Source of the DNA: Meiothermus sp.
Lineage (GTDB): Bacteria; Deinococcota; Deinococci; Deinococcales; Thermaceae
DNA length: 64,000 bases
Assembly: GCF_026004115.1 (NCBI RefSeq)
Contig: NZ_BPIM01000001.1
Span: 310,001 to 374,000, forward strand
Reading direction: 5' to 3'
A program made the translations under genes and the position numbers. Within the stretch, counting starts at the first letter, position 1, and each line of letters begins with the position of its first letter. Under the pieces are notes generated by a model. It had not been told where the DNA came from. It worked only from the letters and a program-made list of their open reading frames with translations, and ran no database searches. Positions 1-64,000 of the stretch are shown here, one piece after another.

Positions 1-727
1 GGTAGTCGTGCTCAAAGGCCAGGTACTCGGCAGCGGTGAGGGCCATGCGGGGGGTCAGGAGGCGCTCCACGGTGGGGTCGTCGGCCTTGTTGAGGAACAG
101 CACCGAGCGCGAGAGCGCCCCGGTGCGCTCGAACTCCTGCATGAAGTAGCTCACCTCGCGCTGGGTAATGCCCATCGCGGCAAACACCACTGCGAAGCCC
201 TCGCCTTCGCCCAGCACCTTGGCCTGACGGGCAATCTGGGCAGCCAGTTCGTTGTGGGGCAGACCCGAACCGGAGAAGATGGGCAGCTTCTGACCCCGCA
301 CCAGGGTCATGTTCACGTCAATGGCGCTCACCCCGGTCTGGATGAACTCCTCGGGTTTCTCGCGGGCTACCGGGTTGATGGGCGCACCGTTGATGGGCAG
401 GCGTTTGTCGGCCACCACCGGGGGCAGGCCGTCGATGGGGCGGCCAATCCCGTTGAAGGCGCGTCCCACCATCTCCTTGGAAACACCCAGGCGGGCCACG
501 TCTTCCACCAGCGAGACGGTGGTCTTGTCGAGGTTCAGGCCCGAAGTCTCTTCAAAGACCTGTAGCACGGTGTACTGGTCGGAGACTTCAATCACCTGAC
601 CGCCGCGCACCCGGCCCGAGCCGTCGTCGATGTTCACGATGGCGCCGTAGGCCAGGTCGGCGGCCCCCTCTAAGAACAAGAGCGGGCCCGAGACGTAAGT
701 TACGGCGTTGTATTCTTTCTTCAGCAT
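1..727 (-). CDS. atpB: V/A-type ATP synthase subunit B (3' end cut by window)
   Basis: Non-catalytic nucleotide-binding subunit of the V1 head, alternating with subunit A in the A3B3 hexamer. The visible 242 codons start [18 protein letters not shown] and include the family stretches [13 protein letters not shown] and [20 protein letters not shown]; the degenerate P-loop (SGSGLPHN) is what sets B apart from A. The frame is open to the window edge, so the C-terminal half is missing. The ATG at 727 follows subunit A by about 50 bp with a GGAGG-like site upstream. It is the last visible gene of the operon; subunit D would be expected next, outside the window. Assignment from recognised family motifs and position. 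Confidence 0.96.
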
Positions 728-779
728 CAGAACCTCCAGTTCGGCAGAAGGTGTCGCCGCGCATCGCGCAGCTTCCTCC

Positions 780-2516
780 CTAGGCCTTGACCGCACCCAT
801 GAAGGCCGTCTTGATCATCTGGTCGAACTCGGCCTTGTAGGCAGGGAACTCGGCTTCGGGGACGTATCGAGCGCGTCCGATTTTCTCGATCACCGGGTCG
901 GAGAGGAAATCAGCGATGGTGCCGCCTTTAGAGAGGGCAACTTCGCCTTGTTTGTAGGCTGCGATGATCATCTGCATGATGCCGTAGGCCTTGGCCATCG
1001 AGCAGCTTGCATCCACCGGGTCGTAGCCGTTTTGCTGCAGGAAGTCCTCGCGGGCAATGCGGCCGATCTCGAGCGAAAGCCGCTCCGCATCTTGCAGCGC
1101 GTCGGGGCCCACCAGTTGCACCACCTGCTGAAGTTCGGCTTCGCGCTGCAGCAGGGTAATGATCTGCGTACGCACCTCGGGGTAGTCGGGGGCCACGTTC
1201 TCGCGGTACCAGGGCTCCAAAATGTTCAAGAAGAGCGAGTACGAACGGGCCCAGTTGATGGCGGGGAAGTGACGGGCACGGGCCAGCCCGGCATCGAGCG
1301 CCCAGAAGCCCCCCGTAATCCGCAGGGTGGACTGGGTGACCGGCTCGGAGAAGTCGCCACCCGCCGGCGAGACCGCCCCAATCACCGAAACCGCTCCTTG
1401 CTCGCCCGCCAGAGTAACCACCTTACCGGCCCGCTCATAGAAGCTCGACAGACGCGAGGAGAGGTAGGGTGGATAGCCTTCTTCGGCGGGCATCTCCTCC
1501 AGGCGCGAGGCGATTTCGCGCAGCGCTTCAGCCCAGCGGCTGGTGGAGTCGGCCATTAGCGAGACCTTGTATCCCTGGTCGCGGAAGTACTCGGCCAGGG
1601 TGATGCCGGTATAGAGGCTGGCCTCACGGGCCGCTACCGGCATGTTGGAGGTGTTGGCTACCAGGATGGTGCGTTCCATCAGAGGGCGGCCGGTCTGGGG
1701 GTCTTCTAGCTCGGGAAACTCCACCAGTACGTCGGTCATCTCGTTGCCGCGCTCACCACAGCCCACGTAGACCACAATGTTGGCATCGCCGAACTTGGCG
1801 ATGGACTGCTGGGTCACGGTCTTGCCCGAGCCGAAGGGGCCGGGAATGGCCGCCGTACCCCCCGCCGCCAGGGGGAAGAGCACGTCCAGAATCCGCATCC
1901 CGGTCAGGAAGGGCTGGTTGGGGTCGAGTTTGCGCTGGATGGGACGGGCCTTGCGCACCGGCCAGTAGTGAGCCAGGCGCAGCTTGGTGCCATCTTCCAG
2001 CTCGGCGATGGTGTCGTCAATGGTGTACTGCCCTGCGCCCACAATGCTCTTGATTTTGCCGCCCTTGTCGGGTGGAACCAGAATCTTGTGGGTGAAGCTG
2101 AACTCGGGCACCGTGCCCAGGATATCGCCCCCCTTGACCTCGTCGCCTACCTTCTTGAGGGGGGTGAAGTCCCACTTCTTGGTGCGGTCGAGCGAGCTCA
2201 CCTCGATGCCCCGGCTGATGAAGATGCCCGAGGCCGCCTGAATCTTGTCCAGGGGGCGCAAAATTCCGTCGAAGATACCGTTGAGCAAACCAGGGCCCAG
2301 CTCGAGGGCCAGCGGCAGCCCCGTGGTCACAATCGGCTCCCCCACTTGCAGCCCGTTGGTGTCTTCGTAGACCTGTACGAAGCAGGTGTTCCCATCCAGA
2401 CGGATGATCTCACCCACCAGTTTTTCCTTGCCGACGCGCACGATGTCGTACATCTTGGCGCCTTGCAGGTTCTCGGCAATTACCGCCGGCCCTGCGATTT
2501 TTTTGATGGTTCCCAC
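780..2516 (-). CDS. atpA: V/A-type ATP synthase catalytic subunit A
   Basis: Catalytic subunit of the V1 sector; in Thermales this enzyme works mainly as an ATP synthase. The 578 residues match the usual length. An N-terminal beta-barrel is followed by the insertion typical of A subunits (roughly 110-190), then the P-loop GPFGSGKT at residues 226-233 and the downstream GCGERGNEM and [16 protein letters not shown] signatures. The start is an ATG preceded by a GGGGG-rich ribosome site. It lies between F (gap 85 bp) and B (gap about 50 bp). The gap before it holds a long-loop inverted repeat (2537-2593). Confidence 0.98.
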
Positions 2517-2536
2517 ATATCCCCCTTTGTCGGATG

Positions 2537-2593
2537 CAGATGGCTGTCAGCAAATAGCTACGGGATTTTGGCCACTTGACTGTAAGCCATCTG
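2537..2593. repeat. Inverted repeat in the atpF-atpA gap
   Basis: CAGATGGCT at 2537-2545 is the exact reverse complement of AGCCATCTG at 2585-2593, leaving a 39-nt loop. It lies inside the operon between subunits F and A, the second-largest gap in the transcript. A role in processing or in setting the F:A ratio is possible but only inferred. Confidence 0.45.
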
Positions 2594-2601
2594 TTATGGG
2601 C

Positions 2602-2922
2602 CTATAGTTTGATGTCGAACCCAATCGTCTCCCGCACCAACCGGCGCATATAGGCCTTGGCATCGCCCCCACCGCTAAAGCTATCGAGCAGGTTGGGCAG
2701 CGAAAGCAAAACCGGCGAATTGCGCCCCCGCATGACCCGCTCTGCGGCTTTGTTGGGGTCGGTCAGCAGGTTTTGATCCACTGCCACCAGGGCATACTGG
2801 TTGGACTGGATCATTTCGATGAGTTTTTTGGCCGCCTCGTCGGCCGTGGCCGTGACCGCCTCGAGGCCCGCGATACGGTAGCCGGAGGCCGTCTCGGCAT
2901 CGGTTAGAACGCCGATTTTCAT
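2602..2922 (-). CDS. atpF: V/A-type ATP synthase subunit F
   Basis: Small regulatory subunit on the central stalk of V1, bound to subunit D. The product is 106 residues starting MKIGVLTDAETASGYRIAG, a Rossmann-like CheY-type fold with the family pattern of a hydrophobic strand followed by the DAETASG loop. A longer frame upstream exists, but the ATG at 2922 has an AGGAGG site at the right distance, and its ATGA overlaps the TGA stop of subunit C (2919-2921), which indicates translational coupling. Confidence 0.95.
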   Translation of the reverse strand: MKIGVLTDAETASGYRIAGLEAVTATADEAAKKLIEMIQSNQYALVAVDQNLLTDPNKAAERVMRGRNSPVLLSLPNLLDSFSGGGDAKAYMRRLVRETIGFDIKL

Positions 2923-3896
2923 GCAACCTCCTTTGCCACCGCTTCGGGGGGCAGGTTGTAGAACGCCCGCCGGGCCAGCAGGCGGATGCGCGCACCTTCC
3001 CACTCCTTGCGGCGGATGTAGTCCAGGGCCAGGCCGGCCCCCAGGGTGTCCTTACCCCCCTGGGCCGCCTTGTCCAGCAGGATTCGCCGGAGGGCCCGCT
3101 CGAGCTCGCCCAGCGTGCGGGCGCTCGAGGCCGCCGCCAAAGGCGTACCGCTCAGGGCTTCCATGGCCCCAAAGTCGCCCGCGGCCACCCGGCTGAAGAG
3201 CACCTGGTTGACGGTGCTGCCTCCGGGGATAAGGTAGCCTTCGGCGTTGCCTGCCCCGAGGGCGTGCAGCTTGAAGGCGGTAGCCAGGTTGAGGGCGTCT
3301 ACCTGCAATGCAAAGTAGGAAGCCAGCGCAGGCTCCCGCAGGCGGCGGGCCTTCTCGAGGCTATGGGCGTAAAAATCGCGGTCGAGGGCCACCTCCAGGG
3401 CCAGCGGGTCGGGGTTGCCAGCGGCCGCGTTGCGCAAAGCCTTGGCCAGAGGGTGGGTAGGAAGCTGCAGAACCTGGGCCATACTGGCTGCATCAGGGGC
3501 TTGTAGCAGGGCATTGATCAGGACATCGGACAGGGTTCCGCTGATCAGTTTGCCCTTGATCTCCTCTGCCGACTGACCCGCCGCCTTACCGCGAAGAATG
3601 GTCTTGAGATTGAGCAGGTCGGACTGCAACAGCAGCAGGTTGACCGCTTCACGCATGTTGCCGCTTGCCAGCCCAGGCAAATCTGCAACCATGCGTTGCA
3701 TGTGGTTGGTGACGGCCCGATCCACATCGGCCAGAGAGTCGCCAACCATGTCCGGGCCGTAGACGGTGTCCCCCAGCGAGCGCACAAAGTCCGGGTAGGA
3801 CTGCCCGGTCGCCTGCTGAAAAAACGCCTCGGGAACCATCTGGCTGCGCCGAGCCCGCAGGCGGGCATTGAGGTATGCGAAGCCGCTACCTGCCAT
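2919..3896 (-). CDS. atpC: V/A-type ATP synthase subunit C
   Basis: Funnel-shaped V0-side subunit that links the membrane c-ring to the central stalk (AC39/d-subunit family). The 325 residues are largely helical, starting MAGSGFAYLNARLRARRSQM, and match the family length. It starts 2 bp after the stop of subunit E and overlaps subunit F by four bases (ATGA). Position in the conserved gene order E-C-F supports the call as much as the sequence does, because the family is weakly conserved. Confidence 0.94.
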   Translation of the reverse strand: MAGSGFAYLNARLRARRSQMVPEAFFQQATGQSYPDFVRSLGDTVYGPDMVGDSLADVDRAVTNHMQRMVADLPGLASGNMREAVNLLLLQSDLLNLKTILRGKAAGQSAEEIKGKLISGTLSDVLINALLQAPDAASMAQVLQLPTHPLAKALRNAAAGNPDPLALEVALDRDFYAHSLEKARRLREPALASYFALQVDALNLATAFKLHALGAGNAEGYLIPGGSTVNQVLFSRVAAGDFGAMEALSGTPLAAASSARTLGELERALRRILLDKAAQGGKDTLGAGLALDYIRRKEWEGARIRLLARRAFYNLPPEAVAKEVA

Positions 3897-3898
3897 AC

Positions 3899-4465
3899 CT
3901 ACCCCCAGATGGCCCTGGCCGCCTTGGCCGACAGGGCGTCCCAGGCCCGCTCGAGGCGCTCGCTCAAGGCATTCTGTACAAAAGACCGCCCCCCTTTAGC
4001 CACCAGTCGCACCCCGTCGCGAATGGCGGGGTCGGTTCTGAGTTCCAGTCCTTTGCTTTTGGCCCACTCGGCCAGCAAGTCGGCGTGGTTGGGGTGCAGC
4101 ACCAGGGCTTCCGCCTCTCCAACAGCCGCCAGCGCTTCCTCGGCCAGCTTTTGGAGGGTCTGGCCGAACTCGGGGCGGCCGGTCAGGTCTTGCAGAGCCC
4201 GTTGCGCTTCCACTCTGACCTGATCCACCACCCTGCCCCGGGCCGCAATGCGGGCCTGGTTAACCAGCAGCTCGGCCGCACTCTCGGCCCGGCGCAACTG
4301 AGCCTGGTGTTCAGCCTCGAGCTGGCGCTCTTTGTTTGCCTTGAGGGCCTGGGCTTTTTGCAGGGCCGAGTCCAGAATGGCTTTAGCCCTGGCCTCTGCC
4401 TCGGCGGCAATGGCGCCAATCTCGGCTGCCACTTCATTTTGAAGAATATCTTCTAGTTTCGACAT
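3899..4465 (-). CDS. atpE: V/A-type ATP synthase subunit E
   Basis: Peripheral-stalk subunit that pairs with subunit G to hold the V1 head against the membrane sector. The 188 residues begin with a long alanine-, glutamate- and lysine-rich helix (about residues 5-90) suited to a right-handed coiled coil, followed by a globular C-terminal domain that caps the A/B hexamer. The ATG at 4465 follows subunit K by 66 bp. That gap contains a hairpin (GCCGATG/CATCGGC) just after the K gene. Confidence 0.95.
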   Translation of the reverse strand: MSKLEDILQNEVAAEIGAIAAEAEARAKAILDSALQKAQALKANKERQLEAEHQAQLRRAESAAELLVNQARIAARGRVVDQVRVEAQRALQDLTGRPEFGQTLQKLAEEALAAVGEAEALVLHPNHADLLAEWAKSKGLELRTDPAIRDGVRLVAKGGRSFVQNALSERLERAWDALSAKAARAIWG

Positions 4466-4493
4466 TTAGCCCCTCTTTAGGCTCCTGGCAGAT

Positions 4494-4524
4494 GGCCGAT
4501 GCTGACAGAACTGCCCCATCGGCT
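4494..4524 (-). other. Intercistronic hairpin between atpK and atpE
   Basis: GCCGATG near 4495-4501 pairs with CATCGGC near 4517-4523, giving a 7-bp stem just downstream of the c-ring gene. Such hairpins after a c-subunit gene can stabilise its mRNA because more c subunits are needed than any other. That role is inference; the inverted repeat is visible. Confidence 0.4.
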
Positions 4525-4531
4525 ACAAACA

Positions 4532-4828
4532 CTAGTTGATGAGGAACGAGAAAGCCAGACCGAAGATGGCAAGCGTCTCGGGGAGCAGAAAGAACAACAG
4601 GGCCGTACCAAAGTTGCGGCGATCCTCCACCACTGCCCCCAGGGCTGCCGCACCGATGGCCGACTGGGCCACACCCGTGCCCAGAATCCCCAGGCCAATG
4701 GCCAGGCCCTTACCGATGGCCGCATAGTTCGCACCCGCAGCCGCTTGACCTTCTGCAGCGAATGCAATGGTAACCAAAAGGGCAAAAACAAAAACCGAAA
4801 CCAACTTAGCAGCTTTGGCAATCTTCAT
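4532..4828 (-). CDS. atpK: V/A-type ATP synthase subunit K (c-ring proteolipid)
   Basis: Membrane proteolipid that forms the rotating ring and carries the translocated proton. The 98-residue precursor has an N-terminal hydrophobic segment ending near AFAAEGQ that looks like a cleavable signal, then two transmembrane hairpin helices. The first is glycine-rich (GKGLAIGLGILGTG) and the second contains the proton-binding glutamate in LLPETLAIFG (E84 of the precursor). This matches the Thermus proteolipid with its signal sequence and a two-helix mature protein. A GAGAACGAG ribosome site precedes the ATG. Confidence 0.96.
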   Translation of the reverse strand: MKIAKAAKLVSVFVFALLVTIAFAAEGQAAAGANYAAIGKGLAIGLGILGTGVAQSAIGAAALGAVVEDRRNFGTALLFFLLPETLAIFGLAFSFLIN

Positions 4829-4927
4829 GCTCGTTCTCCTTTTCCTCTTTCTGATTCCAACTTGCCGGGAAATCCCAGCACTTCGTGGATTAACGCTACC
4901 GGCGTGCCAGGGTAAGCCTGCACACCC

Positions 4928-6922
4928 TCAACGCTCCTCACCGCGCACCGACTTGAAGGGACGGTAGGGGCGACCGCTCTCATCATAAAAACCAAAGTTG
5001 GTGCCGAACTCGATCCAAAGCAAACGGACGGGCTGCAACACGTGGCCCAGGGTAGTGATGATGATAACCGCCAGAAGGATGATCAGACCCACCACAAAAC
5101 CCAGGATGCCACCTACAAAACCCAGTCGCTCAGCCATACCAAAGCCCACCTGGTTGGCCAGGCTGGCCAGCAGCGCCCCGGCCACCCCAACTGCGTAGAT
5201 ACGGATGTAGCTCAGGATCTGGCCGCCCTTGGAAGGCAGCTCGGCGATCATCAAAGGCATCTTGGCCAGCAGGGCGCTAATAACGAAAACCAGCAACCCT
5301 ATCACCAGAATGGCCGTGAGCAGGCCGCTGTTGGACTGGGTCAGGTAGTTGTAGGCAAAAGCGATGAGGCCCACACAACCCGCCAGATACCCCAAGCCTT
5401 CCCAGAAGTGGCTCATATGGCCATGTTTGAGGCCTTGCTGCATACGGATGATAAAGGCGTAGAGCACCTGAATCACCCCAAAGGCAATGCTGGCCAGCAT
5501 CAAGAAGGTAGCGGTTTGCTCAAAGTCGAGCCGGTTGATGGTCATGGGGATGAGCCCCTGGCCACCGTGGTTGGGGTCATAGAAGATGGTGCCACCCCCC
5601 GGCAGAATTTTGAGCTTTTCCAGGAAGGTTCCAAAAGCTTCGCCGTAGATGAAACCCCAGACCACCGCCCAGCCGGTCATCCACCACAGTACCTTGGAAA
5701 GACTGCCCACCACATCCGGGCCAAAGTTGGCGCCCAGGAAGCCGATAACCAGGTTCTTGCGGGCTTTAGCCAGGGAGCCCAACCAGTAAGCCAGCAAACC
5801 GAACAAAAGGGCAATTCCAATGTCACCCACCACCATTCCAAAAAAGAAAGGAAAGAAGGCGGCAATCATCAGGGTGGGGTCGTAGGTGCCGTAGCGGGGG
5901 GTATTGAGGAAGCCGTGCAAGAGCTCGAAGGGCTTGGCCCAGGCCGGGTTTTCCAGGGTTACGGGCACCTGATGCCCTTCGTGGTGCTCATCCACAGGTT
6001 CGAAGGTGTAGACAATCTGGTCGCGCAGGCGTCCCAACGCCTCCTCCACCCGCCCCTTGGCCTTCTGGGGAACCCAGCCCATTAAGGCAATCCCATACTG
6101 ACCTGCGGCCATATCGGCGCAGGTCTTGTAGCGAGCCACTTCGTCTTTGGCCCGGGTCCACAAAAGCGTCAGGGCCTCCGCCGACTCCTTCTTGAGTCTG
6201 GCAATCTCCTCGCGAATGCCTACGAGCTCCTCGGGGGCCAGCCTGGCCCGTTCTTTCATGCGGGCCGCCGCTTTGGAAAGCGGCAGGGTGCCGTAGGTAC
6301 CCGGAAAGCGCAACTCGCCCAGTCCCAGGCGCGATAGGGTCGAGCGGGCTATTTCCAGTTCCCCGCGCTTGACCACCACCACCGCTGCCAGCTGGTTTTC
6401 CAGGGGCTCTGCCTCGAGCACAAAGCGGTCGGGCAAGGCTTCTTGCAGGGCTTTGCGTACCCCCTCGAGCTCCTCCGGCTTGGCGAGCAGGAATGGTATC
6501 ACCCCCAGCCGTGGGCTCTCGTCCAGGCCCTGTACCAGTGATGCCAACTTCTCGGCCGCTTTACCGAAGAGCTCGATGGTTTGAATCTCTTCCTCGAGCG
6601 CGGCCCGCTCCTTGCCCAGCACCTCGGCCCGGCTGGCCACAGGTCGGAGGGTAGCCTCGGCCTCTTCCAGCGAACCCCCAAACGGCTTGCTGCTCGGCAC
6701 CGCCGCCAGGCCAGCCACTTGCAGCGACTGCTCGGCCTGCGAGGCCACCGTTTCCCAGCGTTTGAGCTCGGCTTCTTCAGCCGGAGATAGCCGGTATTCG
6801 CTCAGTTCATCGGGCCGCAGGGGGTCAATGTGCACCACCCCGGCTTTTTGCAGTTCGCTCAAAAGCGCTCTTGCCAGCCGCTTAGGCCCCGCCACCATCA
6901 GCTTTTCCATGGGGGCGATCAA
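4928..6922 (-). CDS. atpI: V/A-type ATP synthase subunit I (membrane a-subunit)
   Basis: Stator subunit that forms the two proton half-channels next to the c-ring. The 664 residues divide into a soluble N-terminal half with long coiled-coil helices (about 1-320) that binds peripheral stalks, and a C-terminal half with about eight transmembrane segments (about 345-640). The essential arginine region lies in the SYIRIYAVGVAGALLA stretch. Length and two-part layout are typical. The start overlaps the stop of the upstream G-like subunit by four bases, so the two are translationally coupled. Confidence 0.96.
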   Translation of the reverse strand: MIAPMEKLMVAGPKRLARALLSELQKAGVVHIDPLRPDELSEYRLSPAEEAELKRWETVASQAEQSLQVAGLAAVPSSKPFGGSLEEAEATLRPVASRAEVLGKERAALEEEIQTIELFGKAAEKLASLVQGLDESPRLGVIPFLLAKPEELEGVRKALQEALPDRFVLEAEPLENQLAAVVVVKRGELEIARSTLSRLGLGELRFPGTYGTLPLSKAAARMKERARLAPEELVGIREEIARLKKESAEALTLLWTRAKDEVARYKTCADMAAGQYGIALMGWVPQKAKGRVEEALGRLRDQIVYTFEPVDEHHEGHQVPVTLENPAWAKPFELLHGFLNTPRYGTYDPTLMIAAFFPFFFGMVVGDIGIALLFGLLAYWLGSLAKARKNLVIGFLGANFGPDVVGSLSKVLWWMTGWAVVWGFIYGEAFGTFLEKLKILPGGGTIFYDPNHGGQGLIPMTINRLDFEQTATFLMLASIAFGVIQVLYAFIIRMQQGLKHGHMSHFWEGLGYLAGCVGLIAFAYNYLTQSNSGLLTAILVIGLLVFVISALLAKMPLMIAELPSKGGQILSYIRIYAVGVAGALLASLANQVGFGMAERLGFVGGILGFVVGLIILLAVIIITTLGHVLQPVRLLWIEFGTNFGFYDESGRPYRPFKSVRGEER

Positions 6923-7233
6923 GGCAGTACCTCCTCCAGCACCGCCTGAACCGCCCCGGCTACCTTGGCCGTTGCCGCCTCGGCGATGGCTTTAGCTTCG
7001 GCTTCGGCTTTAGCCCTGGCTTCGCTTTCAATCTTGGCTACCGCCTCGGCGGTGCGGGCTCGGTATTGGGCTTCCAAGTCCCGCGCAGCCTGCTCTGCTT
7101 CGGCCAGTATCTGAGCAGCTTTAGCCTCTGCTTCCCGAACCTTGGCCAGGGCGGCCTGCTTGGCGTCTTCAAGTTGCTTGGCCAAGGCTTGCTCACGCTC
7201 TGCAAGGCTTTTTATGAGTCCTGATCCAGCCAC
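6919..7233 (-). CDS. V/A-type ATP synthase subunit G (peripheral stalk)
   Basis: Partner of subunit E in the peripheral stalk. With the chosen start the product is 104 residues, almost entirely one Ala/Glu/Lys-rich helix. A longer frame opens with TTG at 7305, but the GTG at 7233 has a strong AAAGGAGG site 5 nt upstream and gives a protein of the usual G length, so it is preferred. It is the first gene of the operon, about 80 nt below the inferred transcription start. Confidence 0.9.
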   Translation of the reverse strand: MAGSGLIKSLAEREQALAKQLEDAKQAALAKVREAEAKAAQILAEAEQAARDLEAQYRARTAEAVAKIESEARAKAEAEAKAIAEAATAKVAGAVQAVLEEVLP

Positions 7234-7283
7234 GTTCCCTCCTTTCTTGCTACCGTCGTTCAACGTTCGTACAGCGGGAAAGT

Positions 7284-7303
7284 GAGCAAGTGAAAACTTG
7301 CTC
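7284..7303 (-). other. Hairpin in the ATPase operon 5' leader
   Basis: GAGCAAGT (7284-7291) and ACTTGCTC (7296-7303) form a perfect 8-bp stem with a 4-nt loop, about 10 nt after the predicted transcription start of the ATPase operon. A 5'-end stem in this place often protects mRNA from decay; that role is inferred. Confidence 0.5.
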
Positions 7304-7319
7304 AAAATGAACCCTAAAA

Positions 7320-7349
7320 ATCATAGCGATTTCTCAGGATTCATGTCAA
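7320..7349 (-). promoter_or_regulatory. Promoter of the V/A-ATPase operon
   Basis: Read on the minus strand, TTGACA (7349-7344) is followed after 18 bp by TATGAT (7325-7320). This is a near-consensus housekeeping promoter directly upstream of the first ATPase gene, with a leader of about 80 nt before the GTG at 7233. Confidence 0.85.
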
Positions 7350-7522
7350 CGCGAGACAGCATACAATAGAGTCCTTCGCCCTGTTTTTGTTGGGAAGCAC
7401 ACATTTAGGCGTTTCTGCAAGCCGCAGCTACGCGGACCCATTCCGCTAAACATGGAAAAATTCCACGCATATACCTCAAGTCCAGGGCCAGGTTTATCCA
7501 AATCTGGTGTTAGACTCATTTG

Positions 7523-8677
7523 GTGAAGGTTCGAGTGACCCCCAAAGGTGCGGCCCGCCTGCTGGCCCATCACCCCTGGGTTTATCGAAGCGATGTGCTA
7601 GAAGGGCCGGACAGCCCCGGTTTGTACTTGGTTCAATCAAACAGGGGCGTTCTGGGGATGGCCTTATACAACCCGGCCTCCGAGATCACGGTGCGGGTTT
7701 TTAGCTTCCAGGACGCGGAGCACCCTTTGGAGGTGCTGCTCGAGCACCTCCGCAAAGCTCTGGCGCGGCGCAAACCCGCCATTGCCCAGGAACCCGGCGG
7801 GGCTTACCGGCTTGTACATGCCGAGGGCGACCTGCTCCCGGCCCTGGTGCTCGACTACTATGCCGGACACGGGGTTTTACAGGTGGGGTCGGCTGCCCTC
7901 GAGCCGCTTACCGAAGCCTTGGTGGAGGTTATTCAAGCCGAGATTCCCCTGCATAGTCTGCTGGCCAAAAACGACCAGAAGTCCCGCAGCCTGGAGGGGC
8001 TGCCCCTGCACGTCAGGGCTTTGCTGGGCCAGGTGCCCGACTTTGTGATGGTGCAGGAGGGTTCTATTCAATACCGTGTAGACCTTGCACAAGGCCAGAA
8101 AACCGGGGCCTTTATCGACCAGCGCGACAACCGTATCCGTCTGGGAGCCTTCGCTGGCAAAAAAGCCCTGGACGTGTTCAGCTATCACGGCTCGTTTGCC
8201 CTCCACCTGGCCCGGGGCTTTGCGCAGGTCATTGCAGTAGATAGCTCAGTAGCCGCCCTGCAAAGGGCCCAGCAAAACGCCCAGGCCAACGGCTTCACCA
8301 ACATCATCGCTAAAGAAGCCAATGCTTTTGAGTTTTTACGGGAGGAAGAAAAACACGGCAGTTTGTACGACCTGATTGTGCTAGACCCACCCGCCTTTGC
8401 CAAGGGCAAGCGCGATCTGGAGCGGGCCTACGCGGCTTACAAAGAAATTAATCTGCGGGCCATGAAGCTCCTGCCCAGCGGAGGCATCCTGGCCACCGCT
8501 TCTTGTAGCCACCACCTAAGCGAACCCCTCTTCTATCAGATGCTTGCCGAGGCCGCCGCCGACGCCCACCGCACCGTGCGGGTCCTGGAGAAGCGCGGCC
8601 AGGGCTGGGACCATCCGGTGCTGCTCAATGTGCCGGAAACGCACTATCTGAAGTTTGCCCTGCTGGAGGTCATGTAG
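7523..8677 (+). CDS. RlmI/RlmO-type 23S rRNA m5C methyltransferase (COG1092)
   Basis: S-adenosylmethionine-dependent methyltransferase of the RlmI family, which makes 5-methylcytosine in 23S rRNA. The 384 residues show an N-terminal PUA domain (about 1-75), a central linker domain and a C-terminal Rossmann domain. The latter contains the AdoMet loop [16 protein letters not shown], the [11 protein letters not shown] motif and the catalytic-cysteine motif TASCSHH near residue 328. A TAGACT box at 7511-7516 lies 6 nt before the GTG at 7523, so translation is probably leaderless; a TTG one codon earlier is the alternative. Which cytosine is modified cannot be told from sequence. Two strong hairpins follow the gene. 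Confidence 0.88.
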
Positions 8678-8693
8678 AGCGGCCTCCCACGAA

Positions 8694-8755
8694 TACCCAG
8701 AACATCGGGTTTTGCTGTTCTGGGTAAAACACTCCACATCGCATGTGGAGTGTTT
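8694..8755 (+). terminator. Tandem perfect hairpins after the rRNA methyltransferase gene
   Basis: Two stem-loops lie back to back. TACCCAGAACA (8694-8704) pairs with TGTTCTGGGTA (8716-8726), 11 bp. A 13-bp stem, AAACACTCCACAT (8727-8739) with ATGTGGAGTGTTT (8743-8755), follows immediately with a 3-nt loop. The second ends in TTT and is the likely terminator. Confidence 0.7.
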
Positions 8756-8842
8756 GTGGGAAACGCGATAACAGCTCGCCGCATGTCGCAGGTCTCATGT
8801 CCCAAGTCTGAATGTGAATGACCAACATGTAGCCAAAGAATG

Positions 8843-8869
8843 GACGAGGCGGCATACCACCACCTCGTC
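8843..8869 (-). terminator. Probable terminator of the PEGA-domain gene
   Basis: GACGAGG (8843-8849) and CCTCGTC (8863-8869) form a 7-bp stem, extended by two further pairs after one mismatch, 24 bp below the stop codon of the minus-strand PEGA gene. The downstream T-run is weak. Confidence 0.5.
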
Positions 8870-8892
8870 TTGGCTCAGACAGCTAAAAAAAG

Positions 8893-10122
8893 TTAGCGGG
8901 CGCGGTTCAGGTTCAAGCGGACTTGTATCACCCGTCCCGGCTCGGCCCGCACGTCGCGCACCTCCACCCGGAAACCTGGGGCCAGGGCTACGAGTTGCGT
9001 GTTGCCCGGTTCTACATCCTCGAGCCGCAGGAAACCGCCTCGGGTCTGGCCCACCTCGCGCCCATCCAGGAAGATGCGGGCCTCCACGTTGGTGAAAACC
9101 TCGAGCGCTCCCCGCAGGGCCTGCAGGTTCACATTCACCGGCACGGTCTGCCCGTTGTCCACCGCCACCGAGGTGCGGAACCCCTGGTAGCCCCCCAGGC
9201 GCAGTTCGATGTCGTAGCGGCCCGGCTGCACGGTCAGGTTGAGGGGGGTATTGCCCACCACCCGGCCATTCACCAGCACCTGAGCGCCCTGTGGGTTGGA
9301 GCTTATCTGCAATAGACCGTTCTGTACCACTGGGGTCAGGTTGGCGTTTACCACCGCAGTCTCGCCAGGGCGAACCTGCACCGAGGTACGGAAAGGTTGG
9401 TAGCCGCCCAGGCGCAGTTCCACATCCACACGACCGGGGCGCACCACGAGGTTTAGGGGCGTACTGCCCACCACACGGCCTTCCACCAGCACCTGAGCGC
9501 CCGAAGGGTTGGAGTTCACACTCAGGGTTCCCGTTCCGGGCTGTACCGGCTGTACCGGTGTAACAGCTGCCCGCCCCACGATAAAAAAGGCCACGTTGCT
9601 CACCCAGTCGCGCTCGGGCAGCGGCGTGACCACAATCGAAAGCGCCCGGGCCAGGTTATCGGCGCCCTGCACGTTGACCTGCCCGGTCTGGATGTTGGCA
9701 ATCTGTGCGAGCGAAAGCGGCTGGCGGCTGGCCACGGCCAGCACCCGGTCCTGGCCCTCGGGGCCCCCCACATCCAGGCTGTAGCGGGCCCCGGTTGCCG
9801 GTGGGAAGGTACGGGTCTCGCCGGCCCGCAGCAGGTTGTTCTGGTCGAAGGCGTTGGGCAGAATCAGGCCAATCTCGCCCGTGGACTTGACGCTGAAAAT
9901 GTAGACATAGGCCTCCTGGTTGACCTGCACCGAAACCTGGATGCGCTCCCCAATCTGATAAACCGGGTTGCCGGTTTTGGCGGGGTCTTTGTTGACCCAG
10001 ACCCGCACCTGCAGGTCGGTGGGTACCGGGTTGACGATGATGCTCTGAGGGCTTAGTTCGGGCGCAGCCAGAGCGGAGCCTGCTAGTAGAAATCCAAGTG
10101 CCGTTGAGAAGATTCGCTTCAT
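8893..10122 (-). CDS. Secreted DUF4384 plus triple-PEGA-domain protein
   Basis: Exported protein of unknown specific role. Residues 1-19 are a signal peptide ending AGSALA. A DUF4384-like beta domain (about 30-170) follows, recognisable by the stretch AYVYIFSVKSTGEIGLILPN, which in this family often precedes surface-anchoring regions. Three PEGA repeats occupy about 200-266, 273-335 and 337-405. The first two are nearly identical (NPSGAQVLVEGRVVGSTPL against NPQGAQVLVNGRVVGNTPL), a recent internal duplication also visible in the DNA; the third is diverged. PEGA domains are usual in S-layer-associated proteins, so a cell-envelope location is likely. A GGAGG site precedes the ATG. Confidence 0.85.
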   Translation of the reverse strand: MKRIFSTALGFLLAGSALAAPELSPQSIIVNPVPTDLQVRVWVNKDPAKTGNPVYQIGERIQVSVQVNQEAYVYIFSVKSTGEIGLILPNAFDQNNLLRAGETRTFPPATGARYSLDVGGPEGQDRVLAVASRQPLSLAQIANIQTGQVNVQGADNLARALSIVVTPLPERDWVSNVAFFIVGRAAVTPVQPVQPGTGTLSVNSNPSGAQVLVEGRVVGSTPLNLVVRPGRVDVELRLGGYQPFRTSVQVRPGETAVVNANLTPVVQNGLLQISSNPQGAQVLVNGRVVGNTPLNLTVQPGRYDIELRLGGYQGFRTSVAVDNGQTVPVNVNLQALRGALEVFTNVEARIFLDGREVGQTRGGFLRLEDVEPGNTQLVALAPGFRVEVRDVRAEPGRVIQVRLNLNRAR

Positions 10123-10183
10123 GTATGGCCTCCTCCACCCCCAGGGTAGAATACACCGTCTGGCAGGCGTGAGAAGCTATTCA

Positions 10184-10201
10184 GCCAAGATTAACCTTGG
10201 C
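10184..10201. other. Small inverted repeat upstream of the PEGA gene
   Basis: GCCAAG (10184-10189) and CTTGGC (10196-10201) flank a 6-nt loop in the 180-bp gap between the PEGA gene and phosphoglucomutase. It could be the phosphoglucomutase-side boundary or an operator for the PEGA gene; nothing more can be said. Confidence 0.3.
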
Positions 10202-10302
10202 GTTGAGCAAGTCTTTAGCAACGGTTTTACCTACACCTGCCGATGACCTCGAGTATGTCCTGCACACCTCGAGGCTTTACGCCGGGGCAACCACCCCGAT
10301 CT

Positions 10303-11997
10303 TCACAAAACCCCCGCCGCCCTGAAAGCCGCATTCACCACTTCCCTGGCCTCGATCAGCACGTGTTCCAGGTGTGCTTGGCCCTTGAAGCTTTCGGCAT
10401 AAATCTTGTACACGTCCTCGGTGCCGGAGGGCCGGGCGGCAAACCAGGCGTTCTCGGTCACGACCTTGAGCCCCCCGATGGGCTCGTTATTGCCGGGGGC
10501 GCGGGTCAGTTTGGCCCGAATGGGCTCGCCAGCCAGCTCGGTAGCCGTGATCATCTCGGGCGAGAGGCTGGCCAGGGCTTTTTTCTGGGTGCTGTTGGCC
10601 TCGGCGTCTATACGGGTGTAGACCGAGGCACCAAAGCGGGCCTCGAGGTCGCGGTAGTGCTGGCTGGGCGATTTGCCGGTTTTGGCCAGAATCTCGGCGG
10701 CCAGCAAACCCAGAACGATACCGTCCTTGTCGGTGCTCCAGGCCGAACCGTCCTTGCGCAAGAACGAGGCCCCCGCGCTTTCCTCACCACCAAACCCGAT
10801 GGTTCCTGCCAGCAGCCCATCCACGAAATATTTGAAGCCCACCGGCACTTCCACCAGCCGCCTGCCCAGACTAGCGGCCACCCGGTCAATCATGCTGCTG
10901 CTGACCAGGGTCTTCCCCACCCCCATATCCGGCCGCCACTGGGGACGGTGCTGGTAAAGGTAGAAGATGCACACCGCCAGGTAGTGGTTGGGGTTCATCA
11001 GCCCATCGGGGGTCACGATGCCGTGCCGGTCGGCGTCGGGGTCGTTGCCGATGGCCACGTCGAAACGGTCCTTGAGGCCAATCAGCGAGGCCATGGCGTA
11101 GGGCGACGAGCAGTCCATGCGAATTTTGCCGTCTTTGTCTACGGTCATGAAGGCAAAGCTGGGGTCAATGCGTTCGTTGACGATGGTCAGGTTCAGGCCG
11201 TAGTGCTGGGCAATCTGCTGCCAGACCTCGAGCGAGGTGCCTCCCAGGGGGTCTACCCCAATGCGCACCCCCGCCGCCTTGATGGCCTCCATATCCAGGA
11301 TGCTGCTCAACTGCTGCACGTAGGGCCTGACGAAGTCGAACTCCTGCACAGTATTCAAAGCCTGGCTTAGGGGCCAGCGCTTTACCTCGATGAGGCCGTC
11401 GCGCAGAATTTGGTTGGCCCGCTCCTGCACCACCTTGGTCACGCTGGTGTCGGCGGGTCCGCCGCTGGGGGGGTTGTACTTGAAGCCGCCGTCCTGGGGG
11501 GGGTTGTGGCTGGGGGTTATCACGATGCCATCGGCCAGTCCGCCCTGGTAAACAGGCCCGCCAGGGCTCTGTCCCAAAGGGGATCGTCCACCCTGACGGC
11601 CTCGGTTGTACTCGAGGATGGCATGGGAAACCAGGGGCGTGGGGGTGTAGCCGCGCCCTCTGGCCACCCGCACATCCACCCCATTGGCCGTCAGTACCTC
11701 TACCGCGGTAATCCAGGCGGCCTCGGAAAGGGCGTGGGTGTCCATCCCCAAAAAAAGCGGCCCGGTGATGCCCTGCTCCGCGCGGTACTCGGCCACCGCC
11801 TGCGAGACCGCCAGAATTTGGGCCTCGTTGAAGGTGCCCGCCAGCGAAGTACCCCGGTGGCCGCTGGTGCCGAAGGCCACCTGCTGGGCGGGGTTCTCGG
11901 GGTTGGGCTGGAGGGCGTAGTAGCTGCTCACCAGCCGAGGGATGTTAGCCAGAATGCTGTGAGGGGCAGGTTTGCCCGCCAGGGGATGTAGGCTCAT
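10303..11997 (-). CDS. pgm: Phosphoglucomutase (alpha-D-glucose phosphate-specific)
   Basis: Interconverts glucose 1-phosphate and glucose 6-phosphate in the cytosol. The 564 residues match the bacterial Pgm length (about 546). The phosphoserine loop TPSHNPP is at 161-167 (S163), the metal-binding loop NDPDADRHG at 318-326, the sugar-binding loop [10 protein letters not shown] lies further on, and the phosphate-binding [15 protein letters not shown] is near the C-terminus. The N-terminal GTSGHRG (43-49) is also diagnostic. It is preceded by a 131-bp gap containing heptamer repeats, so it may be transcribed apart from the upstream oxidase gene. Confidence 0.96.
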
Positions 11998-12031
11998 AGC
12001 GGCTCCTCTGCGAGGAGTCTATTTCAGCTAA

Positions 12032-12122
12032 AGTCGATAGTCCATAGTCGATAGTCGTCGATGGAAAAAGACCACCCGCCTTTGACCGCAGACCCTCAAC
12101 TATAGACCATGGACCACGGACC
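12032..12122. repeat. Two heptamer arrays in inverted orientation
   Basis: The first array (12032-12056) reads AGTCGAT, AGTCCAT, AGTCGAT, AGTC in perfect 7-bp register. The second (12102-12122) reads ATAGACC, ATGGACC, ACGGACC. The reverse complement of the second falls in the same register as the first, so the two could pair across 45 bp. The 131-bp gap between pgm and lhgO holds nothing else. Confidence 0.6.
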
Positions 12123-12128
12123 AAAAAA

Positions 12129-13349
12129 CTACGCTTTTGCCACCTCTTTACCCTTATGCAAGGCCTCGATCTGATCCACCACATACTCGGCAAAGGGCAT
12201 GGAAGCGGTCCAGGCTGGCGAGATGGCGTTCAGCACGTGCAGGCCCTCCGGGTTGCCCATAAGCATGAAGTCCATCACCAGTTTTTTGTCCTGGTGGTCG
12301 TAGAGCTGGGCGCGGATGCCGGGGCGGCCCCAGGTGCGGTAGTTTTCCAGCCTGACCCCCTCGAGCAAAGCCGAGGCCTGTTTGACCAAATAGGCCTGCG
12401 AGTATTTTTTGATTTCCTCCAGGGCAATCCCCCGGAAGTTAAAGTCGTTGCGGAAAAACAGAATGGCCTCGTCGCGCAGGATCGAAAGGGCTTCAGCGGC
12501 ATCGAAGCCTTTGAGTCCCTCGTAGTTCTCGCGCCAGAAGGCGGGGATGGCGGTGGGGCCAATTTTGGCTTTGCCATCCACCGTTACGGTGAAGTGGACG
12601 CCCAGGAAGGTGTTGCGCAGGTCGGGCACCGGGTAGATGTTCGTTCGGAGCGCTCCCACCGGCTCTGAACCGTACACATACAGGCCCTTGAAAGGCAGAA
12701 TGCGGTAGCGCTGGCCAATGCCAAAGTCGTGGGCGACCTTGTCGGCATGAAGCCCCGCGGCATTGACCACAAAGCCCGCGCTGTAGGCCTCCTGGGGTGT
12801 GATGACATCCTGGCCCCGCCGGGCCTGGTAGGGGCTATTCAGGCGAATTTCAATCCCCTGGACCCGACACTCCGCCGCCATGGCCGCCATGCATTCCTTG
12901 GGGTCTACGGTAGCGGTATTGGGTGACCACAGGGCCAGCTCGGTGGACTTGACCCGGGGCTCGATTTTTTTGGCCTCCTCGAGGGAGATCAGATAGGTCT
13001 CGACACCGTTCCGGTCGCCCCGGCGCTTGAGTTCGCGCAGTCCCTCCACCTCCTGTTCGTTTTTGGCCACTACCAGCTTGCCGCAGCGGTTGATTTGGAG
13101 GCCGCGCTCTTCCACAAACTGCTTCCAGCGGGCATTGCCCTCGCGCGTAAAGCGGGCCTTGAGCGAGTCGGCGGTGTAGTAAAAGCCAGCGTGCAGCACC
13201 CCCGAGTTGCGCCCCGAACCGTGTACGGCCAGTTCCGCTTCTTTTTCCAGCACCACAATGCTCGCCGCCCGGTTGCGCTTTTTGAGCTCGAGGGCAATCG
13301 TCAGGCCCACAATGCCCCCACCGATAATCAGGTAATCGCAGGTTTTCAC
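12129..13349 (-). CDS. lhgO: L-2-hydroxyglutarate oxidase family FAD enzyme
   Basis: FAD-dependent oxidoreductase of the DAO superfamily that oxidises L-2-hydroxyglutarate to 2-oxoglutarate, a metabolite-repair or lysine-degradation step. The 406 residues begin with the dinucleotide-binding loop IIGGGIVGLTIALELKKR and include HGSGRNSGVLHAGFYY, the family signature around the active site, and FLGVHFT further on. The GTG at 13349 is preceded by TAGAAT (13361-13356) with a 6-nt spacer of G, fitting a leaderless transcript. Other DAO-family substrates cannot be excluded, but the length and the HAGFYY motif favour LhgO. Confidence 0.85.
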   Translation of the reverse strand: MKTCDYLIIGGGIVGLTIALELKKRNRAASIVVLEKEAELAVHGSGRNSGVLHAGFYYTADSLKARFTREGNARWKQFVEERGLQINRCGKLVVAKNEQEVEGLRELKRRGDRNGVETYLISLEEAKKIEPRVKSTELALWSPNTATVDPKECMAAMAAECRVQGIEIRLNSPYQARRGQDVITPQEAYSAGFVVNAAGLHADKVAHDFGIGQRYRILPFKGLYVYGSEPVGALRTNIYPVPDLRNTFLGVHFTVTVDGKAKIGPTAIPAFWRENYEGLKGFDAAEALSILRDEAILFFRNDFNFRGIALEEIKKYSQAYLVKQASALLEGVRLENYRTWGRPGIRAQLYDHQDKKLVMDFMLMGNPEGLHVLNAISPAWTASMPFAEYVVDQIEALHKGKEVAKA

Positions 13350-13385
13350 CCCCCCATTCTATGCGGCGGTTGCACGCATACAGGT

Positions 13386-14438
13386 TCAGGTGCTGACAAT
13401 GCGCCGGGTGGGGTAAGGGATGGCGATTCCCTCGGCATCGAGACGCAGCTTGATGCGGCGGCGGAACTCCCGGCCAATGGCCCACTGTTCTTTGGGTTTG
13501 GCGTTAAGAAGCACGCGAATCAGGATGCCCGAGTCGGCCAGTTGCTGGATGCCCAGGGTCTCGGGGGGCTGGTCGGTGAACTTGTCACGCCACTCGGGGT
13601 CGTGGTAAAAGGCTTCGGCCTCCGAACGTATGACCTCCAGGGCCCTGTCCACCGGCGTTTCGTAGGCCACCGAGACATCCACCACGGCCCGGGCCCAGTC
13701 GCGGCTCATGACCGTGACCTGCTGGATGGTGGAGTTGGGGATAAAGTGCACCCGGCCCTCCAGGTCGCGCAGCACGGTAATCCGCAGATTGAAGCGCTCC
13801 ACCCCGCCCGAAAGCTGGCCCACCGTAATCACATCACCCACCCCGTACTGGTCTTCCAGCAGAATAAAAAACCCGTTGAGCACGTCCCGGATCAGGTTTT
13901 GCGCGGCCAGCGAGATACCAAGCCCCACCACCCCGGCCCCGGCCAGCAAGGCGGTCACGTTCAGGCCCAGGTTGGAGAGGGCAAAAAGCACCCCCAGCAC
14001 CACAATCAAGACCTGCAGCACCGACTCCAGTACGCTCTTGAGGGTCTGGGCCCGCACCTGTTCACGGCTGAACTCACCGGTGCCCACCGGCACCCGTTGC
14101 AACAGCCGGGGCACCAGACGCAGCGCCAGCGAGGTCGCCCCGGCAATCAAGAGCACCGACAGACCCCGCTCACCCAGCCAGACGTACAGGGTACGACCCC
14201 AGCCGTGCAGGGGCTCGAGCACCACCGCCCAGACATGCAATATGAGCGAGGCAATCATCAGCCCCGTAACCCCCCACCACAGCCAGCCCACCACCCGCCA
14301 GTAGCGGTCATCCCGCTCGTCTGGGGTCAGGCGGCCCAGCCAGGTCAGGAGGCCCATGCCGCCCCGTCCGACCCAAAAACCCAGAATCAAGAGGCCAATG
14401 CTGATGATGGTGCGTAGCCAGACGCTCGAGGTCTCCAT
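13386..14438 (-). CDS. MscS-family small mechanosensitive channel
   Basis: Membrane channel that opens under tension and releases solutes on osmotic downshock. The 350 residues begin METSSVWLRTIISIG. Transmembrane helices lie at about 8-25, 50-72, 92-112 and 135-160, followed by the pore-lining helix region ALLAGAGVVGLGISLAAQNLIRD that defines the family, then the beta domain (GDVITVGQLSGGVERFNLR) and a C-terminal alpha/beta domain. A much longer frame runs upstream through plsX in another phase; the ATG at 14438, 8 bp after the plsX stop with a GGAG site, is the real start. Likely co-transcribed with plsX. Confidence 0.93.
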   Translation of the reverse strand: METSSVWLRTIISIGLLILGFWVGRGGMGLLTWLGRLTPDERDDRYWRVVGWLWWGVTGLMIASLILHVWAVVLEPLHGWGRTLYVWLGERGLSVLLIAGATSLALRLVPRLLQRVPVGTGEFSREQVRAQTLKSVLESVLQVLIVVLGVLFALSNLGLNVTALLAGAGVVGLGISLAAQNLIRDVLNGFFILLEDQYGVGDVITVGQLSGGVERFNLRITVLRDLEGRVHFIPNSTIQQVTVMSRDWARAVVDVSVAYETPVDRALEVIRSEAEAFYHDPEWRDKFTDQPPETLGIQQLADSGILIRVLLNAKPKEQWAIGREFRRRIKLRLDAEGIAIPYPTRRIVST

Positions 14439-14446
14439 AGCTTCTC

Positions 14447-15436
14447 CTAGAAACCGGCCAGCCTGCCTATGCCGGCCCGCACCCGCTCCACCAGACCCGC
14501 CTCCACCACACCCTTGGCCTTGCGAACGGCGCTCTGCACGGCCCGCCCATCGGCGGAACCGTGGCCGATGAACACCGGGCCTTCTACCCCCAACAGCGGC
14601 ATCGCGCCGTACTCGGCGGGGTCCATCCTGGCCCGCAAGCCCTGCAAGGCCCCCCGCACCAACAAGGCCCCCAGTTTGGTGAGCAGAGAACCCCCGCTCA
14701 GCGCTTCCCGAACCCACTTGAAGAGGGTGCGCGCCTCGCCTTCGGAAAGCTTGAGCACTATGTTGCCGGTATAGCCGTCGGTGACCACAATATCGGTGGT
14801 GCCTTTGAAAATATCGCGCCCTTCCACATTGCCATAAAAGCGAATACCCGGTGTGGCCTTGAGCAGCGGAAAGGTTTTTAGGGTCAGTTCGTTGCCCTTT
14901 TCCTCCTCTTCGCCGATGGATAGGAGCCCCACGCTGGGGTTCTCCACCCCCTGGGCCTGGGCATACGCGGTGGCCATGACGGCAAACTGCACCAGCCACT
15001 CTGGGCGACAGTCCACGTTGGCCCCGCCATCGGTCAGGTAGGTGCGGCCTTGTTCGCTCGGCAGCTCAATGAGCAGAGTGGGCCGATCCACCCCCTTAAT
15101 GCGCCCCAGGTTGAACAAAGCCGAGGCCAGCGTGGCCCCGGTGTGCCCCATGGCCACCACCGCCGAGGCCTCTTTTTGCTTGACCAGTTCCATGCACACG
15201 TTTATGGAGGCCCGGCGCTTCTTGCGCACGTCGGTGGCATGGTCTTGCATGGTGATGTACTCCGGGGCTTCCACGATGGGCAGGTCGCCCCCTTGTCGCC
15301 GCAGTTCCTCCTTCAGCGTATCGGTAGGGCCCACTAAAACGACCGGAATCCCCTGGCTTTTGGCCAGGAGCGCCCCTTCGACCGTGACCCTGGGGGCATG
15401 GTCGCCCCCCATGGCGTCTAGCGCAATCGGCTTCAT
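14447..15436 (-). CDS. plsX: Phosphate acyltransferase PlsX
   Basis: Converts acyl-ACP to acyl-phosphate for membrane phospholipid synthesis; peripheral membrane enzyme. The 329 residues start MKPIALDAMGGDHAP, the family N-terminal signature, and include GATLASALFNLGRIKGVDRP and the VTDGYTGNIVLKLSEG loop. A TAGGCT box (15449-15444) lies 7 nt before the ATG, so it probably has its own leaderless transcript although P450 lies just upstream. The MscS gene follows 8 bp after its stop. Confidence 0.96.
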   Translation of the reverse strand: MKPIALDAMGGDHAPRVTVEGALLAKSQGIPVVLVGPTDTLKEELRRQGGDLPIVEAPEYITMQDHATDVRKKRRASINVCMELVKQKEASAVVAMGHTGATLASALFNLGRIKGVDRPTLLIELPSEQGRTYLTDGGANVDCRPEWLVQFAVMATAYAQAQGVENPSVGLLSIGEEEEKGNELTLKTFPLLKATPGIRFYGNVEGRDIFKGTTDIVVTDGYTGNIVLKLSEGEARTLFKWVREALSGGSLLTKLGALLVRGALQGLRARMDPAEYGAMPLLGVEGPVFIGHGSADGRAVQSAVRKAKGVVEAGLVERVRAGIGRLAGF

Positions 15437-15475
15437 GGGATATAGCCTAAAGCCTAAAGCCGAACAGAAGCCACG

Positions 15476-16702
15476 CTACCAGGCCACCGGCATGGCCTTG
15501 TGGCCGCGAATCACGAACCCACCGGCGTACTCGATGGTGTCGGTGGCCAGGTGGATGCTGGGGAGCCGCTTGAGCAGGGTTTGAAAAGAGGTTTGCAGCT
15601 CCAAACGGGCCAGGGGCGCCCCAATGCAGTAGTGAATACCCAGCCCAAAGGTGAGGTGGAAGTTATCGGTTCGGGTCAGCTCGAGCCGGTCGGGGTCGGC
15701 GAACTTGCGCGGGTCGCGGTTGCCCGAGGCATACATCAGGGCGACCTCCTGGCCGCGGCGCAGGGGGATGCCCTTGTAGTCAAAATCTTCCAGCACCCAG
15801 CGCTCGAACATGGGCAGGGGGGTGTCGTAGCGCAGCAGTTCCTCCACGGCCAGCTTGAAAAACTCGGGCTGGTTTTTGGCCGCGGCCTCCCTGGCCCGTT
15901 CCATCTGCTCGAGGTTGCGCGCGAGGGCCAGAAAACCCGCAGTGGTGCCATTGACAGTGGCCTCGTGGCCGGCATTGAGCAGCAAAATGCAGTTGGCCAC
16001 CAGCTCGTCGGGGGTGAGCTTATCGCCTTGTTCTTCGACCTGTACCAGCGCCGAAATCAGGTCTTCGCCGGGCTTTTTACGGCGCTCATCGGCCAGTTGC
16101 TTGATGTAAGCAGAAAACTCCACCACCGCCTGGTTGGCTTCTTTGGCCTGCGTATCGGTGTAGCCTAGCTCGTATAGCTTCACAATTTTCGCCGACCAAG
16201 GGCGCAAGCGGTGGCGGTCTTCCTCAGGAACGCCCAAAAGCTCGGCGATTACCGTTACCGGCAGGGGTTCAGCGTAGTCGGTCAGCAGATCCATCTGGCC
16301 CCGGTCTTCCGCACGGTCGAGCAGATCATTCACAATCTTCTGGATTTTTCCCCGCAGCCCTTCTACCCGGGCCGGGGTAAAGGCTTTCATCATCAGGCCT
16401 TTGAGGCGGGTATGCTTGGGCGGCTCGTTGTCGAGCATGTGGTTTTCCTGGAAGTGGTCGAAGTCGCGGGTCAGGGGGTTGGGCGGGGGCCAGCCCAGCT
16501 CATCGCGCGAGAGGATGTGGGTAATCGAGCGTCCCAGCCGCCTATCACGCAACAGGTTGGCGATGTCTTCGTAGCGCAAGAAAAAAATTTTGTTCCAGAC
16601 CTCGTCGTAGAAGACCGGTAAATTCTCCCGCAGGTCGGCCAGGGTGGGGTATGGGTCGTAAACGAACGCAGGGTCGTTGATGTTGAGGTGGTGGGTTTGC
16701 AT
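15476..16702 (-). CDS. Cytochrome P450
   Basis: Soluble haem monooxygenase of the bacterial class I type; the substrate is unknown. The 408 residues include the haem-thiolate loop FGLGIHYCIGAPLARLE (Cys about residue 359), the ExxR pair in the K-helix (EELLRYDTP), and the I-helix AGHEATVNGTTAG. In the I-helix the position usually held by the oxygen-activating threonine is alanine, with a threonine one residue later. No ferredoxin or ferredoxin reductase gene lies nearby. The ATG at 16702 is preceded by TATGCT (16717-16712), 9 nt upstream, and this box overlaps the T-run of the thioredoxin terminator. An in-frame TTG one codon earlier is less likely. Confidence 0.93.
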   Translation of the reverse strand: MQTHHLNINDPAFVYDPYPTLADLRENLPVFYDEVWNKIFFLRYEDIANLLRDRRLGRSITHILSRDELGWPPPNPLTRDFDHFQENHMLDNEPPKHTRLKGLMMKAFTPARVEGLRGKIQKIVNDLLDRAEDRGQMDLLTDYAEPLPVTVIAELLGVPEEDRHRLRPWSAKIVKLYELGYTDTQAKEANQAVVEFSAYIKQLADERRKKPGEDLISALVQVEEQGDKLTPDELVANCILLLNAGHEATVNGTTAGFLALARNLEQMERAREAAAKNQPEFFKLAVEELLRYDTPLPMFERWVLEDFDYKGIPLRRGQEVALMYASGNRDPRKFADPDRLELTRTDNFHLTFGLGIHYCIGAPLARLELQTSFQTLLKRLPSIHLATDTIEYAGGFVIRGHKAMPVAW

Positions 16703-16719
16703 CAATAAAAAAGCATAAT

Positions 16720-16745
16720 CCCCCTTGCCCGGTAAGGTAAGGGGG
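16720..16745 (-). terminator. Terminator of trxA
   Basis: On the minus strand CCCCCTT (16745-16739) pairs with AAGGGGG (16726-16720), followed by ATTATGC and a run of six T. It is a standard intrinsic terminator 18 bp below the thioredoxin stop codon. Its T-run is shared with the -10 box of the next gene. Confidence 0.75.
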
Positions 16746-16762
16746 TGCGCCCGACCAGTCGC

Positions 16763-17095
16763 CTAGGCGCTTACCGACACGTGTTTGTTGAGCCGGGCCA
16801 CAAAGTTGTTCTTGGGCGCGGCACCCACCATCACCTCTACCGGCTGGCCGTTCTTGAACAAAATAATGGTGGGAATGCTCATAACCCGGAATTTCATGGC
16901 AGTTTGTGGGTTGGCGTCCACATCCAGCTTGGCCACCGTCACCTTGCCTTCGTATTCTTTGGCCAGCTCTTCCATGACCGGGGCCACCATGCGGCAAGGG
17001 CCGCACCACTCGGCCCAGAAATCCACCAGCACGTACTGATTTTCCTTGAGGGTTGCGTCAAAGTTTGCATCGTTCACTTCGATAGGTTTGGCCAT
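16763..17095 (-). CDS. trxA: Thioredoxin
   Basis: Cytosolic disulfide reductase. The 110 residues contain the active site WAEWCGPCRM (about residues 28-37), the cis-proline loop SIPTIILFKNG and the C-terminal alpha/beta pattern of TrxA. The ATG is preceded by a GAGGTAAAC ribosome site. It forms a single-gene transcript ending at the terminator at 16720-16745. Confidence 0.97.
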   Translation of the reverse strand: MAKPIEVNDANFDATLKENQYVLVDFWAEWCGPCRMVAPVMEELAKEYEGKVTVAKLDVDANPQTAMKFRVMSIPTIILFKNGQPVEVMVGAAPKNNFVARLNKHVSVSA

Positions 17096-17215
17096 AGTTG
17101 TTTACCTCGCACTGTGGGCCGGGGTAGCCCTTCAAGCTCCATACTCTAGCACGCTTGGCAGGCTGCAGGGGGAGCCGATACACTTTTTATAGTGCAGAAT
17201 TCGCATTTGCTGGGT

Positions 17216-17533
17216 ATGCCAGAATACATCGAGGCCCAGAAGCTGTGGCGGCAGGGCCAATTCTGGGAGGTTCACGAGGCTTTAGAGCCCCTCTGGCTAA
17301 AGCTCTCGGGGTCTGACCGCGAACTGACCCACGGTATCATCCTGCTGGCCGCCGCCCTGCACAAAGCCCGTACCAACCCCAGGGGCGGTTGGCGCAATTT
17401 CGAGAAGGCCCTAAAGCACCTGGAAAGCCTCCCTGAAACCCACCAGGGCATCCGGGTAGGAGTCCTGGTGGAAGAGGTGCGGCGGGCCCTGCTGCAAGGC
17501 CCACCTTACCGGCCCGATTTTCCCTTGCTATGA
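17216..17533 (+). CDS. DUF309 family protein
   Basis: Small all-helical protein of unknown function. With the chosen ATG it has 105 residues and carries the family motif QFWEVHEALEPLW near the N-terminus, where the HE pair is conserved, followed by HGIILLAAALHKAR. A TATAGT box at 17188-17193 precedes the gene. A GTG at 17192 inside that box could start a form eight residues longer, but it would put the start codon within the -10 element. The gene converges on the YegP-like gene, with a 6-bp overlap at the ends. Confidence 0.82.
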   Translation: MPEYIEAQKLWRQGQFWEVHEALEPLWLKLSGSDRELTHGIILLAAALHKARTNPRGGWRNFEKALKHLESLPETHQGIRVGVLVEEVRRALLQGPPYRPDFPLL

Positions 17534-17866
17534 GGCGGTTTGGTCATCCAGGGCAGCTTCGGGAGCGTTGCGCTTGACCGAGGCCATGCCGTTTTCCATG
17601 GCTGCTGGGGAGCTATACATCTCGCTGCGCCCAATTTCTTGGTGGTTGGCGGCCTTGAGCACAAAGTAGGGGGCACCGTTGCTGGCCGTGCGGCGCTCAT
17701 AGCGCTCATCCAGAGGGGCGTTCTTGCGCACTGAATCAATACCGTTGAGGGCTCCATCCTTGCTCTGGTAACGCTCGCTGGTGAGAATGGTCTCGCCGTT
17801 GCCGGCCTTGAGGTTGAACATATACTGCCCATCTGCGGTGGTGGAGAGCACAAACTTGCCTGCCAT
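17528..17866 (-). CDS. YegP-like protein with two DUF1508 repeats
   Basis: Small soluble protein of unknown biochemical role. The 112 residues hold two DUF1508 repeats: GKFVLSTTADGQYMFNLKAG in the first half and GAPYFVLKAANHQEIG in the second, each ending in a (S)VRKNAP or SVKRNAP motif. The ATG at 17866 has an excellent AGGAGG site 5 nt upstream; the frame extends 19 codons further but without support. The 278-bp gap upstream contains a possible gene remnant on the other strand. Confidence 0.9.
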   Translation of the reverse strand: MAGKFVLSTTADGQYMFNLKAGNGETILTSERYQSKDGALNGIDSVRKNAPLDERYERRTASNGAPYFVLKAANHQEIGRSEMYSSPAAMENGMASVKRNAPEAALDDQTAS

Positions 17867-17917
17867 ACATACCTCCTGAATTGGGTATTGCCAGGTGCTC
17901 CAGTAAGCTTTGGCTGG

Positions 17918-18058
17918 GTGCATGCCCCGGTTTTATGGGAACGGGTCAAGCATGAGATTCTCGGCGACAACCCGCCTACTGTGCTGAACACCAGCGATAT
18001 ATTACCTCAATCGCATCCAGAGGATGTGGAAGCTGTGCTCTTGGAGGGTCGAGATTGA
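17918..18058 (+). pseudogene. Possible remnant of an unidentified gene
   Basis: An open frame from a GTG at 17918 reads VHAPVLWERVKHEILGD and ends LEGRD before TGA at 18056-18058 (46 codons). Its amino acid composition looks protein-like, but it has no ribosome site and continues upstream into the antisense of the YegP-like gene. I do not recognise the family. It may be the C-terminal end of a lost gene or chance. Confidence 0.22.
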
Positions 18059-18144
18059 ACATCACCCTTGCTGAGGCAAGTCACAAACTGGCCTTATCGG
18101 CAGGTGTTTTGTCTGTCGCCTGCTGGGTACTGGTTGGAACCACT

Positions 18145-18582
18145 CTAGGGGTTTTCCAGCCAGCCCACGGCCCAAACCTCGTTCTGGCGAAGCTCGAGGG
18201 CAATCGCCCGCAGGTCGGTAGGGGCGGGGCCATCCAGAAGCACCCCATCGGCGCGGAAACGGCTTCCGTGGCAGCCGCACTCCATAAGGCCGCGCTGGTC
18301 GGGCAGCGGAACGATGCAGCCAGCATGGGTACAGGTACGGCTGAAGGCGGTCAGGTAGATCGAGCCCGCCTGGAGCACTCGAGGGTTGGGTTTTTGCGGT
18401 GGGGGCACCCGCACCAGCAGCGCTTTCTGGCGGGCAAAATCAAAGGGCACATCGGACCCGACCTCGCCCAGCCGACCCAGCTCGGCAATGCGCTGGGGTG
18501 CTGGGGCCTGGGCCCGGCCCGCGCCCGCTACAACCCCGATGGTACTCACCAGCAAGGCTTTGGTGGCTTGTCGACGGGTCAC
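18145..18582 (-). CDS. Exported Rieske [2Fe-2S] protein
   Basis: Electron-transfer protein exported with a folded iron-sulfur centre. The 145 residues start with a Tat-like signal (MTRRQATKALLVSTIG, twin arginine at 3-4, hydrophobic stretch, cleavage near AGRAQA). The cluster ligands are in CTHAGC and CGCHGSRF, about 20 residues apart as in Rieske domains. There is no cytochrome b partner next to it. The start is a GTG. It follows the alkaline phosphatase gene on the same strand, separated by a hairpin, so co-transcription is uncertain. Confidence 0.88.
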   Translation of the reverse strand: MTRRQATKALLVSTIGVVAGAGRAQAPAPQRIAELGRLGEVGSDVPFDFARQKALLVRVPPPQKPNPRVLQAGSIYLTAFSRTCTHAGCIVPLPDQRGLMECGCHGSRFRADGVLLDGPAPTDLRAIALELRQNEVWAVGWLENP

Positions 18583-18616
18583 GAGGACTCCTGTATTTCA
18601 AAGCTGCTAAAGCGGT

Positions 18617-18649
18617 GGGGGTGGCCCCGCTTCTGCGCGAGGCCACCCC
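18617..18649 (-). terminator. Hairpin between alkaline phosphatase and Rieske genes
   Basis: GGGGTGGCC (18617-18625) and GGCCACCCC (18641-18649) form a 9-bp stem with a 15-nt loop, extendable by AGCG/CGCTT. It lies 18 bp below the phosphatase stop. The T-run is short, so termination may be partial. Confidence 0.6.
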
Positions 18650-18667
18650 GCTTAGGGGTAAGTCCGG

Positions 18668-20173
18668 CTAGGCCATCACATCCTGGGGGTGCAGGATGGG
18701 GCTCTCGGCCCGCGCCTTGAGCACCTCGAGGGCCTCCTGTTCGCTCATAACCGGGTTCTGGAAGCGGATACCCAGGGCCCGGGTCATCAGGGTGAAGTTG
18801 TAGGTGTTGTCAATCAGACCTATGCGCACGGCACCTACACCCCGACCGTACACCCCAAACAGGGTGGGCCCAGCCGTGTGCTGGCCGGAGTTCCAGCCGA
18901 TGTTGGGCAGGTCGGGTTTGCTGGCGTTGGTCTGGCGCATCACCCAGGACAGGGTGTTGGCCGGCTGAACCCCATAGCGCACCCCGTCCGGCAGGTAAAC
19001 CCGCTTGGTGATGGCATCCACCACCGCCTGGGCCTGCTCGGGTTTGAGGGTGACACCTTTGACGGTGCGGAAAATTTCCACCACCTGATCGGGGCTGGGG
19101 TTGTTGCCCAGGCGGCCCAGAATATATTCGAAGGTGCCCTTTTGGCCCTCGAGCTGCAACACCCCCGCGCTGCCCTCGCGGTACGAAGAACCCGTACCGT
19201 AGAGCGCAGGGGCCCCACAAACGTGGTCAGAGCCGATGATGAGGAGGGTGTCGGGGTTCTGGTCCACAAAGTTCATCACCACCTCGAGGGCTTCATCGGC
19301 AGCCAGAATATCCCACATGCTTCCGACAGGGTCGTTGAGGTGGTTGGCGTGGTCGATGCGGGCGGCCTCGACCTGGAGCACGAACCCCCGGGAATGGGCG
19401 GCCAGGCGCGGCAGGGCGGCCCGGGTCATCTGGGCCAGGCTGGGCACGTCTACGCCTTGGAAACGCCGGTCGGCCTCGTAGGGTACGTGGCTGCTGCTAA
19501 ACACCCCCAGGAGCTTAGAGGCGTTGGAAGCCTGGAGCTCCCTGGGGTTTTTCACCACCCCATAGCCCTTTTCGGCAAAAGCCGCGTACATGTCCTTCTT
19601 ATCGCGCCGCACCGCGGGGTCGAAAAAGCGGGTACCGCCGCCCAGGTACACTTCGGCGCCAAAATCAAGGTACTGTTCGGCAATTTGCTCCTCGGCGTTG
19701 CGGTCGGGGTTGGAAACCACGAAGCTGGCCGGGGTGGCGTGGGTGATGGTAGCGGTGGAGACCAGCCCCACCGCCTTGCCTTGCTGCTTGGCCAGGGCAA
19801 AGATGGGGGTGAGTTTGCGCCCGTCGATGTGTATGGCCAGCCCGCCGTTGACGGTCTTGACCCCGGTGCTCCAGGCGGTGCCGGCGGCGCTCGACTCGGT
19901 GACGAAGCTGGTGAGGCTGTTGGTGTTTTGCAGGCCGCTCACGCCGGTGGCCAGGAAGCGCTCGAGGGCCAGCGGCTTGCCCAGTACGCGCCTCGAGTAG
20001 AACTGGGCAATGGCATAGTCTTCCCAACCCATGCCGTCGTAAGCGAAGAAAATCAGGTTGCGGGCACGGGCCAGAATGCCCGGCTGGTTGGCCTGGGCGC
20101 TTTGGGCCTGGGCCGATAGAGCCGCTGCTGCACCTGCTACGACACCTGCTTTGATTAGGTCTCTGCGTTTCAT
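18668..20173 (-). CDS. Alkaline phosphatase, Tat-exported
   Basis: Periplasmic or surface metal-dependent phosphomonoesterase of the PhoA superfamily. Residues 1-25 form a Tat signal (MKRRDLIKAGVVAGAAAALS). The nucleophile region reads FVTESSAAGTAWSTG; the metal-ligand stretches FAYDGMGWEDYA, EAARIDHANHLNDP, IIGSDHVCG and NSGQHTAGPTLFGVYGRG are all present. The 501 residues match the Thermus-type enzyme. An AGGTATAAGG site precedes the ATG. The 368-bp upstream gap contains an inverted repeat that could be its operator. Confidence 0.93.
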   Translation of the reverse strand: MKRRDLIKAGVVAGAAAALSAQAQSAQANQPGILARARNLIFFAYDGMGWEDYAIAQFYSRRVLGKPLALERFLATGVSGLQNTNSLTSFVTESSAAGTAWSTGVKTVNGGLAIHIDGRKLTPIFALAKQQGKAVGLVSTATITHATPASFVVSNPDRNAEEQIAEQYLDFGAEVYLGGGTRFFDPAVRRDKKDMYAAFAEKGYGVVKNPRELQASNASKLLGVFSSSHVPYEADRRFQGVDVPSLAQMTRAALPRLAAHSRGFVLQVEAARIDHANHLNDPVGSMWDILAADEALEVVMNFVDQNPDTLLIIGSDHVCGAPALYGTGSSYREGSAGVLQLEGQKGTFEYILGRLGNNPSPDQVVEIFRTVKGVTLKPEQAQAVVDAITKRVYLPDGVRYGVQPANTLSWVMRQTNASKPDLPNIGWNSGQHTAGPTLFGVYGRGVGAVRIGLIDNTYNFTLMTRALGIRFQNPVMSEQEALEVLKARAESPILHPQDVMA

Positions 20174-20541
20174 TCCTTATACCTCCACAACATATATTTT
20201 CTGTGGCATGTCATCGGCAAGTCAAAGCAAAGCCCCCGGTCAACTATTGCCGTGGCGAACTGGCTCTAGGGCAGTTTGTGGTTTGATCCGAAGAAACCAT
20301 AGCAAGGTACACTACAAACTGGCAATGGCCCCAACAGTCACCCCCTCACCTCCGGGATGATGCTTGCGCCCGCCTCACCCAGAGGCAGTTTCCTGGGACG
20401 GCCCGATCTAATGCGAAGACCGTCTGCGGGGTTACGAAAGCGGGGGTGGCTTTATGTAGCATGAACTCCAGAAGAGCCTGGGGTTCTGGCCGCCCGATTC
20501 GGTTTGCTCGCTGCCAAAAGCCGGCTACAAACCTTTGCGCC
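20174..20541. promoter_or_regulatory. Gap upstream of alkaline phosphatase with an 11-bp inverted repeat
   Basis: The only structure I see is CAGTTTGTGGT (20272-20282) facing ACTACAAACTG (20311-20321), one mismatch in 11, with an inner GGTTT/AAACC pair (20280-20284, 20294-20298). It sits about 100 bp upstream of the phosphatase start. It could be a regulator site for phosphate control or a transcription terminator of the upstream gene. No gene is seen in this stretch. Confidence 0.4.
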
Positions 20542-21369
20542 TCAAACCCCACAGCCCCACTCGAGCACCTTTACAAACCGCCTTCCGTCCCAGCGCCAGA
20601 CCTTGCTGCCCCAGCCCTCGTGCACCCAGTCCTCGGTGATGATTTCCATCTTGCCGTCACCATCGAGATCGAGGATGGCCCCAACCCGGCGGGTAATCAC
20701 GGTGGGCATCCCCTCGGTGCCGTCGAAGGGTTTTTTGAGGTGGGTCGCCTCCAGCACATACGTCCGCAGGTCGGTATCGCTCAGCAGCTTGCGCACCAGC
20801 ACCAGGCCATAGTCGCCTACCTCCTGGGCATAGCGCCCTTCGATTTGGCCCTGGTTGATAGAGAAACCCGGCTGGTTGGCGCTCAGAATAACTTCGTCGC
20901 GTCCGTCGCCATCGAGGTCGGTGCGCAGGGCCTGGGTAACGCTGGGGGCCTTTTTTATACCCAAGCGGCTGAGTTCGACCCCCACCGCCTGCAGGTGGGC
21001 AGCCGCAGGTGCAAACGAGGCCACCGGGCGCGGCTGGGGGTTCCAGGGGGCAAAGAGGGCGTAAGCGGGGTACTGTATAGCGCGGCGCTCGAGCAGCGTC
21101 AGGGGCGTTTCCCGATTCCAGTCGCAGATATCCGGGGTTTTTAACCCTCCAGCTCCCTGGGCCTGGTTGATACGGCCTTGGGGCCCAAACACCAGGTAGC
21201 GCCGGGCCTCGAGGCGGGTTAGCTTTTCCGTCTGGGTAAAGCGTCCTGCTTGAAAAGCCCCTACCACCACGGCATTCTGCGCATCGTTCAGGCGCAGCAG
21301 CACCGCTGCTTGCGGGGCTTGCGCCACCGACAACCCCAGCACCAACCACACCGCCCATAGCTTTTGCAT
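20542..21369 (-). CDS. Secreted protein with two DxDGDG calcium-type repeats
   Basis: Unrecognised exported protein of 275 residues. The N-terminus (MQKLWAVWLVLGLSVAQA) is a signal peptide. Two FG-GAP/VCBS-like loops are visible, RTDLDGDGRDEVILS (about 148-162) and LDLDGDGKMEIITED (about 233-247), which normally bind calcium inside a beta-propeller blade. The rest has no motif I recognise. It lies upstream of alkaline phosphatase on the same strand but 368 bp away. Confidence 0.75.
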   Translation of the reverse strand: MQKLWAVWLVLGLSVAQAPQAAVLLRLNDAQNAVVVGAFQAGRFTQTEKLTRLEARRYLVFGPQGRINQAQGAGGLKTPDICDWNRETPLTLLERRAIQYPAYALFAPWNPQPRPVASFAPAAAHLQAVGVELSRLGIKKAPSVTQALRTDLDGDGRDEVILSANQPGFSINQGQIEGRYAQEVGDYGLVLVRKLLSDTDLRTYVLEATHLKKPFDGTEGMPTVITRRVGAILDLDGDGKMEIITEDWVHEGWGSKVWRWDGRRFVKVLEWGCGV

Positions 21370-21481
21370 GCCATCAGGGTAGCAGGGAGCGGCCAGAAAA
21401 GATGGTTTTTTGGGGTAAGGCAGCCCGATATCCCCAGCGAATGGCTTATCAACCCCCCAACAAAGCGATAGGCTATGGGCA

Positions 21482-22483
21482 ATGGATGCTTATACCTACG
21501 TCTACCGCGGGGGCCACATCGAAAACCGGCACAAGGTCTCGCTGGCCATGGTGGGGCCCCTGGGCAGCCTGCTGGCCTACTCTGGCAACCCCCATCTGGC
21601 CGCGCATATGCGTTCCTCGGCCAAGCCCTTCCAGGCCCTGGCCCTTTATGTGAGTGGGGCCATCGAGCGTTTTGGCATCACCCCGGCCGAGGTGGCCCTG
21701 ACCTGCGCCTCCCACGACGGCATGGAGCCGCATGTGGCCATGGCCGCCAACTACCTGCGCAAGATTGGCCTGGACGAAAGCTACCTGGCCTGTGGTGCCC
21801 ACCTGCCCTTCGACCCCGCAGCCAGGAAGGCCCTGCAGCAGGCAGACCAGCCCCCAAGCGTGCTGCACAACAACTGCTCGGGTAAACATACCGGCATGCT
21901 GGCGACAGCCCTGGCGCTGGGGGCCGACCCCAAAGGCTACGAGCAGCCCGAACACCCGGTGCAGCAGCTCAATCTGCAAACCCTGCGGGAACTTTCGGGT
22001 CAAGCGCACATCCCTTACGGGGTGGATGGATGCAGCGTGCCCACCTTCGTGCTGCCCCTGGCCTCTGCTGCCCGCATGTTTGCCCTGCTGGCAGAGCCAG
22101 CGGCTGCCCCACCCCAGTACCAGGAAGGTTTGCAGGCCATTTTTCAGGCCATGCGACAGCACCCCGACCTGGTCGCAGGCCCCCACAGCATCGACACCGT
22201 GCTGATGCAACACCTGCCCCAACTGGTTGCCAAGCGCGGCGCCGACGGCTACTACGGCATGGCCCTGCGAAACACCCGCTGGGGCAACCTTGGGATTGCG
22301 CTCAAGGTGGAGAGCGGCTCCAACGAGGCCCGGGAACCCATGATCATCCGGCTGCTGGAAGAACTCGGCATTCTCTCGCCCGAGGTAGAGCTGGAATGGC
22401 GTCGGCCCGTGGTACGGAATGTGCGGAAGCTCGAGGTCGGGCATCTGGAGGCACGGCTCGAGTTGAAGTGGCTCGACGGCTAG
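21482..22483 (+). CDS. Asparaginase (AnsA / PF06089 type)
   Basis: Hydrolyses L-asparagine to aspartate and ammonia; cytosolic. The 333 residues belong to the Rhizobium-type asparaginase family, which is unrelated to the classic EcA enzymes. Diagnostic stretches are RSSAKPFQALAL, CASHDGMEPHVAMAA, and VLHNNCSGKHTGMLA in the catalytic pocket, then GVDGCSVPTFVLPL. A TAGGCT box (21469-21474) lies 7 nt before the ATG with TTATCA 17 bp further upstream, so the transcript is probably leaderless. Confidence 0.9.
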   Translation: MDAYTYVYRGGHIENRHKVSLAMVGPLGSLLAYSGNPHLAAHMRSSAKPFQALALYVSGAIERFGITPAEVALTCASHDGMEPHVAMAANYLRKIGLDESYLACGAHLPFDPAARKALQQADQPPSVLHNNCSGKHTGMLATALALGADPKGYEQPEHPVQQLNLQTLRELSGQAHIPYGVDGCSVPTFVLPLASAARMFALLAEPAAAPPQYQEGLQAIFQAMRQHPDLVAGPHSIDTVLMQHLPQLVAKRGADGYYGMALRNTRWGNLGIALKVESGSNEAREPMIIRLLEELGILSPEVELEWRRPVVRNVRKLEVGHLEARLELKWLDG

Positions 22484-22587
22484 AGCAGCCACAAATGTGC
22501 GGCCAGACCAGATTACAAACACGATTGGACCTTCTGGTTCGCAATATCGTCAGGCCGGTATCTTTATGAATCCTGCATCAGGGCTAC

Positions 22588-22616
22588 TTTGCATCTCAGG
22601 TGACAAAGAGTAGGCT
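22588..22616 (+). promoter_or_regulatory. Leaderless promoter of pyrF
   Basis: TTTGCA (22588-22593), a 17-bp spacer and TAGGCT (22611-22616) lie immediately upstream, with 7 nt from the -10 box to the ATG at 22624. The arrangement decides the start codon. Confidence 0.65.
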
Positions 22617-22623
22617 CGTGTAT

Positions 22624-23400
22624 ATGGAGTTTGTGGAAGAGGTCGAAGGGCGCCCCCCCCTGGTGCTGGGGGTTGACCCCCGGCCCAGTCTGCACGGGCC
22701 GGAGCCCCTGACCCACATCCGCCGCTACACCCTGGAGCTGATGGAGGCCCTGGCTTCGCGGCTAGGTGCAGTCAAGTTTCAAACGGCTTTTTTCGAGGCC
22801 CTGGGGCCTCAGGGGTTTGCCCTGATGCACGAACTGATGGCGGGGGCCCGGGTGCTCTCCTTGCCGGTGATTATAGATGCCAAGCGCGGCGACATCGGCT
22901 CCACCGCCGAAGCCTACGCCAAGGCCTACCTCGAGGCCTACCCCGGCTCGGCCCTAACGGTGAACCCTTATCTGGGGAGCGATGCCCTGGAACCCTTTTT
23001 CCAAGCCGCTCAATCATCGGGGGGCGCGGTCTTTGTACTGGTCAAGACCTCCAATCCGGGCTCCGGGCTTTTCCAGGATTTACCCCTAGCCAAGGGGGGA
23101 ACCCTCTACCAGGCCGTAGCGGACTATCTGGCCCAACAGGCCGAACAGCAGCGGGTGGGCCCGTGGTCGCGCGTGGCGGCTGTGGTGGGGGCAACCTATC
23201 CTGGTCAAATTGGCGACATTCGAGGCCGTTTGCCGCACTCCTTGCTGCTCTTGCCAGGTTTAGGGGCCCAGGGAGGCGAGGCCCTCCGTGGAGCGGGGTT
23301 GCTGAACTCGGCCAGCCGGGCGCTCTTTTACCCTGGTGGACAGCCCAGCCTGGAGGAGGCGGTTCGTCAGGCCGAGGGATTTTTGCAAGCCCTGCTTTGA
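22624..23400 (+). CDS. pyrF: Orotidine 5'-phosphate decarboxylase
   Basis: Last step of UMP synthesis, decarboxylation of OMP. The product, 258 residues, is the archaeal-type (subfamily 2) enzyme with LVLGVDPRP at the N-terminus, the catalytic [21 protein letters not shown], and [10 protein letters not shown] frame extends to a GTG at 22600, but the TAGGCT box at 22611-22616 would then lie inside the gene; the ATG at 22624, 7 nt after the box, is preferred. It converges on the methyltransferase-TPR gene with a 12-bp gap. Confidence 0.95.
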
Positions 23401-23412
23401 ACTTTCTATCCG

Positions 23413-26202
23413 CTAGCCCCTCAGGGCCCGTTTGAAAATTTGCGGAGCAAACTCCGCCACCGCTCGCAAGAATCCGGTGATGCCCCTGGCCCTTCCAGGC
23501 GTGATGTAGACCGGCACCCCCAGGTTCTCGGCCTCCAGGCGCACCGGCTCGGAGAGGTCGTGGCCCACATAGCTGCTGATGATCATAAGGCCGTGGGCTC
23601 GCTCGAGCCGGCTCTGGATGCGCCGCAATACCTCCCGCCCGGCGGCGTGGCTGTCGGAGTCAAACCAGTCGAGCTCGAGGCCCTGGTTTTTCAGAATAGG
23701 GGTCAGGCGGCTTCGAAGCTGGGTGTGGCCCCCAACCACCATCAAATACTCTCCATGGAAGCGGGGCAGTGCCTCGCGCATCAGGCTTTCGGCCGTCGCG
23801 CCGACCAGGGTATCCGGGGTGCCCTCCAGGGTAGCGAGGGCCCTCGAGGTGGCCTTGAGCTCCTCCAGGTATAGCTGAAGCTCAGGGTTGGTGGGGTTCA
23901 AAAAGAGCAGGTTACGCAGAATTTCGCGTGAAAGTGCCAGGTCTTTTTCCCAGTAGTAAGCAATATCCAGGGCTTTGCGCCAGATCTCGGTGGCCTTCTG
24001 GTAGGCCCCAGTTCGCTCGTAGTGTTCGGCCAGGTCGTACAGCACCTCCAGGGCTTCGGGGTTGCGGGCCAGCTCGGCCAGCAAGAGCCCCTCGGCCCCC
24101 AAAGCTTGCCCGGCGTTATACAGCGCGGCCAGGTACTGCCCTCGCACGGCCCCAGCCTCCTGGCTCTGGGAAAAGCTGCGCGAAAGCCGGTAGGCCAGCT
24201 CGAGGTGCTCCAGCGGAGGCTCCGGGGTTTGTTTCAGGCTCTGGGCCAGCATACGAAAGGCCTCCCAGGGGCCCTCCAGGGTCTCGACCAGTTTCAGCAC
24301 CGGCTCAATCTCGCCAAAAGGTTGAAGTCCCGCTTCTCGCACCCGGCCCAAAAACTCTTTGGCCAGCACGGGCTCACCAGCTTCAAAGGCTTCCTGAGCC
24401 AGCTCAAATAGCTGTCGAACCGGGTAGGCCCGGTGTGCGTGGGCCCGCTTGTGATCGCCTAAAATCTCCTGTATGGGATAGCCCAAGAACCGCTTGGAGA
24501 GGGCCAATAGGTGGTAGGCCAGCCCAGCCGGTTCGCCACGGGAGGCCTGCGCGGCCCGCTCGAGGTAGCGCACTGCCTCGGCGTACCGCCCCTCCCGGTG
24601 CCGCAGCAGCCCCAAAGCCAGGAGCGCGGTGGCGTCCTCGGCACGGGCGACCGCATCGGTCAGGTAGGGCTCTACCTCCTTGAGGTCGGCCAGCGGTACC
24701 CCGTCCAGTGCTTCGGGGCTTCGCACCTTCAGGCCCGACAGGGCCAACCCCAAAGCCCCGTGGGACTCTCCCAGAACATAAAGGCGCTGGGCGTAGCGGG
24801 CCGCACGGCCCCATAGGCCTTGTTGCAATGCGGACTGCAAACCCACCCGCAGCAAACCTCTTGTAAGCAGTTCGGGCGATAGGTCTTCGACGAACTCCAC
24901 CCGGCGGCTGGACTCGCTCCAGTCGCCTTCGCGAAACAAGCGCAACACCCGCTCCTCGATACGCTCGAGGGTGGACTTGAGGTAGACCTCGGCCTCGGGG
25001 AGGCCGCTCTCGTAAAACTGTCGCAGCGCATCCGACAAACGCCCCAGGCCCAGGTAAACTTTGCCCAAGGCAAACTTATACCGTCCTCCCCGGCTGGAAA
25101 GCTCCTCCAGGCGGGGTAAGGCCTTTGGGTACTCTTCCAGTTCGGCCCAGCAAAGCACCCGCAGCGTTTCGGCTTCGGGGTGGTGCGCTTGTGCCAGGGC
25201 TTCGTCGGCTTCGGCGAAGCGCGATAAAGCCCAGAGGGCCCGGCCGCGCAAATACGCCAGCTCTCCCCCGGCGCTGGAGGGTATGCGCTCCAGCACCTGG
25301 GCATAAGCACCCTGCTCGAGCAAGGCCCAGATCTCCTCTGTGTCTGGAAGGGGGTTGGATTCGACCGTAACCGAAGCTGCATCGGTGGGCCGAACTTGTG
25401 GTGCAGGCACGGGTAAAACCAGATCCGGGGGCATCTGGGCCGTTAGAAGAGCGTACTCCCCTTCGCCTATCAGCCGCACATCACCGAAGCCCATCTGTTC
25501 CAGGGCCCCCATCACCGCCTGGGGGTTTTTGCCCAAAAAAGGGCCATGGCTATAGACCAGCAACCCCCCCGGCTTTAGCAATCCCGCCAGACCCTGCAAA
25601 CGGCGAAGCAGGTCAAAGTGCGCCAGGTAAGCCTCTTCCTCGAGGGTCGAGGGCAAGTCTCCCAGGTACCCTTCCGGCAAACAGGACAGCAGCAGCACCG
25701 CATCCATGGTCGGCAGGTTTTGCTGCTCGGGGAACCACCCCTCATGCCACTGCACCACCTCGCCGGTGCGGGCCCTTCCCAGGCGGACGGCCTCTGCAAC
25801 ACCCTCCAGGGCGTGCCACTCCAGCTCGGGCCGGGCCTCTTGCAGCAGCGTCACCAGGGCCCCGGTGAAGGCACCTACCTCCAGTACCCGGCCCTCTGCC
25901 GGTAAGGTTTGGGGTAAAACCCGCAGGTAAAGCTCCATAAAAGGGAGGTGCATCGCATACACCAGGGCCTCGAGCCGCTCCTTGGGATGGCTGAGCAGCA
26001 CCTGGTAAAAACTTCGCACCGCCTCGAGGTTGCCCCCTTCCGCTCCCAGGTAGGCTTTCCAAGCCTCCAGAATGGGTCTTCGTCGGGCAGGGCTGCCAAT
26101 GCGTCTGGCCAGCGCGCTTTCAAAGCGGCCCGGCGAAAGGGGCGCAGCCAGATGAAAATGGGTACGAAAATAGCGTTTTACTTGGGTATCTATATCTTCC
26201 AC
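23413..26202 (-). CDS. Methyltransferase-TPR-DUF2325 multidomain protein
   Basis: Unusual large protein of 929 residues with the chosen start. The N-terminal third has a class I AdoMet-methyltransferase fold: GRVLEVGAFTGALVTLLQEARPE as motif I and GLLKPGGLLVYSHGP as the later strand region. The middle (about 290-780) consists of repeated helical pairs rich in Ala, Leu, Tyr and Glu that read as TPR-like repeats. The end is a DUF2325 domain, with YLMVVGGHTQLRSRLTPIL and MIISSYVGHDLSEPVRLEA. The GTG at 26202 has a GGGGAGGT site; a further 43 codons upstream lack support and are rich in unlikely residues. The substrate is unknown. Confidence 0.8.
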   Translation of the reverse strand: MEDIDTQVKRYFRTHFHLAAPLSPGRFESALARRIGSPARRRPILEAWKAYLGAEGGNLEAVRSFYQVLLSHPKERLEALVYAMHLPFMELYLRVLPQTLPAEGRVLEVGAFTGALVTLLQEARPELEWHALEGVAEAVRLGRARTGEVVQWHEGWFPEQQNLPTMDAVLLLSCLPEGYLGDLPSTLEEEAYLAHFDLLRRLQGLAGLLKPGGLLVYSHGPFLGKNPQAVMGALEQMGFGDVRLIGEGEYALLTAQMPPDLVLPVPAPQVRPTDAASVTVESNPLPDTEEIWALLEQGAYAQVLERIPSSAGGELAYLRGRALWALSRFAEADEALAQAHHPEAETLRVLCWAELEEYPKALPRLEELSSRGGRYKFALGKVYLGLGRLSDALRQFYESGLPEAEVYLKSTLERIEERVLRLFREGDWSESSRRVEFVEDLSPELLTRGLLRVGLQSALQQGLWGRAARYAQRLYVLGESHGALGLALSGLKVRSPEALDGVPLADLKEVEPYLTDAVARAEDATALLALGLLRHREGRYAEAVRYLERAAQASRGEPAGLAYHLLALSKRFLGYPIQEILGDHKRAHAHRAYPVRQLFELAQEAFEAGEPVLAKEFLGRVREAGLQPFGEIEPVLKLVETLEGPWEAFRMLAQSLKQTPEPPLEHLELAYRLSRSFSQSQEAGAVRGQYLAALYNAGQALGAEGLLLAELARNPEALEVLYDLAEHYERTGAYQKATEIWRKALDIAYYWEKDLALSREILRNLLFLNPTNPELQLYLEELKATSRALATLEGTPDTLVGATAESLMREALPRFHGEYLMVVGGHTQLRSRLTPILKNQGLELDWFDSDSHAAGREVLRRIQSRLERAHGLMIISSYVGHDLSEPVRLEAENLGVPVYITPGRARGITGFLRAVAEFAPQIFKRALRG

Positions 26203-26529
26203 CGACAAGCACCTCCCCGGCAATTCCCGTTGCAGGATATTGTGGCAAGTTGGGATTGTGCTGTAAACCGTCCAGCCCACCGTTAGAATGCTTACCCCTG
26301 GCGGGTATATCGCCAGGGGGGCCTCCGACACTGCTTGACGCCGCTTGCACCATCTGCCTGGAGGGTCTCATACCATATCCAGACGAACACTCCGCCTTCT
26401 CCCCTGGGCTGGAGAAGGTAGCGGCACCCACCTGCGCAAAATACGCCCGACATGGGATGAGGAATTCTCCAGGGCCCCTCGAGGCCATCTATCCGGGTTC
26501 AGCGGGCCGGGTTCAGTGGGTATCACTCT
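26203..26529. other. Gap with a perfect 9-bp hairpin
   Basis: CCCCTGGCG (26295-26303) pairs with CGCCAGGGG (26311-26319) across a 7-nt loop. It is about 95 bp upstream of the methyltransferase-TPR gene and 210 bp below the end of pxpBC, so it could be either an operator or a late terminator. No coding sequence is seen in the remaining bases. Confidence 0.4.
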
Positions 26530-28032
26530 TCAAGCTGGGGCATGGGACATCACAAATCTCAGTGTTTGTCCGGGGCGCATCTGCGCCAGCCTGGGTAAGT
26601 CGGCGGGATGCACCAGGGCCGGCTTGGCATAGCCCCCAAGGCGTCCCCGATCCTGAAGCAGCACGATGGGCTGCCCCTGGGGGGTTATCTGTACCGCTCC
26701 CAGCGGCGTGGCCTCGCTGATCAGCTCGCCGCCCGGCACCTCCGGCCCCGCCAGGCGAAGCCCCATTCGGTCACCCGAGACCAGTTCGTAGGGCGCCGCA
26801 CACAGGGCCCGCATGGCCTCCCGGCTGTACTGCGGCCCCGGCAGCAGGCGAATGCGGTGTGAGGTGAGGGCAGGCTGGGCCAATCCAAAGCCCGCTCGAG
26901 CCTCCCTGGGTTGCGCTACCCCCAGCACATCCCCCGCCCGCAAGGCCCGCCCCACCAGTCCCTTGAGGTCGGTACTGGCGCTCCCCCAGAAACGTTCATT
27001 CTCGAGGCCCCCAGCCAGCGCCAGGTAGCCGCGGGCCCCTTCCCCAGTAAGCCGGAAGCGCAGCAAATCTCCTTTTTGCAGGGCAAAGCTCTGGGCCCCC
27101 ATCACAGGCTCGTGGTTAACCAGCGGCAACATCCCATAGCCCGCAAAGGCCACCACCACCGGCTCGAGCGCGCTTAGCACAGGGCCGCTCAGGGTCAACT
27201 CGAGCAAAGGGGCGTGGGGCGGATTGCCCACCAACCGGTTGGCTACCCCCGCCGAACGTGCATCCAGCACCCCCGAGGCCGCCAGCCCATAGCGTCCCGC
27301 CATCCGCCGCCCCTCATCCAGCACCAGGTCGAGCAGACCCGGCTCCTCGACGCGCAAAACCGGGTATCGCGGCTCAGGGGGCAACAGGGAGCGTTCGGGG
27401 GGTAGGGCTGGGGTGGGGCCCTGGGCGGGCACAAAGCGCACCCAGTCCCCTGCCTCCAGCAAAAACACCCTTTCCCGCTGGGGGTTGTATACCTGAGCCA
27501 GGGCGGTTCCGATCAGATGCCACCCCCCGGGCGAGGGCAGGGGGTAGATGCCGGTCTGGTTTCCCGCTATGGCCACGCTGTGGGCCGGCACCCGTGGGCG
27601 TGGGTTTTTGCGGCGGGGCAGCCGCAGGCGCTCGGGGAGGGGGCCCAAAAATGGAAACCCTGGGGTGAAACCGGTTGCAAATACGCGGTAGAGCGGTTCA
27701 GTGTGCAGCCGGATGACTTCGTCTAACGCCAGACCCGTCTGCTCGGCCACCCAGGGCAGGTCGGGCCCGTCGTACCGCACGGGAATCTCGAGCTGTTTTC
27801 CTGGTTCCAGGTTGGGCAATTCTTCCAGGTATGGCCGCACCCAGCGCTCTACCTGTGCTTTAGATACCCGCTCAGCATCGTACTCGAGGTACACGTTTAC
27901 ATAACCCGGCACTATATCGGTCACCCCAGGCAGCAGGTTGGAAACCAGGGCCTTTGTGAGAGCTAAAAGTCTCGCGTTGGCCTCGAGGTCGAGCTGTTCG
28001 GAGAAAGATAGATAAAAGCCGGTGAGGGTCAT
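26530..28032 (-). CDS. pxpBC: 5-oxoprolinase subunits PxpB-PxpC, fused
   Basis: ATP-dependent 5-oxoproline hydrolysis together with PxpA. The 500 residues join a PxpB (KipI-like) domain, about 1-200 with ATGFTPGFPFLGPLP and the VAIAGNQTGIYPLPSPGGW loop, to a PxpC (KipA-like) domain, about 235-500 with GRYGLAASGVLDARSAGVANRL, GDRMGLRLAGP and PIVLLQDRGRLGGYAKPA. In many bacteria these are separate genes. The ATG at 28032 (MTLTGFYLSFSEQ) is chosen because upstream residues are low-complexity and out of family; no clear ribosome site is seen, so coupling to pxpA 35 bp upstream is likely. Confidence 0.92.
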   Translation of the reverse strand: MTLTGFYLSFSEQLDLEANARLLALTKALVSNLLPGVTDIVPGYVNVYLEYDAERVSKAQVERWVRPYLEELPNLEPGKQLEIPVRYDGPDLPWVAEQTGLALDEVIRLHTEPLYRVFATGFTPGFPFLGPLPERLRLPRRKNPRPRVPAHSVAIAGNQTGIYPLPSPGGWHLIGTALAQVYNPQRERVFLLEAGDWVRFVPAQGPTPALPPERSLLPPEPRYPVLRVEEPGLLDLVLDEGRRMAGRYGLAASGVLDARSAGVANRLVGNPPHAPLLELTLSGPVLSALEPVVVAFAGYGMLPLVNHEPVMGAQSFALQKGDLLRFRLTGEGARGYLALAGGLENERFWGSASTDLKGLVGRALRAGDVLGVAQPREARAGFGLAQPALTSHRIRLLPGPQYSREAMRALCAAPYELVSGDRMGLRLAGPEVPGGELISEATPLGAVQITPQGQPIVLLQDRGRLGGYAKPALVHPADLPRLAQMRPGQTLRFVMSHAPA

Positions 28033-28067
28033 GGACAGCGACGTATCCAGGAGGTGATCCAGGGGCT

Positions 28068-28820
28068 TCAGTAGGTCTGGATGCCTATGCCCTGGGCCTC
28101 CAGGGCTTCCCTGACGGCCCTGGCTATCCCCACTGCGTTGGGGTTGTCTCCGTGAATGCACAGGGTCTGGGCCCGTACCTCGACCCAACCGCCGTCCACT
28201 GCCTCCACCCGGCCCTCCACCACCATCTGCACGGCCCGGCGGGCAGCCAGCTCAGGCGAATGAATCCAGGCGCCCGGGGTGCCCCGGGGGGCCAGGCGAC
28301 CATCGGAGGCATAACCCCGCTCAGGAAAGGCCTCCGCAACGGTACGAAGCCCCAGCTTCTGGGCCTCGGCCTCCAGCGGCGTGTTGGGCAATACCACCAG
28401 GGGTATCTGGGGGTCAAAGTCTCGGGCGGCCTCGGCGATGGCCCTTGCGGTCCCGGGGTCTTTGGTGGCCCGGTTGTAGAGGGCGCCGTGGGCCTTGATG
28501 TGGTGTAGGGGCATCTGCGCCAGCTTCAAGAAAGCCCAGAGGGCCCCCACCTGGTAGAGCACATCGGCGTACACCTCCTCGGGCGTGGCGGCCATCTCCC
28601 GCCGCCCAAACCCCACCAGGTCTGGAAAACCTGGGTGCGCCCCCACGGCCACCCCGGTCTGCCGAGCGAGCTCGAGGGTGCGCTTTATGGTCAGAGGGTC
28701 GCCCGCATGAAACCCGCAGGCCACGTTTACTGAGCTAATCAGGGGGAAGAGTTCTTCATCCCGACCTAGCGTCCAGTTGCCAAACGATTCACCGGCATCG
28801 GCGTTCAAGTCTATTTGCAT
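28068..28820 (-). CDS. pxpA: 5-oxoprolinase subunit PxpA (LamB/YcsF family)
   Basis: Metal-independent TIM-barrel-like subunit of 5-oxoprolinase. The 250 residues begin MQIDLNADAGESFGNWTLG, the exact family signature, followed by VNVACGFHAGDPLTIKRTLELA and VGAHPGFPDLVGFGRREM. It lies upstream of pxpBC on the same strand and downstream of the TRAP transporter genes, with a 177-bp gap to dctM that contains a GGGGC/GCCCC hairpin. Confidence 0.96.
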   Translation of the reverse strand: MQIDLNADAGESFGNWTLGRDEELFPLISSVNVACGFHAGDPLTIKRTLELARQTGVAVGAHPGFPDLVGFGRREMAATPEEVYADVLYQVGALWAFLKLAQMPLHHIKAHGALYNRATKDPGTARAIAEAARDFDPQIPLVVLPNTPLEAEAQKLGLRTVAEAFPERGYASDGRLAPRGTPGAWIHSPELAARRAVQMVVEGRVEAVDGGWVEVRAQTLCIHGDNPNAVGIARAVREALEAQGIGIQTY

Positions 28821-28997
28821 ATCACCTCACGGATGGCCGAACGCCCAATGGCTTTCTGTGGTGTAGAAGAGATACCGCTTTCATCTGAGGTGTTCAGGCG
28901 CCCAGGGTCCAAAAACCATACCCTCTTAATTGGCGGGGCCATTGGCTGTTGCCCCAATATTAAACTTTCACCTTTAGCCTACAGTTCCCTTTAGCCA

Positions 28998-30302
28998 TCA
29001 ACCCCCAGTCATGGTGCGGGGAAGCCAGGTCACAATATCCGGGAACACCGTGATCAGGGCCGCCGCCAGCAGCAGCATGAACAAAAAAGGCAAAGCCGAG
29101 CGGGCAATGGTAAAGATATCCCGCCCCGAAAGACCCTGCAACACAAATAGATTGAAGCCGACCGGGGGGGTAATCTGGGCCAGCTCCACCGCGATCACCA
29201 AAAAGATACCAAACCACAACAGGTCAATCCCCACCGCCTTGGCCAGCGGCAGAATCACCGAGGTGGTCAGCACAATGATGGAGATGCCGTCCAGAAAGGC
29301 TCCAAGCACCAAGAACAGCAGCATGAGCACGGCCAGCAAGGCGTATTTGGAAAGCCCCAGCTCGCCCACCCAGGCCGCCAAAGCCGCCGGGATGCCGGTA
29401 AAACCCATAGCAATCGAGAGCACCGCCGCCCCGGCCAGAATAAAACCAATCATGCTGCTGGTACGTACCGCGCCCATCAGGCTATCCAGCAAACCCTGCC
29501 AGCTCAGGCTGCGCGACCAGAAGGCAATGAGGAGGGATCCCAACACCCCCAGGCTGGCCGCCTCGGTAGGCGTGGCCACGCCGGTATAGATCGATCCGAT
29601 TACCGCTACCATCAAAAGCAGCACCGGCATTATTTTGAGTAGCCCATACAGACGCCGCCCAAGGGGCATCGGCGGCTCGGGCGGGGGCATCTTCTGGGCG
29701 TTGAGTAGCCCCGCCAGCATCACCCAGCCCATGAACAAAAGCATTACCAGAAGGCCCGGCAGCAACCCTGCGATGAAAAGCCGGGCCACCGAGACTTCGG
29801 CAGCCACGCCGTAAACAATCATCATCACCGAGGGGGGAATCAGCAGACCCAGGGTGCCCGAACCGGCCAGCGAGCCCAGCACCAGCCGCTCGGGATAGCC
29901 CCGCCGCAAGAGCTCCGGCAGGGCAATCTTGCCCACGGTGGCGGTGGTGGCTGCCGAGGAGCCGATCACCGCAGCAAAGATGCCCGAGGCCAGCACGTTG
30001 ATGTGCAGCAGGCGGCCCGGGATGCTGCGCAGCCAGGGGGAAAGCCCCTCGAACAGGTCGGCAGCCAGGCGGGTGCGATAGAGAATCTCCCCCATCCAGA
30101 TGAACATCGGCAACGCCGCTAGCGACCAGCTCGAGACCGACGTCCACAAACTGCTCGCCACACTGGCTCCCGGGGGGGTGTTGGTGAAAAACTGCAAGCC
30201 CACCCAGCCCACCCCCAGCAGGGCCAGGGCAATCCAGACCCCACTGCCCAGGAACAAGAGCAGCAAAAGCACCAAAAAAAGCGCCACCTGGGTTAACTCC
30301 AC
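28998..30302 (-). CDS. dctM: TRAP transporter large permease (DctM type)
   Basis: Membrane subunit that carries substrate and sodium in tripartite ATP-independent periplasmic transporters. The 434 residues form about 12 hydrophobic helices, with the family stretches GSSAATTATVGKIALPELLRRGYP and GSGTLGLLIPPSVMMIVYG, and APVGFNLFV-like ITPPVGFNLFVLQGLSG near the C-terminus. It starts 3 bp after dctQ. The operon context suggests 5-oxoproline as substrate (inference). Confidence 0.95.
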   Translation of the reverse strand: MELTQVALFLVLLLLLFLGSGVWIALALLGVGWVGLQFFTNTPPGASVASSLWTSVSSWSLAALPMFIWMGEILYRTRLAADLFEGLSPWLRSIPGRLLHINVLASGIFAAVIGSSAATTATVGKIALPELLRRGYPERLVLGSLAGSGTLGLLIPPSVMMIVYGVAAEVSVARLFIAGLLPGLLVMLLFMGWVMLAGLLNAQKMPPPEPPMPLGRRLYGLLKIMPVLLLMVAVIGSIYTGVATPTEAASLGVLGSLLIAFWSRSLSWQGLLDSLMGAVRTSSMIGFILAGAAVLSIAMGFTGIPAALAAWVGELGLSKYALLAVLMLLFLVLGAFLDGISIIVLTTSVILPLAKAVGIDLLWFGIFLVIAVELAQITPPVGFNLFVLQGLSGRDIFTIARSALPFLFMLLLAAALITVFPDIVTWLPRTMTGG

Positions 30303-30305
30303 TGG

Positions 30306-30812
30306 CTACTCCTGTCCCCCACCCTCAGCAAGATAGCTGGGGAGCTCTCCTCTGAGCAAAGCCCCCAGGCTATCGACCAGCGCGATGGTAAATATGGTCA
30401 GACCCACCGCCAGAAAGCTCTGCGGTATCCAGATGGGCAGGGGCAACAGTCCCGGGGCCAGGTCGCCATAGCGGTAGGAATCCAGCACCAACCGCCAGAG
30501 TTGCAGCGTGGCGTAGCCCGAGGCCAGCAGGGAAAATGCGCTTACAAAAAGCTCGAGCGCCCGCCGCACCCTGCCCTGAAGCCGCCGCACCAGCACCCCC
30601 ACCCGGATGTGCGCCCCCGCCCGCAGGGTGGGGGCCAGGGCCAGGAACACCGCCCCGGCCATGGCAAAGCCCGACAGTTCGTTGGCCGACGGGATAGCCA
30701 CCCCAAGCTGCCGACCCACAACCTGGCCCAGGATTAGCAGGAAGATAAAGACCACCAGCAGCCCCGCCAGAAGGCTCGAAAAGCGGTACAGACCTTCCAA
30801 AAAACTTCGCAT
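30306..30812 (-). CDS. dctQ: TRAP transporter small permease (DctQ type)
   Basis: Small membrane subunit that joins DctM. The 168 residues contain four transmembrane helices, with the conserved FAMAGAVFLALAPTLRAGAHIRVGVL region (residues split across helix 2 and its loop) typical of DctQ. It sits between dctP and dctM in the usual order. Confidence 0.92.
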   Translation of the reverse strand: MRSFLEGLYRFSSLLAGLLVVFIFLLILGQVVGRQLGVAIPSANELSGFAMAGAVFLALAPTLRAGAHIRVGVLVRRLQGRVRRALELFVSAFSLLASGYATLQLWRLVLDSYRYGDLAPGLLPLPIWIPQSFLAVGLTIFTIALVDSLGALLRGELPSYLAEGGGQE

Positions 30813-30890
30813 AAGGCCCTCTCAGCACAAGGGGCGGGTAGCCTGGAGCCCGCGAAACCGACACAAGCCACGGGCCACTCGCCCCGGGCT

Positions 30891-31853
30891 TTATCTACCC
30901 AGGTAGGCCCGGTAGATGTTGACCCCGGTCGCCCCGGCCCGCCGTAGCCACTCATTGGTCATGGTCTGGCCCACCTTTTTGAGGTCGGCTACCAGTTGCG
31001 GGCCGGGCTGCAAAACCTGCATACCCCGCTGGGCCAGGATGGCGCTCTTGCTAGCGGCTTCCTGCTGGCTGGCCTGCCAGCCGCGCTGCTCGGCCCGGCG
31101 GGCTGCTGCCAGCACCGCTTCGCGGTCGGCCTGGCTCAGGCTGTCCAGGGCCCGCCGGCTCACAATGACCATGTTCTTGGGAATCCAGGCCCTGAGGTCG
31201 TAGAAGTAGCGGGTGAAGTCCCAGGCCTGGCTATCCACACCGGTAGAGGGGGAAGTGATCATGGCTGCCACAATGCCGGTGGCAAAGGCCTGAGGAATAT
31301 CGGCGGCCTCAACCTGGGTGGGAATCATGCCGGTGAGCTCGGCGATGCGGGCGGTAGCCGGGTTGAAAGCCCGGAAGCGGATACCCTTCAGGTCGGCTAC
31401 GCTATTAACCGGCTGCTTGGTGTAGAGGCCCTGCCCCGGCCAGGGCACCGAGAACAGCAGGGTCATGCCCCGGCGGTTGAGCCAGTTTTCGATCTCGGGC
31501 CGGGAGACCCGGTAGAGCCGCTGGGCGTCGTCGTAGCTGCCAACTAGGAAGGGAATCGAGTCCAGGGCAAACACCGGGTTCTCGTTGGCCAGGAGCGAGA
31601 TCAACACCTCGCCTATCTGAATCTGGCCGCCCCGCACCCCAGGCAGAATCTGGGGGTGGGGCAGCAACGAACCCCCGCTGTTCACGCGGATGATCAGACG
31701 GCCCTGGGTGGCGGTCTCTACCTCCTTGGCGAACTCACGGATGTTGATGGTGTGGAAGTTGCCATCGGGGTAGGGGGTGGCCATGGTCCACTGGGTCTGG
31801 GCCAGGGCTGCGCTCAGGGTCAGGCTTGCCAAGAGTCCAACGAGTTTGTGCAT
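30891..31853 (-). CDS. dctP: TRAP transporter solute-binding protein (DctP type)
   Basis: Extracytoplasmic receptor of the TRAP system. The signal peptide is MHKLVGLLASLTLSAALA. The mature part of about 300 residues shows the family pattern of a VRGGQIQIGEV loop, the helix FALDSIPFLVGSYDDAQRLY, and the ligand-binding arginine region DLKGIRFRAFNPATARIAEL. A TRAP receptor binding pyroglutamate is known in Bordetella; the gene's place between iclR and 5-oxoprolinase genes suggests the same ligand here. Confidence 0.93.
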   Translation of the reverse strand: MHKLVGLLASLTLSAALAQTQWTMATPYPDGNFHTINIREFAKEVETATQGRLIIRVNSGGSLLPHPQILPGVRGGQIQIGEVLISLLANENPVFALDSIPFLVGSYDDAQRLYRVSRPEIENWLNRRGMTLLFSVPWPGQGLYTKQPVNSVADLKGIRFRAFNPATARIAELTGMIPTQVEAADIPQAFATGIVAAMITSPSTGVDSQAWDFTRYFYDLRAWIPKNMVIVSRRALDSLSQADREAVLAAARRAEQRGWQASQQEAASKSAILAQRGMQVLQPGPQLVADLKKVGQTMTNEWLRRAGATGVNIYRAYLGR

Positions 31854-31863
31854 ACTTCCTCCT

Positions 31864-32679
31864 TTATGGCCGAACTGCCAGAAGCGACGACAGAAAACCC
31901 TCGAGGTCGGCCTGCCAGGGCCCTACGAACCCAAGCTTTTCCGATATTTCCCGGGCCGATTGACTCAAGGCTTGCAGGTAACCATAGAGCATTTTTGGGT
32001 CGCGGTGGTGGGCTTCTGCTCCGGCCAGGCTCAAGGCCGCCAGCACCTCGCCCTCGGGGCCCCGGATGGGGACGGCCAGCTCAGCAGAGTGGGGCTCGAG
32101 CTCCCCAAAGCTCACGGCAAACCCGGTTTTGCGAGTCTGATTGAGCAATTCTTGCAAATGCTGCAGGGCTACCGGTGTGGCCGGGGTGTAGCGCCTACGC
32201 TCACTCTGGAAGATGCCCTCCTGCACTGTATTTGGGGCAAAGGCCAGCAAAAGCCGGGTGGAGGCCCCAGCGTACAAGGGCGCCCGCCGCCCCGGGGCAA
32301 TATAGAGGCGTATCCTCGAGCGGGCTTCCACCACCTCGAGGTAGACCCCCTCCAGCCCGTCCCGCACCACCCACTGCACCGACTGGCCTGTGGCGTCGCG
32401 CAGGGCCTGCATGAAGGGCAGGGCCACCTGACGGGCCGGGTAGGCCGCCTTGACCAGGGTACCCAGTTGCAACAGCCTTGTCCCCAGGCGGTAGCGGTCG
32501 TTTTCGCGCACCAGCAAGCCATGCTGCTCGAGCGCCCGCAGACTGCGCAGGCAGGTGGCCTTGGGCCAGCCGCTCGCCCGGGCCAGCTCCGAAAGGCCCC
32601 AGTAGGGGCGTTCCTCGCTGAAAAACCCCAGCAAGTACAGGGGGCGCTCGAGGGTGGGAATGGCTTCAAGTGGTTTCAT
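31864..32679 (-). CDS. IclR-family transcriptional regulator
   Basis: Regulator of the downstream transport and 5-oxoproline genes. The 271 residues from the ATG at 32679 have an N-terminal winged helix (about 1-70, with GLSELARASGWPKATCLRSLRAL as recognition region) and a C-terminal effector-binding domain (about 80-250). A longer frame exists upstream but would run through the operator. The start codon is itself inside the first of two 13-bp palindromic sites (32675-32687 and 32695-32707), which argues for autoregulation. Confidence 0.93.
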   Translation of the reverse strand: MKPLEAIPTLERPLYLLGFFSEERPYWGLSELARASGWPKATCLRSLRALEQHGLLVRENDRYRLGTRLLQLGTLVKAAYPARQVALPFMQALRDATGQSVQWVVRDGLEGVYLEVVEARSRIRLYIAPGRRAPLYAGASTRLLLAFAPNTVQEGIFQSERRRYTPATPVALQHLQELLNQTRKTGFAVSFGELEPHSAELAVPIRGPEGEVLAALSLAGAEAHHRDPKMLYGYLQALSQSAREISEKLGFVGPWQADLEGFLSSLLAVRP

Positions 32680-32707
32680 TGAATGAACCGCCTGTTTATT
32701 GAATGAA
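32675..32707 (-). promoter_or_regulatory. Twin palindromic operator of the iclR-TRAP-pxp operon
   Basis: TTCATTGAATGAA (32675-32687) is a perfect odd palindrome, and TTTATTGAATGAA (32695-32707) differs by one base. The two start exactly 20 bp apart, about two helical turns, so two dimers would bind on the same DNA face. The first overlaps the iclR start codon. Binding by the encoded IclR protein is inferred. Confidence 0.7.
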
Positions 32708-32799
32708 CCTGCTGGCAAAACACTACGACCCGCTCCCCCCAACTGTCAAGGGGGGATGCTCGCTCGAGATCTAAAGCCCAGAGGCACTCGGCCAGATGC

Positions 32800-33777
32800 T
32801 TACCAGCCCAGCACCATGGCGAACATTAAGGGCGCTACAATCGAAGCATCCGACTCGATGATGAACTTAGGGGTGTCGGCGGCCAGCTTGCCCCAGGTGA
32901 TTTTCTCGTTGGGCACGGCCCCCGAGTACGAACCATAGCTGGTCGTGGAGTCGGAGATTTGGCAGAAGTAGCCCCACACCGGAATATCTGGGCGCTGCAT
33001 ATCCTGGTGCAGCATGGGCACCACACAGATGGGGAAGTCGCCCGCAATGCCCCCGCCAATCTGGAAGAAGCCGATGGAATGGCGGGCGCTGGTCTCAAGG
33101 TACCAGTTGGCCAGTTCCATCATGTACTCGATGCCGGTTCGCACCGTGTGCACGTTCTTGATTTCGCCATTCAGGCAGTGTCCGGCATACATGTTGCCCG
33201 TAGTGGAGTCTTCCCAACCGGGTACCACGATGGGCAGGTTCTTCTCGGCAGCGGCCATCATCCAGCTATCCTTGGGGTCAATCTGGTAGTAGCGCTCGAG
33301 CTTCCCCGAGCGAATAATGCGGTACAAAAACTCGTGCGGAAAGTAGCGCTCCCCGGCCCGGTCAGCGGCCTCCCATTCCTCCAACAAGGCCGCCTCGAGC
33401 CGTCGCATGGCTTCCATCTCGGGAATGCAGGTGTCGGTCACACGGTTGAGGTGTCTTTCCAGCAAGCGCTGCTCATCCAGAGCGGTTAGCTCACGCCAGT
33501 TGGGGATGCGCTCATAGTGGTGGTGGGCCACCAGGTTAAACAGGTCTTCCTCCAGGTTGGCCCCGGTGCAGCTAATGGCGTGTACCTTGTCCTGGCGGAT
33601 CATCTCGGCCAGCGAGATACCCAGCTCGGCGGTGCTCATAGCCCCCGCCAGCGTGACCATCATCACCCCACCTTGCTCGAGGTGGGCCCGGTAGGCCTCG
33701 GCGGCGTCCACCAACGAGGCCGCGTTAAAGTGACGGAAATGGTGCTTGAGGAAGTTTGAAATCTCGCCGTTTGCCAC
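32800..33777 (-). CDS. Deoxyhypusine synthase-like protein
   Basis: NAD-dependent aminobutyl transferase fold. The 325 residues include the SCTGANLEEDLFNLVAHHHY and GGGIAGDFPICVVPML regions and the catalytic-lysine motif ITWGKL (Lys 297), as in deoxyhypusine synthase. Bacteria have no hypusinated factor, so family members usually act in polyamine synthesis, for example homospermidine formation; Thermales are rich in unusual polyamines. The GTG at 33777 is chosen because GGAGG lies 6 nt upstream. The exact substrate cannot be told. Confidence 0.88.
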   Translation of the reverse strand: MANGEISNFLKHHFRHFNAASLVDAAEAYRAHLEQGGVMMVTLAGAMSTAELGISLAEMIRQDKVHAISCTGANLEEDLFNLVAHHHYERIPNWRELTALDEQRLLERHLNRVTDTCIPEMEAMRRLEAALLEEWEAADRAGERYFPHEFLYRIIRSGKLERYYQIDPKDSWMMAAAEKNLPIVVPGWEDSTTGNMYAGHCLNGEIKNVHTVRTGIEYMMELANWYLETSARHSIGFFQIGGGIAGDFPICVVPMLHQDMQRPDIPVWGYFCQISDSTTSYGSYSGAVPNEKITWGKLAADTPKFIIESDASIVAPLMFAMVLGW

Positions 33778-33939
33778 CTGGATACCTCCCAACTCGCGGG
33801 GTGGGCGAAAGTGGCTCCCCCCTTCGGCCTGCGCAGCACACCTGCCGAACGCCGGAATACCGCAGGCCCTGTGGCCTGCCTTGCTCCGCCTGCAAGTGTA
33901 CTCGAGTCCAGCGCGAATTCAAGACCTGGGAGGCCTTAG

Positions 33940-34054
33940 TGCACCGGTAACTTGCTTTGCGGTGCGTTTTGCAGCGCGTTGATTGCCCAAAATTGCAATG
34001 TGCGGCCATTTGCAGGGGACAGTAGTGCATACCGGGTTCTTGGTTATCAGACCA
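33940..34054 (+). repeat. Element A, copy A1 (MITE-like)
   Basis: 115-bp member of the A repeat family, starting TGCACCGGTAAC and ending in GACCA. It is flanked on both sides by CTTAG (33935-33939 and 34055-34059), the pattern of a target duplication. Internal sequence matches copies A3 and A4. Fragment B6 follows 42 bp later. Confidence 0.75.
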
Positions 34055-34100
34055 CTTAGCGGCACCCTGTAGCGCTTCTCGAGAACCTCTCCAGTCGGTC

Positions 34101-34143
34101 GTAGTTCGCCACTGTTCAGTGACGAATTAACCGAATCTGGTAT
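34101..34143 (-). repeat. Element B fragment (B6)
   Basis: A diverged end of the B family in reverse orientation: AGTTCGCC, a non-matching loop, then AACCGAATCTGGTAT, which is the B terminus. The rest of the element is missing. It lies between element A1 and the globin gene. The 448-bp gap between 33778 and 34225 holds only these two repeats. Confidence 0.6.
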
Positions 34144-34225
34144 TGGGGGAGAGCTGTCATAACCTGGGCTCAATGGGGGCTTTGCTCACTACCGCCGGGC
34201 CGTTCTATGGCCTAAGGTTAGGTCT

Positions 34226-34639
34226 GTGAACGACATAGCCTCCAGAGCCGACCTCGCCGTAGTGATAGACAGCTTCTATGCCAAAGCCCTTCAGGACGAA
34301 CAAATTGGCTACTTATTTGAGGGCCTGGACTTGATGAACCACCTGCCTGTCATCCACGACTTCTGGGAGAACATCCTGTGGCATACCGGCGCCTACAGGG
34401 GCGGCATGATGTACAAGCATCTGCTGCTGAACGCCCGCAAACCGCTCAGGCTCGAGCACTTCCAGCGCTGGCTCGAGCTCTTCACCCAAACCATAGACGA
34501 GCACTACGCGGGCCCCAACGCCCAGACCATGAAGCAGTTCGCCTACTCAATTGCCAACACCATGTACAGCCGTATCTCCCAGCAGAATGCCATCCCGCTG
34601 GGCGTTCAGAAAAGCCCTGCCAATCCCTCGACTGGGTAA
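34226..34639 (+). CDS. Truncated haemoglobin, group III
   Basis: Small haem protein of the 2-on-2 globin fold. The 137 residues carry the group III features: the N-terminal helix with DSFYAKAL, the LFEG and HLPVIHDFWENILWHTGAY region, and the proximal histidine in LEHFQRWLELF. Roles in oxygen or nitric oxide chemistry are known in the family; none is indicated here. The GTG start lies 7 nt after a TAAGGT box (34213-34218). Confidence 0.9.
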   Translation: MNDIASRADLAVVIDSFYAKALQDEQIGYLFEGLDLMNHLPVIHDFWENILWHTGAYRGGMMYKHLLLNARKPLRLEHFQRWLELFTQTIDEHYAGPNAQTMKQFAYSIANTMYSRISQQNAIPLGVQKSPANPSTG

Positions 34640-34692
34640 ATGCTTTGCTGTGGCTTTTGGCTGTCAGTTAGTCGGCTTTCAGCACAATGTAG

Positions 34693-34914
34693 TTAGCGAG
34701 GCCAGCGTAGCAGCAGGTTCAGGAGTAAGCTCAACCCCAAGCTGACCAACAACATCGAAGTAAGGGGAAAGTAAAAGCGGAATCCCTCACGTTCGATGCG
34801 AATATCGCCCGGCAAGCGACCAAACCAGCTCAAAAGCCAGGGGGCATACAGCCAGATCAGGCCCCAGACCACCAACAACAGGCCCAGCACCAACAGAAGG
34901 CGCCCGGTGTCCAC
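34693..34914 (-). CDS. DUF2905 family membrane protein
   Basis: A 73-residue protein with two transmembrane helices separated by the conserved loop WFGRLPGDIRIEREGFRFYFPLTS (residues split by the loop). The GTG start at 34914 is 3 bp below the stop of era, so the two are probably translated together. Function unknown. Confidence 0.9.
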   Translation of the reverse strand: MDTGRLLLVLGLLLVVWGLIWLYAPWLLSWFGRLPGDIRIEREGFRFYFPLTSMLLVSLGLSLLLNLLLRWPR

Positions 34915-34917
34915 CCT

Positions 34918-35814
34918 TCAATGGTAGCCCAGCTCCCGCAGGGCTTCGGGGTCTTTGCGCCAGTTGGGGTATACCTTGACCTGTAAGTCCAGGTAAACCT
35001 TGTGGGCCAGAAAAACCTCGAGCTGCTTTCGTGCTGCCGCCCCAATTTCCCGGAGCATCCGCCCCTTGGCCCCAATCAGAATAGGCTTGTGGCCCTCGCG
35101 CTCAACGTAGATGTTGACCTGAATATAAAACATTCCGTTGTCCCGGAGCTCAAATTCCTCGGTTTTGGTAGCAATGGAGTAGGGTATCTCCTCCTTGAGC
35201 CGCTTCATGGCTTCCTCGCGCACAATCTCGGCGGCCCATTCCTCGGGGGTCTGGTCGCCCTTGGCAAAGTCAGGCGGGAAGAAAAAGGGGCCTTCGGGCA
35301 GCAGGGCCAGTACCTCATCGCGCAGGGCTTTGGCGTCGCGTTCGTTCTGGGCCGAGATCATGCGGGTTTCCAGCCCTGGCAGCAGTTCGGCATAGGCTTG
35401 CAGGGCTGATTCGGGATACTTGGCCGCGTCGGCCTTGTTGCCCACCAAAAAAATCGGCACCTGCCCCTTCAGGGGGCGCAGCGCACGGGCGACCAGCTCG
35501 TCCTCGTGGGTGGGGGGGTGGCGCAAATCCACCAGCCAGAGCACCACGTTGACCTCGGCCAGCGCCTCGGTAATCTGGCGGATCATGTACTCGCTCATGG
35601 CATCGGCGGCTTCGTGCCAGCCAGGGGTATCCACAAACACAATCTGGCGGTTGCCCTCGGTATGGATGCCGCGCACCCGCTTGCGGGTGGTCTGCGGTTT
35701 GGGGCTGATGGGCGCGATCTTCACGCCCAGCATGGAATTGACCAGGGTGGACTTGCCCACGTTGGGCTTGCCCACCAGGGCCACAAAACCGGAATAGGTG
35801 GTTCCTTCATTCAC
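34918..35814 (-). CDS. era: GTPase Era
   Basis: Ribosome-assembly GTPase that binds the 3' end of 16S rRNA. The 298 residues have the G-domain motifs GKPNVGKST, DTPGWHE and NKAD (LVGNKADA), then the KH domain ending in GxxG-like GAKGRMLREIGAAARKQLE. A longer open frame upstream runs through dprA and is spurious. The GTG at 35814 is 6 nt below TATACT (35826-35821), which fits a leaderless transcript. It is divergent to dprA with a 57-bp gap. Confidence 0.96.
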   Translation of the reverse strand: MNEGTTYSGFVALVGKPNVGKSTLVNSMLGVKIAPISPKPQTTRKRVRGIHTEGNRQIVFVDTPGWHEAADAMSEYMIRQITEALAEVNVVLWLVDLRHPPTHEDELVARALRPLKGQVPIFLVGNKADAAKYPESALQAYAELLPGLETRMISAQNERDAKALRDEVLALLPEGPFFFPPDFAKGDQTPEEWAAEIVREEAMKRLKEEIPYSIATKTEEFELRDNGMFYIQVNIYVEREGHKPILIGAKGRMLREIGAAARKQLEVFLAHKVYLDLQVKVYPNWRKDPEALRELGYH

Positions 35815-35871
35815 CGCTTTAGTATAGATGAACCTCCAGGCTCTCCCCCATCCGCTATCCTGATGCGAGCT

Positions 35872-36885
35872 ATGTCCGACCCTCTGGCCCTTGCACTTAC
35901 CCCCCAGATTGGCCCCAGCCGCCTGCAACAAGCCCTTGCCACTGACCTGAGCGTGGAGGCCGTGGCCGAACTGCTGGGCCGCGAGATTGCCTCCGGCTAT
36001 GCCAAAACCTTGCAGGAGGGCCGGGCCGTGCAGGAGCGTGAGCAAGCGACCCGGCTGGGCCTGCGGCTGATTGGGCTGTGGGAGCCAGACTACCCCGAGG
36101 TGCTGCGGCACCTCGAGAGCCCCCCTATGGTGCTGTACCTGAAGGGGGAACTACCACCTTCCGAGCGAAACATTGCCGTAGTGGGCACCCGCAAAGCCAG
36201 CCCCTGGGCCACCGCCTGGACGCACAGAGTAGCGCGCGAACTGGCCGAGGCCGGCGTGGGGGTTATCTCGGGCCTGGCTCTGGGCATCGATGCCGCCTCA
36301 CACAAGGGCGCTTTGGAGGGGGGCGGCTACACCCTGGGGGTGCTGGGCAGCGCCATGGATCACTTCTATCCCCCACAAAACCGCGCCCTGGCCGAGCAAA
36401 TGAACATGCTCTCGGAGTTTCCCCTGGGAACACCCCCCCAGGCCGGACTGTTCCCCCGGCGCAACCGCATTGTGGCCGCGCTGGCCAAAGCCGTGCTGGT
36501 GGTGGAGGCCGGGGAGAAAAGCGGCAGTCTGATTACTGCCCGGTTTGCCTTGGAGCTGGGCCGCGATGTGCTGGCCGTGCCGGGCCGCCCCGGCGACACC
36601 TTCTCGCTGGGTTGCAACCGGCTGATTCAGGACGGCGCTGGGCTGGTGGTGAACACCGAGGATGTGCTGAACGCGCTGGGGGTACGGACGCCGCAAAAGC
36701 AAGCGATACAGCTCGAGGGTTCCGAAGCCCAGGTCTACCGGGCTTTACTCGAGCTCTCCGAGGCTCTGCCCGACGACCTGGCCCAAACCACCGGCCTCTC
36801 CGCCGCCGAGACCCTCTCGGTGCTGATGATGCTCGAGCTAAAGGGGTTGGTGCAAAGCAGCGCCGGGCGCTACAGCCCGCTGTAA
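35872..36885 (+). CDS. dprA: DNA-processing protein DprA
   Basis: Loads RecA on incoming single-stranded DNA in natural transformation. The 337 residues have the central Rossmann-like domain with NIAVVGTRKASPWATAW, SGLALGIDAASHKGAL and FPRRNRIVAALAKAVLVVEA, and a C-terminal winged helix (about 280-337). The ATG at 35872 lies 10 nt after TATCCT (35856-35861); an ATG at 35863 is too close to this box, and a frame further upstream runs through era. Thermales are naturally competent, which fits. Confidence 0.95.
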   Translation: MSDPLALALTPQIGPSRLQQALATDLSVEAVAELLGREIASGYAKTLQEGRAVQEREQATRLGLRLIGLWEPDYPEVLRHLESPPMVLYLKGELPPSERNIAVVGTRKASPWATAWTHRVARELAEAGVGVISGLALGIDAASHKGALEGGGYTLGVLGSAMDHFYPPQNRALAEQMNMLSEFPLGTPPQAGLFPRRNRIVAALAKAVLVVEAGEKSGSLITARFALELGRDVLAVPGRPGDTFSLGCNRLIQDGAGLVVNTEDVLNALGVRTPQKQAIQLEGSEAQVYRALLELSEALPDDLAQTTGLSAAETLSVLMMLELKGLVQSSAGRYSPL

Positions 36886-37304
36886 TTCCGGCCATCCCCT
36901 GATTCACCAAGCGCAAAGCCGACTTTCCGCAAGCTGCAAACTCAAGAGGATTTAACCTGCTCCAAACGGAGTGTTTCAGGTGGGGTTCATTTTAAGTCAG
37001 CCATATCATGCACTTTAAAAACTGCTCCATTGCCACAGAACTGGCCGAAACGCCAGGACTACCCGGCTCGAGACGCTCCTGAAACGCCCCTGGAAGCACA
37101 CTATCGCAATGAACGGTAACTACCGGCGACAAACCTATGCCAGTTTCATTATGCGCCTGGAGTATGTCAACGGGCAGACCATCTACCGACTGTACAACCT
37201 AGGTAACGGTAGTCGCTGGGAAGGCCGTTCATGGGAGGAGCTTGGGGCCTTTCTTGCCAAAGTTAGCAAGCCTCGCCTGAAGTAATGCCCAGAAGGAGCT
37301 TTGT
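36886..37304. other. Gap between dprA and the lipoprotein gene
   Basis: No repeat or hairpin is obvious in the first 220 bp. The second part holds the 58-codon ORF at 37109-37285 and the ribosome site AGAAGGAG of the lipoprotein gene. Confidence 0.5.
37109..37285 (+). CDS. Small hypothetical protein
   Basis: A 58-codon frame beginning MNGNYRRQTYASFIMRLEY and ending AKVSKPRLK. The residue pattern (a short beta hairpin with YVNGQTIYRLYN, then RSWEELGAFLAKV) is protein-like. No strong ribosome site is seen, and the start could be further upstream in the frame, which opens at 37019. It precedes the lipoprotein gene by 19 bp on the same strand and might be co-transcribed. Family not recognised. 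Confidence 0.5.
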   Translation: MNGNYRRQTYASFIMRLEYVNGQTIYRLYNLGNGSRWEGRSWEELGAFLAKVSKPRLK

Positions 37305-39089
37305 ATGAAAAATCTGGCTTGGTATTCAATTCTTAGCACGGCAGTATTGTTGTTGGCCGCTTGTGGTGGCGGTACGCCCACAAACAACGTGGCTAAGGTT
37401 GTCATCGAGCAAGAATCCGTACTCCTGACCGGGGTAGGCAAAACCCAGACCCTGACCGCTAAAGCCTACGACGCCAGCGGCAATCCGGTACAGGCTAATA
37501 TTACGTTTAGCTCGAGCAAACCCCAGGTTGTAGTAGTCAGCGGCAATACCGTGAGTGGGGTCGCGGTGGGCTCGAGCCAGATTGTAGCCAGCGTGGGCCA
37601 GGTGAAAAGCCAACCAGTATTGGCTGCAGTAGCAACCCTAACCAGCGATACTGTCGACATCGTCCAGAGCAACATTGTGGAGGGTCCCAACTTTATCGGG
37701 CTAAGCGAAGGCGAGGTTCCGAGTGTGGGCAGCCGTTATACCGCCGTGGTGCGAAACTTAAGCCCAGCCGTGGGGGCTAAGTGGTTCAGCCAGGGCGTTA
37801 ATGGGCAGCGTCTGCAGGGTCGGGTTGTGGAGGTTGTTGACGCCCCGGGAGGCAACAAACAGGTAACCATCGAGGTCGCACCATTAGAGGACATTTTTGC
37901 CCAGCTTGATATAAACGAAGAAATTGACTTCTCTAACGCCCCTGATAGAGTGCCGCCGGCCGTAGTGGAACAGGGTCTTAGCTCGATGGCTTTTGTGGGC
38001 TTTGGCGCGCTCCAGTGCGAGTTGAGCAACGTGGGCGCGAGCCCACCCATTACCCTAGGCATTCCTACCATGAGTATTGGCTTCACCACCGATACCGCCC
38101 GCACGGGCATCAAGGTTCGGGTCGGATTTGGTCAGGACAATGTAGTGGAAGTGCGCTTTAAGGGAACTTTGAACGCTGCAGTAAATCTCTCCGGAAGCAT
38201 TATCCGCAACTTTAGTGGTTCGGTCGACTGCCGGGGTAGAGAGCCCGTAGTTAGCAGCATAACCGGCATTCCCCTCCCATTATTTACCAGCCTCAATTTT
38301 GAGCGCGGGCTGGGGGTCAAATTCTCAGGCGACTTCAGCGGTCCCACCACCCAGTTCAGCGCAGGCGGGAGCTTAGCCATCACCCTCGACATTGGCGCTA
38401 GAGTAAACCTAAATAACGGCACCATCACCAACTTCAATACTGTCTCCTTTTCAGGGAATGCTCTGCTACGCATCACCCAACCCAACCAGATCACCACCTT
38501 CAGCACCAACGCCGAAGCCTACGTCTTCTCCAACTGGGTACTGCGGGTTCCAGGTATAACGTTCGATCTCTGGCAGGATCGCACCGCCCTCCGCTCGGTG
38601 GCAAATATGGTTACTGTGCCGCAGCAAATTACTTCTGGTACGAGAACCACCTATAAGCTCGAGCGGGCCCACCGCCAGGGCCCTGGCCCCGAGTTCAGAG
38701 CTTTTTTGCGCTTCTTCAACGCCACCGAGCTAATACCCCAAACCCAGAGCAGCACCACCGTAATTCGTGACGCTCCCTTTACCCTAGATAGCTTTAGCTG
38801 TAGCGCCCTCACCGGCAGCACCAGCCGGGCCCGCTGCTCGGCTAGTTTCAGCCAGCGCGATTTTCCCGTCGTGGGCGACAATATTCTGAAACTAGAAATC
38901 TGGGCCCGGCGCGGTAGCGGCACACCATTCCGAGCCGCCGAAAATACCAACGTAAGCTCCTCGGTAATCTCTACCGACACCAGCGTAAATACGACGCTCC
39001 AAGCTGGCGACCAGTGCTTCTTGGTGGTATACACCAAAACCCTTCCTTTCGCCGGTATTGTCGCTGGCAATCCAGACACCTGCCTGTAA
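37305..39089 (+). CDS. Large secreted lipoprotein with Ig-like N-terminal domain
   Basis: Exported lipoprotein of 594 residues. The signal ends in the lipobox LLLAAC (Cys 20), followed by GGGTP. The N-terminal part (about 28-105) resembles a BIG2-type Ig fold: TLTAKAYDASGNPVQANITFSS and VVSGNTVSGVAVGSSQI. The rest is beta-rich, with long Ser/Thr/Asn stretches and no motif I recognise. A GAAGGAG site precedes the ATG. The gene converges on the BTAD regulator, with a strong shared terminator between them. Confidence 0.85.
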   Translation: MKNLAWYSILSTAVLLLAACGGGTPTNNVAKVVIEQESVLLTGVGKTQTLTAKAYDASGNPVQANITFSSSKPQVVVVSGNTVSGVAVGSSQIVASVGQVKSQPVLAAVATLTSDTVDIVQSNIVEGPNFIGLSEGEVPSVGSRYTAVVRNLSPAVGAKWFSQGVNGQRLQGRVVEVVDAPGGNKQVTIEVAPLEDIFAQLDINEEIDFSNAPDRVPPAVVEQGLSSMAFVGFGALQCELSNVGASPPITLGIPTMSIGFTTDTARTGIKVRVGFGQDNVVEVRFKGTLNAAVNLSGSIIRNFSGSVDCRGREPVVSSITGIPLPLFTSLNFERGLGVKFSGDFSGPTTQFSAGGSLAITLDIGARVNLNNGTITNFNTVSFSGNALLRITQPNQITTFSTNAEAYVFSNWVLRVPGITFDLWQDRTALRSVANMVTVPQQITSGTRTTYKLERAHRQGPGPEFRAFLRFFNATELIPQTQSSTTVIRDAPFTLDSFSCSALTGSTSRARCSASFSQRDFPVVGDNILKLEIWARRGSGTPFRAAENTNVSSSVISTDTSVNTTLQAGDQCFLVVYTKTLPFAGIVAGNPDTCL

Positions 39090-39113
39090 GGGTTACGCGG
39101 CTAGGGCTCTACA

Positions 39114-39143
39114 CGTACCGCCTTCGACTCCGAAGGCGGTACG
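39114..39143. terminator. Bidirectional terminator
   Basis: A perfect 13-bp stem, CGTACCGCCTTCG (39114-39126) with its reverse complement (39131-39143), closes a 4-nt loop between the convergent lipoprotein and regulator genes. It is symmetrical, so it can end both transcripts. Confidence 0.8.
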
Positions 39144-39152
39144 CTCATTGAC

Positions 39153-42059
39153 TTATCCTGGCTGCCCCGTTCGTAGGGCTTCTACAAATTCCCGCCAAAC
39201 GTAGCCTGGAATCGCCTGGCGGTTGATTTGGGAAAGCAAGGGTATCACCTCGGCAATTTGCGTCTGGGTGCCGTGTTTGAGTACGGCGATCAGCACCCGC
39301 ACCCGCCCTCGGTCCATCTCAGATTCCTGGACCAGGGCCAAAGCCCGCTGCAAGGCTTCCCGAGACTTCTGATTTTGGCCTGTGGACGCATAGAGATCGG
39401 CTAGATAGCCCAGCGCGACGCAACAGTTGGAGGGATCCGTGGAGGAATGGAGTACCTCTTCAAACATGCCAATGGCTTCCTGCAGGCGACCCAAATCGAG
39501 GTAGGCCTTACCCAGGTTGATGCGCAAGATATCACTGCCATCGAAAGCTCCGAGACTCAAACAGACCTCGGCTTCGGCAAGGGCTTGCTCAGGCTGGCCA
39601 AGCTCGAGGCAGCAGTAAAGCAGGTTGGCGCTGGCCCAAACCTGCCAGTGCCGATCGTTGGCGGCCTTCGCTGTATAGAGCGCCCGATGGTACATGGGCA
39701 GGGCAGCTTCAAACCGCCCCAATCCACACAGCAGCCATCCGGTGTTGGAATACAAGCTAGCAAGGGTACCGCTGGGGGGCTCCCCGGTCATCTGGGACAG
39801 CTGCGCTTCCAACAGTGGCAGGGCCTCCGCCTGCTGACCCATTAATGCCGCCATGTTAGCAAAGGCCAAGACTGCTCTTAATCGGGTGGAGACAGGCGCC
39901 CCTTCGGTGAGCTGGAGCAATCGCTGAGCATTCTGCCGAGCCTCCTGCAAGAGCCCCTCACGGATCAAAAGATGCACCCAGATAGAAAGGACATAAGGCT
40001 CCAAAGGGCTCTGGCGTACCTGCGCCACAAGGGGCTCGAGCACGCTTCGGCAATCCGCATAACGGCCTAAACACAACAAGGCATCGGCCTGCTGCATGCG
40101 CAGCTCGGGTCGGTCCTCGACTGGGAGAACTCGCTCCAGCAAACCCAAGGCCTCGGCATACATACCTCGCTGGCTATAGGAGTGCGCTGCCTCTTGCCAC
40201 ATACTTGCAGCTTTTTGTGGCATACCTGCCCTCCACCAGTGCTCGGCCACCACCAGAGGCTCCGTCTTGCCTTCTAAGACTTTAGCCCACGCGCGGTGGA
40301 GTATCTCCCGACGTCTTTGAGATATCGAAGCATAGAAGCTCTGACGAATCAGGTCGTGTACAAAGCTCGAGCCACTCACAATCCCTGCTTGCATGGCCTC
40401 TTCTATCGCCTCTGCCACAGCCATCTCGGACAACCCAGCCACCTGGCCCAATAAATCCGGATTGAACTCGATTTGCAGCACACTGGCAGTTTGCAAGACC
40501 CGCTGGGTGGATTCCCTTAAAGGAGCGATACGCCGTTGCACCAACTCGCCAATCTGGCTAGGTACCTCGAGCTCGGAATAATCTTGGGTGAGCGTGTCAA
40601 GTAGGGTGGTCCACACACCCCCCTCAACCCGCAGTGTTTGGCGCTCAAATAAGTCGCGTAGCACCTCGAGCACAAAAAAGGGGTTACCTCCGCTCAGTTT
40701 ATAAAGCCAGCGCGCAAACAGAGGGGGGCCTTCCTTCTGGTCAATCAAGTCGGCTAAGAGCTGCTGGATCTGCTCTAGCCCCAAAAGATCTAGCTCAATC
40801 TCTAGCAGTTTATGCGTTGAGCGCAAGGCCGCTATGGTCCTAGCGAGGGGGCTTTGCACTTCGCTTATCCGGTATGCACCAGCCACGCGCCGATGCCCTC
40901 GGGTCGCCAGCAGGACCAAAAGCTCGAGGGTCGACCCATCGGCCCATTGCAAATCGTCAAAAACCAACGTTTGCGCCTCATGCTCAAGAGCCACAGCCAG
41001 CCCCTCCATCAGCCGCAGCTTGGCACTCAAGGGATCACCCTGAGCCGCAGCGGTCGGTGTGCCCATATCGGGGAAAAGGCGGGCCACGTCATCGCGGTAC
41101 GGCCCCAAGCTCTGTAATTTGGCCAAACGTGGCTTGAAATACTCGACCACTGGATACAAGGGCAGGTTTTCCAGGCCCTCATGGCATTGAATTACCACGG
41201 CCTGCGGAAAACATTCCTGGAGCAGACGGGTCTTGCCCACACCGGGCTCACCAGCCACCAGCACCATCGGTTGGGAATGGCTCCCGATGAGCTGTTGCTC
41301 GCGCTCACGGCCCACCATGCGAGGGGGCCTTTGCAGGCTCAGCGGTATGGCAGCCTGAGCGGGAACTGCCTCCTGCGCCAAAGATGTTACCTGGGTAATC
41401 TGTTCAGCCAGTCGCGAGGTATTTTCTAGGGGCTCGAGGCCCAGCTCCTGGCGAAGATGCAAGGCAAAAGCTTGATAGGCTGCAAGGGCCTTATCGCGTT
41501 GGCCAGACAGGTAGGCTTGCTTCATATACGCCGCCAACACATCCTCGGCCAGGGGGTCTTGCTCCAGTACATGGAGCAGCAAATGCGCGGCTTTACGATG
41601 CTCTCGCTGCAAACCAAGCTCCTGGCTCTCCCGCATGGCCGCTTCCTGCCAGGCCCTGAGTAAGCTTGTTCTCTCAACCTCACACCAGGCTTCAAACCCT
41701 GAGACATCGGCTACCCGAAAGCCTTCCAGGAAAGGAGCTTGGTGTAAACGAATCGCCTCGGCCCAGTCTCCTCTACCAATTGCATTGCGAAACGCCTGGA
41801 CATCGGTAGGAGTAGACCAGCGCAAGCGGGTGTTTTCGACCTCGAGTCCTGCAGCCCACGGCAAGGCCTTGGCACGATTCAGCAGTACCCGCAAGCGTTT
41901 CCGCGCATCAATCTCTACATCCTCGGGATAAAAAAGCGCCGCCAACTCTTCCCGGTCTAACCAGTCGCCTCGGAAGGCCAGAAAAATCAGCAGGCAAACA
42001 GGCTTGGTAGGCGGCAGCCTCAGGCTGCCCCAGCGAGGCAGACCCAGCATGTAAAGCAT
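39153..42059 (-). CDS. BTAD/SARP-like regulator with AAA-type ATPase and TPR repeats
   Basis: Large signal-integrating protein of 968 residues. The N-terminal region (about 10-80) resembles a winged helix, followed by a bacterial transcriptional activator domain (about 85-215, with FLEGFRVADVSGFEAWCEVER and EDVLAAYMKQAYLSGQRDKALAAYQ). The ATPase P-loop GEPGVGKT is at about 270-277, with Walker B LVFDDLQWADG. TPR-like repeats fill about 560-960. The ATG at 42059 is 6 nt below TACACT (42071-42066); another ATG is three codons later. SARP-type proteins usually activate nearby genes; the convergent lipoprotein gene is a candidate target, untested. Confidence 0.85.
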   Translation of the reverse strand: MLYMLGLPRWGSLRLPPTKPVCLLIFLAFRGDWLDREELAALFYPEDVEIDARKRLRVLLNRAKALPWAAGLEVENTRLRWSTPTDVQAFRNAIGRGDWAEAIRLHQAPFLEGFRVADVSGFEAWCEVERTSLLRAWQEAAMRESQELGLQREHRKAAHLLLHVLEQDPLAEDVLAAYMKQAYLSGQRDKALAAYQAFALHLRQELGLEPLENTSRLAEQITQVTSLAQEAVPAQAAIPLSLQRPPRMVGREREQQLIGSHSQPMVLVAGEPGVGKTRLLQECFPQAVVIQCHEGLENLPLYPVVEYFKPRLAKLQSLGPYRDDVARLFPDMGTPTAAAQGDPLSAKLRLMEGLAVALEHEAQTLVFDDLQWADGSTLELLVLLATRGHRRVAGAYRISEVQSPLARTIAALRSTHKLLEIELDLLGLEQIQQLLADLIDQKEGPPLFARWLYKLSGGNPFFVLEVLRDLFERQTLRVEGGVWTTLLDTLTQDYSELEVPSQIGELVQRRIAPLRESTQRVLQTASVLQIEFNPDLLGQVAGLSEMAVAEAIEEAMQAGIVSGSSFVHDLIRQSFYASISQRRREILHRAWAKVLEGKTEPLVVAEHWWRAGMPQKAASMWQEAAHSYSQRGMYAEALGLLERVLPVEDRPELRMQQADALLCLGRYADCRSVLEPLVAQVRQSPLEPYVLSIWVHLLIREGLLQEARQNAQRLLQLTEGAPVSTRLRAVLAFANMAALMGQQAEALPLLEAQLSQMTGEPPSGTLASLYSNTGWLLCGLGRFEAALPMYHRALYTAKAANDRHWQVWASANLLYCCLELGQPEQALAEAEVCLSLGAFDGSDILRINLGKAYLDLGRLQEAIGMFEEVLHSSTDPSNCCVALGYLADLYASTGQNQKSREALQRALALVQESEMDRGRVRVLIAVLKHGTQTQIAEVIPLLSQINRQAIPGYVWREFVEALRTGQPG

Positions 42060-42121
42060 GTTCAAAGTGTACTTTAACGCAAACAGGCAACCGCTATTTC
42101 CCCTAAATAATGCTGTTTCCG

Positions 42122-42325
42122 TCAACGTACAGGCGGCCCGGCCCCGGGTACCGCGCCAGCAGGATTCCATTGCTCGTATGGCTTCTTGGCACTCAACGCG
42201 AAAGTTGCAAAATTACCTTCCGGGTTCCCCTTCTGGCTGTGGGGCCGGGAGTAGGGGCCGTAACTCAGTCGATCGGGGTAGTCAAACTCGTACCGGCCCT
42301 TGGCCTCGTTGTAGGTGGGGTCCAT
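42122..42325 (-). CDS. Small hypothetical protein
   Basis: From the ATG at 42325 the frame encodes 67 residues starting MDPTYNEAKGRYEFDYP, with codon use and third-position GC like real genes. No homologue is recognised. The upstream bases, in the same frame, give unlikely protein. It may be a complete small protein or a truncated end of a larger gene; the 106-residue ORF lies 106 bp upstream on the same strand. Confidence 0.5.
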   Translation of the reverse strand: MDPTYNEAKGRYEFDYPDRLSYGPYSRPHSQKGNPEGNFATFALSAKKPYEQWNPAGAVPGAGPPVR

Positions 42326-42431
42326 ATCGGCATCGGCCTGTTTGTGCCGCTGGGTGGATGGACAAACCGACCTCCGGTTCAAGCACTTCACACAAGGGTA
42401 GGTATTCCGGTTACAAACTGATGTACTGCCA

Positions 42432-42752
42432 TCACGGAAAAGGCCTGACCGAAGACCAGGCCAGCCCCTGCGACCCCACCGTGCCCAGCAGCTCGTACCA
42501 GCCGGGCTTGAGCCCGAGGGGCACAGGAAAACTGGCCGGAAGGGCCCGGAACTTGTTGCCATCGAAGTAGGCCACCACCCGCACCTGGTTTTGTTCGCCG
42601 GCAGCTCGCAGGGCCAGGAAGGGATCCGAGCGGTTACTGGAAAGCCAGGCGCTGACGTGCTGGTACTGCGAAGCTCCCACCAGGCTGGCGGGGCCTTGAT
42701 AGAAGGCCCAGGGCACGGGGCTATGCAGCTTAACTTCGGTAGCGACAAACAC
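42432..42752 (-). CDS. Hypothetical protein, possibly N-terminally truncated
   Basis: A 106-residue frame from a GTG at 42752, with strongly coding-like codon use (for example GQNQVRVVAYFDGNKF-like stretches and LGLKPGWYELLGTVG). The frame opens only six codons upstream of the GTG (FSAYPVFVATEV), close to element B1 at 42808. The N-terminus looks like the end of a signal region, so the original gene may have been cut by the repeat. Family not recognised. Confidence 0.5.
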   Translation of the reverse strand: MFVATEVKLHSPVPWAFYQGPASLVGASQYQHVSAWLSSNRSDPFLALRAAGEQNQVRVVAYFDGNKFRALPASFPVPLGLKPGWYELLGTVGSQGLAWSSVRPFP

Positions 42753-42807
42753 GGGGTAAGCAGAAAATTAACAGCCCGCTGGGGGCTACCCTGCTGGTGC
42801 ACAGGTA

Positions 42808-43044
42808 ATACCAGATTCGGTTAGTTCGGCGCCGGATGGCGGCGAACTAACCGGGCCGAAGTTATCCGCGTAGCGGAGGGCGATACCGCCCCTTGGAAGT
42901 TATCTGCGTAGCGGAGGGCGTAAGCCCCTTTGGAAGGGTGAGGCTTTTTTCGCCGACCGTTCGGGAGGGGGTGTGCTCTAGGATTCAAAAAGATAGCCTC
43001 TGGGGGATCTTTGGTTTGGATGATTATCTTTTTGAATCCGGTAT
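42808..43044 (+). repeat. Element B, copy B1 (longest form)
   Basis: 237-bp member of the B family, with ends ATACCAGATTC and GAATCCGGTAT. It has both hairpins and two copies of the internal 38-bp module, plus about 33 bp of extra sequence. It abuts element A2 directly. Confidence 0.75.
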
Positions 43045-43045
43045 A

Positions 43046-44171
<1,126 letters not shown>

Positions 44172-44191
44172 TTACGAAATTTTTCTGACGT

Positions 44192-45220
44192 CTAGGCCCG
44201 GCTGGCCAGAACTTCCTGGGGCGATACCCGCTTGGGCTCACGGAATTCGATGTCTTCCCACTCCCCTTCCTCGATAACCTCGAGGGCCGGGTTCTGCTGC
44301 TTGAAGTAAGCCACCACTTCCTGCACCAGGTCGTCCGGGGTGGAGGCCGCCGAGGTAATACCTATAGCCCGCACACCCTCGAGCCACTCGGGCCGCAGGT
44401 CTGCAACCGTATTGATGCGCTCGGCCCGCCCTACCAGGCTTTGGGCCAGCTCCAGGAGGCGCATGCCGTTGGAGGAGGTGGGGCTGGTCAGCACCAGGAA
44501 CATATCCACCTGCGGCGCAATCTGCTTGACAGCATCCTGGCGGTTTTTGGTGGCGTAGCACAGGTCGTGGCGGCTGGGGACGACCAGCTCGGGAAAGCGC
44601 CGCTTGAGGATGTCAACAGTAGCCAGGGTATCGTCCACCGAAAGGGTGGTCTGGGTCAGCACCACCACCTTTTCAGGGTCGGGCACCTCGACGGTGTGGG
44701 GGTCGGCCAGGCGAGGATCACGGCCCACATGGGTATGTACGGCCACCAGAATGGTGTTCTCGGGGGCTTCGCCGCGGGTACCTTTGATTTCCTGGTGATC
44801 TGCCGAGTCACCGATTAGCAGAATGGTATAGCCCTCGCGGGCATAGCGCTTGGCCTCGCTGTGAACTTTGGTTACCAGCGGACAGGTAGCGTCAATCTGG
44901 TACAGGTTGCGCTCCGCCGCCTCGGTTCGCAGCCAGGGGGGAATCCCGTGGGCTGAGAAAACCACGGTTTCGTTCAGTTTTTTACCCGTGCTGGCAAGCT
45001 CAGAGCGCAGTTGTTCGACCTCGGCCAGGTCTTCGACAAAATGCACACCATGCCGTTCTTGCAGGCGTTTGACCACCACATCGTTGTGAACGATGGCATG
45101 GTAGACCACCAGTTCGCCCTCGTCGCGCAATTCCCTAGCCGCCTTCTCTACGGCCTCGATGGCCATGACCACCCCGGCACAAAAACCCCTGGGCTTGGCC
45201 AGAAAAATTTTCTCCACCAT
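44192..45220 (-). CDS. ispH: 4-hydroxy-3-methylbut-2-enyl diphosphate reductase
   Basis: Last step of the MEP isoprenoid pathway, an iron-sulfur enzyme. The 342 residues contain the three expected cysteine regions, [33 protein letters not shown] and [13 protein letters not shown], and [21 protein letters not shown] box (45232-45227) lies 6 nt before the ATG. Probably co-transcribed with dusA. Confidence 0.96.
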
Positions 45221-45262
45221 ACCGAGAGCTTACCTTAGCACAGGGCGGTCAGCGGCTATGTA

Positions 45263-45391
45263 ATACCAGATTCGGTTAGTTCGGCGCCGTATGGCGGCGA
45301 ACTAACCCGACCGAAGGGAGTACTCTAGGATTCAAAAAGATAGCCTCTGGGAGATCTTTGGTTTGGATGATTATCTTTTTAAATCCGGTAT
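45263..45391 (+). repeat. Element B, copy B2 (short form)
   Basis: 129-bp copy without the internal module. It has both hairpins: TTAGTTCGGCGCC paired with GGCGGCGAACTAA, and GGATTCAAAAAGATA with TATCTTTTTAAATCC. Both flanks read TAA next to TACC/GGTA. Confidence 0.75.
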
Positions 45392-45452
45392 AAGTTGATG
45401 CCAACAAGAAACGGGGCAAATTCAATCGCGCAGATTATGGTAGTTTTCTTGC

Positions 45453-46022
45453 ATGCAGCAAGAGTTACTGGAGTTGACCCAGCGCTTTGGCAGACCTTAT
45501 GAAATCACCGAGAATCTGAGCACAAACTCCTATTTGGCGTTTAGCAGAACCCGTATTGCAGAAGTCTGTCTGGTGTACCAGCGACCCAGTGGTAAGTTTC
45601 TGACCATCACCAAACCCTTCTATCCTGCTGGGGTCTACCGCTTGCCCACTGGAAGCATATTGCCCGGTGAATCGGTGCTGGAGGCCCTCGAGCGCGAAAG
45701 TTGGGAGGAAACCGGACTACAAGCCCAAATTCTGCGCTATCTGGCCCACATTACCTATCAACACAACGAAGGCCGCCTGTTCCATAGCTACGTTTTTCTG
45801 CTGGCCGTCGAAGGCACCCCACGACCACAGGATCACCTCGAGCAAATCAGCGATTTTCGAGAGGTTTCCGCGCCGGATCTGCTGGAAATTGCCCTGAACC
45901 TCGAGGGCCTACCCCCCGATTTCTCCAAAGAACTGGGTGCTACCTGGGCCGACTGGGGTAAGTTCAGGGCGGTAGTTCATCAGGTCGCTGCTCAGGCGCT
46001 TACCCAGCATCAGGCTTTTTGA
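45453..46022 (+). CDS. NUDIX hydrolase
   Basis: Hydrolase of a nucleoside diphosphate linked to another moiety; substrate unknown. The 189 residues carry the Nudix box GSILPGESVLEALERESWEE with TGL (about 68-90), which matches the consensus except for serine where a hydrophobic residue is usual after RE. TATGGT and TAGTTT boxes lie 11 and 6 nt before the ATG, consistent with leaderless expression. It converges on the M32 gene with a 2-bp gap, and both lie between elements B2 and B3. Confidence 0.85.
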   Translation: MQQELLELTQRFGRPYEITENLSTNSYLAFSRTRIAEVCLVYQRPSGKFLTITKPFYPAGVYRLPTGSILPGESVLEALERESWEETGLQAQILRYLAHITYQHNEGRLFHSYVFLLAVEGTPRPQDHLEQISDFREVSAPDLLEIALNLEGLPPDFSKELGATWADWGKFRAVVHQVAAQALTQHQAF

Positions 46023-46024
46023 GG

Positions 46025-47533
46025 TCACAACGCATACAGCATTCCAAATTTGCGGTTCAGATACTCCACCAGGTACTGCGGGTTGAGGTCTTCGCCCGTC
46101 ACCTGCTTTAGCAGGTCGCGGGGCCAGTAGCGGCTCCCCTGGTGATGAATCTTTTGCCGGGTCCAGTTGAGCAAGGGCGCAAACTCGCCTCGCTCAAACT
46201 GAGCTTCCAGCGGCCCCAGGTCTTTTTCGGCCTGCACAAACAGCTGCGCCCCATACAGGTTACCCAGTGAATAGGTAGGGAAATAACCAATCAGTCCCGC
46301 CGACCAGTGCACATCCTGCATCACCCCATCCCGGATTTCAGGTGCACGAACCCCCAGATAAGCCTGGTACTTGGCATCCCAGGCTTCGGGGGCGTCGTCT
46401 ACATCCAGCTCGCCGCGCAACAAAGCCAGCTCGATCTCAAAGCGAATAAGGATGTGCAGGTTGTAGGTCACTTCATCAGCCTCCACCCGGATCAAGCTGG
46501 GCTCCACCGCATTGATAGCGAAATGGAAATCTTCCAGACTTACATCGAGCAGCGATTCGAAGCGCTGCTGGGCCGTGGGCCAGAAGTAGCGCCAGAAGCC
46601 CAGGCTACGCCCCACCAGGTTTTCCCAGGTGCGGCTTTGCGACTCGTGCATGCCCAGGGAGATTTCGCTCCCCATGGGCGTTCCAAAATGTTCGGCCAGC
46701 AAGCCCTGCCCGTACAATCCATGGCCCATCTCGTGCACAATGCCAAAAAAACCCGCGTTGAAGTAATGCTCAAAGTAGCGGGTGGTCAGGCGCACATCGC
46801 CAGGGCCAATCCCCTGCATGAAGGGGTGGGCTACTACATCGAGTCGCCCGGCTTCCAGGTCGAAGCCAATTTTGGTAATGACCTCCTTACCGAAAGCCTC
46901 CTGGGCGGCCTGGGGAAAGTGGCGGCGGAGTACCGAGGTATCGGGCCTGCGGGAGCTGCCCTTGATACGCCCCAGCAACTGTACGGTGGCCTCACGCAAC
47001 TGCCCGAAGGTGGCCTCGAGCTGCCGGGCTGTGGCCCCCGGCTCATACTGGTCGAGCAAGGCATCGTAGCGTTCCTCTTTGTAGCCTATTGCGTCGGCGG
47101 CCTCACGGGTCAGGGCAAAAATCTTCTTTAGCACTGGCTTGAAGCCTTGCCAGTCGTTTCTGGGACGGGCCTCTTGCCAGATGGCTTCTCCCTCGCTGGT
47201 GGCCTGGGCCAGCTCTACGGCCAGACGCTCGGGAATTTTAGTCTGCAGGTCGTAGGCCCGCCGCCACTCCCGCACATTCACCGCCTCCACCGACTCGGGC
47301 GGCCCCAACCAGTCCGAACCCTCCACGATGGCGAGCATCTCCCCAATGCGGAGGTCGGTAGCCCGCTGGTGCAGCAGCCTGGCCAGCGTGGCCTGCATCA
47401 TGGCGCGGTGGGGGTGGCCTTTTTTGGGAATATAGGCCGCCTGATCCCAACCCGCCAGTTTGCCAAACGAAGCCAGATAGGCCGTCTCTTTGCTGTGTTC
47501 CAAAAGCCAGCGGTACGCATCCTGGGCAGTCAT
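46025..47533 (-). CDS. M32 family metallocarboxypeptidase (Taq carboxypeptidase type)
   Basis: Zinc exopeptidase of the thermostable carboxypeptidase family. The 502 residues carry the zinc motif [15 protein letters not shown] (HEMGH 267-271) and the downstream glutamate in [12 protein letters not shown], as well as [22 protein letters not shown] (47547-47542) lies 8 nt before the ATG. Element B3 begins 24 bp upstream of the start, so it may affect the promoter. Confidence 0.95.
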
Positions 47534-47556
47534 ACCGGCCCATCATATGCTTTTTG

Positions 47557-47723
47557 ATACCGGATTCAAAAAGATAATCATCCAAACCAAAGATCTCCCA
47601 GAGGCTATCTTTTTGAATCCTTGAGCACTCCCTTCCAAGGGGCGGTATCGCCCTCCGCTACGCGGATAACTTCGGCCCTGTTAGTTCGCCACCATACGGC
47701 GCCGAACTAACCGAATCTGGTAT
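47557..47723 (-). repeat. Element B, copy B3 (one module, reverse orientation)
   Basis: 167-bp copy in reverse orientation, with ends ATACCGGATTC and GAATCTGGTAT. It contains one copy of the internal 38-bp module. It lies between the M32 gene and the end of the ABC permease gene. Confidence 0.75.
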
Positions 47724-47725
47724 GC

Positions 47726-48574
47726 TTATCCCTTGACTGCGCCCGCCGTCAAACCGGCCACAATGCGCTGCTGGAAGACTAGCACCAGGATCACCAGCGG
47801 CACCGTCACCACCACCGAAGCCGCCATAATCGAACCCCAGGGGATCTCGAAGGGGGTAGCCCCCCCAAAGGAAGCAATGGCCACCGGCACCGTCCGTACG
47901 TTATTACCGATGGTAAAGGTCAGGGCAAAAAGGTACTCGTTCCAGGCGGCAATAAAAGCCAGCAAGCCAGTAGTCACCAGACCGGGGCCGGTAAGGGGCA
48001 GCATGACCTGGAGCAGGGTCTGGATGGGGGTGGCCCCGTCCACGTAAGCAGCCTCCTCGAGCTCCCGCGGCAATCCGCGAAAATAGCCCGTTAGCACCCA
48101 GACCGTGAAGGGCAGGGTAAAAAGCAGGTACGAAAGAATCAAACCGGCGTGGGTATTGAAGAGGCCCGTCTCGCGCAGCAACACAAACATCCCCGAAAGC
48201 ACCGAAACCTGGGGGAACATGGTCATGGCCAGCACGATGTAGAGCACTGCATTCTTGGGAGGAAAGCGCAAACGACCCAGCGCATAGGCCGCCATCACGC
48301 CCAGCACCAGACAAATCAGGGTGGCCCCCCCGGCCACAATCAAGGAGTTGAGCAGGTTACGTCCAAAGGCGGCCCCGCTAAACACGTTCTGGTAGTGGGT
48401 CAGGGTGAAGGGAATTGGTAAAAAGCTGGGATTGGAGCTGAAGAGGGCATCGCTGGTCTTGAAGCTGCTGATGACCGCCCAATAGAACGGAAACACACTG
48501 TATATAACGATAAAAACCACCAGCGCGTAGAACAGTACCCGCCCCGCGTAGTAACCCAGACCTTTAGTCCTCAC
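47726..48574 (-). CDS. Sugar ABC transporter permease (MalG type)
   Basis: Inner-membrane permease of a carbohydrate import system. From the GTG at 48574 (VRTKGLGYYAG) the product is 282 residues with six transmembrane helices and the coupling loop EEAAYVDGATPIQTLLQVMLP (the EAA motif). The start overlaps the end of the MalF-type gene by 11 bp; the longer upstream frame is not supported. No ATPase gene is nearby, so a shared MsmX/MalK-type ATPase elsewhere is likely. Confidence 0.92.
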   Translation of the reverse strand: MRTKGLGYYAGRVLFYALVVFIVIYSVFPFYWAVISSFKTSDALFSSNPSFLPIPFTLTHYQNVFSGAAFGRNLLNSLIVAGGATLICLVLGVMAAYALGRLRFPPKNAVLYIVLAMTMFPQVSVLSGMFVLLRETGLFNTHAGLILSYLLFTLPFTVWVLTGYFRGLPRELEEAAYVDGATPIQTLLQVMLPLTGPGLVTTGLLAFIAAWNEYLFALTFTIGNNVRTVPVAIASFGGATPFEIPWGSIMAASVVVTVPLVILVLVFQQRIVAGLTAGAVKG

Positions 48575-49445
48575 CGCGCACCCCCCGTCCGGCCATACGC
48601 ATATACAAGAACACAAAGATGAAGATAATCACCAGGATGGCCACCGATACCGTGGAACCATAACCCAAGTCCTGAAAGTCAATCAGGGTCTGGCGGTTGT
48701 AGATGGCCAGGCTTCGGGTGGCGGTGTTCACCCCTACCATCACAAAAATCACGTCGAAGACCCGCAGTGCATCCAGGGTACGGAAAATAAGGGCCACCAC
48801 CAAAGCTGGGGTCAGGAGCGGCAGGGTCAGCGTCCAGAACTGCTGCCACTTGCTCGCACCGTCAATATCGGCCGCCTCGTAGATGTCACTGGGAATGAGT
48901 TGCAAGCCCGCCAGCAGCAACAAGGCCATGAAGGGTGTGGTTTTCCAGACGTCTACCGCCACCATCGCCCACAGCACCGTGTTGGGGTTGGCCAGGAAGG
49001 CAATCTTGTTGGCCACCAGGCCGGTGTTGACCAGGATTACGTTAATCACTCCGTAGATGTCGTTGAGCATCCACTGCCACATCTTGGCCGAGACCACTGT
49101 GGGGATGGCCCAGGGAATCAGGATGGCGGCCCGCACGATACCGCGCCCCTTGAAGTTGGAGTGAATTACCAGGGCAATGGCCAGACCCAGCACGGTCTCG
49201 AGGAAAACCGAAACAAAAGTAAAGCGCAAGGTATTCCAGAGAGCCCCTCTAAAATCGGGGTCCTGCAGCAGAAAAAGGTAGTTCTTGAAACCCACAAACT
49301 CGGTGGGCTCTACAAACGAGATGTCGGCCCGGTGAAACGAGTAATAAAACACCTGGGCCAGCGGATAACCTGCCACAAAGGCCACTACTAGCAGTGTGGG
49401 CAAGACTAGCAGCCAGGCCAAGCGGGTTTGCCGAACAGTGAGCAT
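48564..49445 (-). CDS. Sugar ABC transporter permease (MalF type)
   Basis: Second permease of the importer. The 293 residues have six transmembrane helices and the EAA loop YEAADIDGASKWQQFWTLTLP. The gap to the binding-protein gene (583 bp) is filled by the binding protein's terminator, B4 and A3, which separate it from its own transport partner. Confidence 0.92.
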   Translation of the reverse strand: MLTVRQTRLAWLLVLPTLLVVAFVAGYPLAQVFYYSFHRADISFVEPTEFVGFKNYLFLLQDPDFRGALWNTLRFTFVSVFLETVLGLAIALVIHSNFKGRGIVRAAILIPWAIPTVVSAKMWQWMLNDIYGVINVILVNTGLVANKIAFLANPNTVLWAMVAVDVWKTTPFMALLLLAGLQLIPSDIYEAADIDGASKWQQFWTLTLPLLTPALVVALIFRTLDALRVFDVIFVMVGVNTATRSLAIYNRQTLIDFQDLGYGSTVSVAILVIIFIFVFLYMRMAGRGVRGED

Positions 49446-49466
49446 CTATATCCACCTCCACCCTAG

Positions 49467-49580
49467 TGCACCGGTAGCTTATTTTGCTGCATGTTTTGAA
49501 GCACGTGGATTACCCCATATTGCGATGGCGGCTCATTGAGAGGGACTGCTGTGTGTACCGAATTCCCGGTTACCAGACCA
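49467..49580 (+). repeat. Element A, copy A3
   Basis: 114-bp copy, starting TGCACCGGTAGC and ending in GACCA, flanked by CTAG on both sides (49463-49466 and 49581-49584). It lies 18 bp upstream of the MalF-type start in the minus-strand operon. Confidence 0.8.
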
Positions 49581-49735
49581 CTAGCCGACCTTCACAAGTG
49601 GCTTGGCGAGATTGTTCCAAAACACAGGTACTATATCGGTTCGAGTAGCTGAATTCAAAAATTCGCCAAACATGCACCATAGGCCTATACCCCAACAACA
49701 AATAGCTATACGCGAAATGCCAAATCTACCTACTT

Positions 49736-49901
49736 ACACCAGATTCAGTTAGTTCGGCGCCGGATGGCGGCAAACTAACAGGGCCGAAGTTATCCGCGTA
49801 GCGGAGGGCGATACCGCCCCTTGGAAGGGAGTGCTCAAGGATTCAAAAAGATAGCCTCTGGGGGTCTTTGGTTTGGATGATTGTCTTTTTGAACCTGGTA
49901 T
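49736..49901 (+). repeat. Element B, copy B4 (one module)
   Basis: 166-bp copy with one internal module. Its left end is slightly changed (ACACCAGATTC). It lies 152 bp from A3 inside the ABC transporter operon. Between A3 and B4 (49585-49735) I see no gene, only an AT-rich stretch. Confidence 0.75.
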
Positions 49902-49975
49902 TACCCACAAAGCAAGACCTGCGGCTTGGGAAGGTGCATTGGCGCTTTTGAAAGGCTTAATGCTTTGCTACGAAA

Positions 49976-50003
49976 GAATGGGGCCGGATATCCGACCCCA
50001 TTC
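49976..50003 (-). terminator. Terminator after the binding-protein gene
   Basis: A nearly perfect 28-bp palindrome, with GAATGGGG/CCCCATTC outer arms and the CGGATATCCG core, one mismatch pair between them. It lies 26 bp below the binding-protein stop and is followed on the minus strand by TTTCG. It may be a partial terminator that lowers permease expression. Confidence 0.7.
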
Positions 50004-50028
50004 CCCAACAAGGCTGTGACTCTACAGC

Positions 50029-51300
50029 CTAGCGCAGAATGCGCCGGAAGGCGGCTTCCATGTCCCGCACGGCTTGGGCGGCGGGCTTGCGCCCGGTGAT
50101 GGCTTCATGTACGCCGGTCCAGAAGGCTTCGGAGACCTGGTTATAGCGAGCACCGGCTACACCCGAAGGACGACCCACGGCGTTTTGGAAGACCGGCAGC
50201 AGATCTTTGAAGAAAGCGTTCTTGGCCAGCACCTGGGCGTCGTTGTAGAGCGCCGGGCGGGTGGGCAGACGCGACAGGCTGATGGCGTTGTCTTTCTGAA
50301 CCTCCACGCTGGTCAGGTACTTGACCAGGTCGGCGGCCACCTTTTGGTTTTTGGAGTACGTAGAAACCATCAGTTGCCAGCCCCCCAGCGTAGCGGCATT
50401 GCGCCCGCCCGAGCCTGCGCCCCGAGGCAATACGGTCACGCCAATTTTGCCCCGCACGGCGCTGCCTTCAGACTGACCCAGACTATAAGCATAAGGCCAG
50501 TTGCGCATGAAGGCAGCGTTGCCCGACTGGAAGGCGTTGCGGGCCTCTTCTTCGGCGTAGCTGGTCACACCTGGAGGCGAAATGCGGCCTACCCAACTGC
50601 GTACCATGTTGAGGGCGGCAATGGCCTGGGCGTTGTTGATGCTGACCCGGCCATCGGGCTCGATGATACGACCCCCGCCCATGGAAAAAATCCACTCGAG
50701 GGCATCGCAGGTCAGGCCTTCGTAGGCTTTCCCCTGCCAGACAAAGCCCCAGAAGTCACGGTTACCTGCCTGGCGTTCGCCAGCCTGGATGCGGGTGGCT
50801 TGCTGGTCGAGTTCAGTCCAGGTCTGGGGCGGGCGCTGGAAGCCATACTTTTGCAGCAGGTCGGTGCGGTAGTAGAGCAGACCCGCATCGGTGAAGAAGG
50901 GGATCGAGGTCAGCTTGCCCCGGATGGTGTTGTTTTCCACGATGCGGGGGAAGAATTGGCTCAACTCAGCTTCGGTGAAGAACTGCTTGAGGTCGGCAGC
51001 GTGGGGCGCCACAATGCCAGGCCAGATTACGTCGATCATGTACACGTCAACATCGGCGCTGCGGGCTGCCCAGTATTGCTGGTACAAGGCCAGACGGTCG
51101 TTGGTATCTGCGGGTGAGTCGATGTACTCAATCTTGTTGCCGGTTTTCTGGGCCCACTCTTCCGACTTGGCCTTCATCCAGCGGCCACCCTCGCCCACCG
51201 CGGTCGAGTCACCTGCCACGCGGATGGTTACCCCTTGGGCGAAGGCCAACCCGCCCACAGTCAGGGTCAAGGCCAATGCACTTGCCAGCCATTTCTTCAT
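50029..51300 (-). CDS. ABC transporter extracellular solute-binding protein (sugar type)
   Basis: Receptor of the carbohydrate importer. The 423 residues start with a signal peptide ([21 protein letters not shown]); the mature protein shows the family-1 binding-protein pattern, with [42 protein letters not shown] and the C-terminal helices. An AGGAGG site precedes the ATG. The promoter and two operators lie upstream. The substrate is unknown; the family suggests di- or oligosaccharides. Confidence 0.93.
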
Positions 51301-51318
51301 GGTTCCTCCTGTTTCTTT

Positions 51319-51330
51319 GGAAGTGCTTCC
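51319..51330. promoter_or_regulatory. Operator-like palindrome O2 upstream of the binding-protein gene
   Basis: GGAAGTGCTTCC, arms GGAAG/CTTCC around a 2-bp centre. It lies between the promoter and the start codon, 54 bp (centre to centre) from O1, roughly five helical turns. LacI-type repressors use such sites. Confidence 0.55.
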
Positions 51331-51372
51331 ATGCTTATCCGAACCACACCGGAAGAAACAAATTAGCCTTTT

Positions 51373-51384
51373 GGAAGAACTTCC
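51373..51384. promoter_or_regulatory. Operator-like palindrome O1 at the transcription start
   Basis: GGAAGAACTTCC, the same arms as O2. It covers the predicted transcription start site just below the -10 box at 51392-51397, so a bound repressor would block initiation. No repressor gene is in the window. Confidence 0.6.
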
Positions 51385-51391
51385 TCCGGGA

Positions 51392-51420
51392 AGTCTATAT
51401 CAGCCATCCTCCACTGTCAA
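51392..51420 (-). promoter_or_regulatory. Promoter of the ABC importer operon
   Basis: TTGACA (51420-51415), a 17-bp spacer and TAGACT (51397-51392) on the minus strand. The -35 box is perfect and the spacing optimal. Confidence 0.8.
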
Positions 51421-51579
51421 CCCAATACCAATCCGTAAGAAACAGCACAGGAACAATAAATATTGAAAAAACCAAGCCGTTTACCAAACAGCCCATTGGC
51501 CATTCGCGCAACCGGATCTCATCTGATACTGATACCAGTATCGCCTTGCCCAACATTACGCCTCTGACGCTGATACGTA

Positions 51580-51707
51580 ATACCAGATTCGGTTAGTTCG
51601 GCGCCATACGGCGCCGAACTAACCCGACCGAAGGGAGTGCTCTAGGATTCAAAAAGATAGCCTCTGGGGGTGTTTGGTTTGGGTGATTATCTTTTTGAAT
51701 CCGGTAT
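51580..51707 (+). repeat. Element B, copy B5 (short form)
   Basis: 128-bp copy without the internal module, flanked by TAA on both sides. It lies 52 bp from A4 in the 667-bp gap between pntB and the ABC binding-protein gene. Confidence 0.75.
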
Positions 51708-51762
51708 AATATAACCGCACAGCCAACCCCGATAAACCGAGTACTCTTGGGAAACGCTCTAG

Positions 51763-51877
51763 TGCACAGGTAACTTATTTTGCGGTACGTGTTGAAGCAC
51801 GTTGACTGCCCAAAATTGCGATGTGCGGCTTATTGAGAAGGACTGCTGCGTATACCGAATTTCTGGTTACGAGACCA
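51763..51877 (+). repeat. Element A, copy A4
   Basis: 115-bp copy, starting TGCACAGGTAAC and ending in GACCA, flanked by CTAG on both sides (51759-51762 and 51878-51881). The remaining 90 bp to the pntB stop contain short TATCTTT and TATAGCTTC repeats. Confidence 0.8.
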
Positions 51878-51967
51878 CTAGAAACAAGGGACTCAACCGG
51901 AACCGAACACCCCGCCGCGAGCCGATGTCAGCCCCCGCCAGCGCGTATCTTTTATCTTTTATAGCTT

Positions 51968-53341
51968 CTATAGCTTCTTGAGCGACTGCACCAGTTGCCC
52001 CAGCACCCCCTGGGCATCGCCATAGAGCATCCGGGTGTTATCGGCGTAGAATAGCTCGTTCTCCACCCCAGCGAAGCCCTTGCCCTGGCCGCGCTTGATG
52101 ACAATGGCGTTCTTGGCCTTGTCCACATCCAGGATGGGCATCCCGTAGAGAGGGGAACCCTTGCGGTGGGCGGCAGGGTTGACCACGTCGTTGGCCCCAA
52201 TCACCACCGCCACGTCGGCCTGGGGGAACTCGGGGTTGATGTCTTCCAGATCGTAGAGTTTGTCGTAGGCCACCCCGGCCTCGGCCAGCAGCACGTTCAT
52301 GTGGCCCGGCATCCGGCCCGCCACGGGGTGAATGGCGTACTTGACCTCGATGCCCTTGGCCTCGAGCACATCCGCCACCTCGCGCAGCTTGTGCTGGGCC
52401 TGAGCCACCGCCATCCCGTAGCCCGGCACGAAGATGACCTTGGAGGCATAGGCCAGCATGACCGCCGCATCCTCCAGGTCAATGGGTTTGAGGCTGCCCT
52501 TGACCTCCGCCGCTTCCTGTTCCACCCCAAAGCCCCCCACCAGCACGCTCCAGAGGCTTCGGTTCATGGCCTTGGCCATCAGCAAGGTGAGCAGGGTGCC
52601 GGCCGCGCCCACCACCGTACCGGCCACAATCAGGGCCGCATTGCCAATGGCGAAGCCTTCGAAGCCCACCGCCAGACCGGTAAAGGCGTTGAAGAGGGAG
52701 ATTACCACCGGCATGTCCCCCCCGCCAATGGGCAGGGTCATGAGCACCCCAAAACCCAAGGCCAGCAAAAAGAAAAACAAAATCGAAGGCCCCGGCTGCG
52801 AAAAGAGTACCCACACGGCCAGCAGCAAAGCCCCCACCCCTACCCCCGCATTGACCAGCTTCTGGGCCGGGAACTGAATAGGGCGGCTCGACATGAGGCC
52901 CTGGAGTTTGGCGAATGCAATCAGGCTGCCGGTAAACGAAACCGAGCCAATCAAGGCGCCCAGGATGGCCAGCAACTTGAGCCCCTGGGCCTCGCCAAAC
53001 TCTCCTCGCAAAAGCTCCACCGCCGCAATGGCCCCGGCAGCCCCCCCGCCCATGCCGTTGTAGATGGCCACCATCTGGGGCATGTCGGTCATCTGCACGC
53101 GCTTGGCAGCAATCCAAGCCACCACCGTACCGATGATGACGGCCACCAGCATTAGAAGCTGGTTGTGCATGTTGGGAAGCAGAAAGGTAGCCAGCGTAGC
53201 CGCCACCATGGCCACCCCGGCCCAGATCACCCCGCTACGGGCTGTGTTGGGCGAGGACATACGCTTGAGGCCCAGAATAAACAGAAGCGCCGTCAGGAAG
53301 TAGATAAGCTCAACAAAGTTTTCCATGGCGAAAAATAGCAT
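51968..53341 (-). CDS. pntB: NAD(P) transhydrogenase subunit beta
   Basis: Membrane and NADP-binding subunit of the proton-pumping transhydrogenase that makes NADPH from NADH. The 457 residues have about nine transmembrane helices (about 5-260) and a soluble NADP domain with VIFVPGYGMAVAQAQHKLRE, HPVAGRMPGHMNVLLAEA, GANDVVNPAAHRKGSPLYGMP and KRGQGKGFAGVENELFY. It is the third gene of the operon. Confidence 0.96.
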   Translation of the reverse strand: MLFFAMENFVELIYFLTALLFILGLKRMSSPNTARSGVIWAGVAMVAATLATFLLPNMHNQLLMLVAVIIGTVVAWIAAKRVQMTDMPQMVAIYNGMGGGAAGAIAAVELLRGEFGEAQGLKLLAILGALIGSVSFTGSLIAFAKLQGLMSSRPIQFPAQKLVNAGVGVGALLLAVWVLFSQPGPSILFFFLLALGFGVLMTLPIGGGDMPVVISLFNAFTGLAVGFEGFAIGNAALIVAGTVVGAAGTLLTLLMAKAMNRSLWSVLVGGFGVEQEAAEVKGSLKPIDLEDAAVMLAYASKVIFVPGYGMAVAQAQHKLREVADVLEAKGIEVKYAIHPVAGRMPGHMNVLLAEAGVAYDKLYDLEDINPEFPQADVAVVIGANDVVNPAAHRKGSPLYGMPILDVDKAKNAIVIKRGQGKGFAGVENELFYADNTRMLYGDAQGVLGQLVQSLKKL

Positions 53342-53391
53342 TGGGCGATAACCAGTAAGCCCACAGAAGGCTCGCTGCTATCGGTTATGCG

Positions 53392-53685
53392 CTATTGGCC
53401 CCCTTTCGGCTTGCGCTCGAACATTTCCAGCATTCGTTCGGTTACGGCATAGCCGCCCGCAGCATTGGCGGCCCCCAGGATTACTCCGAAGAAGCCGATG
53501 GCCTGCTCGAGGGGCGTCTCGGCGTGGCCCAGCACCACCATGGCCCCTACCACCACAATGCCGTGAATAAAGTTAGAGCCCGACATCAGGGGGGTGTGCA
53601 GAATCACCGGCACCCGGCTAATTACTTCGTAACCGGTAAAAGCCGCCAACAAAAAGATATAAAGCGCAGCCCAGGTCGAATCCAT
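53392..53685 (-). CDS. pntAB: NAD(P) transhydrogenase subunit alpha, membrane part
   Basis: A 97-residue protein with three transmembrane helices, encoding the C-terminal membrane part of PntA as a separate polypeptide, as in the three-subunit enzymes of Rhodospirillum and Thermus. GYEVISRVPVILHTPLMSGSNFIHG is the family region (split over two helices). Its ATG overlaps the stop codon of pntAA by one base. Confidence 0.94.
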   Translation of the reverse strand: MDSTWAALYIFLLAAFTGYEVISRVPVILHTPLMSGSNFIHGIVVVGAMVVLGHAETPLEQAIGFFGVILGAANAAGGYAVTERMLEMFERKPKGGQ

Positions 53686-54812
53686 TACGCACCTCCGATG
53701 AGCGCCTTGGTCGGCGCATGGGTAATCTCGCCTTGGTGGGTCAGAAGCGCTCCGGCCAGAATTTCATCGCTCCAGTCGGGCGCGAGTTGACCGTCTTTGA
53801 TCAGAAGCTTGGACAGATTGTAAAGGTTTTTGGCATACATCTCGCTGGCGTGCACCGAGAGCGCGCTGGGCAGGTTCAAAGGCCCCACAATCTTGACCCC
53901 ATTCACCTCGACCGTCTTGCCGGGCTGGGTCAGCTCGCAGTTGCCCCCCGACTCGGCGGCCAGGTCTACAATTACCGCCCCCGGATGCATGCGCTCGACC
54001 ATGTCCCTGGTAATCAGGATGGGCGCGTTGCGACCCGGAATCTGGGCGGTGGTGATAACCGCATCCATGTTGCCCACTTCTTTGGCCAGGGCTTCATGCT
54101 GGATTTTCTTTTCTTCCTCGGTAAGCTCGCGGGCATAGCCCCCTTCACCCTCGGCGCTGATGGGCAGCTCGATGACCTTGGCCCCCAGCGACAGGGCTTG
54201 CTCGGCTGCCGCCTTGCGGACGTCGTAGGCCCAGACATTAGCACCCAGACGACGCGCCGTAGCAATGGCCTGCAGGCCTGCTACGCCCACCCCCATTACC
54301 ATCACTTTGGCCGGGCGGATAGTCCCCGCTGCGGTAGTGAGCATGGGAAAAAAGCGGCTGCTCTCGCGGGCCGCAATCAAGGCCGCCACGTAGCCGGCCA
54401 CGGTGGCCTGGGAAGAAAGCACGTCCATGCTCTGGGCGCGGGTAATTCGGGGAACGAGCTCCATCGCCAGGGCCGAGAGTTTGCCGGTAGCCATAGCCTG
54501 CACCCGCGCCGGGCTGCGGTGGGGGTACATTAGGCCCGCCACAATGGTGCCGGGCTCGAGCTGTACCAGATCCAGTCGCTCCAAAGGTTGTACGGTAAAA
54601 ACCACCTGTGCACCCTTGAAAAGCTCTTCCCTGGATACAATCTCGGCTCCTACGTTTCGGTACGCCTCATCGGAGTAGTACGCTTCGGCGCCCGCATCAG
54701 CCTCCAAGCGCACACCCCAGCCTTCCTTGATTAGACGGCCCGTAACCTCCGGTGTAAGCGCCACCCGGCGCTCGCCCGGAGCGGTTTCTTTGGGCACTGC
54801 GATTTGAACCAT
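53685..54812 (-). CDS. pntAA: NAD(P) transhydrogenase subunit alpha, NAD-binding part
   Basis: Soluble NAD-binding subunit of 375 residues. MVQIAVPKETAPGERRVALTP is the family N-terminus; RPAKVMVMGVGVAGLQAIATA is the dinucleotide-binding loop, and TTAQIPGRNAPILITRDMVERM the mobile-loop region. A longer frame upstream (to 54941) is rejected, since the ATG at 54812 has an AGGTCG site and the extra residues have no family match. Confidence 0.95.
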   Translation of the reverse strand: MVQIAVPKETAPGERRVALTPEVTGRLIKEGWGVRLEADAGAEAYYSDEAYRNVGAEIVSREELFKGAQVVFTVQPLERLDLVQLEPGTIVAGLMYPHRSPARVQAMATGKLSALAMELVPRITRAQSMDVLSSQATVAGYVAALIAARESSRFFPMLTTAAGTIRPAKVMVMGVGVAGLQAIATARRLGANVWAYDVRKAAAEQALSLGAKVIELPISAEGEGGYARELTEEEKKIQHEALAKEVGNMDAVITTAQIPGRNAPILITRDMVERMHPGAVIVDLAAESGGNCELTQPGKTVEVNGVKIVGPLNLPSALSVHASEMYAKNLYNLSKLLIKDGQLAPDWSDEILAGALLTHQGEITHAPTKALIGGA

Positions 54813-54863
54813 TCGACCTCCTACTAAAACCTGCCGCAGTTTGGTATACCTACTCCGCAGGGA

Positions 54864-54891
54864 AGTATACCAGTGCAGGGCCACTGAGCAA
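54864..54891 (-). promoter_or_regulatory. Promoter of the pnt operon
   Basis: TTGCTC (54891-54886), 16 bp, TATACT (54869-54864) on the minus strand. The -10 box is inside an 8-bp inverted repeat, TGGTATAC (54842-54849) and GTATACCA (54865-54872), which may be a regulator site. Confidence 0.55.
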
Positions 54892-54908
54892 CGTCCCGAC
54901 GCCGAACA

Positions 54909-54938
54909 TTGACCCCACTTCCGGTTGCTGAATACAAT
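54909..54938 (+). promoter_or_regulatory. Promoter of the SDR gene
   Basis: TTGACC (54909-54914), 18 bp, TACAAT (54933-54938). It is divergent to the pnt promoter. Confidence 0.65.
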
Positions 54939-54964
54939 CACTTTTGTTCAGATAAGGAGTGCTT

Positions 54965-55708
54965 GTGGATTTCCAGGGGAAAGTTGTAGTCGTGACTGGG
55001 GGGGCCTCGGGTATGGGCGAGGCCTCGGCCCGGGCCTTTGCCAAAGCTGGGGCCCGGGTGGTGATCGTGGATCGCAACCAGGAGCGGGCCGAGCAGATAG
55101 CCAGGGAAGCAGGCGCTCTGGCCTGGGTGGGGGACGTGAGCGATTCGACCTTTTGCAACCGCGTGGTGGCCGAAACCCTGGCCCAGTACAGCCGACTGGA
55201 CGTGCTGGTCAATGCGGCAGGCATTATTGTGCGGGCCCGCGGCGAGGACACCACCGATGAGCAGTGGAACCGCATCCTGGGGGTAAATGTGAGCGGCACT
55301 TTTTTCATGTGCCGGGCCGCCATTAAAGCCATGAAGCCCCAGGGCAGCGGGGCCATCGTCAACTTTGGCTCCATCTGGGGCGACCTGGGGGCCGACGGGG
55401 TGGCAGCCTACTGCGCAAGCAAGGGGGCTGTACACAACCTGACCCGCGCCCTGGCTTTGGAGCACGCCAAAGATGGCCTGCGCATCAACGCGGTCTGCCC
55501 CGGCGAGGTCAACACCCCCATGCTCTTGTCCGAGCGCAAAGAGCCGGTCACCCCCGCACTCTTGCAACGCCTGGCCGATACCGTGCCGATGGGCCGCCTG
55601 GCCGACCCGACCGAGATTGCCGAGGTGGTGCTCTTTCTGGCCTCGAGCAAAGCCAGCTACATGACCGGCTCGCTGGTGCTGGTGGATGCCGGCTTTGCAG
55701 CCCGGTAA
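54965..55708 (+). CDS. Short-chain dehydrogenase/reductase
   Basis: NAD(P)-dependent oxidoreductase; substrate unknown. The 247 residues have TGGASGMGEASARAFAKAG (cofactor loop), NAAG, and the catalytic Ser and YxxxK region (GSIWG, then AAYCASKGAVHNL). A GTG at 54959 is possible, but the GTG at 54965 has AAGGAG at correct spacing. The aldo/keto reductase gene follows 114 bp later on the same strand, possibly in one pathway. Confidence 0.92.
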   Translation: MDFQGKVVVVTGGASGMGEASARAFAKAGARVVIVDRNQERAEQIAREAGALAWVGDVSDSTFCNRVVAETLAQYSRLDVLVNAAGIIVRARGEDTTDEQWNRILGVNVSGTFFMCRAAIKAMKPQGSGAIVNFGSIWGDLGADGVAAYCASKGAVHNLTRALALEHAKDGLRINAVCPGEVNTPMLLSERKEPVTPALLQRLADTVPMGRLADPTEIAEVVLFLASSKASYMTGSLVLVDAGFAAR

Positions 55709-55822
55709 GGGCTGGCTGCGGAGCCGCCGGCCCGCCATCGTCGAATATGGCTTGGTTTCGATGTCCTCTTGCTACAGCCTGTTACCAGGCGCATCTGTGC
55801 ATAACACATAGGAGAGCTATCC

Positions 55823-56830
55823 ATGGAATACCGCCATCTGGGCCGAACCGGCGTCAGGGTTGCACCACTGGCCCTGGGCACCGACAACATCTTGAACCCC
55901 ACCCCAGAAGCCGAGGCCAGGAAGATGATCCTGCGGGCCCTCGAGGCCGGCATCAACCTGATTGACACCTCCAACAGCTACATGCAAGGCGAGGCCGAGC
56001 GGGTGATTGGGCTAACCCTCAAAGAAACTGGCCTGCGCGACCAGGTGCTTATTGCCACCAAGGCCCACTACCCCACCGGCCCCGGCCCCAACGACCGGGG
56101 AAACTCGAGGCTCCACCTGATGCGGGCCTGCGAGGACTCCCTGCGGCGGCTACAAACCGACTATATTGACCTCTACCAGCTGCACCGCCCGGTCTTCGAC
56201 ATGCCCATCGACGAGACCCTATCGGCCCTGACCGACCTGGTGCGCCAGGGCAAGGTTCGCTACATCGGCAGTTCGACGGCCCCGGCCTGGAAGGTGCTGG
56301 AGGGCATTCTGGTCAGCGAGCTGAAAGGCTATGTGCGCTTTGTTTCGGAGCAGCCACCCTACAACCTGCTGGATCGGCGCATCGAGAACGAGCTGATTCC
56401 CATGGCCCAGGCCTACAACCTGGCCATTCTGCCCTGGTCGCCCCTGGCCATGGGGATGCTGGCCGGTCGCTACGCCGACGAGGAGCTCCGACCGGAAGGC
56501 TCGCGTGCCAGCCTGCGCGGAGGAATTTACGCCGAGCGGGTCTCGCCCAGGGCCGTGCAGATGGGCAACCGTTTTGTGAAGCTGGCCCGCGAGGCCGGCT
56601 ACGACCCCGCGCAACTGGCCATTTTGTGGGTCAAGGATCAGCCGGGCATCACCGCGCCCATCATCGGGCCCAAGAGTGTAGAGCAGCTCCAGCACCTGCT
56701 ACCGGTGCTGGACATGACCCTGCCGGAGGATATTCAAGCGGCCTGCGACCGGCTGGTACCCCCGGGCAGCGCAGTGGCCAACTTCCACAACTCGGCCCCC
56801 TGGATGAAGATGCAGTTGGAGATAGGCTGA
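55823..56830 (+). CDS. Aldo/keto reductase
   Basis: NADPH-dependent carbonyl reductase of the AKR superfamily. The 335 residues have the TIM-barrel pattern with [21 protein letters not shown] (Asp and Tyr of the tetrad), [11 protein letters not shown] (Lys), and [10 protein letters not shown] (His). AGGAGAG precedes the ATG. Substrate unknown; the neighbouring SDR suggests a shared sugar or alcohol pathway. Confidence 0.92.
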
Positions 56831-56949
56831 ACCTTCGGGGTGGGCCTGATGCCTGTATCCGCTCGAGACCCCCCGCCCGCAAGGAGGGCTCGAGACCATA
56901 ACGCCCACATAACGCTCCCTTGGCTATACTTTAACAAAAGGAGCCTGCC

Positions 56950-57597
56950 ATGCGAAGCGTCCTCGGCATTCTAGCGTTGGTGGTTTTGGGCACAGCCGCC
57001 TGGGCCAGGTGTGACCATCCTTTCTACCCGGTGCGCGAGGGCTGGGTCTGGACGTACCGCTCGAGCCTGGACAATAGTACCTATACCATCCAGACCCTGG
57101 AGGTCAAAACAGAAAGCTTCATCCAGCGCTTTACCTTTAGCAGCTTCGGCTTCGACAGCCGCTGGACGTGCGACGCCAAGGGCCTCACCCAGCCCGAGTT
57201 CACTCAGTCTGGTCAGACCGGCTTGCAGATGAAGTTCAAAACCCGCAAAGCCACCGGGGTGGTACTGCCCCAGAACCTACGGGTGGGAAGTAGCTGGAAC
57301 TACGGCTACGAGGTGAGCGGGGAGGCCCAGCAGGGCAACCAGACCATCCAGATGGAGCAGACCCTCAACACCACCAACAAAGTGGTAGGCCAGGAAAGCG
57401 TGAGCGTGCCTGCCGGACGCTTTACGGCCCTCAAAGTGGAGAGCACCCAGATCACCCGCGGCACCATGAAGATGGGAGGCCGGAGCATCCCCCTGAACCT
57501 GACCGTGAAAAGCACCTCCTGGTACGCCCCCAGCGTGGGGCTGGTGAAAGGCCAGAGCGAGGGCGTGGTCATCGAGTTGGTGAGCCTGAAGCGCTAG
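56950..57597 (+). CDS. Secreted hypothetical protein (TapB/DUF3108-like)
   Basis: A 215-residue exported protein with signal MRSVLGILALVVLGTAAWA. The mature part begins CDHPFYPVREGWVWTYRSS, a motif seen in secreted beta proteins of the TapB/DUF3108 kind, where a Y(P)xxxGxxWxYR start is usual. No enzymatic motif is visible. An AAAAGGAG site precedes the ATG. The last four bases overlap the stop of the convergent membrane-protein gene. Confidence 0.8.
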   Translation: MRSVLGILALVVLGTAAWARCDHPFYPVREGWVWTYRSSLDNSTYTIQTLEVKTESFIQRFTFSSFGFDSRWTCDAKGLTQPEFTQSGQTGLQMKFKTRKATGVVLPQNLRVGSSWNYGYEVSGEAQQGNQTIQMEQTLNTTNKVVGQESVSVPAGRFTALKVESTQITRGTMKMGGRSIPLNLTVKSTSWYAPSVGLVKGQSEGVVIELVSLKR

Positions 57598-57926
57598 GCC
57601 CACCCCAGCGCCAGCCAGGCCCATACCCCCAGTGCGAACAGGGCCGCCAAACCCAGCAGCACCCTAAACACCCACACCAGGTAGCCAGCCCCAAAAAAGA
57701 GCACGGCCCCCACCCCTGCCATCCAGGCAGCGGCCACCGAGAGCTGGCGGGCCGCACCCTCCAGGAAGCCCGGTAAGTCCACCCGAACGCGCATCAGGTT
57801 TTTTTCCAGGTTGGGGTCAATGGTCTGGTTGGCCAGGGTGAAGGCCAGCCAGGCCAAAAGCACCCCCAGCACCACCAGCAGACCGCCCAGGAGCTCGAGC
57901 CAGGCCGAGGTCAAATTACCTTTCAT
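57594..57926 (-). CDS. Small membrane protein
   Basis: A 110-residue protein with three transmembrane helices (about 10-32, 62-85, 88-108). The loop TIDPNLEKNLMRVRVDLPGF is hydrophilic. Not recognised. It shares the palindrome CTAG (57594-57597) with the convergent gene, so both genes use TAG from the same four bases. A ribosome site GGTAATTT is weak. Confidence 0.75.
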   Translation of the reverse strand: MKGNLTSAWLELLGGLLVVLGVLLAWLAFTLANQTIDPNLEKNLMRVRVDLPGFLEGAARQLSVAAAWMAGVGAVLFFGAGYLVWVFRVLLGLAALFALGVWAWLALGWA

Positions 57927-57944
57927 GGGGGTAGGATACAGGAC

Positions 57945-59126
57945 ATGTCCGCCGCCGTTCGGGTTTTCATCATCCTGCTTTTGGCCTACTTTCTCTCTTA
58001 CTTCTTCCGCGCTACCAATGCGGTCATCTCGCCCGACTTAAGGCGCGACCTGGGCCTTGGCTCAGCCGAGCTGGGCCTGATGACCAGCCTGTTCTACCTC
58101 ACCTTTGCTGTAGCGCAGTTGCCCCTGGGGGCCTTGCTCGACCGCTTCGGGCCGCGCTTTGTGCACCCGGCGCTGATGCTCGTGGGGGCCGGGGGTGCGC
58201 TGCTGTTTGCTGGTGCGCAAGATTTCCTCAGCCTTTCGCTGGGCCGGGCTTTGCTGGGCATCGGCTTTGCTGCCGCTTTGATGGGGGCTTTGAAGGCTTT
58301 TTCGCTGTGGTTCCCGGCCCACCGCTACGCCAGCATCAGCAGTCTGTATGTGGCCCTGGGCGCCTCCGGGGCCATTGCGGCCTCGAGCCCCCTGGCCTGG
58401 CTCAAGGAGCAGATCGGCTGGCGGAGCGTGTTCGAATGGGGCGCCCTGGTGATTGTGCTGGTAGCGCTGGTAGTCGCCGTGGGGGTGCGCAATGCCCCGG
58501 GAGGTGTTGCGCTGCCCCAAAGCACCCAGACGGGCCATGCAGGGGTCATCTGGAGCAACCCCGACTTCTGGCGCATGGGCTGGCTCAACTTTATGTTGGG
58601 GGGCGGGTTTCTGGCCTGGCAGACCCTGTGGGGCGGCGATTTTTTGTTCAAGGTGCGGGGTCTGGGGAGCCTCGAGGTCGGTAGCATCCTTTTTGCCTTT
58701 TCGCTGGCCGCCCTGCTGGGCTTTCTGCTCAGCGGCCCGCTGGCCGACCGCTTGGGCCTGCCCAGGGTGTTGCTCTCGGCGGGCCTGGCCTTCACGCTGG
58801 GGCCGCTGCTTCTGGCTTTGTGGCCGCAGATGCCTGTGGCACTCTTGTACGCGGTCTACCTGCTCATGGGCTTTACCGGTGCCTTTAACATCCTGAGCCT
58901 GGCCCAGGCCCGGCTTACCTTCCCCACCGAGCTCACCGGGCGGGCTGTCACGGCCATCAACTTTATGGGCTTCATGGGGGTCTTTTTGCTCCAGTGGGGG
59001 ATGGGCATCGTGCTGGGGCAAAGCAACTACAGCACCGCTTTGCTGGTCTGGTCGGCCCTGATCGCGCTGGCCATCCTGGCTTACCTACCCCTGGCAAAAG
59101 CCCCGCATCGGGCAAGCAGTCTTTAG
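57945..59126 (+). CDS. MFS transporter
   Basis: Major facilitator of 393 residues with 12 transmembrane helices. The family loop LPLGALLDRFGPRFVHP lies between helices 2 and 3, and the second-half equivalent LSGPLADRLGLPRV between 8 and 9. The TAGGAT box (57932-57937) lies 7 nt before the ATG, so it is probably leaderless. Substrate unknown. Confidence 0.92.
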   Translation: MSAAVRVFIILLLAYFLSYFFRATNAVISPDLRRDLGLGSAELGLMTSLFYLTFAVAQLPLGALLDRFGPRFVHPALMLVGAGGALLFAGAQDFLSLSLGRALLGIGFAAALMGALKAFSLWFPAHRYASISSLYVALGASGAIAASSPLAWLKEQIGWRSVFEWGALVIVLVALVVAVGVRNAPGGVALPQSTQTGHAGVIWSNPDFWRMGWLNFMLGGGFLAWQTLWGGDFLFKVRGLGSLEVGSILFAFSLAALLGFLLSGPLADRLGLPRVLLSAGLAFTLGPLLLALWPQMPVALLYAVYLLMGFTGAFNILSLAQARLTFPTELTGRAVTAINFMGFMGVFLLQWGMGIVLGQSNYSTALLVWSALIALAILAYLPLAKAPHRASSL

Positions 59127-59170
59127 CCAGTTTTCATGCCCTCTGCAAGTGCAAACGGTATGCTGGCAGC

Positions 59171-61484
59171 ATGAATCGCACCCTCTGGCTTGGCCTGTTA
59201 GCCCTTGTACTCACCGCCTGCCCCAACCCCACCGCCCCCACCCCCCCCAAACATCACCATCAGCCTGAACCCAAGCAGCGCTATTTCACTAGATATTGGC
59301 CAGGAAAGAGTCATCACAGCCACCGTGAGCGGCACCAGCAACACCACCGTCACCTGGAGTAGCAGCGATCTTGCAGTGGCCAGCGTAAACAACGGTGTGG
59401 TTCGGGGAATGTCTGCCGGTGTGGCCACCATTACCGCCCGCAGCGTGGCCGATACCAGCAAGAGCGCCTCGGTGGAGGTAACGGTACTCGAGCCCCCCTC
59501 CCCTCCCCCTCCTGGCAATGGAGTCATTAGTGGAACGGTCAGCATTGCCCTGCAAACCTCGCTGCAAAGTGTTGACCCCAGTGTGCCTTTTGTAGACGGT
59601 GAGCTGATCGTAAAGTTCAAACCCCAGGTCAGCCTGCAGTCGCTAAACCGGCTTTCGGTTTCCGGGATAGAGCTGCAACAGGTCAGACCGCTGGGCATGG
59701 AGCGCACCTACCTCTACCGGGCCAACCTGAACCGCGCCGACACCCTCACACTTTTACAGTCGTTGCAAAACCGCAGCGATGTGGAGTACGCCCACCCCAA
59801 CTACATCCTTTCCGCCCAGGCCACCCCCAACGACCCCCAGTACCCCAACCAGCGCTGGCATTACGAAGCCATCAACCTGCCGGGCGCCTGGGAGATCGAG
59901 ACCGGCGCTTCCAACCCGGTCACGGTGGCGGTGATTGACGGGGGCGTGGTGGCAGGTCACCCCGACCTGGCCGGGAAACTTTTATCCGGCTACGACTTTT
60001 ATTCCAATACCGCCGACGCCGGCGACGGCGATGGCCGCGACTCCAACCCCGAGGATACCAGCCCCGGCACCGACTACCACGGCAACCACGTCACCGGCAC
60101 GGTGGGAGCCGCCACCAACAACAACCTGGGGGTGGCCGGGGTCTCGTGGGGCGCTAAAATCCTGCCCATCCGGGCCTTGAGCGGCGGCAATGGAACCCTG
60201 GCCGACGTAGCCGACGCCTTGAGATGGGCTGCCGGACTCAACGTGGCGGGCGTTACGGCCAACGCCAACCCGGCCAGGGTGATTAATATGTCGCTGGGTG
60301 GGCCCGTAGCCTGTACCAACGCCCCTGCACTACAGCAGGCCATCAACGAGGCCAGTAATGCGGGGGCCATTATCGTGGTGGCGGCAGGCAACTCCAACGT
60401 GGATGCCAGCACCTTCAGCCCCGCCGGGTGTAGCGGGGTGATCACGGTGGGCGCGACCAACGCTGCCGGCAACCGGGCCTCGTATTCCAACTACGGCACC
60501 CGGATTGATCTGATGGCCCCCGGCGGTGAACCTGCCGGACAGCAAGTGGTGAGCACCCTGGGCAGTGGGCAGTACGGGGGCAAGGCCGGCACCTCGATGG
60601 CTGCGCCGCACGTGGCGGGCGTGCTGGCCCTGATGAAAAGCAAAAAGCCTGCCCTGACCGCTGCCGAAGGGCTCTCCATCCTGAAAGAAACCGCCCGGCC
60701 CTTGAGCGCGACCCAGTGCAACCGGCCCAGCGGCAGTGAGTGCGGCGCGGGCCTCATAGACGCACAGGCCGCCCTGGCCCGCCTGAACACCCCACCCCCT
60801 CGCTCGCTGGTGCTCTCGGCCAGCCCCAACGCCCTGACCCTCAACACCGGCGCGAGCGCTTCCGTTACCCTCAGCATCAGCCGTACCAACTTTAGCGAGC
60901 CGGTTGCCCTGAGCGTGAGCGGGCAGCCCAGTGGCACCACCCCCAGCTTCAATCCGGCCAGCCCAGTTACGGGCAACAGCACCACCATGACCCTTCCGGC
61001 GGGCAGCGCGCCCGGCACCTATACCCTGGTGGTCAGCGGCAGCGCCAGCGTGAGCGGACAGACCGTGCAGGCCGAGACCCGCATCACCCTGACCGTAGTG
61101 CAGCCCCCCACCACCCCACCTCCTGCCCAGAACGTACAGGGCACCCGCATCTACTTCGATGCGGTGTTGCGAGAATCCCCCACCCTGAGCCTGTTGCTGG
61201 ACTTCAATCCGGTGGTGATCAACCAGACCGGCACCCAGGCGCCTTACAGCCGAAACCAGCTTTCGACGACCGGGCTCTTGGGATACCGCATCTCGGCCTG
61301 GAAGGATGTGAACAACAACGGCACCCAGGATGTGGGCGATTTATTCGGGTGGTACAGGACGAATGGCAACATTGCCACCGTGATGCCGAGTGCCAGCAAC
61401 ATCAACGTGGTGCTCGAGCCCGTTCTCTCCACCACCCTCACCCGAGAAAAGTGGCTAAAGCAGATGGGCTACCCGGCCCGCTAA
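59171..61484 (+). CDS. Subtilisin-like (S8) lipoprotein with a frameshift in a C8 run
   Basis: Secreted serine protease. The ATG at 59171 encodes a lipoprotein signal (MNRTLWLGLLALVLTAC), but the protease is in the next frame; the two join within C8 at 59241-59248. One C fewer would give an uninterrupted protein of about 770 residues. Domains in order: BIG2-like Ig (nt 59255-59490), a prodomain with a VDGELIVKFKPQ start (59590-59810), then the S8 catalytic domain with VAVIDGGVVAGHPDL (59925), YHGNHVTGTVGA (60075) and GTSMAAPHVAG (60589). A C-terminal beta domain begins about 60800. Without the frameshift, translation could start only at 59205 with a poor, signal-less start. Confidence 0.8.
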
Positions 61485-61915
61485 CGGTGATAGGGCTCGC
61501 CCCGCTTCAGGGTTTCGACCCGGTAAAGCTGCTCCAGGAGCACCACCAGAGCCAACTCGTGTTGAAGGGTTAGTTTGGATAGGGACAGCAGCCAGTCGGC
61601 CTCGTCTCGCACGGTCTGGCTATGGCCATCCGCGCCCCCAATCAGGAACGCCACGCCTTTTTCCCCCATCTCCCAAGCCTCGAGCCGGGCCCTCAAGGCC
61701 AGGGTATCGGGCATCTGGCCGTGCTCATCCAGCACTATCCGCTTGTAGCCCGCGGAGGCTTCCAGCAAACGCTGCCCTTCCTGGGCCGGGGTGCCCTCCT
61801 TGAGGTAGAGGAGCTCGAGCTTTGTGTAGCGCTGCAAGCGCTTTAGATACTCTTCCACACCCGCTTTGGCATAAAGCAGTTTGGGCTTACCGATGACACA
61901 GACGCGCAGCTTCAT
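61481..61915 (-). CDS. rlmH: 23S rRNA (pseudouridine-N3) methyltransferase
   Basis: SPOUT-class enzyme that methylates pseudouridine 1915 in 23S rRNA. The 144 residues begin MKLRVCVIGKPK, and include VLDEHGQMPDTLALRARLEAW and the knot region FLIGGADGHSQTVRDEADWLLSLSKLTLQHELA (split over the knot). The start codon at 61915 replaces one four codons earlier. The gene overlaps the stop of the protease gene by four bases. Confidence 0.95.
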   Translation of the reverse strand: MKLRVCVIGKPKLLYAKAGVEEYLKRLQRYTKLELLYLKEGTPAQEGQRLLEASAGYKRIVLDEHGQMPDTLALRARLEAWEMGEKGVAFLIGGADGHSQTVRDEADWLLSLSKLTLQHELALVVLLEQLYRVETLKRGEPYHR

Positions 61916-62147
61916 GGGGCTATCCAAATATACCTGGCGGATTCTAGCGACGCCGTCCGGTTGCCATAGCTAACTAGGGTTCGTGCGTAAAGTAAAACCA
62001 CGCCTTCCTCCCCCAACGGTGGAGGCTAGGTGGGGGCATAACCCCCAACTGGGCCGCCCGCCTGCGAGCATTTTTTACAACACCCAGCGTTTGAAGCGCT
62101 CCTGGCTGAGGTTGTGGGGGTTCACGCACCGGCCCTGCATAGCAACT
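61916..62147. ncRNA. Structured intergenic region, candidate non-coding RNA
   Basis: Several pairings can be made between 61980 and 62145: GTGCGT near 61984 with ACGCAC near 62125, CCCCCAAC near 62013 with GTTGTGGGGG near 62112, GGGGG/CCCCC around 62035-62048, and CAGCG/CGCTCCTG around 62088-62106. No known RNA family is recognised. It may be a trans-acting RNA or only the outer part of the leader region of bkdA. No open frame is convincing. Confidence 0.3.
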
Positions 62148-62157
62148 TGACCCCAAT

Positions 62158-62184
62158 TGGCCCTGGGGAAAACCGGCTATAATC
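62158..62184 (+). promoter_or_regulatory. Probable promoter of the bkd operon
   Basis: TATAAT (62179-62184) is a perfect -10 box. The best -35 candidate is TTGGCC (62158-62163) at 15 bp; TTGACC at 62148-62153 is 25 bp away. A 243-nt leader lies between it and the ATG at 62428. Confidence 0.55.
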
Positions 62185-62196
62185 TTGGGTACCAAG

Positions 62197-62303
62197 AGGT
62201 CGGTATGGGAAAGAGCCTGAGGCTATCGGCAGTGATTGGCTCTCCCGAAACCTCGAGCCCGGTATACCAAAACCCAGGTGCAGACCTCCCCATGGGGAGG
62301 TCT
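62197..62303 (+). promoter_or_regulatory. Structured leader of the bkd operon, attenuator-like
   Basis: A first stem has GAGGT (62197-62201) paired with ACCTC (62251-62255), then GGG/CCC and AGAGCC (62213-62218) with GGCTCT (62239-62244). A second, perfect 10-bp stem, AGACCTCCCC (62282-62291) with GGGGAGGTCT (62294-62303), has a 2-nt loop and is followed by TCTGGTTTTG. The order, a complex stem then a terminator-like stem then the coding region, is that of a riboswitch or attenuator; I do not recognise the class. Confidence 0.45.
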
Positions 62304-62385
62304 TCTGGTTTTGCTGGGTGGTTGTTCCCCGCGGCAGTCCTTACCCAGGGCGCCCCGGACAAAAAAGCCTTTACCCAAGGCTTAG

Positions 62386-63537
<1,152 letters not shown>

Positions 63538-63594
63538 GGGTGGAAGTTTCTGTCCTGTTTTGACATAAGACTTGTGACCTGTAACGGAGATTGT

Positions 63595-64000
63595 ATGCCA
63601 ACCATGACCTTAATCCAGGCCCTCAACACAGCCCTGGACGAAGAACTGCGCCGCGACGAGCGGGTGATGATTCTGGGTGAAGACGTAGGCAAACGCGGTG
63701 GGGTCTTCCTGGCCACCGAGGGCCTGCAGGAAAAATACGGCCCCGACCGGGTGATGGACACCCCCCTCTCCGAGGCTGCCATCATCGGGGCAGCGGTGGG
63801 GCTGGCTGCCCACGGAATGCGCCCGGTGGCCGAGATTCAGTTTGCCGATTACGTCTTCCCCGGCATAGACCAGCTTTTCTCGCAGGCCGCCAAGCTGCGC
63901 TACCGCTCGGGGGGACAGTTCACCGCCCCCATGGTCGTGCGCATGCCCACCGGCGGCGGCGTGAAGGGGGGCCACCACCACTCCCAAAGCCCAGAGGCCC
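63595..64000 (+). CDS. bkdB: Branched-chain 2-oxoacid dehydrogenase E1 beta subunit (cut by window)
   Basis: Partner subunit of the E1 heterotetramer. 135 codons are visible: [70 protein letters not shown], then [11 protein letters not shown] at the window end. The frame is open to base 64000. The gap to bkdA is 57 bp, with an ACGGAG site before the ATG. The E2 and E3 genes would be expected further on. Confidence 0.94.

Follow-up and report, generated by a model that had tools for sequence, protein, structure and literature searches.

A Meiothermus protein joining a methyltransferase-type domain, a TPR superhelix and DUF2325, possibly a ligand-tuned methyltransferase of Thermales

The question raised by this locus is what a single protein might do with a methyltransferase-type domain at its N-terminus, a long TPR superhelix in its middle and a DUF2325 domain at its end. 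In the window, i.e., the whole stretch of 64,000 nucleotides of Meiothermus sp. analysed here, the gene of 929 codons occupies 23413..26202 on the minus strand, from a GTG start at 26202 to a stop codon at 23415-23413, as set by translation and orthologues. The preliminary description had placed a 929-residue protein at these coordinates and given no strand; the frame lies on the minus strand, the same frame on the plus strand (23413-26202) is interrupted by stops, and homologues cover the full length with identity down to 48%, so that a chance frame is excluded and the described protein stands. A Shine-Dalgarno-like, ribosome-site-like GGGGAGG (26218-26212, minus strand) precedes the start, and just upstream lies a weak promoter-like TTTACA-17-CACAAT (26239..26267, minus strand; one found against 0.4 expected in shuffles). 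No hydrophobic segment pointing to membrane or export was found in the protein (maximum 19-residue Kyte-Doolittle mean 1.15), which is best read as soluble and cytosolic.

Class I methyltransferases are marked by the glycines of motif I, an acidic residue after beta-2 and another before beta-4. Behind an N-terminal helical region (residues about 1-86; 25945..26202, minus strand; AlphaFold2 secondary structure and alignment), the domain at residues about 86-260 (25423..25947, minus strand; profiles, alignment and AlphaFold2 secondary structure) carries LEVGAFTG (107-114), acidic E/D133, D167, PGG (211-213) and HGPFLGK (219-225). All aligned homologues (39 of 39) keep E108, G110, G114 and D167 and have E or D at position 133, and the PGG and HGP..GK motifs are conserved across genera; motif I departs from the usual GxGxG in having F or Y in place of the middle glycine, a feature shared by some O-methyltransferases. 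Pfam methyltransferase models match the window protein weakly and below their cut-offs (E 0.05 at full length, 0.0053 for the N-terminal piece alone), other family members match Methyltransf_25 down to E 1.5e-6, and the N-terminal family profile finds HemK/PrmC as its best PDB match (E 5.4e-5), with 17 of the 22 matches at E up to 1 being named methyltransferases. The AlphaFold2 order of strands and helices, for the domain within the whole-protein model (block pLDDT 52-83), is compatible with a class I fold. Judged by its sequence, the domain qualifies as the class I (Rossmann-type) methyltransferase type; no solved structure or family model was found that places it in a substrate class. A fast-evolving linker follows (residues 261-290; 25333..25422, minus strand), with zero invariant positions in 39 rows, block pLDDT of 33-62, and dN/dS undefined in three comparisons and 0.26 and 1.45 in two.

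Residues about 288-790 (23833..25341, minus strand) are predicted to form a TPR/helical-repeat superhelix from Pfam TPR models, the AlphaFold2 model and VIA-align matches. TPR_2 scores 27.4 against a cut-off of 27, TPR_12 lies at its cut-off and TPR_16 just below; residues 299-786 of the model align to TPR structures with Z up to 14.0 (rmsd 8.1 over 280 residues), where for helical repeats a VIA-align Z under about 13 can reflect common arrangement. The whole-model structure search gave TPR-type structures only among the 50 matches listed, and because these took up every place, no methyltransferase structures appear among them. Confidence in the AlphaFold2 models themselves is low to moderate, with mean pLDDT of 66.6 and 60.3. 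A partner bound by TPRs, it should be said, need not be the substrate of methylation.

The C-terminal DUF2325 domain (residues about 815-926; 23425..23760, minus strand), a predicted four-stranded alpha/beta fold, was delimited by Pfam, low-confidence models and conservation. The function of DUF2325 across bacteria is not known according to the accessible part of PMC9426514, and a DUF2325 protein of phage PMBT54 has been described in the literature. PF10087 matches the window protein over profile positions 3-79 of 94 at E 1.8e-6 and 28.5 bits by hmmscan against a cut-off of 33.6, passes marginally at 33.8 bits when frame neighbours are included, and exceeds the curated cut-off in 26 of 54 matching genomes. 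Invariant positions gather in the loops after predicted strands (22 of 33, against 29 of 81 elsewhere; 38 rows, Fisher p 0.0025), a statistic in which the loops were picked after the alignment had been seen and for which p is 1.8e-4 with one partial row and 0.0025 without it; when the loops are slid along the sequence, the count peaks at zero shift and stays at 20-21 at shifts from -4 to +2. This clustering resembles that of ligand-binding Rossmann-like folds, and since the AlphaFold2 models are of the quality stated above, with pLDDT mostly <60 for this domain in the long one, a ligand site here is guesswork based on sequence and secondary structure. For the domain's own model, Foldseek gave nothing at E <0.001 (best 1.1e-3, 3gx1), while VIA-align gave Z 9.2 for 6c2u (rmsd 3.0 over 101) and 9.1 for 2c8j (rmsd 3.0 over 107) as its best and, at Z 7-8, many unrelated folds of Rossmann-like, dehydroquinase, receiver and Ago MID type; the DUF2325 profile found nothing convincing among solved structures (best E 0.079). 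With a model pLDDT of 60, these comparisons support only a call of alpha/beta, Rossmann-like. The domain also differs in setting from Cj1384 of Campylobacter, which the accessible part of PMC9426514 presents as a DUF2325 protein of 104 residues with seven cysteines, whereas here it ends a protein of 929 residues and is cysteine-free in 39 of 39 homologues; cysteine richness is a feature of Cj1384 and is not known to define the DUF2325 family.

Profiles, TPR structure matches and Pfam together bear out the domain order proposed in the preliminary description, i.e., methyltransferase, TPR and DUF2325. The gene is present, as a single copy, in 56 of the 111 Deinococcota genomes searched, where it encodes the sole DUF2325 protein found; it is near-universal in family f1, old, and kept by most members of a bacterial family. 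Purifying selection acts on each of the three domains, with dN/dS over five comparisons of 0.06-0.10 for DUF2325, 0.11-0.17 for the TPR part and 0.12-0.26 for the methyltransferase domain, DUF2325 being the most and the methyltransferase domain the least constrained in every one. In one genome a G run is shorter by one base, which leaves DUF2325 in a different frame; a second genome has a frame break close to the gene end, and two further copies are fragmented; if real, this damage would make the protein or its DUF2325 domain dispensable in those genomes. A contig scan with short exact peptides, reaching outside Deinococcota, returned four Meiothermus loci. A mobile origin was rejected on the absence of matches in plasmids or phages: no homologue of the protein was found in either, the domain-only plasmid search gave five chance-level matches (E 1 or more), one of them dropped as lying mid-protein in a 930-residue Agrobacterium hypothetical protein and another with no annotation beneath, and seven stretches of the viral contigs scanned fit the pattern of the DUF2325 alignment, none being confirmed as a relative.

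We tentatively favour, while conceding that it may well be wrong, the reading that the protein is a cytosolic methyltransferase with a TPR-docked partner, tuned by a DUF2325 ligand. It would be a housekeeping-like enzyme of Thermales, whose N-terminal class I domain, going by its conserved motifs, would bind AdoMet. By analogy with FrzF, whose TPRs set the site choice and methylation pattern of the fused methyltransferase (PMC2535941, as far as the text at hand goes), the superhelix could dock a protein partner or complex and present it to the methyltransferase. DUF2325 may hold a small ligand, probably an anion, in the invariant loops at its strand ends and might tune docking or catalysis. 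The earlier idea of sensing through DUF2325 coupled to modification of a bound partner is a plausible hypothesis, given the conserved AdoMet-site residues and the clustered invariant positions of DUF2325. The accompanying statement that no described protein joins these functions holds in part: the three-domain combination is absent from the literature searched, but methyltransferase-TPR fusions had already been described, as CheR-TPR proteins including WspC and FrzF (PMC3447774 and PMC2535941, in the portions available).

The selection data also suit a different, unlikely reading, in which the methyltransferase-type domain is a non-catalytic relict, binding AdoMet/SAH only as a signal or else binding a partner, in a scaffold whose TPR and DUF2325 parts bring a complex together. 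The lowest constraint falling on this domain in all five comparisons and its weak family-model matches speak for it; a relict, however, would not need the conserved motif I, acidic 133, D167, PGG and HGP..GK, and their conservation across genera counts against it.

The neighbourhood could point to a role in polyamine metabolism. A deoxyhypusine-synthase-family gene (matched part 32818..33729, minus strand; PF01916 match G000:C1:342818-343729) lies 6.6 kb upstream on the same strand; such a gene is directly upstream on the same strand in 30 genomes (27 of 27 Thermus, group g4; 1 of 1 in g5; 2 of 2 in g2), and for 11 of 17 genomes from the window's genus it lies 2.6-6.6 kb upstream. At 27% identity, the enzymes of g4 and of g1/g2 represent different subtypes, yet they hold the same position. 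In Thermus thermophilus the neighbour is TTHA1570, caldomycin synthase according to the accessible part of PMC10981699, and the orthologue is probably TTHA1569, a tag worked out from that of TTHA1570 and the gene order, because the gene adjoins the deoxyhypusine-synthase homologue in 27 of 27 g4 genomes; the tag is absent from the literature searched. The protein could then be a small-molecule methyltransferase or scaffold working with the adjacent enzyme, whether as an organiser of enzymes or by modifying or sensing a polyamine, and we consider these two forms, even jointly, improbable. All seven f4 genomes carrying the gene have no PF01916 match, the two genes lie on different contigs in 6 of the 17 genomes of the window's genus, and of the two g3 genomes one has them 59 kb apart and the other on separate contigs. 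Furthermore, the neighbour may be a passenger, since in both g4 and f4 the gene comes after a different shared block (clusters c1 and c4). We know of no methylated polyamine reported from Thermus, which counts against this reading as well.

Quite unlikely, in our view, is a TPR-recruited methyltransferase linked to translation or RNA, acting on a ribosomal protein, release factor, tRNA or rRNA. In its favour, the profile search comes closest to PrmC/HemK, which methylates release factors, over the AdoMet-binding half; PrmC likewise has a helical region ahead of its methyltransferase domain, and near-universal presence in f1 fits a housekeeping target. The similarity is nevertheless weak, the window protein is far larger and lacks NPPY, the PrmC motif, no RNA-binding domain was found in the Pfam and NCBIfam scans, and at least one f4 genome (G010) has a separate gene, a weak second match that we take from its sequence to be PrmC-like.

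That the protein replaces CheR in methylating chemoreceptors we hold to be very improbable, and as a general function it is ruled out, since genomes of g4 (27), g5 and f4 (7) keep the gene with no MCP match, so that receptors cannot be its general substrate. The idea draws on a domain plan similar to CheR-TPR, an AdoMet-dependent methyltransferase domain (here typed from sequence) and TPRs in one protein, and on the g1-g3 genomes, 21 of 22 of which have two MCP-domain proteins and none of which has CheR or CheB intact (G034 holds fragments and G029 a CheB match below threshold); the window's own genome has MCPs and no CheR match. In contrast to CheR-TPR, however, the CheR model (PF01739) gave no match at E up to 0.1 in any of 25 family members, the TPR part spans about 500 residues against the two to three repeats given in the accessible CheR-TPR descriptions, and there is an extra C-terminal DUF2325, retained also in genomes without a chemoreceptor match. 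Among f1 genomes, 21 have both this gene and MCP genes, which lie 0.65-1.57 Mb from it in 5 and on different contigs in 16; judged by these MCP distances, it belongs to no chemosensory cluster. An anti-phage defence gene was rejected too: the PADLOC mad2 match is weak (E 0.0012, residues 100-243 only) and the gene is single-copy and near-universal in f1; PHROGs gave one match at chance level (E 0.043).

Returning to the methyltransferase tuned by a DUF2325 ligand, we also put forward, as a doubtful proposal, a ligand-gated protein methyltransferase that would be a core regulator of Thermales: DUF2325 would read a small anionic metabolite or nucleotide, the TPR coil would deliver a conserved partner accordingly, and the homospermidine/caldomycin enzyme next door would represent the linked pathway in Thermaceae. 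Were this true, DUF2325 would gain a first known role, in sensing or allosteric control. Thermus thermophilus, which is genetically tractable and has one copy, joined to an enzyme-type domain and a docking coil, is a practical organism in which to find what DUF2325 does. If the methyltransferase is active, the protein would represent an overlooked modification system, conserved over most of a bacterial family.

Translation places the methyltransferase-TPR-DUF2325 protein on the minus strand of the window at 23413-26202; the coordinates and the length of 929 residues in the preliminary description held, and on the plus strand the first frame of this interval has many stops. The mechanical ORF reaches 26331, whereas homologue starts cluster near a GTG at 26202, nine bases behind a GGGGAGG, and since the homologues begin there the start was taken at 26202. 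A weak promoter-like site lies upstream of it (26267-26239, minus strand), and the next upstream gene on that strand, presumably of 5-oxoprolinase type by its sequence, ends at 26530, 327 bases before the start. Pfam, family profiles and the structure model recovered the three parts in the claimed order: a methyltransferase-type N-terminus, a TPR middle and a DUF2325 end. All three are conserved, and the protein has no hydrophobic segments.

In the window protein, Pfam gave methyltransferase models at E 0.05 or worse only, and among 25 family members (E<=0.1) the N-terminal part matched Methyltransf_12 in 21, Methyltransf_23 in 18 and Methyltransf_25 in 14, the lowest E of these methyltransferase matches being 1.5e-6. 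The N-terminal family profile hit HemK/PrmC in the PDB at 5.4e-5; named methyltransferases made up 17 of its 22 PDB matches (E<=1); of the remaining five, three are hypothetical proteins and two are CalS10 and a Bcl-2 protein. We aligned 39 homologues (single pieces of at least 850 residues from 49 loci, exact duplicates removed, plus the window protein; the G051 row is C-terminally cut short), in all of which L107, E108, G110, G114, D167, S173, P176, E177, P211-G213, H219-P221 and K225 (window protein numbering) are invariant, with position 133 being E in 27 and D in 12. The full-length AlphaFold2 model (five sequences, mean pLDDT 66.6) shows helices at 2-99, an alternating strand/helix block at 104-256, a linker and helical hairpins at 288-790. 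For the window protein, TPR_2 lay above the Pfam cut-off, TPR_12 at it and TPR_16 slightly below, while weak matches in NCBIfam were mostly to TPR-type proteins and those of a single-sequence PDB search mostly to TPR-type or designed repeat proteins. The 50 VIA-align matches listed for the full-length model fell mainly on 299-786 and were TPR or similar helical-repeat proteins, Pins/LGN, consensus TPRs, MamA and O-GlcNAc transferase among them; the best reached Z 14.0 (rmsd 8.1 over 280 residues), and for helical repeats a Z under about 13 may reflect common arrangement.

DUF2325 itself was matched at E 1.8e-6 (Pfam) and appears in the full-length model as a low-confidence beta-alpha block (819-928). 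Folded alone (pLDDT 60.3), it gave four strands alternating with helices, and its structural neighbours (Foldseek, VIA-align) were generic Rossmann-like folds, so that a predicted small alpha/beta domain is the only reading we draw from structure. Across 38 rows (G051 left out), the domain has 51 invariant positions out of 114. The loops that follow its four predicted strands (GGHTQLRSR, D.D, SSYVGHD, PGRARG) contribute 22 of these from 33 positions, and the rest of the domain 29 from 81 (p 0.0025); the loops were picked post hoc, with the alignment already viewed. The invariant count in the loops peaks at zero shift when all four are shifted jointly, and with G051 kept the counts are 22/33 and 23/81. 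Unlike Campylobacter Cj1384, described with 104 residues and 7 cysteines in PMC9426514, the domain here is cysteine-free in 39/39 homologues.

Matches to the protein were found in 58 of the 111 Deinococcota genomes searched, two of which (G007, G105) were dropped as short methyltransferase- or TPR-only matches. The remaining 56 carriers comprise 17/18 genomes of Meiothermus (g1), all those of the related genera g2 (2/2), g3 (2/2), g4 (27/27) and g5 (1/1), and seven of family f4 (g12 and g13, the latter presumably Oceanithermus-like); we infer g4 to be Thermus from the Thermus control in the Pfam comparison and a neighbour gene. With those two dropped, the gene was not found in f2, f3 or f5 genomes among the 111, nor in any of the seven g14 genomes searched. 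DUF2325 matches occur in 54/111 genomes, one each and always at this gene, which is conserved and single-copy, and intact in the window. Six of the 56 copies are incomplete, at contig ends in G041 and G012 and interrupted in G031, G051, G060 and G064. At L039 8690-8700 (G031, Meiothermus, single contig) a G run one base shorter than in L036 puts DUF2325 in another frame, either through sequencing error or by real loss. When the window gene was compared with five relatives within Meiothermus, DUF2325 gave dN/dS values of 0.063-0.103, the TPR part 0.112-0.167, the methyltransferase part 0.121-0.26 and residues 1-85 0.119-0.253. In the linker (261-290) the ratio was undefined for three of the five pairs, and the remaining two gave 0.26 and 1.45. 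The lowest range makes DUF2325 the best-kept part.

Genome context offers, as its best lead, a possible link to polyamines. A deoxyhypusine-synthase family gene (PF01916, E 3.6e-39) lies at 32818-33729 on the minus strand, followed in order by a regulator, three transporter genes, two oxoprolinase-type genes and our gene; names other than that of the PF01916 gene are our assumptions from sequence. The intervening genes (26530-32750, minus strand) we take to be 5-oxoprolinase-type genes, a three-gene TRAP-type transporter and an IclR-type regulator; no such cluster separates the two genes in the two g2 loci. Measured between matched stretches, PF01916 stands upstream on the same strand by 133-272 bases in 27/27 g4 genomes, 160 in g5, 190 and 205 in g2, and 2.6-6.6 kb in 11/17 Meiothermus carriers (other contigs in six); in g3 it is 59 kb off in one genome and on a different contig in the second. 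The g4 and g1/g2 enzymes share 26-28% identity, giving two subtypes in the same place (window 32818-33729; L050 7169-8191), which may go back to in-place replacement, to an old tandem pair that lost one member, or to two separate insertions. PMC10981699 showed the T. thermophilus homologue, TTHA1570, to be caldomycin synthase, an enzyme of homospermidine synthesis that couples two agmatines. Judged by its place beside the PF01916 gene, the orthologue of our protein is most likely TTHA1569, of which we found no mention in the open-licence PMC papers searched. Downstream in g4 is an MqnD-like gene, presumably TTHA1568. The polyamine link is nevertheless weakened by the f4 genomes, 7/7 of which carry our gene and gave no PF01916 match. 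With a simple ORF picker, cluster c1 (presumably glutamate dehydrogenase-like) was upstream in 13/13 loci (8 g4/g5, 5 f4), and c6 (2-hydroxyacid dehydrogenase-like, we assume) in 8/8 g4/g5 and 2/5 f4 loci. A few genes downstream, 4/5 f4 loci (L043-L046) share one gene, which we take to be elongation factor P-like.

The thought of a CheR substitute arose because the genome that holds the window encodes two MCP-domain proteins (G000:C1:1907496-1908044 and 1909835-1910374, outside the window) and no CheR was found in it, and because CheR-TPR fusion methyltransferases exist (PMC3447774); in FrzF, TPRs limit methylation to one site (PMC2535941). MCPs occur, two per genome, in 21/22 g1-g3 genomes, and none was found in the 27 g4, the g5 or the seven f4 genomes keeping our gene. 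These MCP-free carriers rule out receptor methylation as the general function. In family f1, CheR and CheB were seen as fragments in G034 only, plus a sub-threshold CheB match in G029. The MCP genes and ours stand at distances of 0.65-1.57 Mb in the five genomes with both on one contig. The g1-g3 genera thus seem to have a chemosensory system lacking the usual methylation arm, with no intact CheR or CheB in the 21 of 22 genomes with MCPs.

The preliminary description knew of no protein joining these functions. Methyltransferase-TPR fusions are in fact described and each single part is of a known kind; new, as far as searched (open-licence PMC papers, partly the best ten matches), are the addition of DUF2325 and a TPR part of this length, and the available parts of such papers mentioning DUF2325 did not treat this protein. 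The domain order is known here from Deinococcota, in which the N-terminal domain would bind AdoMet and the TPR coil dock a partner, while DUF2325, the ligand step on which alone the loop statistic bears, may bind a ligand and thereby tune the other two parts.

Follow-up and report, generated by a model that had tools for sequence, protein, structure and literature searches.

The window, the 64,000-nucleotide stretch of Meiothermus sp. DNA analysed here, carries a surface protease gene whose lipoprotein signal peptide and protease lie in different reading frames. This break is explained, on the balance of probability, by a recent real indel in the proline-rich linker that joins the two parts, and not by a dedicated switch. 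Whether real or a sequencing artefact, it is most probably an ordinary, singleton change in the length of a low-complexity linker. The genome comprises 3.35 Mb in 3 contigs, and the window corresponds to contig 1:310001-374000. The features of the locus, in window coordinates, are as follows.

59159-59164, + strand: TATGCT, a -10-like element exactly 6 nt before the ATG, recognised by alignment and predicted to serve a leaderless promoter
59171-59221, + strand: lipoprotein signal peptide MNRTLWLGLLALVLTAC with its lipobox, read in the sequence and kept in orthologues
59171-59362, + strand: truncated product as assembled, 63 aa, comprising the signal and an out-of-frame tail (from translation)
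59205-61484, + strand: protease reading frame, lacking a signal peptide of its own and open from 59202 (from translation)
59222-59249, + strand: C-rich proline-coding linker (C3, C4, C5, C8), the frameshift region, whose length and sequence vary widely among orthologues
59227-59230, + strand: C4, aligned to C6 in M. hypogaeus; the best-supported site of length change (-2)
59241-59248, + strand: C8, aligned to M. hypogaeus with no length change (ACCTTCCCCGAAC versus ACCCCCCCCAAAC)
59280-59477, + strand: Big_2 (bacterial Ig-like) domain, Pfam PF02368, E 8e-5
59565-59801, + strand: fervidolysin-type prodomain, Pfam PF22148, E 4e-6
59919-60725, + strand: subtilase catalytic domain (Peptidase_S8), Pfam PF00082, E 1e-55

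The signal begins with the ATG at 59171, and its lipobox cysteine is encoded at 59219-59221. Directly after MNRTLWLGLLALVLTAC comes the C-rich stretch TGCCCCAACCCCACCGCCCCCACCCCCCCCAAACATC, which contains the run of eight C described in a first-pass annotation of this DNA. The signal frame runs through C8 to a stop at 59362, giving 63 residues in total. The protease frame is uninterrupted over ~745 codons and ends at 61484, with no further stop codon seen in it up to that position. The separation of signal and protease into two frames, on which the first-pass annotation was built, is directly visible in the letters and their translations. The Asp (VIDGG), His (DYHGNHVTG) and Ser (GTSMAAPHVAG) motifs are all present in the translated S8 domain, and the closest solved structures are subtilases, the best being 5yl7. 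By domain and catalytic motifs the protein belongs to Peptidase_S8; as assembled, it has no lipobox signal in frame.

Close homologues of the protease gene occur in all 17 other genomes of the genus that were compared. Signal and protease share one frame in 14 of the 14 orthologues that are readable across the linker, meaning those with neither a contig gap nor a frame break between the two parts. The lipobox is also in frame with the protease in all 39 further homologues and paralogues, two of which lie in the same genome. Because the signal is in frame throughout these 14 orthologues and 39 homologues, we regard the gene as broken as assembled, in agreement with the earlier description of its product as a lipoprotein protease that is off in this assembly. 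Two other S8 lipoproteins of the genome (L120 and L129) keep their signal in frame, and loss of the broken protease should therefore be tolerable.

The locus otherwise resembles the lipoprotein S8 proteases of other Thermaceae. The lipobox signal, linker, Big_2 domain, fervidolysin-type prodomain and S8 domain are shared with, for example, the orthologues of M. hypogaeus and M. luteus. Most members of the group also have an MFS gene upstream, and several have an rlmH-like gene downstream. Unlike in these orthologues, the length of the window linker is not a multiple of three. The orthologue linkers are short stretches joining signal to protease and are highly variable in length and sequence. 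C8, or a comparable run at the same position, is found in no orthologue; G011 has a C7 closer to the lipobox and is in frame. Four orthologues (L015-L018) are without Big_2, so that the linker runs straight into the prodomain, and the N-terminal part of this protease family thus appears to be easily lost or gained. Long glycine runs separate the N-terminal domain from the protease in L116 and other paralogues; these low-complexity linkers are all in frame.

Elements resembling the -10 hexamer are found at the same spacing in the aligned orthologues of the genus, matching TANNNT in nearly all of them and reading TACGCT in M. taiwanensis. Scanning the promoter for a sigma-70 consensus gave no match, and the leaderless -10 was recognised by orthologue alignment. 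A -10 element adjacent to the open reading frame, giving a leaderless mRNA, is a common layout in Deinococcus-Thermus (PMC12340547). Given this layout and the 6-nt spacing, translation should start at 59171.

We next consider where in the linker the length change sits. The closest relative is M. hypogaeus DSM 23238, which is 97% identical upstream. Aligned to it, the window is two C short at 59227-59230 and has gained or lost zero bases at C8, where the pure run of C arose by substitution at equal length. The M. hypogaeus assembly is itself split inside the linker, one contig ending in TGCCCCAACCCCCCACCGCCC and another starting with CCCCCCACCGCCCCCACCTTCCCCGAACATC, and its linker is in frame once the two contigs are joined via a 13-base overlap. 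Compared with G005, the next relative, the window linker shows a net gain of one base instead of the loss of two seen against M. hypogaeus. The first-pass annotation held that a change of one C would restore the frame. Loss of one base at C8 does formally join signal and protease, but a net one-base loss anywhere from the lipobox to ~59250 would serve equally. There are no stops in either of the frames concerned, so the frame could change anywhere in the linker and C8 has no special claim; it is only one among several possible sites for the shift. C8 as the cause of the break is thus not supported by the M. hypogaeus alignment. A homopolymer beside a frameshift does not by itself establish a switch: here, comparison with the nearest relative puts the length change in a different run, ~14 bases upstream.

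The protease is under purifying selection. Its dN/dS against M. hypogaeus is 0.172, and polarised changes give nonsynonymous to synonymous counts of 34:66 on the branch leading to the window genome versus 31:45 on the sister branch. An old pseudogene was considered and rejected, as the 34:66 ratio gives no sign of relaxed selection on the window branch and the protease frame is free of other stops. The low dN/dS and a window branch constrained like its sister imply that the break is recent, erroneous or confined to part of the population.

From these observations we infer a biological and recent indel, and the absence of any protease product. The gene would encode a cell-surface lipoprotein subtilase transcribed from a leaderless promoter. 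Its C-rich, proline-coding linker between the lipobox and the Ig-like domain would readily change length via slipped-strand replication, and a recent length change in this isolate that was not a multiple of three would have separated the frames of signal and protease. Compared with M. hypogaeus, the run at 59227-59230 would have lost two C, and a base-calling error in the C-rich stretch would give an identical picture. Translation would then yield a lipopeptide of 63 residues in place of the protease, so that one of several related proteases would have lost its function in an isolated event.

A sequencing or assembly error, with the true linker in frame and the protease made normally, is a possible but somewhat unlikely explanation. 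The linker is C-rich, low-complexity DNA, the M. hypogaeus assembly breaks at the same exact spot, and an error would fit a protease frame that is intact over its whole length and selected as strongly as in the sister lineage. Lone frameshifts confirmed by homology are expected to be mostly sequencing errors (PMC3711429). The present case resembles such singletons, which stem from error or recent indel, in being a lone, homology-confirmed shift at no conserved site; it differs from them in that the same linker carries an unrelated shift in a second species. We compared the surrounding DNA with M. hypogaeus, after a comparison with G013 over 200 kb had given few collinear genes and noisy frameshift candidates. 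The 52 neighbouring orthologous genes (~48 kb of coding sequence) agree well with M. hypogaeus, and no other true frameshift was seen among them. One frameshift candidate, at 54823, proved spurious, as no conserved reading frame covers that position. Among the 16 other C/G tracts of at least 8 that a 254-kb sample of genome stretches contains, nearly all sit inside long open frames, and homopolymer miscalls more typically alter one base than drop two from a short C-run. The sequencing error allowed for by the first-pass annotation therefore stands as a rival, made less likely by the agreement of the neighbouring genes. With 52 neighbours free of frameshifts the assembly looks good, which tips the balance, short of proof, towards a real indel.

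The first-pass annotation saw in C8 the layout of a phase-variable surface protein. Slipped-strand changes in the tract would toggle the lipoprotein protease, and the assembly would have caught the off state. As in the phase-variable surface genes of Neisseria, Campylobacter and Bordetella, a homopolymer lies early in the gene, directly 3' of the signal of a surface protein, and is reversible in principle; purifying selection on the gene persists, and a second species is out of frame in the same linker. Homopolymers of at least 8 in Neisseria meningitidis are mostly variable by deep sequencing (PMC5084427), so length variation at C8 may occur. Unlike the switches of those three genera, however, C8 is not longer than expected by chance, is absent from relatives and is not the site of length change against the closest of them, and all the comparable orthologues are in frame. 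The 254-kb sample contains 17 C/G tracts of at least 8, compared with about 29-56 expected under Markov models of order 1-3, and C8 has 178 start positions in the whole genome (93 forward, 85 reverse). In high-GC Bordetella, C/G tracts exceed chance only when longer than 8 (PMC1891110). The single C/G tract of at least 10 in the whole genome is a G15 located elsewhere. CCC is the commonest proline codon (2988 of 6775), and a C8 in a polyproline linker is therefore unsurprising. The genome also encodes MutS and MutL. A tract that no orthologue shares, of a kind common and usually harmless in a genome with MutS and MutL, argues against the switch layout, and we judge phase variation at C8 unlikely. 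If C8 were a true switch, a free-living thermophile would be varying the phase of a surface protease by means of a homopolymer; in the collection of papers searched for Meiothermus together with phase variation, no relevant report was found.

The second out-of-frame case is the orthologue of M. taiwanensis DSM 14542, which has lost 7 nt in the same linker relative to G007. This shift runs in the opposite direction to that of the window, and there is no C8 there. The M. taiwanensis promoter region is also interrupted: an upstream contig carries the MFS gene and runs to CAAGACCGGGTAGTAGAGTGAGATTATC, and a downstream contig resumes at GATAATCTCACCTAACTACCCAAGACCG. These contig ends show inverted ends and a short duplication, a sequence signature that suggests an IS element inserted in the promoter, between the MFS gene and the protease ATG. 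The pieces flanking the interruption are L040 and L043/L046, on contigs C40 and C7. With a 7-nt loss beside an apparent IS insertion and no tract change, the M. taiwanensis case looks like gene loss rather than a switch and speaks against phase variation. As a second species has an unrelated shift there, the linker itself may be indel-prone. A broader reading would make the whole C-rich linker, including C8, a contingency site toggling the Meiothermus lipoprotein protease, with the window species and M. taiwanensis as snapshots of the off state; we consider this improbable.

Expression despite the DNA frame, whether by slippage of the transcript on C8 or by a +1 shift of the ribosome at proline codons, is very unlikely. 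The shift needed is indeed +1 (a one-base loss), and proline tRNA is prone to slip by +1 on consecutive CCC codons. The first-pass annotation invoked Thermus dnaX, a gene of the same bacterial family in which the frame also changes at a run and transcripts slip efficiently on A9/T9 (PMC1088944). That parallel fails, as dnaX-type slippage involves an A/T homopolymer of about 9, unlike the unconserved C8 present here, and no relative keeps the site. In the studies of transcript slippage that were read, precedents concern A/T runs, with none for a C-run. Programmed ribosomal frameshifting would call for a site conserved among orthologues; here the arrangement is found in no orthologue and M. taiwanensis is shifted the opposite way, so that a conserved recoding site is lacking. 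Nor is there a stop close after the run, the signal frame ending ~110 nt downstream. An internal start in the open protease frame (TTG 59205, or GTG and ATG codons from 59325 on) giving a cytoplasmic form is more improbable still, because no Shine-Dalgarno-like sequence was found before TTG 59205, the predicted mRNA is leaderless and begins at ATG 59171, all relatives use the exported form, and the combination of S8 domain, prodomain and Ig-like domain is typical of exported enzymes.

Two further observations concern other parts of the genome and of the window. The G15 lies outside the window, at contig 1:1388277-1388291 (L001:1501-1515), 39 nt 5' of the ATG of a lipoprotein gene, and is flanked by TTGAGA and TAGACT. 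Relatives carry G9, G6, G8, G10 and G9 at this position. The spacing between the TTGAGA and TAGACT hexamers is 17 with the G9 of G008 and 24 in the window genome, which has G15 plus an A. Judged from its sequence, the G15 is a strong candidate for promoter-spacer phase variation, and as a candidate switch it is stronger than C8 in the same genome. Within the window, short dispersed repeats occur at 47557-47723, 49734-49907 and 51574-51709; they have many copies in M. hypogaeus and G005 and are probably small mobile or MITE-like elements.
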